A stretch of DNA of 40,707 bases from assembly GCA_017623935.1 (NCBI GenBank), contig JAGAOC010000058.1, positions 1-40,707 on the forward strand. Direction: 5' to 3'. Made by a program: the position numbers and the translations under genes. The notes beneath the pieces were generated by a model. That model worked only from the letters and a program-made list of their open reading frames with translations, did no database searches and had not been told where the DNA came from. Source of the DNA: Agathobacter sp. (GTDB taxonomy: Bacteria > Bacillota > Clostridia > Lachnospirales > Lachnospiraceae). Below are positions 1 to 40,707 of this stretch, piece after piece (within the stretch, counting starts at the first letter, position 1; every line of letters begins with the position of its first letter).

Positions 1-254
1 ATGGTTGCCCAGTTAATACCACTGGACTCTTCGCTGGCCTCTCCCGCCTGATACCAGAAATCAACAGTAAAAATACTATGAACATTCAGAGTATCTTTGA
101 CAGCTGTCAAACTATTCATTCCGACACCAAATACGAAAATGAGAGTCAACAGGGCGCAGCCCAAAGTTACATATTGCCGTTCAATTTTCTCTGTAATGAT
201 CAAAATAAACATTACAAGGAAGATCAGGACAGCTAAAACCTGTGCCAACAACAT
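1..254 (-). CDS. SLC13/ArsB-like anion permease, N-terminal part (cut by window edge)
   Basis: Only the first 84 codons are present; the gene runs off the left edge. The start at 254 is chosen because a GGAGG sits 8 nt upstream. The visible protein begins with a hydrophobic helix (MLLAQVLAVLIFLVMFILII), a short charged turn (TEKIERQ) and a second helix (TLGCALLTLIFVFG). It ends in a motif ending SSGINWAT. This two-helix start followed by a serine/glycine-rich INW segment is what I recognise from SLC13/citrate-ArsB-NhaD type ion permeases of Clostridia. The substrate cannot be told from this fragment. A poor promoter (TAGAAT as -10) lies near 310. Confidence 0.72.
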   Translation of the reverse strand, partial: MLLAQVLAVLIFLVMFILIITEKIERQYVTLGCALLTLIFVFGVGMNSLTAVKDTLNVHSIFTVDFWYQAGEASEESSGINWAT

Positions 255-380
255 GATGTGTACCTCCATAGCGATGCTTACACCGCTTCTTTATATTTTT
301 GAACGCCTTTTATTCTACTCTTTTTTTTAAAAAATGGAAGTATAAATTTTATGAAATTTTCATATTTTTTTAAGGTTTTT

Positions 381-1169
381 TTATGAATTTTGATCAACAC
401 ACCAAAAGTCAAATTCTGGCACAATATAATCTGCATTTTCCGCCATATCATTCTCCGGAGAAATGTTGGATCGAACATAATATGTGTCAAATCCTGCCCC
501 GATCGCCCCACCAATGTCGGTACGGGAATCATTCCCGATAAAAAGGGTTTCCTCTTCTTTTAAACTGTATTTTTCCTTTAACACGTCAAAGAAACGGATA
601 TCCGGCTTCTTTGTCTGATAATCTGAGGAGATCAATATGCCATCAAAATATTTTGCGATGCCTAACACATGCATCTCATATGCAGTAAAGATCCTCTGGG
701 CATTGGACAAAAGATAGACTTTTTTGCCTTTTTTCTTAAGATCTTCTAACATCTCTACCGTTCCCTGATAGGTCTTTACATATTCTGTTGACATAACCCG
801 GAAAAACTGTCCTGCATGAACACAGAGGCTATCCTCCGGTTCTACTCCTTTTCTGGTGAAAAGCTCTCGGAATACTTCTGTGATCTCGATCTCTGGAGAT
901 GCTTCATGGGCATATCTTGGATTATCCTCTAAGTTCTTCTTAAGAACTGCTTCTTTTCCATGGACCAGTTCTTCGTAGGATTCCTTTAATTCTTCCGGTG
1001 TGTAATGAGCGTCATAATAGCCATAAAACAGGCATAACTTCTCCCAAAGTTCCCGTTTTCCTTCCTCTGTATGAATATCCACCAGTGTTCCGTACAGATC
1101 GAATACATAATTTACATACCCCTCCGGCAACACTGCCTCTTTTAAAATATGGTGGGTCTTCTCTTTCAT
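381..1169 (-). CDS. HAD-superfamily hydrolase (subfamily IA-like)
   Basis: A 262-residue cytosolic HAD protein. Motif I is FDLYGTLVD near residue 24 (nucleophile Asp). Motif II is YLLSNAQ. Motif III is the lysine in SDYQTKKPDI. Motif IV is FIGNDSRTDIGGA, which keeps the metal-binding acids. The second residue of motif I after the nucleophile is Tyr (D-L-Y-G-T) rather than the Asp usual in phosphatases; D-x-Y-G-T is seen in haloacid-dehalogenase-type members, so phosphatase activity should not be assumed. The cap between motifs I and II is alpha-helical (C1 type). A GGAGAGGG precedes the ATG. It lies 112 nt downstream of sigF with no clear terminator between them, so read-through from the sigF operon is possible. 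Substrate unknown. Confidence 0.85.
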   Translation of the reverse strand: MKEKTHHILKEAVLPEGYVNYVFDLYGTLVDIHTEEGKRELWEKLCLFYGYYDAHYTPEELKESYEELVHGKEAVLKKNLEDNPRYAHEASPEIEITEVFRELFTRKGVEPEDSLCVHAGQFFRVMSTEYVKTYQGTVEMLEDLKKKGKKVYLLSNAQRIFTAYEMHVLGIAKYFDGILISSDYQTKKPDIRFFDVLKEKYSLKEEETLFIGNDSRTDIGGAIGAGFDTYYVRSNISPENDMAENADYIVPEFDFWCVDQNS

Positions 1170-1281
1170 GTTCCCTCTCCTTCTCTTGTTTTTTCTTTAT
1201 TAGTTCTCTGCTGCCATTTCTCTTATGATGTTTTTCTTATACCGCATTTTATACGATTTCCCTTATTCCATCCCTTCTATA

Positions 1282-2031
1282 TTACATCATAAGACGGAGC
1301 TTTCGCAATATTTTCTTTTCCAGCCGAGACACTGCCACCTGATTCATGCCAAGAGCTTCTGCTGTCTGAGTCTGAGTAGCTCCCGCCATATAGCGCAGTT
1401 CGATCAATTTCCGTTCCTTTTCTTCCAATCGCTCCAAAAGCTGTTCCACCGCAATCTTATTGATGATCTGACTATTGGAGCATCGTTCATCCGGAATCTG
1501 GTCTCCTAGACTAAGATGACTTCCATTGTCTCCGCCGTTTTTTCCAGCTACCGGTCTGTCAATGGAATCCACTTCCACAAAAACCTCCAGTGCTGCAAGC
1601 ACTTCTTCTTTTCCAAGGCCGCTTTCCTGCATCAGCTGTTCCAAGGTTGGATCGCAGTTTTTGGTCTTTCTCCATTTTTCCCGAATCGCTGCGATCTTGC
1701 TTCCATTTTCTTTCATACTCCGGCTCATATGGATCATATTGTCATCCCTCAGAAAACGTTGGATCTCTCCGATGATCAACGGCACTGCATAGGTTGAAAA
1801 TGCAAAATCTTTTTCCAGATCAAATCGTTCTATGGCATGGATCAACCCAATGGCTCCCACCTGGAATAATTCTTCCATATCATGCCCTCTCCCTGCAAAT
1901 CTCTTTAATACCATATAGATCAGCCCTGTATTTTGCTCTAGTAGCCACTCTTTGGCAGCTTTATCCCCTTGTTGTGCCTGGGATATGGATTGTCTCCACT
2001 CTTTTTCTTTTGCAGTTTCTTTACTGCTCAT
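1282..2031 (-). CDS. sigF: RNA polymerase forespore sigma factor SigF
   Basis: A 249-residue sigma-70 family protein, last gene of the spoIIA operon. Region 2 is clear (MEELFQVGAIGLIHAIERFD, then FSTYAVPLIIGEIQRFLRDD, the core-binding and -10-recognition helices). Region 4 carries the DNA-binding helix-turn-helix near the C-terminus (ATQTQTAEALGMNQVAVSRL). SigF is the first compartment-specific sigma factor in the forespore, held inactive by SpoIIAB. The start overlaps the end of spoIIAB by 11 nt and uses a GGAGGGA inside spoIIAB, so translation is probably coupled. Length and order match the conserved spoIIAA-spoIIAB-sigF arrangement of endospore formers. Confidence 0.95.
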   Translation of the reverse strand: MSSKETAKEKEWRQSISQAQQGDKAAKEWLLEQNTGLIYMVLKRFAGRGHDMEELFQVGAIGLIHAIERFDLEKDFAFSTYAVPLIIGEIQRFLRDDNMIHMSRSMKENGSKIAAIREKWRKTKNCDPTLEQLMQESGLGKEEVLAALEVFVEVDSIDRPVAGKNGGDNGSHLSLGDQIPDERCSNSQIINKIAVEQLLERLEEKERKLIELRYMAGATQTQTAEALGMNQVAVSRLEKKILRKLRLMM

Positions 2032-2512
2032 TCCCTCCGTCTATGTATTTGATCATAGTGACTCTGGTTCCTTTTCCCAACTCAGATTCCACAGACAGCT
2101 CGTCCATGAAGGCTTCCATGAAGGCAAATCCCATACCGGAACGCTCCTGTTCACGCTTCGTCGTATAAAAAGGAGCCCTTGCCTGATCTACATTTTCAAT
2201 TCCCACTCCCTGATCTATGATCTGAATTTCTAAGCGGTTTCCACTTCGACTGCAGACCATCTCCACTTGTAAGCTCTTGTTCTCTGCACTCTGCCCGTTG
2301 CTTTCTGCGTCTTGCCCAATCCATCCGGCGCCATAGCCATGGATTATGGCATTGGTGACCGCCTCCGAAACCGCGGTCTTTACATCGCAGATCTGTTCTA
2401 AAGTCGGATTCATGTCCGACATAAATGCTGCCACCGTCATTCTTGCAAAACCTTCATTAATAGAAATTGCGTCAAATGAAATATGTACGTGATTCTCCAA
2501 ATTAAAATTCAT
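2021..2512 (-). CDS. spoIIAB: Anti-sigma F factor / serine kinase SpoIIAB
   Basis: A 163-residue GHKL-type ATPase that binds SigF and phosphorylates SpoIIAA. ATP-site boxes are visible: the N box AVSEAVTNAIIHGYG (Glu50, Asn54), the G1 box IDQGVGI (Asp100) and the G2 box ERSGMGFAFME. The start at 2512 is chosen because GGAGG lies 6 nt upstream and the protein then begins MNFNLENHVHISFDA as SpoIIAB proteins do; an upstream in-frame extension would be a basic, repeat-derived sequence read out of frame from spoIIAA. It overlaps spoIIAA by 11 nt. About 17 extra residues (around 63-79, DAESNGQSAEN) sit between the N box helix and the next strand, making it longer than the roughly 146 residues usual in Bacillus. 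Confidence 0.95.
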   Translation of the reverse strand: MNFNLENHVHISFDAISINEGFARMTVAAFMSDMNPTLEQICDVKTAVSEAVTNAIIHGYGAGWIGQDAESNGQSAENKSLQVEMVCSRSGNRLEIQIIDQGVGIENVDQARAPFYTTKREQERSGMGFAFMEAFMDELSVESELGKGTRVTMIKYIDGGNEQ

Positions 2513-3005
2513 GCTGTGCCTCCTTCTCTCCCGGCGTATTTTCTTCCTGGGTTGACGCGGCTTCCCCTGACTGGGACAGTTCACCTGATGTAACTCCCTC
2601 TGACTGGGACAGTTCACCTGATGCAACTCCCCCTGACTGGAATGATTCCCCTAGTTTGGGTGGTTCCTCTGGTTGGGATGGTTCTGCGGGGATCTGCAGG
2701 GTCACCATGGGGATCAGTTCGTTTAATCCCGCCGCTAGGAACAATCGGGTGACCCGGTTATTTAATCCAGTGGCATAAGCCTGTCCCCCAAAATATCCGA
2801 TCTTTCTTGTCCTTCCGATCAAAACTCCTATTCCGGAACTGTCCATAAACTCCGTCTGTGAAAAGTCAAAGATCAACTCCCGAATGTTGCTTCCTTCAAT
2901 TGCCACATCCCATTTCCTGCGCAATTCCTCAGCCTTGTGGTGATCTAATTCTCTTGGCATATAGGCGATCATCCGATTTCCCATAATTTCATAAGTACGA
3001 TTCAT
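2502..3005 (-). CDS. spoIIAA: Anti-anti-sigma factor SpoIIAA with unusual C-terminal tail
   Basis: A 167-residue STAS-domain protein, first gene of the spoIIA operon. When dephosphorylated it captures SpoIIAB and frees SigF. The STAS fold covers about residues 1-108; the phosphoacceptor serine lies in TEFMDSSGIGVLIGR (Ser56/57). SpoIIAA is normally about 110-120 residues. Here about 55 further residues follow, rich in Ser, Gly, Glu, Pro and Gln, with an 11-residue unit (SGELSQSEGVT / SGELSQSGEAA) encoded by a 33-bp tandem repeat. An AAGGAGG lies 8 nt before the ATG. The tail contains the ribosome binding site for spoIIAB near its 3' end. Function of the tail is unknown. Confidence 0.93.
   Translation of the reverse strand: MNRTYEIMGNRMIAYMPRELDHHKAEELRRKWDVAIEGSNIRELIFDFSQTEFMDSSGIGVLIGRTRKIGYFGGQAYATGLNNRVTRLFLAAGLNELIPMVTLQIPAEPSQPEEPPKLGESFQSGGVASGELSQSEGVTSGELSQSGEAASTQEENTPGEKEAQHEF
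2568..2640 (-). repeat. 33-bp tandem repeat inside spoIIAA tail
   Basis: Two 33-bp copies (2568-2600 and 2601-2633) differ at only two positions. The first bases of a third copy follow (2634-2640) before the pattern decays. They encode the 11-residue repeat in the SpoIIAA C-terminal tail. Such repeats can change copy number by slippage while keeping frame. Confidence 0.9.
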
Positions 3006-3049
3006 ATTTTGCCTCCTTATTCTTTGTTTTTTGTAATCCTAGTAAACAA

Positions 3050-3083
3050 AAAAGACGCCTGACCATTGGTCTTGACGTCTTTT
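3050..3083 (-). terminator. Rho-independent terminator after the zinc-ribbon/TPR gene
   Basis: Outer arms AAAAGACG / CGTCTTTT and inner arms GACC / GGTC form a hairpin with a small internal loop. On the minus strand it is followed by six T. It lies 25 nt after the stop of the gene at 3108-4478 and just upstream of spoIIAA, so it separates the two transcription units. Confidence 0.75.
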
Positions 3084-3107
3084 GTAATAATGATTCAATT
3101 GTCTTTT

Positions 3108-4478
3108 TTATTCCCGAACTTCCACATAGTTCTTCGCAGTCTTCGCTCTCTCGGTATTTGGATAGTTCTCTACGATATACTGATAGAATGGTGCTGCCGA
3201 TACTGCATCTCCTGATTTCCGATAAGCCTGAGCCAGATAATACACTGCATTTCCATTTTCAAAGGTCATATCTTCATCTGCTACTTTCTTGAGATTTAAA
3301 ATAGCATTCTCATAATCTCCCTCGGAATACTGTTTGTAACCGGTTGTAAACAACTCTTTTAAATATTTCTGGCTGACATCTGCGCTCATAGTATCATAAA
3401 TGGATTTACCGTTGACACTTAACTGCTCACTATCTACCTTAGCCAGTTCTTCTCCCGCTTTGACCATATCTTGAGCTATATATGCTGCATAAGCATTCAG
3501 CAGGGTCTCATAAGCATCCATCTTCTCCTGGACTTGCGTAGAAGTGTCTGTAGCAGTACTTAACTGACTTTCCAGTTCGGTGATCTGTTCTTCCAGTTTC
3601 TTAATCTTCTGGTCATTGGTAGAAAGGGCATCGTTCGTCTCAACTAACTGCTGTCTTGCGTCTTCCTGCGCCTCTTTCTTAATATTCGGAACGATCAGCC
3701 AGCAGCTTACTGCCACACCGATCACAAGTCCCGCAAGAATGTAGAGCAAAGTTGCTCCCAGAGAAGATTCTTTAAAACGTTTAGGCATGATGATGGTCTC
3801 ATTGCCACTCTGATAAGAGATCAGATCTTCTTCCGTCTTCGGTTTCTTTCTCTTACTCTGCTCTTTTAATCGGGCATTTACTTCCTTCAAATAGCGAAGA
3901 GTGGTTGTATTATCTGTATCGATCTTTCCCGCATTGCGAAGGCTCTTCTTCGCTAATTCCAACTTGTCTTCCTGAATATAAAGCAATGCCAACAGTTGGT
4001 GAGCTTTCACTAACTTAGGATTTAAGGACAATACTTTCTTTAACTGAATGATCGCCAGATCCCTGCTATCCTGTCTGCAATAGACCAAAGCTTGGTTGTA
4101 CTTCTTAATGGTCTGATTGGTAGATGATAACAAGGTCTGATTCTGCTGAATCGAATCTAAATAGAAACAGGCACGGTTATTCTCCGGCTGATAGTTCTTG
4201 CTGATCACCCACTCACTTAAGGCTTCTACTACTTCTCCCATCTCACAGTACACCAGACCTAACAGATTTCTGGCCTCTATGTTATATTTATTAAATTTCA
4301 AACTCTGTTTCAAACTGATAACGGCACCTGACAAATTCCGGACATTTGCTTTCTGAAGTCCATCATTATAATAAGAATTGGAGATTCTCACAGCCTTCTG
4401 AAAAATGCTAAGGTCCGTTTCACAATATGGGCAATATTCATTCTTCCCTACTTCCGACCCACAACGATAACAAATCAT
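3108..4478 (-). CDS. Zinc-ribbon, TPR and single-pass membrane protein
   Basis: A 456-residue protein of unknown function. It starts with a zinc ribbon (CYRCG at residue 3, CPYCE about 13 residues later), followed by cytoplasmic TPR-like helical repeats to about residue 210 and a basic linker. One transmembrane helix follows (LLYILAGLVIGVAVSCWLIV, about residues 244-263). Outside comes a Gln/Glu-rich coiled coil (about 270-320) and a second TPR set (FTTGYKQYSEGDYENAI, AVYYLAQAYRKSGD). The ATG at 4478 is preferred over a TTG two codons earlier, because AGAGG lies 7 nt before the ATG and would abut the TTG. It is 18 nt downstream of the 49-residue gene, probably the same transcript. The fold suggests a scaffold joining cytoplasmic and extracellular partners; that is inference. 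Confidence 0.88.
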   Translation of the reverse strand: MICYRCGSEVGKNEYCPYCETDLSIFQKAVRISNSYYNDGLQKANVRNLSGAVISLKQSLKFNKYNIEARNLLGLVYCEMGEVVEALSEWVISKNYQPENNRACFYLDSIQQNQTLLSSTNQTIKKYNQALVYCRQDSRDLAIIQLKKVLSLNPKLVKAHQLLALLYIQEDKLELAKKSLRNAGKIDTDNTTTLRYLKEVNARLKEQSKRKKPKTEEDLISYQSGNETIIMPKRFKESSLGATLLYILAGLVIGVAVSCWLIVPNIKKEAQEDARQQLVETNDALSTNDQKIKKLEEQITELESQLSTATDTSTQVQEKMDAYETLLNAYAAYIAQDMVKAGEELAKVDSEQLSVNGKSIYDTMSADVSQKYLKELFTTGYKQYSEGDYENAILNLKKVADEDMTFENGNAVYYLAQAYRKSGDAVSAAPFYQYIVENYPNTERAKTAKNYVEVRE

Positions 4479-4496
4479 AAACAAACCTCTTTCATT

Positions 4497-4646
4497 TTAT
4501 ACACGATTGATTGGCTTCATATTACGGAGCATCTCTGCAATAACATCTGTCACATCTGTCAGATCTCTATTATAAATTGCCGATTCTGCCTCTTCCACTT
4601 CAAGGCTTGGCTGAAAATTCTTTAATTCTTCTTCAAAATTGATCAT
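4497..4646 (-). CDS. Small acidic protein, 49 residues, unknown function
   Basis: A short gene with a strong AAGGAGG 6 nt before the ATG at 4646. The protein starts MINFEEELKNFQPSLE and ends MLRNMKPINRV. It is acidic in the first half, has no membrane segment and is probably helical. It has a good start signal, a promoter upstream (4720-4747), a stop 18 nt before the next gene, and a sensible amino-acid composition, so I think it is real. I have a weak memory of similar short proteins in Lachnospiraceae genomes but cannot name a family. It is most likely co-transcribed with the downstream zinc-ribbon/TPR gene. Confidence 0.75.
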   Translation of the reverse strand: MINFEEELKNFQPSLEVEEAESAIYNRDLTDVTDVIAEMLRNMKPINRV

Positions 4647-4689
4647 CTTTGCCTCCTTAATCTATCTTCTGGCTTTTTAGAAATCAAAA

Positions 4690-4737
4690 GCACCACTATA
4701 TTTAATATTTTACTTTCCTATTATAATATAGTGGTGC
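4690..4737. repeat. Inverted repeat with 13-bp perfect arms
   Basis: GCACCACTATATT (4690-4702) and its exact complement AATATAGTGGTGC (4725-4737) are separated by 22 AT-rich bases. On the minus strand it could form a terminator-like hairpin after the FapA-like gene, although only TTTTGATTT follows. It also overlaps the -10 element of the promoter for the 49-residue gene, so an operator or 5'-leader hairpin is equally possible. Confidence 0.8.
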
Positions 4738-4747
4738 CAATATGCAA
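4720..4747 (-). promoter_or_regulatory. Candidate sigma-A promoter for the 49-residue gene
   Basis: A perfect TATAAT (minus strand, 4720-4725) is spaced 16 nt from a weak TTGCAT (4742-4747). It lies about 75 nt upstream of the small gene at 4646. The -10 overlaps one arm of the inverted repeat. Confidence 0.5.
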
Positions 4748-4793
4748 GCACATTTCTATTAAGTTTTTTTAAAATTTATCGCAGGATCAGACA

Positions 4794-6194
4794 TTAACTG
4801 ACAAGCTCGCCTCTCATGGATACCATGACCACGTGTCCTGACTGCTCCTGGAATTCTACTGCATTCTGAATCTCCTTGACCTTAGCCGGATTACCATTAA
4901 TGGCAACACTGACACCTGGGAAAACTTCATGAATAACCTTAACTGTCGCGCCTTTTGACTTGGCAATGATCGCTTCTGCTCTGCTCTTAGCTTCTTCTGC
5001 CTTAGCAAGTTCTGCCTGCTGAACGATCCTGGTACGAAGCAATGACATTCTTCTCTCATCACTGCGCATATCCACATTATTCTCCTGCGCAAATTGATCG
5101 ATCTGCTCTAATCCCATATTCAGCTTATTGATCATATCCCTGCAATCTTCAATTCCCTTGGTCGCAGTCAAAAGTTCTGATAAGAGCAGGCTGTTGGTAC
5201 CAACTTGAATCTCTGTAGCAATCTCACTGAGATTACCGATACAGTAACTTTCAATACCTCTTGCCGCAAACACACTGCCACCAATGATGCTGGCGTGTTT
5301 GCCATCTACTGAGATCATATCATAACAGACAACGTTAGAGTTCAGCAGAGAATTCACTTCCATACTACCTTCACAAGTAATAGAAGCATATTCAATGAAC
5401 TTCGCACAGATGTTGCCCTCTGCTTTGATGACGGCTCTTCCGGCTCCTAACAGACCGCCTCGCAAAATGATATCCTTACCGGCATAGATCTCGCAGGCTT
5501 CCGCCGTTCCATCTACCGTAACAGATCCTGTCGCTCTGATCACAGCACCTACATTGACATTACCATGAATAATAACATCTCCTCGGAAATTAATATTTCC
5601 TGTATGCTGCTGATCCGCATCGCCTTTTACCTCGTATACAGAAGAGATCATAATACGATTCTCACGCTTCTCGATCTTACCTGACTGAGTCGCCACATAA
5701 ACTCTGCCATCTTCTCCACGTTCAAATCCTCTTCCTGTTAAAGGTGGCTGAGGGCGACCTCTTTTTCCAATCTTCTTCTTACCAGTGACTGTAAGACCAT
5801 CACTTCCCTGTGTCGGTTCTGTATATACAGCAATAACCTGACCCGCTTCTACCACCTCGATGGCATGGATACTCCAGTAATCAACTGAACCATCCGGGCG
5901 GATCAATGGCTTGCCGTTCGTCTCAAGATTGAAATTGAACTGATAAAATGCATCTACTCCGTCTACCGCAGGAATTCCCTTGGCAACAGGCATCTCATAT
6001 CCGTAGACCTGTTCTTTGACCATCTGATTGATGTTCTCTTCAATATATCCCTCACGAACACCTCTGGATTTGAGAAGCATCTTGACAGTCTCCACCGTAT
6101 AAAATTCTCCCGGTGCAGGCGCCGGCAATGTTAAAAAGGCCTGCATCTCATCATCTGAAATTCTAATAATCGGTTCCTTTTTTCGTTCTTCCAT
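4794..6194 (-). CDS. FapA/DUF342 family protein
   Basis: A 466-residue protein of the FapA (DUF342) family, a group annotated as flagellar assembly protein A or polymer-forming beta-helix proteins. The N-terminal third (to about 180) has the family pattern including VYTEPTQGSDGLTVTG and IGKRGRPQPPLTGRGF. About 190-330 is a right-handed beta-helix-like region with regular GD/GN/AG turns (FRGDVIIHGNVNVGAVIRAT). A helical coiled-coil stretch (about 345-410) follows, then a C-terminal strand domain (KVIHEVFPGVSVAING). No signal peptide. A GGGAGA precedes the ATG. It is monocistronic, with a good promoter at 6232-6260. The exact role in this organism is not established by context, since no flagellar gene is in view. 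Confidence 0.88.
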   Translation of the reverse strand: MEERKKEPIIRISDDEMQAFLTLPAPAPGEFYTVETVKMLLKSRGVREGYIEENINQMVKEQVYGYEMPVAKGIPAVDGVDAFYQFNFNLETNGKPLIRPDGSVDYWSIHAIEVVEAGQVIAVYTEPTQGSDGLTVTGKKKIGKRGRPQPPLTGRGFERGEDGRVYVATQSGKIEKRENRIMISSVYEVKGDADQQHTGNINFRGDVIIHGNVNVGAVIRATGSVTVDGTAEACEIYAGKDIILRGGLLGAGRAVIKAEGNICAKFIEYASITCEGSMEVNSLLNSNVVCYDMISVDGKHASIIGGSVFAARGIESYCIGNLSEIATEIQVGTNSLLLSELLTATKGIEDCRDMINKLNMGLEQIDQFAQENNVDMRSDERRMSLLRTRIVQQAELAKAEEAKSRAEAIIAKSKGATVKVIHEVFPGVSVAINGNPAKVKEIQNAVEFQEQSGHVVMVSMRGELVS

Positions 6195-6231
6195 GGATTA
6201 TCTCCCTCAAACTTGTAGTCTACCTAATTTT

Positions 6232-6260
6232 AGAATAACATTATTTTTCTGCAATTTCAA
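6232..6260 (-). promoter_or_regulatory. Sigma-A-like promoter for the FapA/DUF342 gene
   Basis: TTGAAA (6255-6260) and TATTCT (6232-6237) on the minus strand with exactly 17 nt between. They lie 38 nt upstream of the start codon in an AT-rich intergenic region. No other structure was seen in 6195-6348. Confidence 0.65.
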
Positions 6261-6348
6261 TTTAATATTTTGTTAAATTTTATAAATTTTTGCAAAATTT
6301 AATAGTTTTTTGAGTAAAATTGCAAAATAACCGAATTTGCCTCAAATT

Positions 6349-8997
6349 TTATTTCATCTGCGCCAATCTCTGTTCTACCTGAGCCATCATCTGCTCATAT
6401 TTTGCAAGTTTTTCTTTTTCTTCCTGCACTTTCTCTGGTTTTGCGTTGCTTAAGAATTTTTCGTTAGAAAGCATTCCCTTAGAACGAGCCAGTTCCTTGG
6501 TCAGACGATCCTTTTCTTTATTCAGACGCTCTTTTTCTTTCTCGAAATCAACCAGATCTTCTAATGGAAGATAAACTACTGCAGATGGGATCACTACTGA
6601 AACTGTATCTTCTCCGATTCCATCCTTATCAGCCTGTACAGCGATCTCACTGGTAGAAGCCAGATTTACATATACTTCTTTGTTTGTTTCAAAGATCTCT
6701 CTGATAGCTGCATCTTCTGATACAATGTAGAGTTTTGCTTTCTTTGAAGGTGGAACATCCATTTCTGTACGAACATTACGAACGCCTTTTACCAGTTCCT
6801 TGCAGTGTTCAATGGCTGCTTCTTCTGCTGGGAAGTTCCATTCCTCTTTGAATTCAGGCCATTTTGAAAGCATGATCGTCTCTTCTTCGCTCTGTAAGGT
6901 ACAGAAAATCTCTTCTGTAATAAATGGCATATATGGATGTAACAGTTTTAATGCTTCTGTTAAAACCGTCTTCAATGTCCAAAGTGCTGCATTAGCAGAT
7001 GCCGGATCTTCGTCTTTCTTGTAAGTACGAACTTTTGCGATCTCGATGTACCAGTCACAGAACTCATCCCAGATAAAGTCATATACTTTCTGTACAGCAA
7101 TACCCAGTTCAAATTTGTCCATGTTCTCTGTAGCATCTTTTGCCAGAGTATTTACTTTGGAAAGGATCCACTTATCTGCTGCATGAAGTTCTTCTAAGGA
7201 TGGCTCTTTGATCTCCATACCTTCTAAGTTCATCATGATAAAACGGGAAGCGTTCCATACTTTATTGGCAAAGTTTCTGGAAGCCTCTACTCTCTCCCAG
7301 TAGAAACGCATATCATTTCCTGGTGCATTACCTGTGATCAGGGTCAGACGAAGAGCGTCTGCGCCGTATTTATCAATAACCTCTAATGGATCGATTCCGT
7401 TTCCAAGGGATTTACTCATCTTACGTCCCTGAGAGTCACGAACAAGACCGTGGAATAATACGGTATGGAATGGTGCTTTGCCCATCTGCTCGTATCCAGA
7501 GAAGATCATACGGATTACCCAGAAGAAGATAATGTCATATCCGGTTACCAGTACGTCGTTTGGATAGAAGTAATCTAAATCCTCAGTCTTTTCTGGCCAG
7601 CCTAAGGTTGAGAATGGCCATAACGCAGAGGAGAACCAGGTATCTAAGGTATCTGGATCCTGGGTCATATGAGCACAACCACATTTTGGACATACCCCTG
7701 GACTTTCAATGGAAACTACCATCTCACCACATTCATCACAGTACCAAGCTGGAATTCTGTGTCCCCACCAGAGCTGTCTGGAAATACACCAGTCACGGAT
7801 ATTGTCTGTCCAGTTGAAATAGGTCTTATCCATACGTTTTGGAAGAAGTTCGATCTCTCCGTTCTTTACGCCTTCTACAGCTGGTTTGATCATTTCATCC
7901 ATTTTTACGAACCACTGCTGTTTGATCATTGGCTCTACAGTTGTTCCACAACGATCGTGAGTTCCTACGTTATGAGAATGAGGCTCTACTTTTACTAAAA
8001 GTCCCATTTCTTCTAAATCTTTTACCAATGCTTTTCTACATTCGTAGCGATCCATTCCTACATATTTGCCGGATTTCTCGTTCATAGTAGCATCATCATT
8101 GATAACAACGATCTCTTCTAAGTTGTGACGTTTTCCAACTACAAAGTCATTTGGGTCATGAGCAGGTGTGATCTTTACACAACCGGTTCCAAATTCTTTA
8201 TCTACATAAGAGTCTGCGATAACTGGGATCTGTCTTCCTGTAGTTGGCAGCTCTAACATTTTGCCAATGATGTCTTTGTATCTGTCATCCTCTGGGTTTA
8301 CTGCTACTGCAGTATCTCCAAATAAAGTCTCTGGACGAGTGGTAGCGATCTCTACGAATCTACCTTCTTCGCCAACTACTGGGTAGTTAATATGCCAGAA
8401 AAATCCATCCTGTTCTTCATGCTCTACTTCTGCATCAGAAATGGAAGTCTTACAAACCGGACACCAGTTTACGATACGGGATCCTTTGTAGATCCAGCCT
8501 TTTTCATATAATTTGATGAAAACATCCTGTACTGCATGGGAACATCCCTCATCCATGGTAAAACGTTCTCTTTCCCAATCTGCAGAAGAACCTAATTTTT
8601 TCAGCTGTTTGATAATGCGTCCGCCGTACTCTTCTTTCCAATCCCAGCACTTCTCTAAGAAGCCTTCTCTTCCCAGATCTGCCTTGTCAATTCCCTGCTC
8701 TTTTAATGCCTCAATAACCTTAACCTCTGTAGCGATAGAAGCATGGTCGGTTCCTGGCTGCCACAGCGCATTGTAACCCTGCATTCTCTTATAACGGATC
8801 AGAATATCCTGCATGGTGTTATCTAAAGCGTGTCCCATGTGAAGCTGACCGGTAATATTTGGTGGTGGCATTACAATGGTAAATGGTTTCTTGCTTCTGT
8901 CTACTTCCGCATGAAAATAACCATTGTCTTCCCACTTCTTATATAAGCGGTCTTCAATATCTTTTGGATCATAAGTTTTGTTCAGTTCTTTGCTCAT
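6349..8997 (-). CDS. valS: Valyl-tRNA synthetase
   Basis: An 882-residue class I aminoacyl-tRNA synthetase that charges tRNA-Val with valine in the cytosol. The HIGH motif is PPNITGQLHMGHALD (about residues 45-58). The KMSKS loop is GRKMSKSLGNG (about 525). The editing (CP1) domain contains ATTRPETLFGDTAVAVNP. Cysteine pairs (CPVC; CDEC and CPKC) look like zinc knuckles. The C-terminus ends in the ValRS coiled-coil arm (after about 815). Full family length. The start has AAAGGA 8 nt upstream. Expression is controlled by the T-box leader at 9159-9433. Confidence 0.98.
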   Translation of the reverse strand: MSKELNKTYDPKDIEDRLYKKWEDNGYFHAEVDRSKKPFTIVMPPPNITGQLHMGHALDNTMQDILIRYKRMQGYNALWQPGTDHASIATEVKVIEALKEQGIDKADLGREGFLEKCWDWKEEYGGRIIKQLKKLGSSADWERERFTMDEGCSHAVQDVFIKLYEKGWIYKGSRIVNWCPVCKTSISDAEVEHEEQDGFFWHINYPVVGEEGRFVEIATTRPETLFGDTAVAVNPEDDRYKDIIGKMLELPTTGRQIPVIADSYVDKEFGTGCVKITPAHDPNDFVVGKRHNLEEIVVINDDATMNEKSGKYVGMDRYECRKALVKDLEEMGLLVKVEPHSHNVGTHDRCGTTVEPMIKQQWFVKMDEMIKPAVEGVKNGEIELLPKRMDKTYFNWTDNIRDWCISRQLWWGHRIPAWYCDECGEMVVSIESPGVCPKCGCAHMTQDPDTLDTWFSSALWPFSTLGWPEKTEDLDYFYPNDVLVTGYDIIFFWVIRMIFSGYEQMGKAPFHTVLFHGLVRDSQGRKMSKSLGNGIDPLEVIDKYGADALRLTLITGNAPGNDMRFYWERVEASRNFANKVWNASRFIMMNLEGMEIKEPSLEELHAADKWILSKVNTLAKDATENMDKFELGIAVQKVYDFIWDEFCDWYIEIAKVRTYKKDEDPASANAALWTLKTVLTEALKLLHPYMPFITEEIFCTLQSEEETIMLSKWPEFKEEWNFPAEEAAIEHCKELVKGVRNVRTEMDVPPSKKAKLYIVSEDAAIREIFETNKEVYVNLASTSEIAVQADKDGIGEDTVSVVIPSAVVYLPLEDLVDFEKEKERLNKEKDRLTKELARSKGMLSNEKFLSNAKPEKVQEEKEKLAKYEQMMAQVEQRLAQMK

Positions 8998-9020
8998 AAT
9001 TCTTTCCTTTCTTTTTGAAT

Positions 9021-9159
9021 AAAAAAGATTGCGCTTCGCGCAATCTCCGCGCGCGAGCGGTATTGCGAAGCAATAAACTTCTTCTCCGCGAGCTGCGCAT
9101 AATTGACACGTAGTGTCTTTTATTTGCTAGGGAATTCCAGAGGAATTTCCTAGCAAATA
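9021..9159 (-). other. Chain of extra hairpins between the T-box terminator and valS
   Basis: Reading toward valS, four more hairpins follow the T-box terminator. (1) 9121-9138 / 9142-9159 has 18-nt arms with one mismatch around AGA. (2) GACAC / GTGTC at 9105-9117. (3) TATTGC / GCAATA at 9061-9075. (4) AGATTGCGC / GCGCAATCT at 9026-9046 with a 3-nt loop, directly followed on the minus strand by six T, like a second intrinsic terminator. GC-rich CGCG tracts lie between (3) and (4). The whole segment is about 140 nt and is not part of a standard T-box. It may be a dispersed repeat element or extra regulatory RNA. Confidence 0.7.
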
Positions 9160-9195
9160 AAAAAAGCCCTTTACGTCAGAAATAACGTAAAGGGC
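9159..9195 (-). terminator. T-box terminator hairpin
   Basis: Perfect 11-bp arms GCCCTTTACGT (9166-9176) and ACGTAAAGGGC (9185-9195) with an 8-nt loop. Seven T follow on the minus strand (9159-9165). It is the regulated terminator of the valS T-box. Confidence 0.92.
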
Positions 9196-9433
9196 GAATC
9201 AGCGCGGTACCACCTTTGTTCCTGTCGGAGCCTAAGCTCGAACAGCTCTTGTCCGTTAACGGGGACGAAGCGGAATCACTTACTAAGATTTCTCAAACAA
9301 TGATCTGTTCTGCGATTCGGTTCAAAAGCTACCTTCCATAATCTTACCTTCAAAGCACTTTGCAGCCTGTGAGTGCCTCTCTCTGGGAAGTCATATTATG
9401 TACTCCTCTTTCTCATAACCTTTGTTCATATAT
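9159..9433 (-). ncRNA. T-box leader RNA (valine-responsive) of valS
   Basis: A classical T-box riboswitch that senses uncharged tRNA-Val. The T-box sequence itself is on the minus strand at 9203-9217 (AAAGGTGGTACCGCG), the antiterminator half that pairs with the tRNA acceptor end. It is followed by a strong terminator. Upstream is a long stem I region (about 9320-9425) with AGAGAG and GGCTGC-like apical elements. The candidate specifier codon is GUA (Val) at 9330-9332 in GGAAGGTAGC; a second GAAGGTA occurs at about 9345-9351, so the exact register needs folding, but both give Val. Together with the hairpins at 9021-9159 this explains the otherwise gene-free stretch 8998-9475. Confidence 0.93.
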
Positions 9434-9439
9434 AAAAGT

Positions 9440-9468
9440 ATGATACTTGCAGGTTATAAATTTGTCAA
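9440..9468 (-). promoter_or_regulatory. Promoter of the valS T-box transcript
   Basis: Perfect TTGACA (9463-9468) and TATCAT (9440-9445) on the minus strand, spaced 17 nt. Transcription would start near 9433, at the expected 5' end of the T-box leader. The -35 begins only 8 nt after the tetR-like stop codon. Confidence 0.85.
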
Positions 9469-9475
9469 GATAAAT

Positions 9476-10117
9476 TTAGTTCAAAGACTTCACTATGCAG
9501 TCATAGAGAAAGGCTTTTGTTTCCTCCAGATCCATGGACAGCTGGGGCAGTGTCCCAACTCCGGAAACGGAGAGAGCATAACCAATGACTGCATTGACAA
9601 ATGCCAGTAATCTTTTATGTTTATCCTGCTCTAAATAAAATCCCTGTCTATATCCTTCTTCCATAAGCTTCTGGATCCGATTGTAAAGAAAATTCTGAAT
9701 TTCACCAAACACATCGCAATTCTCTTTTCCTTCTAATTCATGACAATCTCCAATGGAACCCAGATTGATCTTCAGTGTCCGAATGATCATCTGATAATAG
9801 TCTTTATTGTCATAGATCCAGTCAAAGACCAGATACATCTTCTTTTTAAAATCTGTTGTCTTTTCTACCGCTTCATTCAATTCTGAAAGCCTGCCCCCCA
9901 CCTCATAGAGGAGGGCGCTGGCGATCAACTCTTCCTTAGAAGAAAAATATTCGTATGCAGTTCCTTTTCCAATCCCTGCTTTTTTTGTGATATCTGACAC
10001 GGTCAATTCATCCAGAGAATTGTTTTCCAAAATCAGTTCTGAAACTGCCTGATACATTGCTTTCGCCTTCGGAGATGGCTCTGCGATATTTTTCAGTTTC
10101 AGCTCAAAATCTCCCAT
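9476..10117 (-). CDS. TetR/AcrR family regulator of the RND exporter
   Basis: A 213-residue TetR-type repressor. The N-terminal helix-turn-helix is clear: SDITKKAGIGKGTAYEYFSS followed by KEELIASALLYE (about residues 40-72). The remainder is a helical ligand-binding and dimer domain with no family-specific signature I recognise. Its ATG overlaps the RND gene stop by one base (TAATG at 10117), with GGAGGAA just upstream, so it is translationally coupled to the exporter. The palindrome at 14080-14095 next to the RND promoter is the obvious operator, implying that the protein represses its own operon and is released by an exporter substrate. No terminator was seen after it. Confidence 0.92.
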   Translation of the reverse strand: MGDFELKLKNIAEPSPKAKAMYQAVSELILENNSLDELTVSDITKKAGIGKGTAYEYFSSKEELIASALLYEVGGRLSELNEAVEKTTDFKKKMYLVFDWIYDNKDYYQMIIRTLKINLGSIGDCHELEGKENCDVFGEIQNFLYNRIQKLMEEGYRQGFYLEQDKHKRLLAFVNAVIGYALSVSGVGTLPQLSMDLEETKAFLYDCIVKSLN

Positions 10118-13100
10118 TAGAATTCCTCCTCTACCATGCTCTTTTCACGGTTAAAAGCATCATAGATACAAGGAATGACGATCAGGGTAAGAATGGTTCC
10201 ATATACCAGACCACCTATGATGGTGATAGCCATTGGACGCATCATTTCTGATCCATCTCCGAATCCTGCCGCCGTGGTTGACATAGCAAGAACGGTAGTA
10301 AGTACGGTCATTAAGATTGGACGTAAACGAGTCTTTCCTGCATCAATGATAGCTTCGTGCTTACTCATACCTTCTTTTCTTGCCTGATTGATATAGTCGA
10401 TCAATACGATACCATTGTTTACGATCAGACCTGCCAGCATAACGAATCCCAGCATGGAGATAACGCCAACTTCCATTCCTGCCATAAACAGTGCGATAAA
10501 TCCACCGGTAAAGGCTAATGGAATAGTAAACATGATAATAAATGGTGACGCAAGAGACTGGAACTGAGCTACCATGATCAGATAAATGAAGATAACTGCT
10601 AAAAGCAGCATTAATATCAACTGACTCATAGATTCGTTAATGGTCTCATCCTCTCCTGCCATTTCAATGGAATATCCTTCCGGAATATTCATTTTGTCAA
10701 TTTTTTTCTGTAATTCTTCACTGACCAGAGTAACGTTATGATCATCATCCACACCACAGGATACAGTCAGATATCTGGTCTGAGAATCTCTGTAAATAGT
10801 ACTTAATGTGGTATTTTCCTCAAAGGTACAGATGTCTGTTAAAGGTACTTCTTTTTCATTTCCTTCTTTGTCCGTGTAGGTAAAAGAAAGCTTCTTAATA
10901 TCATTTAAATCAGCTGCAGACTGTTCTTCTGTCTGTAAATAAACCGCATAGTCCTTAATATCTGTAGAAATTGTAGTTGCACTGCTACTGCTTGCCATTT
11001 CTGCATATACCAGCTGGTATACCTGAGCTACAGTATAACCATACTCTGCTGCTTTTTCTTTATCTACAGAAATACTCATCTGTGGAGTATTGTTATCCAG
11101 ACCATCTTCTATATCTATGATTCCTTCAACTTCTTCCATTGCTGCTGATATCTCTGCTGCTAATTTCTGAAGGGTTTGGATATCTGAACCTTTGATGTTA
11201 ACCGATAATCCTGAGCCAAAATATGCAGAGAAATCCATAGAGGAAGAACTTGCATCTACAAGACAATCCAGATCACTGGTTCTTTCCAAAATCTCTTCTG
11301 AGATCTCTTTGGTACTTACATCTGCTTCTTCATCCAAAAGGATATACATGGTCACACTGGAATCTCCTCCGCTCATAAGACTCATAGTGGAGCTTCCGCC
11401 AGCAGACGCACTGATGGTTTCAATTCCCTCAATATCTGATATTCTGTCCATGATCTCATTGGACATATCGGTCAGTTCTTCAAAAGTAAGAGTTTCGCCT
11501 TCTTTTGCAGAAATCGTCACAGAAAGCTGATCTGTCTCCATGTCCATATCCATAAATGTCAAACCTTTTGATAAGGATAATGCCGCACTTACTACTAAGA
11601 GTAAAATTGCAACAACAAATACTAAAGGTTTAAATCTTAAACATACTTCCAGGATATTTCCATAAATATCCTTAAATTTATCAAACCAAGGATGTTTGAT
11701 CTCTCTGGTGCTACGCAAAGTTGCAGAGGATAATGCCGGTACAAAAGTAAGGGCAACCACAAGACTTGCCAGTAAAGTAAAGGCTACGGTCAATGCCAGA
11801 TCCATAAAGAGCTGACGGGTGAAGCCTTCCATAAAGATAATTGGTGCATAAACACTTACGGTAGTAAGGGTAGAAGCTACGATCGCACCTGTTACCTGAG
11901 ATGCACCTTCTACTGCTGCTTTTTTAATAGAATATCCTTCACTTCTCAAACGGTAAATATTTTCAATTACTACAATGGAGTTATCTACCAACATACCGAT
12001 TCCCAACGTCAATCCCGACAAAGAAATGATATTTAAAGTAATTCCTGAGAAATACATGAGCACGATGGCAGTAACTACAGAAAGAGGGATAGAGCAAGCA
12101 ATAACGATCGTAGGTTTTACATCCTTTAAGAATAAGAGCAGGATGAAGATCGCTAAGATCGCTCCAATGATCATGTTCTGCACAACGCTATCCACGATCA
12201 TATCTATGTAAATTCCCTGATTCATCAATACCGTCAGATGTAATCCTTCTGTCTCTTTTTCCAGACTCTCAAATTTATCTAAAATACGATCAGTTACTTC
12301 ACCGGTGGAATAGCCCGTTTGTTTTTCCAAAGAAAGGGTAATTCCCGGATTACCATTGATGATGGCATAAGTCTCATTGGAGTTATCCACCATTTCAATG
12401 TCTGCCACATCAGAAAGACGAATGATTCCAACCTCATCCATTCCCAGATCCAGCAGTACCAGGTTTTCCAGATCATCCACAGATTCTACCGCTTCGCCTA
12501 CACGTACCAGATACTGAGTATCTCCATCATAAGCATAACCTGCTGGCATATCAAAGTTCTGAGCAATCAAAAGTCCTTTTAATGTATCCAAAGTAAGGAT
12601 TCCGTTCAGGTCTGCTGAATTTAATGCTTCTTCCTTGGCGGATTCCAAACTGTCTTGAGCGGATTTCAAGGATTCTGCTGCATTGGATAACTCTGCTGAA
12701 CTGCTGCTCATCTGAAGAGCTGCCAATGCTGCATTGGCATTTAAGGTTTCTAAAGCACTAGAAAGTGTTACTTTTCCTTCTTCTACCTGTACTAAAGCGG
12801 CTTCAATAGTAGAAATTCCTGAATTCACCTGGGTAAGGAGTTTTCCTACTTCTGCTGCTGCCGGTTCCAGATCTTCATAAGTCTTAACTTTGATGTCCAT
12901 AGCAGATAGACCGGCAAACTGCTCTGCAATCTTAGTATTGGCTGCCGCCAGACCTGTCTCTGCTTCTGTTTTCTGAGTCTTTAATGCTGCCAGATTCTCT
13001 TCCAAACTGGAAAGAGTTGCTTTTGCAGTGGCAAGCTGTCCTTCCAGTTCTGTGGTGGACTGCCCTGCCTGCTGCATTCCTGCAATGGCAGTTTCTAACT

Positions 13101-14055
13101 CTGCAATTCCCGCCTGAGTCTGTGGAATCGCCGCTTCAATATCTGCAATTCCTTTTGTCAGCTGCTCAATTCCTGTTGGGATCTGAACAAGCTGCTGATA
13201 CTCTTCTGAATCTAAGAATGTGCTGATTCCACTCTGTACTTTTTCAAGAGATTCCTTCTGGGATTTCAGATCGGTTAACTGTTTATTTAAATCTTCCTCT
13301 GTCTTATAGAGCTCATCTCTCTGCTCTAGTACCTGATTGACTGCGTCAGACAACTGATTTTTTCCATCTTCCATTGCCTGCTGTCCGCTTTCCACTTCTG
13401 AGGAAGCATCATCTAATTCCTGCTGTGGTTCCTCAAACTGCTTGCTGATGGCATCTTGGATCTTCTCATTCAAAGCGTCGATCTTTGACTGATTTAAGGT
13501 CACCTGAATATCCTCTTCCAACTGACCTGTGGTGGTAACAGAAGCCACACCTTCAAGACTTTCCAAGGTTGGAAGCAGATCATTATTGACATAATCACTA
13601 AGCTCGGAAGCGTCCATTCCATCCATATCAACTGCCGCTGCCATAACCGGAAGCATATCCGGATTGATCTGCATGATCATTGGAGTTCCGACGCTGTCAC
13701 TCCAACTTCCTGATAACTGATCCAATTCCTGCTGGATCTCAATTACAACAGAATCCATATTTGCACTCTGCTCATATTCACAGGTTACAATGGAATAACT
13801 ATTGTAAGACATGGAACTTACATTCTTAATATTAGATGTGGTTGCCATTGCCGCTTCGATGGGTGCCGTTACTTCCGACTCCACCTTCTCTGGGCTGGCT
13901 CCCAGATCCGTAGTAATGATCAGTGCATACTGAAAGCTCATATCCGGCAAAAGGTCGGTAGTCATCTTGGATAATGACACCACGCCTAATACGATCACCA
14001 GTACAACTGCTACTAATACGGTAAAGGGTTTCTTTACACTAAATTTTGCGATCAT
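10117..14055 (-). CDS. RND-family efflux transporter with large coiled-coil insertion
   Basis: A 1312-residue membrane exporter of the RND (AcrB/SwrC-like) superfamily. It has one N-terminal helix (KKPFTVLVAVVLVIVLGVVS), a large extracellular loop, a first bundle of helices (LFLKDVKPTIVIA, GMLVDNSIVVIENIYR), a second extracellular loop and a second bundle (VMLAGLIVNNGIVLIDYI). The TM4 motif has Asp-Asn where AcrB has Asp-Asp. AcrB is about 1050 residues. The extra length lies in the first loop, about residues 190-480, as Gln/Glu/Leu/Ala-rich heptad-like helices. The ATG at 14055 is chosen because AGGAGG lies 7 nt upstream; an earlier in-frame ATG lies inside the -10 box and cannot be translated. 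No membrane-fusion protein or outer-membrane partner is near. Substrate unknown. Confidence 0.92.
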   Translation of the reverse strand: MIAKFSVKKPFTVLVAVVLVIVLGVVSLSKMTTDLLPDMSFQYALIITTDLGASPEKVESEVTAPIEAAMATTSNIKNVSSMSYNSYSIVTCEYEQSANMDSVVIEIQQELDQLSGSWSDSVGTPMIMQINPDMLPVMAAAVDMDGMDASELSDYVNNDLLPTLESLEGVASVTTTGQLEEDIQVTLNQSKIDALNEKIQDAISKQFEEPQQELDDASSEVESGQQAMEDGKNQLSDAVNQVLEQRDELYKTEEDLNKQLTDLKSQKESLEKVQSGISTFLDSEEYQQLVQIPTGIEQLTKGIADIEAAIPQTQAGIAELETAIAGMQQAGQSTTELEGQLATAKATLSSLEENLAALKTQKTEAETGLAAANTKIAEQFAGLSAMDIKVKTYEDLEPAAAEVGKLLTQVNSGISTIEAALVQVEEGKVTLSSALETLNANAALAALQMSSSSAELSNAAESLKSAQDSLESAKEEALNSADLNGILTLDTLKGLLIAQNFDMPAGYAYDGDTQYLVRVGEAVESVDDLENLVLLDLGMDEVGIIRLSDVADIEMVDNSNETYAIINGNPGITLSLEKQTGYSTGEVTDRILDKFESLEKETEGLHLTVLMNQGIYIDMIVDSVVQNMIIGAILAIFILLLFLKDVKPTIVIACSIPLSVVTAIVLMYFSGITLNIISLSGLTLGIGMLVDNSIVVIENIYRLRSEGYSIKKAAVEGASQVTGAIVASTLTTVSVYAPIIFMEGFTRQLFMDLALTVAFTLLASLVVALTFVPALSSATLRSTREIKHPWFDKFKDIYGNILEVCLRFKPLVFVVAILLLVVSAALSLSKGLTFMDMDMETDQLSVTISAKEGETLTFEELTDMSNEIMDRISDIEGIETISASAGGSSTMSLMSGGDSSVTMYILLDEEADVSTKEISEEILERTSDLDCLVDASSSSMDFSAYFGSGLSVNIKGSDIQTLQKLAAEISAAMEEVEGIIDIEDGLDNNTPQMSISVDKEKAAEYGYTVAQVYQLVYAEMASSSSATTISTDIKDYAVYLQTEEQSAADLNDIKKLSFTYTDKEGNEKEVPLTDICTFEENTTLSTIYRDSQTRYLTVSCGVDDDHNVTLVSEELQKKIDKMNIPEGYSIEMAGEDETINESMSQLILMLLLAVIFIYLIMVAQFQSLASPFIIMFTIPLAFTGGFIALFMAGMEVGVISMLGFVMLAGLIVNNGIVLIDYINQARKEGMSKHEAIIDAGKTRLRPILMTVLTTVLAMSTTAAGFGDGSEMMRPMAITIIGGLVYGTILTLIVIPCIYDAFNREKSMVEEEF

Positions 14056-14079
14056 AATATATCCTCCTGAAATTCTTCC

Positions 14080-14095
14080 GACCGACTGGTCGGTC
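14080..14095. promoter_or_regulatory. TetR-type operator palindrome
   Basis: GACCGACTGGTCGGTC: perfect 7-bp arms around a 2-bp centre. It starts about 10 bp downstream of the -10 and lies between the promoter and the RND ribosome binding site. GACCGAC/GTCGGTC half-sites are common for TetR-family repressors, and the only nearby regulator is the TetR gene of the same operon. Confidence 0.88.
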
Positions 14096-14104
14096 AGTAT
14101 CTTC

Positions 14105-14132
14105 ATTATACTCCCGGGATAATGAATTTCAA
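14105..14132 (-). promoter_or_regulatory. Promoter of the RND-tetR operon
   Basis: TTGAAA (14127-14132) and a perfect TATAAT (14105-14110) on the minus strand with 16 nt between. The operator palindrome covers the transcription start region. Confidence 0.8.
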
Positions 14133-14204
14133 GGGTATTTTATGGTTTTCATTCTTTTTTTAGAATTAGGAAATCCAGCTCTTTTCACACTAGCACTTAA
14201 AAAG

Positions 14205-14235
14205 AAAAAAACGGACGAGCAAAAGCCCATCCGTT
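14205..14235 (-). terminator. Rho-independent terminator after the 46-residue gene
   Basis: Arms AACGGACGAGC (14210-14220) and GCCCATCCGTT (14225-14235) pair over 11 bp, allowing two G-U pairs, around a 4-nt loop. A T run follows on the minus strand. It isolates the small gene from the RND promoter. Confidence 0.85.
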
Positions 14236-14266
14236 CTTGGTCTGTCTTCTTAAATGATATATTCTT

Positions 14267-14407
14267 CTATTCTTCTTCCAGAAGTTCCTCATCATCTTCA
14301 ATTGCCGCAACTGCTCCTGATACAGACGCTACTACTGCAATGACTGTAACAATGATTACTACTAAGATCAATATAAAAAAGAATACTAAAAAACCGCCTT
14401 CTGTCAT
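14267..14407 (-). CDS. Small single-helix membrane protein, 46 residues
   Basis: A short protein beginning MTEGGFLVFFFILILVVII. It has one long hydrophobic helix (about residues 6-36) and an acidic cytoplasmic or external tail (EDDEELLEEE). The start at 14407 has GGGAG about 8 nt upstream; an in-frame ATG five codons earlier lacks a ribosome binding site. It has its own promoter (14450-14478) and a strong terminator (14205-14235), so it is a complete monocistronic unit. I do not recognise the family. Size and layout fit small membrane peptides that modulate larger membrane complexes, but nothing here proves a partner. Confidence 0.78.
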   Translation of the reverse strand: MTEGGFLVFFFILILVVIIVTVIAVVASVSGAVAAIEDDEELLEEE

Positions 14408-14449
14408 TTCTTCATCTCCCATATGCAAATCCGTTAATTTATATTGTCC

Positions 14450-14478
14450 ATTTTAACATAAAAATATGGGTTTTACAA
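14450..14478 (-). promoter_or_regulatory. Promoter of the 46-residue membrane protein gene
   Basis: TTGTAA (14473-14478) and TAAAAT (14450-14455) on the minus strand, spaced 17 nt, about 43 nt before the start codon. Confidence 0.6.
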
Positions 14479-14501
14479 TGTAAAAAAGATTATGCTCTTT
14501 T

Positions 14502-15296
14502 CTATTTTTTCCAGCTGATCCATTCCTTGATCTGCTTTCCTGTCTCTACATAGAATTCATCGGTATAATGAGCCGGGAATGGTCCCCATTTATGATTGGC
14601 ATATCCCATGACCTTCTCTGGAGCGATCAGGAAATAAGATTTTTCCTCTTCTGCATATTCCCCTAAGACTTCTTTCATAATGGAATAGACTCTATGCAAT
14701 CTCTCGTTAGCATGAAGGATTTCCTCTGTATTCTCATATTCTGTAATGTTTCCTTCATCATCTATCATCTGGTCAGCATAATAAGTCTCAATCAAAATAA
14801 TCTGATCAATGGAAAATACCTGCAGCAGTTCTCCAATAGATAACTTAAAATTCTTTCGTATCTCTTCATCCGTGTAATCATCAAGGGATAATTCCCGATA
14901 TGCCGTCGCCTTATCTTTTAAATACTTGTCATAGTAGTTTTCAAAATGACCTGATTGGATACAGCGATAACTTTTTCCATCTATCTCAAATTCCGCAAGA
15001 TCAAACCGCTCTTCGATCAGATCCATGACCACATAATCCGCATCTGCTTCCTTTGCCATGTTCAGACAATTCTTAGAGACTTCCGCCACCATCATCTTGA
15101 CTTCCCACGGAAAATCATCCAGATAGTCCATATCCAGTTCTTCATATGTAACCGGATATCCCTCCAAAGGCATGAGGGCATAAGACATTCGCTGAATATT
15201 TAATGTCACCTCAAAGTCTTCTTCTGCTGTATGATTGAATACGTCCCTGGAAATACAGGAACCAAATGTAAAGATCTTCGTACTTTTCTCCGACAT
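14502..15296 (-). CDS. DUF6270-type protein (GSC-SRD motif)
   Basis: A 264-residue soluble protein with the N-terminal signature FTFGSCISRDVFN, which I associate with DUF6270 proteins. The GSC-x-SRD block looks like an SGNH-hydrolase-type start. Near the C-terminus NHKWGPFPAHYTDEFY supplies a His and Asp that could complete such a site. Relatives I know of are often found near polysaccharide or glycan genes, which would suggest acyl or glycan modification; no substrate can be given. It starts 10 nt after the stop of the AT-rich gene at 15307, with AAGGAGG inside the gap and no terminator between, so it is probably the fourth gene of that operon. Its base composition is nearer the chromosome average than the three AT-rich genes. 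Confidence 0.75.
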   Translation of the reverse strand: MSEKSTKIFTFGSCISRDVFNHTAEEDFEVTLNIQRMSYALMPLEGYPVTYEELDMDYLDDFPWEVKMMVAEVSKNCLNMAKEADADYVVMDLIEERFDLAEFEIDGKSYRCIQSGHFENYYDKYLKDKATAYRELSLDDYTDEEIRKNFKLSIGELLQVFSIDQIILIETYYADQMIDDEGNITEYENTEEILHANERLHRVYSIMKEVLGEYAEEEKSYFLIAPEKVMGYANHKWGPFPAHYTDEFYVETGKQIKEWISWKK

Positions 15297-15306
15297 ATGT
15301 GCCTCC

Positions 15307-16068
15307 TTAGGCTAATTGTAAATAATCATTTAATCCGCTACATCTATCAAATATCGATTTTTCTTTTAAATCAATCAACTTATCTCTTGTGGTTTTTTCT
15401 TTACAACAATACTTGCATTGTACATCGCAAACATTATTACATTGCTGTTCTGTCATATTTGCCTGAATCTGTGTGCAATCTTTTACCCAACACTCTGCAT
15501 TTTTATCAAAACATTGACCACTTTTCGTTATTTGAAAGTATCCATTTATCATTTTGCTAGTCTCTACAAGCAAATAATTTAAAAAGTGTTCTCTATTGGA
15601 AAGATTCGTATTTTCTATCTGCTTAATGTAGCCTTGCACGACTGGATCAACATAATAATCAATCGCATCTTTAATGCATTGACTAACAAACCCAACTATG
15701 TCCCAATCCTTATAATTGCACGATAACTTTACCAACTCATCATATGATAAATATAACTCTTCAAAACAATAATATGTTGTGTATTGAAAAGTTACCCCTG
15801 CTCTTTTACATCGTGCAGCTGTCTTTATGATAAAATCACTTGGTACATAATTCTTTGTATTTGCAATATTATCAAACGCCACAAAAAGAATATCGCCTTT
15901 TTGAATCTTAGTAAATACATTTGTTACTTGTTCTTGTAATCGTGTATTTCCGCCTCCACCTACTGACAGTGGTTCTAATACATAATTTTCTGCTCCCATA
16001 AATGTATCTGCAACTATTTTCCAAAAATCTCGAGCAGAATTCTTGTCCTCAGTAACTATATAAAGCAT
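15307..16068 (-). CDS. Unknown protein, TOPRIM/RloB-like N-terminus and Cys-rich C-terminus
   Basis: A 253-residue protein with no confident family. The first half has a strand-acid pattern MLYIVTEDKNS (Glu7), a glycine-rich SVGGGGNTRL, a second strand ending in an acid, ILFVAFDNI (Asp66), and YYCFEELYLSYDEL (Glu103/104). This order resembles TOPRIM-type nucleases such as RloB, where an early Glu, a DxD strand and a CFE-W-LLHF motif occur; that is my inference. The last 50 residues contain eight cysteines (GQC, AEC, KDC, QQC, NVC, VQC, YCC), likely a metal cluster. Start 16068 is preferred because its ATG overlaps the ATPase stop (TAATG) with AAAGGG 9 nt before. Strongly AT-rich. Confidence 0.7.
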   Translation of the reverse strand: MLYIVTEDKNSARDFWKIVADTFMGAENYVLEPLSVGGGGNTRLQEQVTNVFTKIQKGDILFVAFDNIANTKNYVPSDFIIKTAARCKRAGVTFQYTTYYCFEELYLSYDELVKLSCNYKDWDIVGFVSQCIKDAIDYYVDPVVQGYIKQIENTNLSNREHFLNYLLVETSKMINGYFQITKSGQCFDKNAECWVKDCTQIQANMTEQQCNNVCDVQCKYCCKEKTTRDKLIDLKEKSIFDRCSGLNDYLQLA

Positions 16069-16526
16069 TAATACCATCCCTTTATATCAAATAAATATTC
16101 TAAAACTGTTTCGTTATCCTTATTATCTTTCTTCAATTCTGCAAAATGGTTTGGCGATAGATCAATTCCCATCGCTTTTCTTAAAAATAATAAATATCGA
16201 TTTTCTCTATCATGATTAATATAATCCACTATTTTATCATTTAAAATAAATTCAGCTCTATCAATGATAATTAATTTATTTTTCTGATCTACTAGTTTTT
16301 CTACATTGTCATCCGTTAAAATAAATACATTATCCGCATTATATGGCTTTAGTGACTTATTCTTATCTTTTGAAATATTACTTAGCAAGGTACAGATCAA
16401 TGTTTTTCCTGTTGCACTATCTCCTGAAACAATTGTCTTGTCGCCTTTAAATTTCAGATTAAATTTATTTTCATTTTTATCTGCAAATTTCAGTATGTTG
16501 CGTTCCCAGTTATAACAATTCTCCAT
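16068..16526 (-). CDS. Small P-loop ATPase, unknown function
   Basis: A 152-residue protein with a Walker A motif SGDSATGKT (about residues 34-42) and a Walker B-like strand KLIIIDRAEFIL (about 84-95). In Walker B a single Asp is followed by Arg, and the catalytic Glu may be that of AEF. No arginine finger, ABC signature or second domain is visible, so it is much shorter than usual AAA, ABC or OLD-type ATPases. It may act as a small NTP-dependent switch, or need partners. It has AAAGGA 7 nt before its ATG, starts 16 nt after the DUF4869-like gene, and overlaps the downstream gene by one base. The sequence is very AT-rich: 12 G/C in the 60 bases from 16081. Confidence 0.78.
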   Translation of the reverse strand: MENCYNWERNILKFADKNENKFNLKFKGDKTIVSGDSATGKTLICTLLSNISKDKNKSLKPYNADNVFILTDDNVEKLVDQKNKLIIIDRAEFILNDKIVDYINHDRENRYLLFLRKAMGIDLSPNHFAELKKDNKDNETVLEYLFDIKGWY

Positions 16527-16542
16527 TTTATGATCCTTTCAC

Positions 16543-16998
16543 TTAAAAATCAATCATAGAACTGATATGCCTTTTCCCATCAATACAATAATCCCTATCC
16601 GAACATTTATAAGTATTATTACTATGTTGTAAAAGCACCTCTATATCATCTTCATTTTTCTCGATCAATCGGAATAATTCTTCAAGCGCATTCCACCCAC
16701 ATTCAATTGCATTGATTGCTTTTATTGTAGGATAAATCTGTGGATTTTCATAGATAAATAAATAATTTAATACCGTTTTACACCCGCTAGACAGATCTTC
16801 AATATTACATTCTCCATAAGGTGTTCTAATTTTACCTGTATTGACATCCAACAACTCTGCATTATCTATTTTTTTCATAACTCCAATACTGTCGTCGTGA
16901 AAAGATTTTGCAGTTACATTTAATCGAAAAAAAGATTCATTATCTATTATAAGTTCATTGTCTAGATATTTTGTTTCATCAGTGCTGATATTTATCAT
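16543..16998 (-). CDS. DUF4869-like protein, first gene of the AT-rich cassette
   Basis: A 151-residue soluble protein. The segment DLSSGCKTVLNYLFI, then AIECGWNALEELFRL and EDDIEVLLQHS, is arranged like DUF4869 proteins as I remember them (an LSGGVKTL block, a cysteine-containing helix, then a strand ending in LHHLMDF). I treat this as a likely but unproven match. It begins an operon: a good promoter lies 29 nt upstream (17027-17055), and the previous gene's terminator is just before that. The ribosome binding site is weak (AGGT). The last residues are HISSMIDF. No known activity. AT-rich like its two downstream neighbours. Confidence 0.68.
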   Translation of the reverse strand: MINISTDETKYLDNELIIDNESFFRLNVTAKSFHDDSIGVMKKIDNAELLDVNTGKIRTPYGECNIEDLSSGCKTVLNYLFIYENPQIYPTIKAINAIECGWNALEELFRLIEKNEDDIEVLLQHSNNTYKCSDRDYCIDGKRHISSMIDF

Positions 16999-17026
16999 AT
17001 AGACCTACTTTCAAATTTTTCTTTCT

Positions 17027-17055
17027 ATTATAACGCTGAATTAGTAAAAATACAA
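17027..17055 (-). promoter_or_regulatory. Promoter of the AT-rich cassette
   Basis: A perfect TATAAT (17027-17032) with TTGTAT (17050-17055) 17 nt upstream on the minus strand. It sits between the deacetylase terminator and the first cassette gene, so the cassette is its own transcription unit. Confidence 0.75.
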
Positions 17056-17075
17056 ATTTCTAGTATTAGATTTTC

Positions 17076-17112
17076 AAAAACAAAACAAGGAGCACCGTTA
17101 TAGTGTTCCTTG
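17076..17112 (-). terminator. Rho-independent terminator after the PdaB-like gene
   Basis: Arms CAAGGAGCAC (17086-17095) and GTGTTCCTTG (17103-17112), 10 bp with one G-U pair and a 7-nt loop. TTTTGTTTTT follows on the minus strand. Confidence 0.85.
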
Positions 17113-17143
17113 CATTGATCATCGTTATTTATTTAATATAATC

Positions 17144-17947
17144 TCAATCCGCCACCTGCATACCTGTCACATCCATATGATAATTCTCCCGCATGATAAG
17201 CTGGGAGATTGGTACAAATTCATACCCCTGCTCCTTTAGCTTGGTGATCATCTGATCCAGTGCTTCGGCAGTGTATTTCGCCCCGTTATGACAGAGGATG
17301 ATAGACCCGGGTCCTAGATCCTTGTGATTGCAGACCGTGTTAATGATAGAGTCTACGCCATAGTCTTTCCAGTCGAGAGAATCCACATCCCATTGTATCG
17401 GATAATAATTCAAACTATATACCGTATCTACCACGGTATTATCATAGGCTCCATAAGGCGGGCGGAACAAAAACATTTCATATCCTGTCAACTCTTTTAC
17501 CTTATCGTGAACCTGGGTGATCTCCTTTATCTGTTCCTCCTGAGAAATAGTGGTCATGTCATAATGGTGCTCACTGTGATTTCCCAGGTCATGCCCCTGA
17601 CTGACCAGATATTTCACGCAGTCCGGGTTGTCTTCCACCCAGCCTCCTGTCATGAAAAAAGTCACTTTGATCTGGTGCTTTTCCAGAATATCCATGATGT
17701 TCTGGAAGTCCTCAGCTCCCCAAGCCGCATCAAAACTAAGGGCAATCTTCTTTTCGGTGGTATCCACAGAATAGATTGGCAGTTTTCTGTCTCCAAATGA
17801 ACTATTGGTGATCAGCGCTTCCGTTGCTTTTTGTGACATAAAAGAGATCAATAGGAAAAGAGCCAGCAGGACAAATCCCCATTTTACATTATCCCGTGAC
17901 TCTTTTTCACTTAAAAATTTCCTATGTAATTTTCGCAATACAGACAT
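17144..17947 (-). CDS. PdaB-like polysaccharide deacetylase
   Basis: A 267-residue protein with an N-terminal membrane anchor (WGFVLLALFLLISFM, about residues 24-38) and an extracellular NodB domain. Motif 1 is ALSFDAAWG; motif 2 HSEHHYD supplies the metal histidines; motif 3 is RPPYGAYD; motif 4 is DVDSLDW; motif 5 is LCHNG. Motif 1 has D-A-A-W-G instead of D-D-G, so the second (metal) Asp is missing, as in the sporulation-type PdaB group; catalytic activity is therefore uncertain. The ATG at 17947 has GGAG 7 nt upstream; an in-frame GTG and ATG further 5' lack a usable site. Likely role in cell wall or spore cortex glycan handling. Ends at the terminator at 17076-17112. Confidence 0.88.
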   Translation of the reverse strand: MSVLRKLHRKFLSEKESRDNVKWGFVLLALFLLISFMSQKATEALITNSSFGDRKLPIYSVDTTEKKIALSFDAAWGAEDFQNIMDILEKHQIKVTFFMTGGWVEDNPDCVKYLVSQGHDLGNHSEHHYDMTTISQEEQIKEITQVHDKVKELTGYEMFLFRPPYGAYDNTVVDTVYSLNYYPIQWDVDSLDWKDYGVDSIINTVCNHKDLGPGSIILCHNGAKYTAEALDQMITKLKEQGYEFVPISQLIMRENYHMDVTGMQVAD

Positions 17948-18008
17948 TTTCATACTCCACACAAACTTGATTATCTAAATTTATGCAAAAGTATCCGAAA
18001 ATATTCTA

Positions 18009-18701
18009 CTATGCCAGCTCGCCTGCCCGTTTAATGAACTTCACCACAACGGCGATAGACTGTAAAGCAGCTTTCTCCGCAAAAGTCTGATAATCCACTG
18101 CTCCGCCTTCACTATCAGAAATGGAACGTAAGATTGCAAATGGAACTTTATTCATATAACATACATGACCAATGCTTCCACCTTCCATCTCTGCTGCAAT
18201 GGCTTCAAAACGTTCACGAAGAAGTTTCTTCTTGTCAGGATCAGCAATGAACTGATCTCCTGTAGCAATGGTTCCTTTCAGATAAGAAATCTTCTCCTCT
18301 TCCAGACATTCACATAACAGATTGATCATCTTTGGATCGCCTGGCAGGAAGATCTCGTTGATCCCAGAAAGAAGTCCCACTGGATCCCCTAATGGAGAAG
18401 TATCCATATCATGCTGAACCACCTGGGTTGCTACTGCCACATCAAGAAGCCCCAGATCCTTGGTTAAAGCTCCTGCAACGCCTATATTAATAATCATATC
18501 CACATTATACTTCAAGATCATTGCTTCTGCGCAAATTGCGGCAAATACCTTACCTACGCCACAAACTGCTGCCACGATTTCTGTCTCGTCAATTTTACCA
18601 CAGATGAAATTCACCCCACTGTAAGTCTCAGTAGTGATATCTGTCATAGATTCCTTTAAGTTATCAACTTCCATCTGCATTGCGCCAATAATACCGATCA
18701 T
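18009..18701 (-). CDS. mtnN: 5'-methylthioadenosine / S-adenosylhomocysteine nucleosidase
   Basis: A 230-residue MTA/SAH nucleosidase (Pfs). It hydrolyses S-adenosylhomocysteine to adenine plus S-ribosylhomocysteine, the LuxS substrate. Family features: MIGIIGAMQMEV at the N-terminus, VGKVFAA, NIGVAGAL, GDQFI, EMEGGSIGHVC (nucleoside-binding Met-Glu) and ILRSISDSEGG with the catalytic Asp. It starts 3 nt after the luxS stop with GGAGG inside the luxS end, so the two are co-translated. Consecutive pathway steps in one operon. Confidence 0.97.
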   Translation of the reverse strand: MIGIIGAMQMEVDNLKESMTDITTETYSGVNFICGKIDETEIVAAVCGVGKVFAAICAEAMILKYNVDMIINIGVAGALTKDLGLLDVAVATQVVQHDMDTSPLGDPVGLLSGINEIFLPGDPKMINLLCECLEEEKISYLKGTIATGDQFIADPDKKKLLRERFEAIAAEMEGGSIGHVCYMNKVPFAILRSISDSEGGAVDYQTFAEKAALQSIAVVVKFIKRAGELA

Positions 18702-18704
18702 TTT

Positions 18705-19166
18705 CTATTCCTCCGGATAAGTAAAATTCAAATTGTCCCAGTTCTCCAGAACTGCAAGGTATTTCTCACATTCTTTCTTTGCTTCTTCCAATGAAAGATT
18801 CTCGTAATGACCACACTCAATGGCTGAAGCCCCAAATACTGGTTCTTCGTGGGATAAGATCTGTTTTAAAACCTCTTTGGTAATCTCAAAGACTTCCACA
18901 GCAGGAACATCTTTGACCAAAAGGTAAAATCCAGTCTGGCATCCCATTGGTCCAAAATACACTACTTGATCTGCGATCTTAGAATTACGGATATAAGTTG
19001 CAAACATATGCTCAACGGAATGCATTGCTTCGTTGCTCATATAATCTCCGTTATTTGGTTTTCTTGTTCTTAAGTCGTAAGTGATCACATTGCCATCTTC
19101 TCTGGAAATATAAAATCCAGGAGTCAGAACATTATGATCGATGGTAAAACTCTTAATTCTTTCCAT
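18705..19166 (-). CDS. luxS: S-ribosylhomocysteine lyase (AI-2 synthase)
   Basis: A 153-residue LuxS protein. It converts S-ribosylhomocysteine to homocysteine and DPD, the precursor of autoinducer-2. The metal site motif is HSVEHMFATYIRN (HxxEH); the catalytic Cys is in GPMGCQTGFYL; the third metal ligand region is ECGHYENL. Full family length. The ATG follows AAGGAGA. It lies 13 nt after the chemoreceptor gene and 3 nt before mtnN, so chemoreceptor, luxS and mtnN appear to be one transcript. Confidence 0.98.
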   Translation of the reverse strand: MERIKSFTIDHNVLTPGFYISREDGNVITYDLRTRKPNNGDYMSNEAMHSVEHMFATYIRNSKIADQVVYFGPMGCQTGFYLLVKDVPAVEVFEITKEVLKQILSHEEPVFGASAIECGHYENLSLEEAKKECEKYLAVLENWDNLNFTYPEE

Positions 19167-19179
19167 GATGTCTCCTTTT

Positions 19180-20646
19180 TTATCCTCGTGCTACTCTTCC
19201 CATTTCTTCGGAAATCTGGCTGATATCTCCCAATACTGCATTCATGTTTTTCAAAGCGTCCATAGAAGAATCGCTTAGAGACATGGCAGTTTCTGTGGAA
19301 GCTGCCACCTGCTGCTCAGTAGCAGACAGATTGGTTATGCTGTCCATGATCAGGCCGTTGGCAGTTACGATATTTGCAACGGAATTACTAACCTGCATAA
19401 CTCCATTGTAAAGCACGTCAGTCTCTGCTTTGATACTTACCAGTTTATCTCCCGTCTGAGTGATCAGCTCATTCTGTTTGTCTGCGTATTCTGCAGATAA
19501 GGTCATACTGTTTGCTGCAGATTCTGCATCTTCTGTCAGTTTTGCAATAATATTACTGATCTCCTCAGTTGCCTTCCTGGTGTCCTCAGAAAGCTTACGG
19601 ATCTCATCTGCAACAACCGCAAATCCTTTTCCGGCTTCGCCAGCTCGCGCAGCTTCAATAGAAGCATTTAACGCCAAAAGGTTGGTCTGGCTGGAAATTC
19701 CCAGGATGGTATTGGTAATCTCCTGTACATCCCGGATACTTTCATTCAACTGCTCGGTGGTCTGCTTCGTTTCTGTATTGATCTTAGCCACTTCTGTTGC
19801 CTGTTTCTTCAACTGCTCGATCAGTAAAACACCCTCTTCTACAGAAGCATGAGTTCTAGTAGAGATCTCTTCCATATTTCTGGCTTCGTCTCCCACGTCA
19901 TTAATGCTCTGCTGGATATCTGCAGTCTGACCGGTCTGTTTCTCAATAGCTTCCGCATTCATTCTGGTACTCTGGGCAATTTCAGAAACAGAATCATTGC
20001 TGGTCTTCATGGTCTCGGTCAATGCAGACGCCATCTCCTGCGCATCCACAAAACGCTTATTTAATTCCTCTGCTAAATGTACGATATCATGAGAGGTCTT
20101 AAGCTGCTGGTCAGCTCCATGGCGTACCGTCTGAATGGATTCTGCATTCTGTCTATTCTGTAATTTTGTAATTGTACAAGCAATCGTGCAAGTTGCAACA
20201 ACATATACAATATCTACAACAAATGCAACAGGTGTCATAGTTCCTTTATTAATTAGCATAATTCCATAAACAACAGTGCCAAGAATTGCTGCCCCTGCTC
20301 CCATAATAGACATCTGCATACTGGAGAACAGCATAACAAGCATTGCAATAGAATAAACGATAGCATACATTTCCGGTAGATCACCAGAAAATATGGTAAC
20401 TAAATACAACAGGATCATTGCCACACTGCAAATATGTCGATATACCATACTATCTTTGAATTTCCCATATAAAAGCGTAACAACCAAAATGATCAGGATT
20501 CCCACGGCCAAACGCACCAACAGTGGCGGCGTGACTGCATTAACGAATCCCAATACTGTGATCAGCAAAATACTCACCGCAATGATAATTGAGATGATCA
20601 TTCCCAATCTGTTCTTTTCCCTAATCTGTTTTTTCTCAAGTTCCAT
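19180..20646 (-). CDS. Methyl-accepting chemotaxis protein with multi-helix membrane sensor
   Basis: A 488-residue chemoreceptor. The N-terminus (about residues 14-165) consists of about six transmembrane helices with very short loops, so there is no extracellular Cache or four-helix ligand domain and no obvious HAMP. The rest is a long coiled-coil signalling domain with the conserved tip [18 protein letters not shown] followed by [12 protein letters not shown]. No C-terminal CheR-docking pentapeptide is visible. Signals would go to a CheA/CheW array. It lies 18 nt after pepF and 13 nt before luxS with no terminator between. A polytopic sensor suggests perception of membrane or energy state, or of small molecules inside the membrane; the ligand is unknown. 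Confidence 0.93.
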
Positions 20647-20664
20647 ACCCCAATCCCCCGTTTC

Positions 20665-22470
20665 TTAGTTTAAATGTTTTTCTAAAAGTTCCAGATACTC
20701 TTCAAATACCTCTAACGCATCATTTACCGGTGCTGGTGTGCTCATATCCACCCCTGCATCTGCCAGCAGGTCAATAGGATCTTTCCGACACCCTCCTGAT
20801 AAAAAGTTGTTAATGTATTTATCTACTGCCGGCTTTCCTTCCTCTAAGATCTTCTTAGAAAAAGCTGTGGCAGCTGAGTAACCGGTTGCATACTGATATA
20901 CATAATAGGATGTATAGAAATGCGGGATCCTCATCCATTCCCTGTCTATTTCTTCATCCACTACAATATCCGGTCCATAATACAGCACGTTCAGATCGTG
21001 ATAGATCTGGTTCAAAGATTCCTTCGTCAGCGCTTCCCCCGCCACTAATCTGCTATGAACCATATGTTCAAATTCCGCAAACATGGTCTGTCGGAATAAA
21101 GTTGTTCTAAAATCATCCAGATAATGATTCACCAGATACATCTTCTCTTCTTCATCTGTGGAATTTGCAAGAAGATATTTCATAAGCAAAGCCTCATTAC
21201 AAGTAGAAGCTACTTCTGCCACAAAGATCAGATAATCTGCATAAGTGATCGGCTGATTCTGATTGGAATAATAAGTATGCATGGCATGACCCATTTCATG
21301 AGCCAAAGTAAACATACTCTCTAAATTCTCCTGATAATTTAAGAGTACATAAGGATGAGTTCCATAAGCTCCCCAAGAATAAGCTCCACTTCGCTTATTC
21401 TCATTCTCATATACATCGATCCAGCCCTCTGTGTATCCTCTTTTTAAAATGGAAACGTATTCTTCTCCCATTGGCGCTAATGCCTCTGCTACAATACGCT
21501 CTGCCTCTTCAATGGTGTACTTTTTCTCGGTCTGTCCTGCCAACGGCACGAAAAGATCATACATATGAAGCAGCTCCACTCCTAAGGCTTTCTTCCTAAG
21601 AGAAATATATCGATGCATAGCCGGAAGGTGTTTATGCACCGCCTCGATCAGATTATCATAGACATTTTCCGGGATATTTCCACTGTTCAGATGCCTTGCT
21701 CTGGTACTGGAAAAATGTCTTGCCTTCGCATAAAAACGTTCCTGCTTTAAATGTGCCAAAAACGTAGCTGCAATGGTATTCCCCAGCTTCCCATATACAC
21801 TGTAAAGCGACTTGTAAGCCTGCTCCCTGACGTGAATATCCTGATTCGTAAGCAGTGTAGTGTAATTTCCATGGGTGACCGGAATCTCTTCTCCGTCAGC
21901 CCCTTGAATGGATGGAAATTTCATATCTGCATTATTCAGCATAGCGAAAATATTCTTAGGCGATACCGCCATCTCTCCGGCTGCTGCTAAAAGACTCTCT
22001 TCCTCATTAGAAAGAGTGTGTGCTTTGTCCCGACAGATCACCTCAAGGGCTCTTCTATAATTCTCCAATTCCGGCTCTTCTTTATAGAAAGAAGCCAATC
22101 TATCTTCCGGTATCTCTAAGATCTCTGGTGAAGCAAAGGCACAAGCACTGTTTACCGCTGCCATTAACGTATCACATTTTGCAGAATATGCTTGATATTT
22201 TGCCACCTGAGTATCCTGATGGTAACTCTCATTGGCATAGACATATACTCTCCCAAAATGAAATCCGAGTTTATCATTTAACTGAAAATATTCCAGCAGG
22301 CGGGAAGCACACTCTCCCAGGGTTCCCTGCAGTTTCTTCATCTTCTCTGCCAATTCCATGACAAGATCATATTCTTGTTCCCAGAGCTTGTCACTCTCAA
22401 AAAGGTCTGCTAATTTCCACTGATATCTGGTGTCAATCTCTTCTCTTTTCTTTAAATACTGTTCTGCCAT
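20665..22470 (-). CDS. pepF: Oligoendopeptidase F (M3 metallopeptidase)
   Basis: A 601-residue cytosolic zinc peptidase of family M3B that cleaves short peptides. The zinc motif is TLAHEMGHAMHTYYS (HExxH, near residue 390), with the third ligand Glu in FVAEVASTCNEALL. The family pattern near the C-terminus, FYTSYYVYQYATGYSAA, is present. The start at 22470 is ATG with AAGGG 7 nt upstream; a TTG two codons earlier is less likely. First gene of a probable pepF-chemoreceptor-luxS-mtnN run. Confidence 0.96.
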   Translation of the reverse strand: MAEQYLKKREEIDTRYQWKLADLFESDKLWEQEYDLVMELAEKMKKLQGTLGECASRLLEYFQLNDKLGFHFGRVYVYANESYHQDTQVAKYQAYSAKCDTLMAAVNSACAFASPEILEIPEDRLASFYKEEPELENYRRALEVICRDKAHTLSNEEESLLAAAGEMAVSPKNIFAMLNNADMKFPSIQGADGEEIPVTHGNYTTLLTNQDIHVREQAYKSLYSVYGKLGNTIAATFLAHLKQERFYAKARHFSSTRARHLNSGNIPENVYDNLIEAVHKHLPAMHRYISLRKKALGVELLHMYDLFVPLAGQTEKKYTIEEAERIVAEALAPMGEEYVSILKRGYTEGWIDVYENENKRSGAYSWGAYGTHPYVLLNYQENLESMFTLAHEMGHAMHTYYSNQNQPITYADYLIFVAEVASTCNEALLMKYLLANSTDEEEKMYLVNHYLDDFRTTLFRQTMFAEFEHMVHSRLVAGEALTKESLNQIYHDLNVLYYGPDIVVDEEIDREWMRIPHFYTSYYVYQYATGYSAATAFSKKILEEGKPAVDKYINNFLSGGCRKDPIDLLADAGVDMSTPAPVNDALEVFEEYLELLEKHLN

Positions 22471-22510
22471 TCTCAAACCCTTCTTAAAAACTATTTCTGA
22501 ATATGGAGAA

Positions 22511-22537
22511 CACCAGGCAAGGTTTCCCCGCCTGGTG
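22511..22537 (-). terminator. Hairpin after the first LCP gene, possible weak terminator
   Basis: Arms CACCAGGC (22511-22518) and GCCTGGTG (22530-22537) form an 8-bp stem just 11 nt after the LCP stop. There is no T run on the minus strand, so it may attenuate or protect the 3' end rather than fully terminate. Confidence 0.45.
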
Positions 22538-22548
22538 AATCAAAAGCC

Positions 22549-24054
22549 TTACGGCATAACTACATCTTCATCTGACAGAGTCTCTCCATCAAAAACTTTC
22601 TCGATCAATTCTGTTGCAAAATCTACTGAATCCTGATCTGGGATCATAACATATGCATTCTTCTTAGGCATAGAGTAGGTCTTCTTAGAAGCTCCCTTTC
22701 CTGTTACTGCATAGGACTTGATATTCCATGTTCCGCCATCTTTTAACTGCATCTTAACCAGATCAGAGATCTCCTGTGAACTGATATTCGTTGCAAACAT
22801 TCCTTCAATACTATCCATGATACCGGAATAATTGCTGATAATAGCGGTACTTCCTGTGGCTTTTTCGATGATCGCTTCAATGACAGCCATCTGATGACGT
22901 CCTCTTGCATTGTCTCCATCTGCAAAGGAATAACGATCTCTTACAAAGGCCAGTGCTACTTCACCAGTCATATAGTTCATTCCTTTTTTGATGGAAAAAC
23001 CACCTTCTCTTGTGGTAACACTCTTCTCAGAATAAACCTCTACACCGCCTAATTCATCAATGAGTTTCTCAAAACCTGTAAAGTTGATCTGTGCATAGTA
23101 ATCTACATCTACTCCATACAGTGCTCCAAGAGTATCCATAGAACAATCAATTCCATAAATACCACAATGAGTCAACTTATCCTTAGAACCACTGGAAATA
23201 GAAATATCTACATAGTAATCCCTTGGTGTGTTCAAAAGCAGGATCTGCTTGCTTTCCGGATTCACTACTGCCAGGATATTTACGTCGCTTCGGCTGGTAG
23301 AAAGTTTCTTATTTCTTGTATCAGAACCACTGATATATACTACAAATGGTTCTTCTTCAATCTTATCGTTGACTTCTTTCTTCACCTGTTCTTTTTCAAC
23401 TTCGTTCTCAAAGATACGGCGAACCTTATCTGAAAAATCGGAGTAATCTTCATCCTCTGCCAATACATCTTCATATGCAACATTCAAGAGGATCGCCCCT
23501 ACATCTTTCGCATAAAGAGCTGCGATCATATCATCCACTGTATCAAATTCTTCTGTTGCAATCTCTTTATCTAAGGACTTATTGATGGCTTTCATTGCTT
23601 CCTGGGTATTCTCCCAGTCGTAGCTCTTGGTATATCCCAAAGTATAGTCTGCGATATCAGAAACATCCTGTGCTGGATCATCCTTTAACACATAAATAGC
23701 TGTTGTCTCTGTGATCACTTCATTGCCGGAAATACTTCCTATCGTTGAGTCTAATTTGGAAATAACAGAAGTTCCCATCAAGCATACGATGATCACAAAA
23801 GCAGACAAAACTGTTCCGAGTCCTCTCTTAACATAGGCTCCCGTTGGTTTTTTACCTTTCTTTTTTCTTGCAAATAACAACAAATACGCACAAGAAAACA
23901 ATAGCACTAGCACTGCTGCCACGAACAGTGTATACTCCATCGGCAACATATTGATCTTAACGACCATTGCCAACAGAAAAATACTAAATACAGCCTGCAG
24001 CACAAGAAAAACTCCTGCTACGACTTTCCATTTTTTTCTATCTTCGTTCTTCAT
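22549..24054 (-). CDS. LytR-CpsA-Psr (LCP) family glycopolymer transferase
   Basis: A 501-residue membrane protein with three N-terminal helices (about residues 10-100), an extracellular accessory region (about 115-235) and an LCP catalytic domain. The LCP hallmarks are LLLNTPRDYYVDI (Arg-Asp), KLTHCGIYG, the hydrophobic lipid-pocket segment, and FVRDRYSFADGDNARGRHQM (the Arg-rich motif). LCP enzymes move lipid-linked teichoic acids or other glycopolymers onto peptidoglycan. The start is preceded by AAGAAGGA. It lies 13 nt after arcC, so it is likely expressed from the arcC promoter. Confidence 0.93.
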   Translation of the reverse strand: MKNEDRKKWKVVAGVFLVLQAVFSIFLLAMVVKINMLPMEYTLFVAAVLVLLFSCAYLLLFARKKKGKKPTGAYVKRGLGTVLSAFVIIVCLMGTSVISKLDSTIGSISGNEVITETTAIYVLKDDPAQDVSDIADYTLGYTKSYDWENTQEAMKAINKSLDKEIATEEFDTVDDMIAALYAKDVGAILLNVAYEDVLAEDEDYSDFSDKVRRIFENEVEKEQVKKEVNDKIEEEPFVVYISGSDTRNKKLSTSRSDVNILAVVNPESKQILLLNTPRDYYVDISISSGSKDKLTHCGIYGIDCSMDTLGALYGVDVDYYAQINFTGFEKLIDELGGVEVYSEKSVTTREGGFSIKKGMNYMTGEVALAFVRDRYSFADGDNARGRHQMAVIEAIIEKATGSTAIISNYSGIMDSIEGMFATNISSQEISDLVKMQLKDGGTWNIKSYAVTGKGASKKTYSMPKKNAYVMIPDQDSVDFATELIEKVFDGETLSDEDVVMP

Positions 24055-24067
24055 TTCAATTCCTTCT

Positions 24068-25000
24068 TTACTTCTTGATCAAGGTTCCCATTCCACCTGT
24101 GATTTCTTTTGTATCTTTATTGAGCTTCGTAATGAGCACTGATCTCATTGCTGAATCTCCAATAAATTCAATCGCAGCTTCAATCTTCGGTCCCATAGTT
24201 CCCGGAGCAAACTCTCCTGCTTCCAGATACTTCTGTGCCTGAGATACTGTCATAGTATCTAACGCCTTCTCCTCTGCCGTACCGAAGCTTAAACATACTT
24301 TGTCCACACTTGTTAAGATAACAAGCATATCTGCATCTACCAGTTCTGCAAGTTTTCCTGCTGCCAGATCCTTTTCAATGACTGCGCTGGCTCCCTGAAG
24401 ACGATTACTCTGTGAAAGAACCGGAATTCCACCGCCGCCACAGGCGATCACTACCTGATCTGCGTCTGCCAAGGCACGGATTGCATCAATCTCTACGATA
24501 TCTACCGGCTTTGGAGCTGCCACGATCCTGCGGTATCCTTCTCCCACTTGTGTTACATGGTTACCTTTCTTCTCCTCTTCTTCTGCTTCCTCTTTGGTCA
24601 TTACTCGTCCGATCATCTTGGTCGGATTATAAAATGCCTCATCATATGGATCAACTACCATCTGTGTCAATACAGTAGAAACAGTCTTATAGATTCCACG
24701 ATTTAATAATTCTGTACGAATCGCATTCTGCAGATCGTATCCAATATATCCCTGACTCATAGCGGAACAAATAGCGGTAGGCGTTGCCGTATATTCAGGA
24801 TATAAACGGCAAAACTCATTCATTGCCGTATGGATCATTCCCACCTGTGGTCCATTACTATGGGTAATGATCACTTGATAATCATCCCTGATAAAGTCTG
24901 CTACAGCTTTTGCAGTACGCTGCGCTGCTGCACGCTGCTCCGGTAATGTACTTCCTAATGCTTCGTGTCCCAGAGCAATTACAATTCTCTTCTTCTTCAT
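24068..25000 (-). CDS. arcC: Carbamate kinase
   Basis: A 310-residue amino-acid kinase family enzyme that makes ATP from carbamoyl phosphate, or the reverse. Family features: THSNGPQVGMI, SAMSQGYIGYDLQNA, PTKMIGRVMTKEEA, VIACGGGGIPV, VIEKDLAAGKLAE and GTMGPKIEAAIEFI. The N-terminal nucleotide loop reads ALGHEALG where many carbamate kinases have ALGGNALG. No arcA, arcB or other arginine-deiminase gene is next to it, so the carbamoyl phosphate may come from another catabolic route. Strong promoter at 25040-25068 and AGGAGG before the ATG. Confidence 0.95.
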   Translation of the reverse strand: MKKKRIVIALGHEALGSTLPEQRAAAQRTAKAVADFIRDDYQVIITHSNGPQVGMIHTAMNEFCRLYPEYTATPTAICSAMSQGYIGYDLQNAIRTELLNRGIYKTVSTVLTQMVVDPYDEAFYNPTKMIGRVMTKEEAEEEEKKGNHVTQVGEGYRRIVAAPKPVDIVEIDAIRALADADQVVIACGGGGIPVLSQSNRLQGASAVIEKDLAAGKLAELVDADMLVILTSVDKVCLSFGTAEEKALDTMTVSQAQKYLEAGEFAPGTMGPKIEAAIEFIGDSAMRSVLITKLNKDTKEITGGMGTLIKK

Positions 25001-25039
25001 AAAAATGGAGCCTCCTGTACTAAGTCATACTTAAATCTT

Positions 25040-25068
25040 ATTATGAGATATTCTGCCAAATTTGTCAA
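25040..25068 (-). promoter_or_regulatory. Promoter of arcC
   Basis: Perfect TTGACA (25063-25068) with CATAAT (25040-25045) 17 nt downstream on the minus strand, about 40 nt before the start codon. Confidence 0.85.
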
Positions 25069-25135
25069 CGAATTTACCCTTTGGATAGGGAAAACCTACC
25101 TTTTAAAAGTTTTCTTATTCTAAGCGAAAAGAACA

Positions 25136-25176
25136 CCCGGAAAACCTGTACCAAATGCGTCAGTACCGTTTCCGGG
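25136..25176 (-). terminator. Hairpin after htrA, probable terminator
   Basis: Arms CCCGGAAA (25136-25143) and TTTCCGGG (25169-25176) with an inner GTAC/GTAC pairing. TGTTCTTTTC follows on the minus strand. It lies about 90 nt after the protease stop and upstream of the arcC promoter. Confidence 0.55.
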
Positions 25177-25267
25177 CGAATTCCTTCAAAAAAACCTATT
25201 TTTGAATCTTTTGTTTCATTTGTGTATACAATTCGGAAAATTCTCTCACAGATTCTTCAACCTTAAA

Positions 25268-26788
25268 TTAATTCTGTACGCTATTCTGTCCTCCTAAAGT
25301 TACCTGAATATCTGTCTGCTGATAACCGCCATCATTCATTCTTTGAATGGTAATGGTAACCTGCTGGCCTTCTGCATAGTAAGATAACAGTTCTTTCAAC
25401 GCACTCATAGATGTGATCTGCTGTCCATCAAATTTGGTAATGATATCTCCCTGTCTGATGCCTGCCTGATCTGCTGCTGAATTGCTGATCACGCTATACA
25501 CATATACACCTTCTGGCATTCCATATGCCTGAGCCACATCAGAGGAAACATCCTGTCCCTGAATTCCTAAATAAGCACTCTTAGCTTCTTCTACCTTCTC
25601 TCTGGTGATGAGCTGCTGAATGATCGGAAGCGCGTCTGCCATTGGGATCGCATAGCCAATTCCTTCTACTGCGGTATCAGAATATTTTGCGGAGTTAATA
25701 CCAATGACCTCACCCTTAGCGTTTAATAATGCACCACCACTGTTTCCTGGGTTGATCGCTGCATCTGTCTGGATCAGATTGTTATTGGTAACGGTTAATC
25801 CACTTGTCTCATCAGATACAGTTACTGTACGACCTAATGCACTGATAACACCAGTTGTAACAGACTGTCCATAACCTAAAGCATTTCCAATTGCAATGGC
25901 AGCTTCACCTACCTGAACCTGTTCAGAATCCCCTACGGTTGCAACCTTAATCTTACTTAAAGTCTCTGCTTCAATACTATCTAAAGCAACTTTTACAACT
26001 GCCAGGTCATCTGCTGCGTCAGTTCCTTTTACTTCACAGCTTACAGTTGCATCATCACAGAACTGAACTGTCAGTTTATCAGCGCCATCTACTACGTGAT
26101 TGTTTGTTACAATGTATAAATACTTATCATCCTGACTGATGATGATTCCAGAACCACAGCTAGAGCTCTCGTAGCTCTGGGAAGGTCCCCAGAACTGCTG
26201 ATATGTTACTGTGCTGGTATTTGTGATAGCAACGATACTTGGCATAACTTCATCAACGATATCCGCTACGTCGGTTAATTCTTTTGCATATCCAGTAGAT
26301 GTCTGTTCCACATCCCCCTGCTGCTGCAGCTGGCTATCTTCTTTTTCAGATTCTTTTTTTGATTCAGAGTTCTGTGTGCTTTCCTCAACTTTGCTGGAGG
26401 ATACTCCAAGAACCTTATTTCCAACATAATTGACGCCGGTAAATACAGTTCCTGCCACTAATCCGAAAACCAAGGCAATTGCTGCACATTTTGCCAGAGT
26501 CACTCCGAAGTTATTTTTCTTCTTCGGTTGTTTATAACCGCCCTGACCACCTGCGCTTTGACCATTTACAGTCTGAGTGTTTACGTTCTGGCTGTTCATG
26601 TTCTGGTAGTTGGTGTTCTGGTAGTTGGTATTCTGATAGCCGGCGCTTTGATAAGTCGGCTGCTGGTATGGATTAGAATAATTGCCCACTGCTCCATTCT
26701 GCTGATTGCAATTTAAGTTACTATTTTGATTGTTATTCTGATCGTTATTCTGATCGTTATCAAAATTATTATAATAATTATTGTCCAT
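25268..26788 (-). CDS. htrA: HtrA/DegP-like membrane serine protease with Asn/Gln-rich tail
   Basis: A 506-residue S1C protease. Residues 1-90 are a cytoplasmic tail very rich in Asn, Gln and Tyr, with short repeats (YQNTN, DQNN); a KKKNN anchor precedes one transmembrane helix (about 97-120). Outside comes an acidic/Gln linker and then the trypsin-like domain: catalytic His in TNNHVVDGAD, Asp in DDLAVVKV, Ser in AAINPGNSGGALL. A C-terminal PDZ domain (about 400-495) starts near AYLGIQG. It handles misfolded or damaged proteins at the cell surface. AAGGAAGGAG precedes the ATG. No clear heat-shock operator was seen in the 90 nt upstream. Confidence 0.95.
   Translation of the reverse strand: MDNNYYNNFDNDQNNDQNNNQNSNLNCNQQNGAVGNYSNPYQQPTYQSAGYQNTNYQNTNYQNMNSQNVNTQTVNGQSAGGQGGYKQPKKKNNFGVTLAKCAAIALVFGLVAGTVFTGVNYVGNKVLGVSSSKVEESTQNSESKKESEKEDSQLQQQGDVEQTSTGYAKELTDVADIVDEVMPSIVAITNTSTVTYQQFWGPSQSYESSSCGSGIIISQDDKYLYIVTNNHVVDGADKLTVQFCDDATVSCEVKGTDAADDLAVVKVALDSIEAETLSKIKVATVGDSEQVQVGEAAIAIGNALGYGQSVTTGVISALGRTVTVSDETSGLTVTNNNLIQTDAAINPGNSGGALLNAKGEVIGINSAKYSDTAVEGIGYAIPMADALPIIQQLITREKVEEAKSAYLGIQGQDVSSDVAQAYGMPEGVYVYSVISNSAADQAGIRQGDIITKFDGQQITSMSALKELLSYYAEGQQVTITIQRMNDGGYQQTDIQVTLGGQNSVQN
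26591..26788 (-). repeat. Short tandem repeats encoding the HtrA Asn/Gln-rich tail
   Basis: A 15-bp unit (TTCTGGTAGTTGGTG and variants) recurs around 26591-26660. A shorter TTCTGATCGTTA unit recurs around 26735-26762 next to ATT-rich triplets. The units keep frame and encode Y-Q-N-T-N and D-Q-N-N. Confidence 0.75.
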
Positions 26789-26880
26789 GTTACTGACTCC
26801 TTCCTTACTTGTTTATATGAAAGAGTTTAAATTTATTGTGTGTTTAATTTGTGACCAAGTTCTTAAAAATCTGTTATCAA

Positions 26881-28716
26881 TTATTCAACTGTAACGGATT
26901 TTGCCAGATTTCTTGGCTTATCTACATCCAGTCCTCTTCCTACAGAAACATAGTATGAGAAGATCTGTAACGGAATGATTGCCAGAGAATTAGTAAAATA
27001 CTGGTTGGTCTTCGGCACATAGATGGTGTAATCTGCACATTTTTCAATCTCCAGATTATCATCATTGGTGATCGCCATAACCACTGCGCCTCTGGTCTTT
27101 ACTTCCACAATATTACTGATAGTCTTCTTATATAAATCTTCCTGAGTTACCACTGCAGTCACTAATGTACCATCTTCGATCAGGGAAATCGTACCATGTT
27201 TTAATTCACCTGCCGCATAGGCCTCTGAATGAATATAGGAAATCTCTTTTAATTTCAAAGAACCTTCCAGTGAAATCGCGTAATCGATTCCTCTTCCGAT
27301 AAAGAATACATCTTTAGCAGCTACATAGCGGTTTGCAAACTTCTGGATTCGCTCCTGATTACCCAGAAGGCTTTCGATCTGATTCGGGAGCATTTCGATA
27401 TCTCTTAAATACTCCTTCATAGTCTCATCAGAAATCTCGCCTCTGACACCGGCAAATTTCAATGCCAAAAGATATAAAGCTACTAACTGGCAGCTATAAG
27501 CCTTAGTAGTCGCTACTGCGATCTCAGGTCCAGCCCAGGTATACATAACCCTATCCGCCTCTCTGGCGATAGAACTTCCTACCACATTTACGATTCCAAG
27601 AGTAGTGATTCCTTTTTCTTTTGCCAGACGAAGGGCAGCCAGAGAATCTGCGGTCTCTCCTGACTGACTGATAACGATCAAAAGATCTCCCTCGTTTAAG
27701 ATTGGGTTACGGTAACGGAATTCAGATGCAAGATCCACTTCTACCGGAATTCGTGCAAGCCCTTCAAAAACATACTTATTGGTAACACCAGTATGATAAG
27801 CAGAACCACAAGCAACAATATGAATTTTCTTGATGGCTTTGATCTCTTCATCGCTCATGCCCAGTTCTTCAATCTCGATCTGTCCATCCTTGATTCTTGG
27901 GCTGATGGTATCCCGCACTGCTTTTGGCTGTTCATAGATCTCTTTCAGCATAAAATGCTCATATCCATTTTTCTCAGCAGCATTGATATCCCAGTCAATA
28001 TGTTTGGCTTCCTTCTGGATCTCATCTCCATCCTCGTTAAAGAAGCGGATGTCATGTTCAGAAAGACAGGCAATTTCCTGATTCTCGATAAAATATACAT
28101 CTCTGGTATATTTCAGCACTGCCGGAACATCAGAAGCAATCAGATTGCCGTCCTGTGCCATACCAACAATAAGTGGGCTGTCTTTTCTTACAGAGTACAC
28201 AAGATCCGGATGATCCTGGAAAATGATTCCTAAAGCATAGGAACCTTCTACTCTGTGCATAACCTTTGTAACAGCGGTAAGCATATCTTTGCCATATTTA
28301 TTGTAGTAATAATCTAACAGATTAACTACTACCTCTGTATCTGTCTCAGAATAAAACTCATAGCCTTTCTCTGACAAAAGGTTCTTTAATTTCTGATAGT
28401 TCTCAATGATACCATTGTGAACTAATGCAATAGTACGGCTTTTATTAAAATGTGGGTGGGCATTGGTATCTGATGGTTCCCCATGGGTTGCCCAACGAGT
28501 GTGTCCAATTCCAACTGTTCCCGGCATGATCTCCCCATCATGGGTCAATTCGCTCAACACCTTTAACCGTCCTGTTGCTTTCTGAATATTAATCTGTTGT
28601 CCATCATAGACTGCCATACCAGCAGAATCATATCCACGGTATTCCAGTTTTGACAAGCCGTCCAAAAGAATTGGCGCAGCCTGAGCTTTTCCAACATAGC
28701 CAACAATTCCACACAT
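26881..28716 (-). CDS. glmS: Glutamine-fructose-6-phosphate aminotransferase
   Basis: A 611-residue GlmS. It makes glucosamine-6-phosphate from fructose-6-phosphate and glutamine, the first step to UDP-GlcNAc. Cys2 is the glutaminase nucleophile (MCGIVGYVG), with HTRWATHGEPSD and NGIIENY in the N-terminal domain. Two SIS sugar-isomerase domains follow (VACGSAYHTG, ISQSGETADSL; FIGRGIDYAIS). It ends KSVTVE as is typical. It starts only 18 nt after the uridylyltransferase stop, with AAAGGA upstream, so it is in that operon. There is no room for a glmS ribozyme directly in front of it. Confidence 0.98.
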   Translation of the reverse strand: MCGIVGYVGKAQAAPILLDGLSKLEYRGYDSAGMAVYDGQQINIQKATGRLKVLSELTHDGEIMPGTVGIGHTRWATHGEPSDTNAHPHFNKSRTIALVHNGIIENYQKLKNLLSEKGYEFYSETDTEVVVNLLDYYYNKYGKDMLTAVTKVMHRVEGSYALGIIFQDHPDLVYSVRKDSPLIVGMAQDGNLIASDVPAVLKYTRDVYFIENQEIACLSEHDIRFFNEDGDEIQKEAKHIDWDINAAEKNGYEHFMLKEIYEQPKAVRDTISPRIKDGQIEIEELGMSDEEIKAIKKIHIVACGSAYHTGVTNKYVFEGLARIPVEVDLASEFRYRNPILNEGDLLIVISQSGETADSLAALRLAKEKGITTLGIVNVVGSSIAREADRVMYTWAGPEIAVATTKAYSCQLVALYLLALKFAGVRGEISDETMKEYLRDIEMLPNQIESLLGNQERIQKFANRYVAAKDVFFIGRGIDYAISLEGSLKLKEISYIHSEAYAAGELKHGTISLIEDGTLVTAVVTQEDLYKKTISNIVEVKTRGAVVMAITNDDNLEIEKCADYTIYVPKTNQYFTNSLAIIPLQIFSYYVSVGRGLDVDKPRNLAKSVTVE

Positions 28717-28734
28717 AAAATCAATTTTCCTTTC

Positions 28735-29943
28735 TTACAGTGTTACTCCATTTTTGGAAAGAAGTTCTCTTGCAGATTCTACAGAATCTACGCCGGTGGC
28801 ATTTTTCACTGGAGCAAACTCTTTCTCTCTGTCTACTTCAAAAGAGAGACAGTCATCCATTAAATATACCATATCTAAGATCAGTGTCTCGAATTTATAA
28901 GCATTTGGAGATTCTGGTTTCTGTAAAACTCCCTGCTCATCTAAATAAGGTACTTTCTTCTCTACAATATGCAGAGGCATCTGTTTATTTGCAATCTCTA
29001 ACAATTTATCTACACGGAACAGATAATTTAAGATCACACCGAATCCATACAGTAAAGATCCTGTCTCGCTTTTTGCTTCTGCCATCTCTGGTGTCAGTTC
29101 ATAATATTCAATGATAGATGGTTTGCCATCCTCAAGACAAAGAGCTCCTACTCTCTCATATGGATCGACTTTTCTTACTACCTTAGCGCCGCTGACTCTT
29201 CCAGAATCAATGGTAGCTCCCACAAATACCGGATCTGCGATCTGCTGTAAAACATTGTCTACCGCAAATACATTGAGCCATTCTACGCCCTTTTCTTTCA
29301 GATCTTCTCCCAGACCTGCTTTGATGAGGGATGAGAACCAACCACCATTACCGTTTGGAGACATAGCTAAAGAATCTTCTGCTTCCATTAAGACATTTCC
29401 ATCAAAATCTACTGCTGGAACCATTTCCTGAACAAAGAATTTCACGAAATCTTTGTTATATCCGAAAAAGTCATGTTCTTCGAAAAATTCTCTTGTCTGG
29501 GCATCATTTTTATCACTGGTCATGATATATAAAGGCACCCATGCCTCAGCCTTAGTGGTAACTTTCTTCAAGTTCTCGATGAGCTGCTCAAAAATATAGA
29601 GATCTTTGGTCACACCAATATTGTACATTCCCTTTGCCTTATCAAAGCCCAGTCTGGTTCCCTGACCGCCAGCTAACAAAATAGCGCCAACTTTACATTC
29701 TTTGACCGCCTGTAATCCTTTTTCCTCAAAAGCATCTCTCTTCTCAGCGATCTCAGGAAGTTCCATAGCTCCAAGAGGAGCAAAGGTTCCTCTTTTCTGT
29801 TCTTTATGATCGATGAGATCCAGATAGGACCAATCCATATTTTCTAACTGCGCCTCTAATTTGGCTGGAATTTCTGTTCCAATTAACTTTCCAAGATATT
29901 TCTGATCTTTTGCTTTGATCATTTCTTCTACATTACTCTTCAT
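28735..29943 (-). CDS. UDPGP-type uridylyltransferase (UDP-GlcNAc or UDP-glucose pyrophosphorylase)
   Basis: A 402-residue nucleotidyltransferase of the eukaryote-like UDPGP family. The nucleotide loop is ILLAGGQGTRLGFDKAKGMY (about residue 95). Further family elements are YIMTSDKNDAQTREFF, GNGGWFSSL, VDNVLQQIADPVFVGA and ESPNAYKFETLILD. These match UDP-N-acetylhexosamine pyrophosphorylases better than bacterial GlmU or GalU, and the adjoining glmS supports UDP-GlcNAc as product; UDP-glucose is the alternative. The start at 29943 has AAGGGG 8 nt upstream; a longer reading frame begins inside the upstream hairpin and is not supported. Operon with glmS. Confidence 0.88.
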   Translation of the reverse strand: MKSNVEEMIKAKDQKYLGKLIGTEIPAKLEAQLENMDWSYLDLIDHKEQKRGTFAPLGAMELPEIAEKRDAFEEKGLQAVKECKVGAILLAGGQGTRLGFDKAKGMYNIGVTKDLYIFEQLIENLKKVTTKAEAWVPLYIMTSDKNDAQTREFFEEHDFFGYNKDFVKFFVQEMVPAVDFDGNVLMEAEDSLAMSPNGNGGWFSSLIKAGLGEDLKEKGVEWLNVFAVDNVLQQIADPVFVGATIDSGRVSGAKVVRKVDPYERVGALCLEDGKPSIIEYYELTPEMAEAKSETGSLLYGFGVILNYLFRVDKLLEIANKQMPLHIVEKKVPYLDEQGVLQKPESPNAYKFETLILDMVYLMDDCLSFEVDREKEFAPVKNATGVDSVESARELLSKNGVTL

Positions 29944-29979
29944 ATAAAAATCCCCTTTTCCAGTTATTTTTACCTGCCT

Positions 29980-30001
29980 AAGAATCTTGATCAAAATTCT
30001 T
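29980..30001. repeat. 22-bp near-perfect palindrome upstream of the uridylyltransferase
   Basis: Arms AAGAATCTTGA and TCAAAATTCTT match with one mismatch and no spacer. It lies 37 nt before the start at 29943. A weak TTGATC inside it is 16 nt from TAAAAA, so it may be an operator over a promoter. Confidence 0.55.
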
Positions 30002-30009
30002 GGCAATGT

Positions 30010-30043
30010 ACAAATAGACCAACCTCTCGATTGGTCCACTTGT
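30010..30043 (-). terminator. 13-bp hairpin after the second LCP gene
   Basis: Arms at 30010-30022 and 30031-30043 pair over 13 bp with two G-U pairs and an 8-nt loop. They start 11 nt after the LCP stop. No T run follows on the minus strand, so termination may be partial and read-through into the uridylyltransferase-glmS genes possible. Confidence 0.5.
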
Positions 30044-30053
30044 TATACATATA

Positions 30054-31181
30054 TTATTTTAAGTCACTCGTTCCATCGACACCTACCGTCTCGTTATAGG
30101 CATCTGTATTATAGATGGCACTGCCTTCTTTAACACCGGTCTTATCTACGATAGTTGAACTGATGTTCTGAACCGTAGCCGATGGGACATAATCTGTCTC
30201 ATTGAAAAGATATTCATGCAGTTCTGCCACATTATCTTCCAGTTCTACTGCTACAACATATTCCTTCTTGTTCTCTTTATAGATGGATACGTCATATGGA
30301 AAACCGGATGTAGAAGCCAAGCTATAATCTGGCAAAGCCTTTAACAGAGACAGCATCTCCTTCAGACTTAATGTGGTAGAAATATCATCAAATACCGTAT
30401 CACAGATCTTACTTAAGGTCGCCAGATCAGCTTCTCTCGCCTTCTCTAACATCGCCTGTAGCACAATTCTCTGACGAGAAGCACGTTTAAAGTCATCTCC
30501 GGAGGTATAACGGATTCTTGCATAAGCAGTTGCCTGTGTTCCATCCAGATGGGCCAAACCAGCCTCTTCAACTTCTGGAGTTGTAAGTCCAGTCGTCTTA
30601 TCAATCTCCCAGAGATAGTAATTGATATATTTTACTTCCTGCTCTGTGATCTCAATATCCACGCCTCCTAAGGCATCAATTGTCTCTACCAGAGCGTTCC
30701 AGTCTACACAGACATACTCTGTAATATTCAGATCAAGATTGGTATTGATCATCTGAACAGCCTGCACTGCACCGCCTTTTCCGTAGGCACTATTTGCTTT
30801 ATTATAGGAATCATCACCTATTTTCAAATAAGTATCTCGGTATACAGATACCAGTTTAACCTCATGAGTCTCATTATTGATGCTGGCGATCATGATAACA
30901 TCGGAATTACCAGAATCATAATTATTACTTCCTCTGTTATCCAGTCCAAATAAGGCTATATTGGTGTAACCTCCCATCGCCAGAAGGGTGCTCTCCCCAA
31001 TATCACTGTTAATTCCTGCCTCTGAATCAGTCATAGACTTTTCAAACTTGATCTTGCCAACTTTCTGCCAGACAAAGCATACTGCTAAGAGGATCAATAA
31101 GATCAGAATCTCTAATGCTATGACCACTGCTTTGCGCTTTCTCTGCTTTTTTCTTGAAACTTTTGTATTATTACCTGCCAT
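30054..31181 (-). CDS. LytR-CpsA-Psr (LCP) family protein, second copy
   Basis: A 375-residue membrane protein with a short basic cytoplasmic tail (SRKKQRKRK), one transmembrane helix (VVIALEILILLILLAVCFVW) and an extracellular LCP domain. The motifs are VSVYRDTYLKI (Arg-Asp), NSAYGKGG, DWNALVETIDALGGVDI, and YARIRYTSGDDFKRASRQR (Arg motif). It is shorter than the other LCP protein in this window and lacks its three-helix start. Likely attaches glycopolymers to the wall. AAGGAA lies 8 nt before the ATG. It begins 4 nt after the zinc-ribbon gene stop. Confidence 0.93.
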   Translation of the reverse strand: MAGNNTKVSRKKQRKRKAVVIALEILILLILLAVCFVWQKVGKIKFEKSMTDSEAGINSDIGESTLLAMGGYTNIALFGLDNRGSNNYDSGNSDVIMIASINNETHEVKLVSVYRDTYLKIGDDSYNKANSAYGKGGAVQAVQMINTNLDLNITEYVCVDWNALVETIDALGGVDIEITEQEVKYINYYLWEIDKTTGLTTPEVEEAGLAHLDGTQATAYARIRYTSGDDFKRASRQRIVLQAMLEKAREADLATLSKICDTVFDDISTTLSLKEMLSLLKALPDYSLASTSGFPYDVSIYKENKKEYVVAVELEDNVAELHEYLFNETDYVPSATVQNISSTIVDKTGVKEGSAIYNTDAYNETVGVDGTSDLK

Positions 31182-31185
31182 ATCA

Positions 31186-31386
31186 CTATTCCTTACGTCT
31201 ACTATGTATATATAGCCAGGCCTTTGCGTAATCCTGACGTTCTTCCTCTGACATCTCGGAATATTTCCCGAATTCCAGATTGGTCAGCCGCATCTGGTCT
31301 TTGCCACACTTGTGACATTCTACGTCCTTACGACGAGATACTACTCGCATCCAGCCACAATCGGGACAAATGTATATTTTCATCAT
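31186..31386 (-). CDS. Small zinc-ribbon protein
   Basis: A 66-residue protein with two CxxC knuckles (CPDCG at about residue 7 and CHKCG at about 24), then a basic/acidic helical tail (MSEEERQDYAKAWLYIHSR). Such small zinc-ribbon proteins occur widely in Clostridia without known function. Two adjacent ATG codons are possible; AGGA lies 8 nt before the first. It sits 14 nt after the phosphohexomutase gene and 4 nt before the LCP gene, so it is part of the same run. Confidence 0.82.
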   Translation of the reverse strand: MMKIYICPDCGWMRVVSRRKDVECHKCGKDQMRLTNLEFGKYSEMSEEERQDYAKAWLYIHSRRKE

Positions 31387-31400
31387 AGACTTATTCCTAC

Positions 31401-33125
31401 TTACTCAAAAATCTTCATTACTTCTTCACTTAATGTCTTCAGTTTTTCTTCTGAATCAGTGAGAGAAGTTCCCTTTACTCCAAAGTAGAATTTGATCTTA
31501 GGCTCTGTACCGGATGGTCTTACACAACACCAAGCATCGTTGCTCAGCTGATAGTAAAGAACGTTAGAAGATGGAAGTCCTGTAGTAGTAACTTCTCCGG
31601 TCTTCATATCCTTCTTGGTGTCTTTCTTATAATCTAAGACAGTCAGAACATCATACTCTCCAATGGTAGTTGGAACATTTGCTCTTGCATTATCCATAAT
31701 ACTCTGGATCTGAGCTGCTCCGTCAATTCCCTTCAGGGTCATTGTAGTAATGCCTTCTTTGTAGTAGCCATATTTCTCGTACATTTCGATCATAGCATCC
31801 CAAAGAGTCATGTTTTTCTTCTTATAGTAAGTTGCTACTTCGCAGAGCATAACAACTGCTGCTGGAGCATCCTTATCTCTAGCATAAGTTCCTGGCAGAC
31901 ATCCGTAGCTTTCTTCCAGACCGAATACATAGTTGTGGCTTCCGGTCTCATCAAATTCACGGATCTTCTCACCGATATATTTAAATCCTGTCAGAACTTC
32001 CATAAGTTCTACATTATAAGCTGCTGCGATCGCTTTCGCCATATCTGTTGTTACAACAGACTCGATCAATGCTGGATTAGCTGGCATAGTACCATTCTTA
32101 GTCTTCTCGCTTAAAATGTACTCTGCAATGAGCATACCGGACATATTACCAGTAAAGCTTACATATTCGCCAGATTTAGTGTCTTTGCAGTATACACCAA
32201 GACGGTCTGCGTCTGGGTCAGTTGCCAGAACGATATCTGCGTCTTTTTCTTTCGCAAGTTTTAATGCCAATTCAAATGCTGCCTCATTCTCTGGATTTGG
32301 ATATGGGCAGGTTGGGAAATTACCATCTGCAACTGCCTGCTGTGGCTCTACGTATACGTTCTCAAATCCCAGATCTTTTAATACTCTGGTAACTGGCAGT
32401 AATCCAGATCCATGAAGTGGAGTGTATACGATCTTGATATCTTTTGCCATCTCTTTGATAACTTCCGGATGAATAGAAAGGCTTCTAACCTCGTTAAAAT
32501 ATGCCTCATCTACAGAATCATCAATGATATTGTATAATCCCTTAGCAATTGCTTCTTCTTTGTCCATGGTCTTTACCATATCAAAAGAAGTTACTTTAGC
32601 TACTTCTGCCATGATATTGGTATCATGAGGTGGTGTTACCTGTGCGCCATCTTCCCAATATACTTTGTATCCATTATATTCTCTTGGGTTATGACTTGCA
32701 GTAAGAACAACACCTGCTAATGTTCCAAGATGACGAACTGCAAAAGATAACATTGGAACTGGTCTTAATTCTTTAAAAACATAGGTCTTGATTCCATTTG
32801 CAGCAAGGCAAAGTGCTGTTGCATCTGTAAACTCATCTGCCATATTTCTGGAATCATGAGCGATAGCAACCCCCTTATCCTGTCCATTCTGGGAAATAAT
32901 GTAATTTGCAAGTCCCTGTGTAGCCTGACGAACAGTATAAACGTTCATACGATTTGTTCCTGCGCCAATTACTCCACGAAGTCCTGCTGTACCAAACTCA
33001 AGAGTACGGTAAAATCTATCTTCTATTTCTTTCTCATTACCTTCAAGTGCTTTTAATTCAGCTTTTGTTGCTTCATCAAAATAAGGATCTGTACACCATT
33101 TCTGATATTCTGCATAGAAATCCAT
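31401..33125 (-). CDS. Phosphoglucomutase / phosphohexomutase
   Basis: A 574-residue alpha-D-phosphohexomutase of the long PgcA-type. The catalytic phosphoserine is in VVLTASHNPREYNGYKVYW (about residue 143). The metal loop is LATDPDADRLGVYC. The sugar-binding loop is FGLEESYGC. The phosphate-binding loop is CVRPSGTEPKIKFYF. It interconverts glucose-6-phosphate and glucose-1-phosphate, and possibly glucosamine phosphates, feeding UDP-sugar synthesis with the neighbouring uridylyltransferase. AGGAGG lies 10 nt before the ATG. The 49-nt gap upstream is AT-rich with no confident promoter. Confidence 0.95.
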   Translation of the reverse strand: MDFYAEYQKWCTDPYFDEATKAELKALEGNEKEIEDRFYRTLEFGTAGLRGVIGAGTNRMNVYTVRQATQGLANYIISQNGQDKGVAIAHDSRNMADEFTDATALCLAANGIKTYVFKELRPVPMLSFAVRHLGTLAGVVLTASHNPREYNGYKVYWEDGAQVTPPHDTNIMAEVAKVTSFDMVKTMDKEEAIAKGLYNIIDDSVDEAYFNEVRSLSIHPEVIKEMAKDIKIVYTPLHGSGLLPVTRVLKDLGFENVYVEPQQAVADGNFPTCPYPNPENEAAFELALKLAKEKDADIVLATDPDADRLGVYCKDTKSGEYVSFTGNMSGMLIAEYILSEKTKNGTMPANPALIESVVTTDMAKAIAAAYNVELMEVLTGFKYIGEKIREFDETGSHNYVFGLEESYGCLPGTYARDKDAPAAVVMLCEVATYYKKKNMTLWDAMIEMYEKYGYYKEGITTMTLKGIDGAAQIQSIMDNARANVPTTIGEYDVLTVLDYKKDTKKDMKTGEVTTTGLPSSNVLYYQLSNDAWCCVRPSGTEPKIKFYFGVKGTSLTDSEEKLKTLSEEVMKIFE

Positions 33126-33174
33126 TTCAATAAATCCTCCTGTTTTTTAATATAATATTGTATTTTAACACACA

Positions 33175-33786
33175 CTATTCCTTTTGAAAAGATAGGAGTT
33201 CTTCCAGTCGGTCCTTCGCCTGATCATAATCTTTAAACAAGATCCCCTGTATTCCAACTTTCTGACCGCCCTCGATATTCACCTGGCGATCATCAATAAA
33301 TACACATTCTTCTGGAATTAGTCCATATTTCTCACAAAGATAGAGGTAAATCTCTTTCTCCGGCTTTAACATCTTGCAAGTATAGGAAAATACTGCTCCA
33401 TCTGCTAATGAAAGAAATTGCATTTTGTCTCTGGTCTGATTCCACATATTCTCCCCATAATTAGAAAGAATATAGATACCATAACCTCGTTTTTTCAGAT
33501 CTTCGATCCAATCCATAACATATGGAAGCAGTTCTACAGTATTGCCTACCGTGCTATGGATCAATCTGATCTCTTTTTCATATTCCGGTGCCCCTGCAAT
33601 GTATGCTTCCAGAAATTCCTCCGGAGTCATAACTCCTTTGTCTGCCTGATCCCAAAGAGGACTCTCAAACATTGCCTGATTCACAGCTGCTCTGGCTGCT
33701 TCATCCAGCCCCAGCTTTCTCATATAAGCTTCCGGCTCATAGGACACCAAAACTTTTCCCACGTCAAAAATAATATTCCGAATCAT
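33175..33786 (-). CDS. HAD-family hydrolase, YihX-like
   Basis: A 203-residue HAD protein. Motif I is NIIFDVGKVLVSYEP (nucleophile Asp; Gly-Lys where many phosphatases have Asp-Gly). Motif II is YILSNYGENMW. Motif III is the Lys in KMLKPEKEIY. Motif IV is FIDDRQVNIEGG. This pattern is like the YihX sugar-phosphatase group acting on glucose-1-phosphate, which would fit beside a phosphoglucomutase, but the substrate is not proven. It starts 12 nt after the glf stop. No good ribosome binding site is visible, so translation may depend on coupling to glf. Confidence 0.87.
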   Translation of the reverse strand: MIRNIIFDVGKVLVSYEPEAYMRKLGLDEAARAAVNQAMFESPLWDQADKGVMTPEEFLEAYIAGAPEYEKEIRLIHSTVGNTVELLPYVMDWIEDLKKRGYGIYILSNYGENMWNQTRDKMQFLSLADGAVFSYTCKMLKPEKEIYLYLCEKYGLIPEECVFIDDRQVNIEGGQKVGIQGILFKDYDQAKDRLEELLSFQKE

Positions 33787-33798
33787 ACTATCTTGCGT

Positions 33799-34899
33799 CT
33801 ATGCCAGTTCTCTCTCGCACATATCCAGTGCAGAAGCGATAACAGCATCCATGTCATAGTATTTGTATTCACCAAGACGGCCACCGAAGATGATATTCTT
33901 CTCACCTTCTGCCAGCTTCTTGTATTCTTCGTATACTTTACCATTCTTCTCATCATTAACTGGGTAGTATGGCTCGTCTCCTGGTTTCCACTCAGAGCTG
34001 TATTCACGGCTGATAACGGTCTTTGGCTGGGTTCCAAACTCGAACCATTTGTGCTCGATAATACGAGTCCAAGGAGTCTCTCTGTCTGTATAGTTCACTG
34101 CCGCATTACCCTGGAAGTTAGGCTTGTCTAATACTTCTGTCTCAAAACGAACGGAACGATATTCCAGTGTTCCCGCACTATAATTGAAATATGCGTCGAT
34201 CGGACCAGTATAAATAACCTTGTCCGCCATTGCGTCATACTCTTCTTTCTTAGCCAGGTAATCTTCTCCCAAACGAACTTCGATACCTTCTAACATATTC
34301 GCTACCATCTTAGTGTAGCCACCGATCGGGATTCCCTGATACAGTGCATTGAAATAGTTGTTATCAAATGTAAGACGAACTGGAAGTCTCTTAATGATAA
34401 AGGATGGCAGTTCAGTACATGGTCTGCCCCACTGCTTCTCGGTATATCCTTTGACCAGTTTCTCGTAGATATCTGTTCCTACAAGGCTGATCGCCTGCTC
34501 TTCCAGATTCTTAGGCTCTGTGATTCCAGCTGCCTGCTTCTGTTCTTCAATCTTAGCAGCCGCTTCTTCTGGAGTTACCACTCCCCACATCTTATTAAAT
34601 GTGTACATGTTAAATGGCAGAGAATACAGTTCTCCATGATAATTTGCTACTGGAGAGTTGGTAAAACGGTTAAACTCTGCAAACTGGGTAATATAGTCCC
34701 AAACTTTCTTATTATTTGTATGGAAAATATGTGCACCATAAATGTGAACATTGATTCCTTCCATCTCTTCTGTATAAACATTTCCTGCAATATTTGGACG
34801 CTTGTCAATTACAAGAACTGATTTACCTGCTTTCTTTGCCTGCTGCGCAAAAACTGCGCCATATAAACCAGATCCTACTACTAAATAATCGTATTTCAT
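33799..34899 (-). CDS. glf: UDP-galactopyranose mutase
   Basis: A 366-residue flavoprotein that converts UDP-galactopyranose to UDP-galactofuranose for surface glycans. The FAD-binding Rossmann motif is LVVGSGLYGAVFAQ. Other family elements are GAHIFHTNNKKVWDYI, GYTEKQWGRP and EYSSEWKPGDEPYYPVND, with GGRLGEYKYYDMDAVI at the C-terminal FAD contact. The start at 34899 is chosen because AAAGG lies 9 nt upstream; an earlier in-frame ATG directly abuts that AGG. First gene of the run glf-HAD-phosphohexomutase-zinc ribbon-LCP. Confidence 0.96.
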   Translation of the reverse strand: MKYDYLVVGSGLYGAVFAQQAKKAGKSVLVIDKRPNIAGNVYTEEMEGINVHIYGAHIFHTNNKKVWDYITQFAEFNRFTNSPVANYHGELYSLPFNMYTFNKMWGVVTPEEAAAKIEEQKQAAGITEPKNLEEQAISLVGTDIYEKLVKGYTEKQWGRPCTELPSFIIKRLPVRLTFDNNYFNALYQGIPIGGYTKMVANMLEGIEVRLGEDYLAKKEEYDAMADKVIYTGPIDAYFNYSAGTLEYRSVRFETEVLDKPNFQGNAAVNYTDRETPWTRIIEHKWFEFGTQPKTVISREYSSEWKPGDEPYYPVNDEKNGKVYEEYKKLAEGEKNIIFGGRLGEYKYYDMDAVIASALDMCERELA

Positions 34900-34933
34900 C
34901 TCATACATCCTTTCCACATATGGTTTAAACAAT

Positions 34934-34962
34934 TGTATAAAGTTATAACCACTATAGCACAA
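34934..34962 (-). promoter_or_regulatory. Weak candidate promoter of glf
   Basis: TTGTGC (34957-34962) and TATACA (34934-34939) on the minus strand, 17 nt apart. The -35 overlaps the base of the pullulanase terminator. Only three of six -35 bases fit, so this is tentative. Confidence 0.35.
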
Positions 34963-34997
34963 AAAGTGGGCAAAGAAAATATCTTTGCCCACTTTTT
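34961..34997. terminator. Strong terminator after the pullulanase gene
   Basis: A perfect 16-bp stem: AAAAAGTGGGCAAAGA (34961-34976) pairs with 34982-34997 around a 5-nt loop. The T/A tracts at both ends could let it work in both directions. It lies 40 nt after the pullulanase stop and insulates glf. Confidence 0.93.
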
Positions 34998-35037
34998 TTC
35001 TAAAAGAGACTCCGTTTTAGGAAATCTCTCTATAGAG

Positions 35038-38000
35038 TTATGCTCTTCCTGTCATAACTCCATTTACGATCTTCCATTTAAATCCTGCATAGGTGCAGTA
35101 TCCAGTATATTTGAAATTAACAACACCTTTGTCTACATAATACCAGGTATTATTTCTGTTCGCCATACCGGTATACTTAAAGTTCACAACACCTTTTTCT
35201 ACATAGAACCAGTTTCCATTGTATTTGCAAAGTCCGGTATACTTCCAATTCAGTACACTCTTCTCTACATAGAACCACTGTCCATTATACTTGCAAAGTC
35301 CAGTGTCTTTCCAATTCAACTGTCCTTTTGTTACGTAGAACCACTGACCTGCGTGTTTTACAAGTCCGGTGTAATTCCAGTTCAGCTTGCCGCCTGCTAC
35401 ATAGAACCAGGTTCCACTGTGCTTGCAAAGTCCGGTGTAATTCCAGTTCAGCTTACCGCCTGCTACGTAGAACCACTGGCCTGCATGTTTTACAAGTCCG
35501 GTGTAATTCCAGTTCAGTTTACCGCCTGCTACATAGAACCAATTTCCATTGTACTTGCAAAGTCCGGTATATTTCCAGTTTAATACACCTTTTTCTACAT
35601 AGAACCAGGTTCCGTTATACTTGCAAAGTCCGGTATATTTCCAATTCAGTACACCTTTTTCTACGTAGAACCACTGGCTTGCATGTTTTGCAAGTCCGGT
35701 GTAATCCCAATTCAGCACACCTTTTTCTACATAGAACCACTGGCCTGCATGTTTTACAAGTCCTGTATAGTTCTCTTCAACTTCATCCTCTACTACGTAG
35801 TACCATGTTCCGTCAATCTTCACAAGACCAGTATACTTCACTTCATCGCCTGAACCTGTGTCATCGCCTGAGCCTGTGTCATCGCCTGAGCCTGTGTCAT
35901 CGCCTGAGCCGCTGTCGTCGCCTGAGCCACTGTCGTCTCCTGAGCCGCTATCGTCGCCTGAGCCACTATCGTCGCCTGAGCCGCTGTCGTCTCCTGAGCC
36001 ACTGTCGTCTCCTGAACCACTGTCATCTCCTGAGCCACTATCGTCGCCTGAGCCACTATCGTCTCCTGAGCCGCTGTCGTCGCCTGAGCCACTGTCGTCT
36101 CCTGAGCCACTGTCGTCTCCTGAGCCACTGTCGTCTCCTGAACCACTGTCGTCTCCTGAGTCTGTGTCAGTTACGGTTACAGTACAGCTTGCGCTTACTC
36201 CGCTTCCATCCTTCGCTGTTACGGTGATGGTTGCTGTTCCAGCTGCTACTGCTGTTACTTTTCCATTCTCATCTACTGTTGCTACGGTTTCGTCGCTTGA
36301 CTTCCAGCTTACAGTCTTGTCTGTTGCATCTTCTGGTGTAATTGTCACACCTAAAGTCTCTGTTGCATCTTTCTCTAATGATAAAGTGTCTTTTGACAGA
36401 GTGATCTCGGTTACTTTCACTTCCACAGGAGCTGGTAAAGTTACGGTTACAGTACAGCTTGCGCTTACTCCGCTTCCATCCTGTGCGGTTACAGTAATGG
36501 TTGCTGTTCCGGCTGCTACTGCTGTTACTTTTCCGTTCTCATCTACTGTTGCTATGCTTTCGTCACTTGACTTCCAGCTTACTGTCTTGTCTGTTGCATC
36601 TTCTGGTGTAATTGTCACACTTAAAGTCTCTGTTGCATCTTTCTCTAATGATAAAGTATCTTTTGACAGAGTGATCTCGGTTACTTTCACTTCATCCGGA
36701 GCCGGTACTGTTACCGTTACAACGCAACTTGCGCTCACACTGCTTCCATCTTTCGCTGTTGCAGTGATGGTTGCCTCTCCTTCTGCCAGTGCTGTTACTT
36801 TTCCGTTCTCATCTACTGTTGCTACTAAATCATTGCTGCTTTCCCAGCTTACTTCTGTGTTATCTGCATCTTCTGGTGTTACTGTTGCTGTCAATGTATA
36901 ATCAGCATTTACATTCAGTGTCAATGTATCTGCAGAAAGAGTGATATTCTCTACTGGAATAGGTCTTGTATTCTGAACATATACAGAATCCTCATCTACC
37001 AGTTCTCCCTGTACCAGTACCAGTGCAGAAAGTGCGTCAACAGTTACACTGCTTGCAGCCATGGTTCCAAGGGAGGTATTTCCTGCCTTTTCTCCATTAA
37101 TACAAACTGTCCAATCACCTGAGATTCCATTTGAGGTAAGATCAAAGGTCTTAGCAGCTGTATTTGCATTAAAGATTACAATAATGCCGTCAGAAACTTC
37201 TTCTTCCACAAAGTTTCCTGTCTCATCTGTAGCATCTCCATCAATTGTGAACATTACTACTTCATTGGTGAGCCAGATATACTCTACATATTCAGATACT
37301 GCATCTGCTGTAGAGAGACGAAGTCCTGCATGATTCTTACGGAACTCGATCAGTCCCTTATAATAATCATTTACTGCCTGATATTCTTCTTCATTCAGAT
37401 TATCCCATTTCAGGCTATTTACATAATCAGAAGAATTGTAACTATTATGAATTACTGTTCCATTTTCATCTACCTTGGTACGAAGCATTTCTTCGCCGGC
37501 ATGGATCAATGGAATACCCTCTGCTGTCAGATAGATTGCTGCAGCCAGATTATTCATCTTAATTCTCTGTGCTTCGGTATAAGATCCAGTTGTTACATTG
37601 ATCTTATCTTTTAAGGTGTAGTTATCATGGCAGGATGCATAGTTAATGATCTGAGATGGATTGGATGTCCACCAGTTTCTTGCCATGAAATTGCTTGCTA
37701 ATGTTTCTTCCTGTCCAGTCAATCCGTTAATATAACCAAGAGATGTCTCATCATTCTTTCCTTTTAACAGATCACGAATGGTATCGCTGAAATATGCGAA
37801 ACCAGGTGTCAAGGAAGCATTGCCCTGTTTTGATAAGGAAACATCTTTACCTGTTGCGGTAGAATCCATATCCCATCCTTCTCCATAGAAAATGATGTCT
37901 GGATCTATCTCATGAACTGATTCTACTACATCATTGATCGTATCAGTATCTAACAGACCTACTAAGTCAAAACGGAAACCATCAATGTGGTACTCTTCTG

Positions 38001-40707
38001 CCCAGTATAAAACGGAATCTACAATATACTTATGCACCATGTTACGCTCAGAAGCGGTATCATTTCCACATCCAGAGGTACTAGAATAGCTTCCATCTTC
38101 ATATGTTCTTGAGAAATAATCTGGTACGATCTGGTTGAAACAGAAGTTTCCAGCGTCATATACATGGTTGTATACAACGTCCATGATAACATTGATGTTG
38201 TTGTCGTGGAGAGACTGAACCATCTGTTTCATTTCGTTTACTCTGACACTTCCATCGTATGGATCTGTAGAATAAGATCCTTCTGGAACGTTGTAGTTCA
38301 CTGGATCATAGCCCCAGTTAAACTGTGCTTCATCTAGTTTTGTCTCATCAACTGAGCCATAGTCATAGATTGGAAGCATATGAACGTGAGTTACTCCCAG
38401 TTCTGTTAAGTGGTCAATACCTGTAGAGATCTCTCCCTTTCCATCTACAGTGGTTCCTTCTTCTGTAAAAGCAAGATATTTCCCTTTGTATTCATCACTG
38501 ATTCCTGAACTTTCATCAATAGACATATCTCTTACATGAAGTTCATAAATAACAGCGTCGGTGTAATCCATGTCTGTATGTGGGCGATAATCATCTTCCC
38601 ATCCTTCCGGATCAGTAGAATCCAGATCAATGACCATTGCACGCGCACCATTTACGCCAGTAGTTCTAGCATATGGATCACAAGCTTCATTCACTCCACC
38701 ATCAACATTTACTGAATATGTGTAATAAACACCATTCAGATCACCTTCAACAGTTACTGTCCATACTCCCTGGAAAACTTCTTCGCCATCTACAGTTTCC
38801 ATTTCCTTTTTCATGGTATGGGTTGCAATATCTTTTGCACCATCTTCTTCATCAGAACCTGTTGCATAAAGATTCAATGAAACTGCATCTGCAGTAGGTG
38901 CCCATACTTTAAATGTAGTACTCTCTTCGGTATATGTTGCTCCAAGATCATCCCCATCATATGTATATACATCTTCAAATTCTGATAAAGAATAAACACT
39001 TGGCATTATAACAGAATAAGTACGTCCATCAAACGTCATCACATAGCTCTTAAGAACTGCTTCTGTGCTGGTCAGATCTTCTGTGATCGCAATTGAATAA
39101 GTGTAAAGCCCATCTGCTTCACCAACGGTAACACTTTCAATTGTCAGATCCTGATCATCAGCTGTACGTGTTAATGTAAACGCGTCAGAAACATCACCAT
39201 AAATTGGTTTTGCTGTTGTTACAACTACTTTATTGGTTGTACGGTCATAAGCTACTCTCTTGATCTTAGCACCAGTCAAAGCTTCGTCAGTAAGAACTCT
39301 ATTTCCACCGGAAGCTCCTGAAGCTGTGTAGTAATCAATGGTACCAGAAAGCACATCCGAAATATCGATTGTTCTCTTTCCACCATCTTTTACGTTCCAA
39401 TCATCATCAATACGAACTTCAAAGGTAATCTGATTATCAAAACGTGGCTTGTCAATCACATAAGTTGCTACTCCGTAGCCATCTTCATCTGTTTCAGAGA
39501 AATCATAGAAATCTCCTGCTACAGTATCAGACCAGATCCATGCTTCATAGTCAGCAGCATCTGTTCTCTTAAGATGTATTTTTACTGTGATCTTGCCTGT
39601 ATCTTCTTTTACCTTTAAGGTAACTGGGAAAGTTGTTCCATCTTCTGCCTGTGCAGTCAGGGAAATATCTGTACCGATCTGCTCACTAGTTGGGCTTACA
39701 GTCTTCTCTTCAATTTCATTTTCCTCTGCATCAAAATACTTCTTTACAGTTACAGTTACAGTATTTCCATCGGATTCCAGTTTCTTGAAAGATAATGGAA
39801 GATCAGATGTTACGCCTGCTGGTACATCAATGGTAGATTCTAAATAACCTGTGAGTCTGAACCAGCTATTGCCGCTTTCTGCAACATTGTCATTCATTGG
39901 ATCTGTGATCCAGACATTATTTCCATCTACACCATCATCTGCAATGAATTTGTATTCATATTCTCCTGGTTCTAATTCTGTTGTCCAGGACCAGATATTG
40001 GTTTCTGAATCTTTTGTCATGTCAACGATTGTCCAGTCATCTGTTACGGTTCCAGCAATGCTGACATTCTTCATGGTTCCAGCTTCATCTTTGTAACGGA
40101 AAGTAACCTTCTTTCCATTGATCTCAGGACTTTCCACATAATCATCTGCGTCAACCAGATTCAGAGTAACTGTTGCTGTTAATGCCTCAGCAGTCTCTGT
40201 AGTACTTGCTTTTAATGTCAGAGTAGTGCCTTCATAGTCAGAATCCACTTTAATAGTATTATTATCTGCGTCAAAGGTCACACCATCAATAGTCTCTGTC
40301 AATGTGCAGGTGACTTTCATAGATGTTGTAGTTCCATCTTCATTCATATAATCTAATGCAGTTGGAAGTTCTTTTGTTGCACCTTTGCCAATAGTAACAG
40401 TTGCCCCCATAAGACCCGGCACATATACAACACTATCTTTATCGTCGCCATCTACATTAGAGTTCTTTGGATCGGTGATCCAGTCAGAACCATTCACCAG
40501 GAACTTATAAACATATTTTCCAGGTGCCAAGTCTGAGGTAACAGTCCATACATTATCTGTTCCCTTAGTCATTGCGATCGTATTGTTCTGATCCCAATCA
40601 TTCATAGATCCGATCAGTGCAACAGACGTAGCTGTTCCACTATAATAACGGAATACCACTCCATCATCAGTCACTTCCGGACTGGTAAATGGTGTAGTAA
40701 GACCTAA
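35038..40707 (-). CDS. Giant secreted type I pullulanase, 5' end cut by window edge
   Basis: At least 1889 residues are visible; the frame stays open to the right edge. Order from the cut end: two starch-binding E-set/CBM48-like modules (VALIGSMNDWDQ; VSIAGTVTDDW) separated by Ig-like strands; a CBM41-like module (ITVKIHLKRTDAADYEAWIW); a CBM48 N-domain; and the GH13 catalytic domain. Catalytic motifs are FNWGYDPVNY (pullulanase signature, near 38310), DVVYNHVYD, GFRFDLVGLL (nucleophile Asp), FYGEGWDMD (acid Glu) and SCHDNY. Then come three Big2 domains, a Ser-Gly-Asp linker and twelve 22-residue aromatic repeats. It cleaves alpha-1,6 links in pullulan or starch at the cell surface. No LPXTG motif at the end. 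Confidence 0.95.
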   Translation of the reverse strand, partial: LGLTTPFTSPEVTDDGVVFRYYSGTATSVALIGSMNDWDQNNTIAMTKGTDNVWTVTSDLAPGKYVYKFLVNGSDWITDPKNSNVDGDDKDSVVYVPGLMGATVTIGKGATKELPTALDYMNEDGTTTSMKVTCTLTETIDGVTFDADNNTIKVDSDYEGTTLTLKASTTETAEALTATVTLNLVDADDYVESPEINGKKVTFRYKDEAGTMKNVSIAGTVTDDWTIVDMTKDSETNIWSWTTELEPGEYEYKFIADDGVDGNNVWITDPMNDNVAESGNSWFRLTGYLESTIDVPAGVTSDLPLSFKKLESDGNTVTVTVKKYFDAEENEIEEKTVSPTSEQIGTDISLTAQAEDGTTFPVTLKVKEDTGKITVKIHLKRTDAADYEAWIWSDTVAGDFYDFSETDEDGYGVATYVIDKPRFDNQITFEVRIDDDWNVKDGGKRTIDISDVLSGTIDYYTASGASGGNRVLTDEALTGAKIKRVAYDRTTNKVVVTTAKPIYGDVSDAFTLTRTADDQDLTIESVTVGEADGLYTYSIAITEDLTSTEAVLKSYVMTFDGRTYSVIMPSVYSLSEFEDVYTYDGDDLGATYTEESTTFKVWAPTADAVSLNLYATGSDEEDGAKDIATHTMKKEMETVDGEEVFQGVWTVTVEGDLNGVYYTYSVNVDGGVNEACDPYARTTGVNGARAMVIDLDSTDPEGWEDDYRPHTDMDYTDAVIYELHVRDMSIDESSGISDEYKGKYLAFTEEGTTVDGKGEISTGIDHLTELGVTHVHMLPIYDYGSVDETKLDEAQFNWGYDPVNYNVPEGSYSTDPYDGSVRVNEMKQMVQSLHDNNINVIMDVVYNHVYDAGNFCFNQIVPDYFSRTYEDGSYSSTSGCGNDTASERNMVHKYIVDSVLYWAEEYHIDGFRFDLVGLLDTDTINDVVESVHEIDPDIIFYGEGWDMDSTATGKDVSLSKQGNASLTPGFAYFSDTIRDLLKGKNDETSLGYINGLTGQEETLASNFMARNWWTSNPSQIINYASCHDNYTLKDKINVTTGSYTEAQRIKMNNLAAAIYLTAEGIPLIHAGEEMLRTKVDENGTVIHNSYNSSDYVNSLKWDNLNEEEYQAVNDYYKGLIEFRKNHAGLRLSTADAVSEYVEYIWLTNEVVMFTIDGDATDETGNFVEEEVSDGIIVIFNANTAAKTFDLTSNGISGDWTVCINGEKAGNTSLGTMAASSVTVDALSALVLVQGELVDEDSVYVQNTRPIPVENITLSADTLTLNVNADYTLTATVTPEDADNTEVSWESSNDLVATVDENGKVTALAEGEATITATAKDGSSVSASCVVTVTVPAPDEVKVTEITLSKDTLSLEKDATETLSVTITPEDATDKTVSWKSSDESIATVDENGKVTAVAAGTATITVTAQDGSGVSASCTVTVTLPAPVEVKVTEITLSKDTLSLEKDATETLGVTITPEDATDKTVSWKSSDETVATVDENGKVTAVAAGTATITVTAKDGSGVSASCTVTVTDTDSGDDSGSGDDSGSGDDSGSGDDSGSGDDSGSGDDSGSGDDSGSGDDSGSGDDSGSGDDSGSGDDSGSGDDSGSGDDSGSGDDSGSGDDTGSGDDTGSGDDTGSGDEVKYTGLVKIDGTWYYVVEDEVEENYTGLVKHAGQWFYVEKGVLNWDYTGLAKHASQWFYVEKGVLNWKYTGLCKYNGTWFYVEKGVLNWKYTGLCKYNGNWFYVAGGKLNWNYTGLVKHAGQWFYVAGGKLNWNYTGLCKHSGTWFYVAGGKLNWNYTGLVKHAGQWFYVTKGQLNWKDTGLCKYNGQWFYVEKSVLNWKYTGLCKYNGNWFYVEKGVVNFKYTGMANRNNTWYYVDKGVVNFKYTGYCTYAGFKWKIVNGVMTGRA
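35044..35838 (-). repeat. Twelve 66-bp repeats encoding aromatic wall-binding-like modules
   Basis: Twelve 22-residue units on the pattern YTGLVKHAGQWFYVEKGVLN with the following W and a variable last residue. The first, eleventh and twelfth are the most diverged. The design (Tyr-Thr-Gly start, Trp-Phe/Tyr-Tyr core, Gly turn, Asn-Trp end) resembles choline- or glucan-binding repeats, so it likely holds the enzyme on the cell wall or on starch. Several neighbouring units are almost identical in DNA, indicating recent duplication. Confidence 0.9.
35845..36160 (-). repeat. 18-bp tandem repeat encoding a Gly-Ser-Asp linker
   Basis: About 17 copies of an 18-bp unit encode S-G-S-G-D-D (the three nearest the C-terminal modules have Thr in place of one Ser). 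Synonymous third-base changes (TCG/TCA/TCT, CTG/CTA) vary between units while the protein stays constant. A long acidic flexible spacer between the Big2 stalk and the wall-binding repeats. Confidence 0.93.
36171..36710 (-). repeat. 270-bp tandem duplication of a Big2 domain
   Basis: Big2 domains two and three begin their shared block at 36441 and 36171, a 270-bp period, and are nearly identical over most of it. A third, more diverged Big2 unit lies at about 36711-36955. They encode ITLSKDTLSLEKDATETL-type Ig-like domains forming a stalk. Confidence 0.85.

Follow-up and report, generated by a model that had tools for sequence, protein, structure and literature searches.

The question raised by this locus is whether three short genes on an Agathobacter sp. 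contig, within the stretch of 40,707 nt that was analysed (the window), form a system of their own, and what such a system might do. All three lie on the minus strand and were found to be as tightly spaced as a sequence-only reading had described: gene A (16543..16998; a DUF4869-like protein of 151 aa) is separated by 16 nt from gene B (16068..16526; a mini P-loop ATPase of 152 aa), and the stop codon of B shares one base, within TAATG, with the start of gene C (15307..16077; a TOPRIM-like, Cys-containing putative effector of 256 aa). This length of C is obtained from an ATG at 16077; the ATG at 16068, inside TAATG, gives 253 aa and is probably the true start, judging from the sequences of the closest relatives. 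The G/C counts on which the claim of AT-richness had been based (12 in 60 bases and 34 in 60 bases) were exact, and the cassette has a GC content of 29.8% compared with a mean of 41.3% (sd 1.7, minimum 38.2%) for 707 windows of the same length elsewhere in the window, with a third-position GC of 0.22–0.24 in its genes against 0.51 in the upstream deacetylase gene.

The cassette had also been credited with its own promoter behind the terminator of another gene. A possible minus-strand promoter (17027..17055) can be seen by eye, with TATAAT at 17027–17032 and a weak TTGTAT 17 nt upstream of it (17050–17055), but it was absent from a consensus scan, and the 17 promoter-like sites in the scanned region were not above shuffles (mean 15.1, sd 3.5). 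Likewise, the preceding polysaccharide deacetylase gene is followed on the same strand by an imperfect terminator-like hairpin (17076..17112), by eye a stem of 9 bp (17088–17112), interrupted by a single A-C mismatch, and a T-rich tail, but none was found by scan. For both signals the letters are present, with support not beyond chance.

To what extent the three genes belong together was judged from their relatives. When B was first searched for, matches came from 32 genomes, the own one included, in a sample of 299 from one family, probably Lachnospiraceae to judge from the named relatives; A- and C-like proteins were the neighbours of these matches. With alignments of the three proteins, A was located at 106 places in 59 genomes of this sample (the own genome again among them), B at 86 places in 55 genomes and C at 39 places in 33; the DUF4869 model of Pfam itself detected nothing, either in the genome of the window or in a phylum-level set of 398 genomes, a non-detection that shows no absence. 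Of 83 full-length A genes, 72 had a same-strand B no more than 1.5 kb away, B stood beside A in 78 of 86, and C beside A or B in 34 of 39, the other five being partial matches. Among short B genes beside A, 25 of 40 had a C match near. A further 34 B genes beside A were long and represent a sister branch in which A is followed by a protein of about 325 aa, namely B fused to a C-like domain, with weak matches to the C profile in five of the 34 (E 1e-4 to 1e-3). In a scan of named genomes, 139 of 168 pattern matches were confirmed as DUF4869-like, and the best 80 of these 139 loci were analysed. B follows A in all 80 (a contig end cuts it in L077) and C is present at 71, with the gene orders A-B-C (54), C-A-B (13), A-B only (9) and split or doubled parts (4). 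Across genomes, then, the three genes stay together as one conserved unit. In 60 cassettes, the pairwise distances calculated for each of the three agree with one another (r 0.98). Of 42 gene comparisons, 40 had a dN/dS between 0 and 0.26, and two had values above 1 at a dS of about 0.01; purifying selection acts on A and B. It should also be noted that in one genome (G208; L032–L039, probably the same as L043–L045 and L065) 13 places are DUF4869-like and 10 are B-like, belonging to different branches, which gives the impression that the genome gathers such modules.

Comparison within the genus suggests how the cassette came to its present position. The upstream nucleosidase–deacetylase DNA, or one of these two genes, was matched in 31 of 60 genus-set genomes, its own included. 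Of 12 regions compared, two end at a contig end soon after the deacetylase gene, six have an RND efflux gene and four have none in the stretch read. Only 511–1041 bp lie between deacetylase and RND genes in three relatives (L144, L146 and L150), with a small membrane ORF that by eye also precedes the RND gene of the window, while three others (L143, L145 and L147) carry other genes there, encoding a 452-aa ATPase-like protein or proteins of 1177 or 1302 aa. As relatives are either empty or carry other cargo, A-B-C and the DUF6270 gene that begins 10 nt after C (14502..15296, minus strand; Pfam match E 1.9e-25) occupy a variable site, reaching on the minus strand from the polysaccharide deacetylase to the small membrane ORF (14480..17143, borders approximate, within a deacetylase–RND interval noted at 14400–17143). 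The DUF6270 gene has an ordinary GC content of 39.2%, and its DNA was not matched in 59 congeners; it is probably a second cargo at the same site and not part of the system. C had no match in 97 other relatives tested (59 congeners), many of them incomplete. Cassettes of different organisms are alike while their flanks differ: L079 and L085 share 97.9% identity over a stretch that starts 142 bp ahead of A and ends 31 bp beyond C, and L066 and L107 share 91.1% from −187 to +1; other pairs share longer flanks (e.g., L054/L057 and L098/L099). The low GC, the three empty sites and the near-identical cassettes in unrelated flanks together bear out the proposal of horizontal acquisition.

The closest relative is that of Lachnospiraceae bacterium GAM79, with an A 50% identical. 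By eye, a penicillin-binding-protein-like ORF before the GAM79 cassette (L042:4753-5901) seems to end early, as if interrupted by an island, and a methylase-like fragment and a transposase lie downstream. The fused form was found on two records called plasmids, one from Agathobacter rectalis and one of 900 kb from Collinsella aerofaciens (Actinomycetota), and on the conjugative Ruminococcus albus plasmid pRUMAL02 (L124:1593-5996), where a short DUF4869 gene precedes an IS21 transposase pair, behind which lies the B-C-like gene. The C of the window had no match in plasmids, phages or viral contigs, and in viral contigs no relative was confirmed either for B or for the pattern LS[TS]GCKTxL (eight pattern matches). 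A clean absence from viruses is nevertheless doubtful, since the fused form matches five unannotated 'Bacteriophage sp.' faecal scaffolds (the one record inspected is marked UNVERIFIED) and a short-branch B matches one further such scaffold at 89.5%; B also has weak PHROG matches (best E 2e-4).

Such spread could be taken to mean that the three genes encode a machine for mobilisation or DNA processing, an ATPase with a TOPRIM- or recombinase-like protein, which drives its own insertion. This is highly improbable: by eye, neither common ends, shared flank sequence nor a recombinase was seen in 28 loci, the copies of genome G208 are divergent and not fresh transpositions, and an identity of C as a serine recombinase was rejected, as its N-terminal region lacks a conserved Ser (42 of 56 sequences have Ala at position 14).

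The surroundings of the relatives bear on a different account, in which the genes form an operon that has nothing to do with phage and serves housekeeping or regulation, stress-dependent RNA processing being one example. Of 290 neighbouring ORFs, 249 were scanned, leaving out 11 of at least 900 aa and 30 chosen by eye (mostly short, some being cassette genes), and the commonest Pfam families among the neighbour matches listed were ordinary ones, which agrees with this account, as does the lack of a confirmed relative in the viral contigs scanned. The patchy occurrence (A in 59 of 299 genomes, the own one included), the absence of C from 59 congeners, the frequent decay of C described below, the low GC and the varying sites make it distinctly unlikely. 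PADLOC matches in one half of the neighbour set (131) include three type I specificity subunits and three AriA-model proteins, counts from which no enrichment is claimed. The neighbour families also include cas5 and cas3 types; by size and order, these genes appear to be the ones that precede the cassette in L090:2626-7545 (Eubacterium sp. MSJ-13) and L095:2742-7545 (Butyribacter intestini). An anti-phage defence role of the cassette may be suspected. In the window itself, a long SGDD-type acidic repeat was noticed by eye (35838-36300) in an amylase/pullulanase-like protein of 1878 aa, the C-terminal part of which carries wall-binding-like repeats.

The more specific question is what A and B are. 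The assignment of A to DUF4869 stands in part: it matches PF16163 (E 5.6e-4, 20.2 bits) but below the Pfam cut-off of 28.9, while all 26 aligned members (A of the window and 25 relatives) match at E ≤ 1, the best at 4.3e-62. A sequence search of the PDB gave no match for A. Its predicted model is confident and has as its neighbours in structure ATPases of the ABC/SMC/Rad50 type, among them the PARIS protein AriA, an ABC ATPase that carries Walker A and signature on one polypeptide. Each of these matches is weak alone; however, the best 50 rows of each fold list were all ABC-class or Csn2, with Rad50 and SMC heads ranking high. A contains an ABC-signature-like motif, LSSGCKT (residues 69–75), which becomes LSGG in the fused sister branch. 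The signature was present in 81 of 81 A proteins, 80 of which had been selected by it, and occurs in unselected sets too, while Walker A was found in none of the 81.

In B the P-loop is as unmistakable as had been stated. The protein has a Walker A motif (GDSATGKT) and a Walker-B-like motif (LIIIDRAE), and all 81 B proteins contain Walker A and the Walker-B-like pattern hhhDxx[DE], with a Glu after the Walker B Asp in the fused branch by eye; an LSxGx[KR] signature was found in none of them. In the PDB, a sequence search matched B over P-loop stretches only. The motif set of the ABC class (Walker A, Walker B and LSxG) is therefore complete only when the pair is read together, and the best reading is that A and B are two halves of one ABC-type ATPase encoded on separate genes. 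The DUF4869 protein had been suggested to be a sensor or regulator, in place of which its fold and motifs suggest half of the ATPase.

Alternatively, B could be a full P-loop NTPase outside the ABC class and the DUF4869 protein a regulator with no relation to it, with LSxGxKT arising by coincidence, an account compatible with the other alternatives considered here. Beyond the weakness of the single fold scores, profile searches with B gave generic P-loop matches, with AAA_22 (26 of 28 members) and nSTAND3 (21 of 28) matched as readily as ABC-type models, and comparison of the A and B profiles showed no likeness. We think this account improbable in view of the consistent fold lists, the LSGG of the fused branch and a second, divergent trio (149, 181 and 292 aa; L032:2864-4719, same DNA in L044) immediately upstream of one of the G208 cassettes. 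By eye, this trio shows the same partition, with LSSGER in protein 1, GDNAVGKT and VLVLDELD in protein 2, and FED...FDLDDN...CYETL in protein 3, which is C-like. Using hhalign, its P-loop protein matched with a probability of 71% over 25 residues, and proteins 1 and 3 had no significant match to A and C (probabilities below 1%); the third protein was not found in 184 other genomes.

For C, a TOPRIM/RloB-like nature had been proposed. A TOPRIM nature is plausible from the topology and acidic residues, but the proposal finds no support in Pfam (no family at E ≤ 10) and the fold matches are not decisive. Residues E10, D11, D69, E106, E163, C196, C201, C221 and K233 are conserved, with E10 in 54, D69 in 56 and E106 in 56 of 56 sequences; a second acid, D73, in DxxxD spacing where the TOPRIM motif would have DxD, is present in 52 of 56 and is N in the window. 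One of 21 aligned C members matches RloB (PF13707; E 0.09), PDB sequence matches were at chance level, and a putative nuclease linked to an ATPase in L096 showed no hhalign match to C. AriB was not in the fold list of C, an absence that excludes nothing. Broken copies of C are frequent at loci that retain A and B. All 21 full-length C matches adjoin A or B (four with an internal stop; hand count), and no full-length C was seen without them. Together with the B-C-like fusion, this hints at a gate of the PARIS kind that keeps a costly effector in check.

The same pattern would fit a plain toxin–antitoxin system in which C is the toxin, A and B are a joint antitoxin and the genes are retained by addiction, with no phage sensing. 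The 13 divergent A places of genome G208 agree with it, and a precedent is given by the AAA antitoxins of TOPRIM_OLD toxins (PMC10440598). A and B, however, are under purifying selection and are found without C, which is more than an antitoxin needs, and the boundary between toxin–antitoxin and abortive defence is thin; we consider this account unlikely.

The likeliest reading, then, is that of a mobile module of sensor and effector whose ABC-type ATPase is encoded by two genes. Conservation as a unit, spread, purifying selection, the partition of motifs, the ABC-like neighbours of A, the asymmetric loss of C and the B-C fusions were weighed together as a best explanation, and the earlier proposal of a switch and an effector is one that we infer from them. 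It is expected that B binds ATP through its Walker motifs and that A, lacking a P-loop, would supply the signature, closing over the ATP of B in trans. The composite ATPase would sense an intruder or disturbance and would hold C inactive, as AriA holds AriB in PARIS; upon a trigger, C would be freed or activated, nucleic acid cut and growth stopped. An A-B complex, its use of ATP, the trigger, the nuclease activity and toxicity of C and the anti-phage role are all presumed here. That A-B-C is a self-contained mobile module in which one minimal ABC-type ATPase keeps a TOPRIM-like C inactive until triggered has, in our estimation, about an even chance of being correct. We would put at the same level the wider proposal that DUF4869 proteins are P-loop-less half-ATPases of ABC/SMC type providing the signature in trans to a signature-less P-loop mini-ATPase, the composite gating a TOPRIM-like effector, and hence that a naturally split ABC ATPase forms a new immune architecture in a cassette of about 1.7 kb with no transposase of its own. 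An unsolved Pfam family thereby gains a concrete, testable role as the missing half of an ATPase. If true, the two motif sets of an ABC ATPase lie on separate genes, in proteins (151 and 152 aa) small enough to study how closure of an ATP site gates an effector, and a frequent module of gut bacteria, unseen by PADLOC, is added to the ATPase/TOPRIM systems.

Compared with known systems, the genes co-occur without a clear match to any described one, an outcome that does not refute the earlier reading. Pfam gives no function for PF16163 and no Pfam match names the system, and no paper on DUF4869 or a split ABC ATPase was found in a literature search with supplements outside its scope. The LS(S/T)GCKT of A resembles the SMC signature, LSGGEKS/T, in keeping with its fold lists; unlike SMC and Rad50 heads, A has neither coiled coil nor Walker A, the latter being on a separate gene. 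In OLD family nucleases, Gabija and Retron-Eco8, ATPase and Toprim form one polypeptide in classes 1–3, whereas here there are three genes or A with a B-C fusion. The NetFlax pairs of AAA (D29) and TOPRIM_OLD/RloB-like (D44) proteins are alike in joining an AAA protein, there an antitoxin, to a TOPRIM-like toxin, but they consist of two genes, and the passages of that source on these pairs name no DUF4869 partner (PMC10440598). The nearest worked example, to which the trio is likened by inference, is PARIS, in the available accounts of which a hexamer of the ABC ATPase AriA sequesters the Toprim RNase AriB and frees it on a phage trigger, the two being sometimes fused (PMC12409363; PMC10568477). 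None of the three window proteins matched a PADLOC family at E ≤ 10, and C is not recognisable as AriB by sequence; with ATPase motifs split over two small proteins (Walker A in 0 of 81 A, LSxGx[KR] in 0 of 81 B), the trio is taken to stand beside PARIS and not within it.
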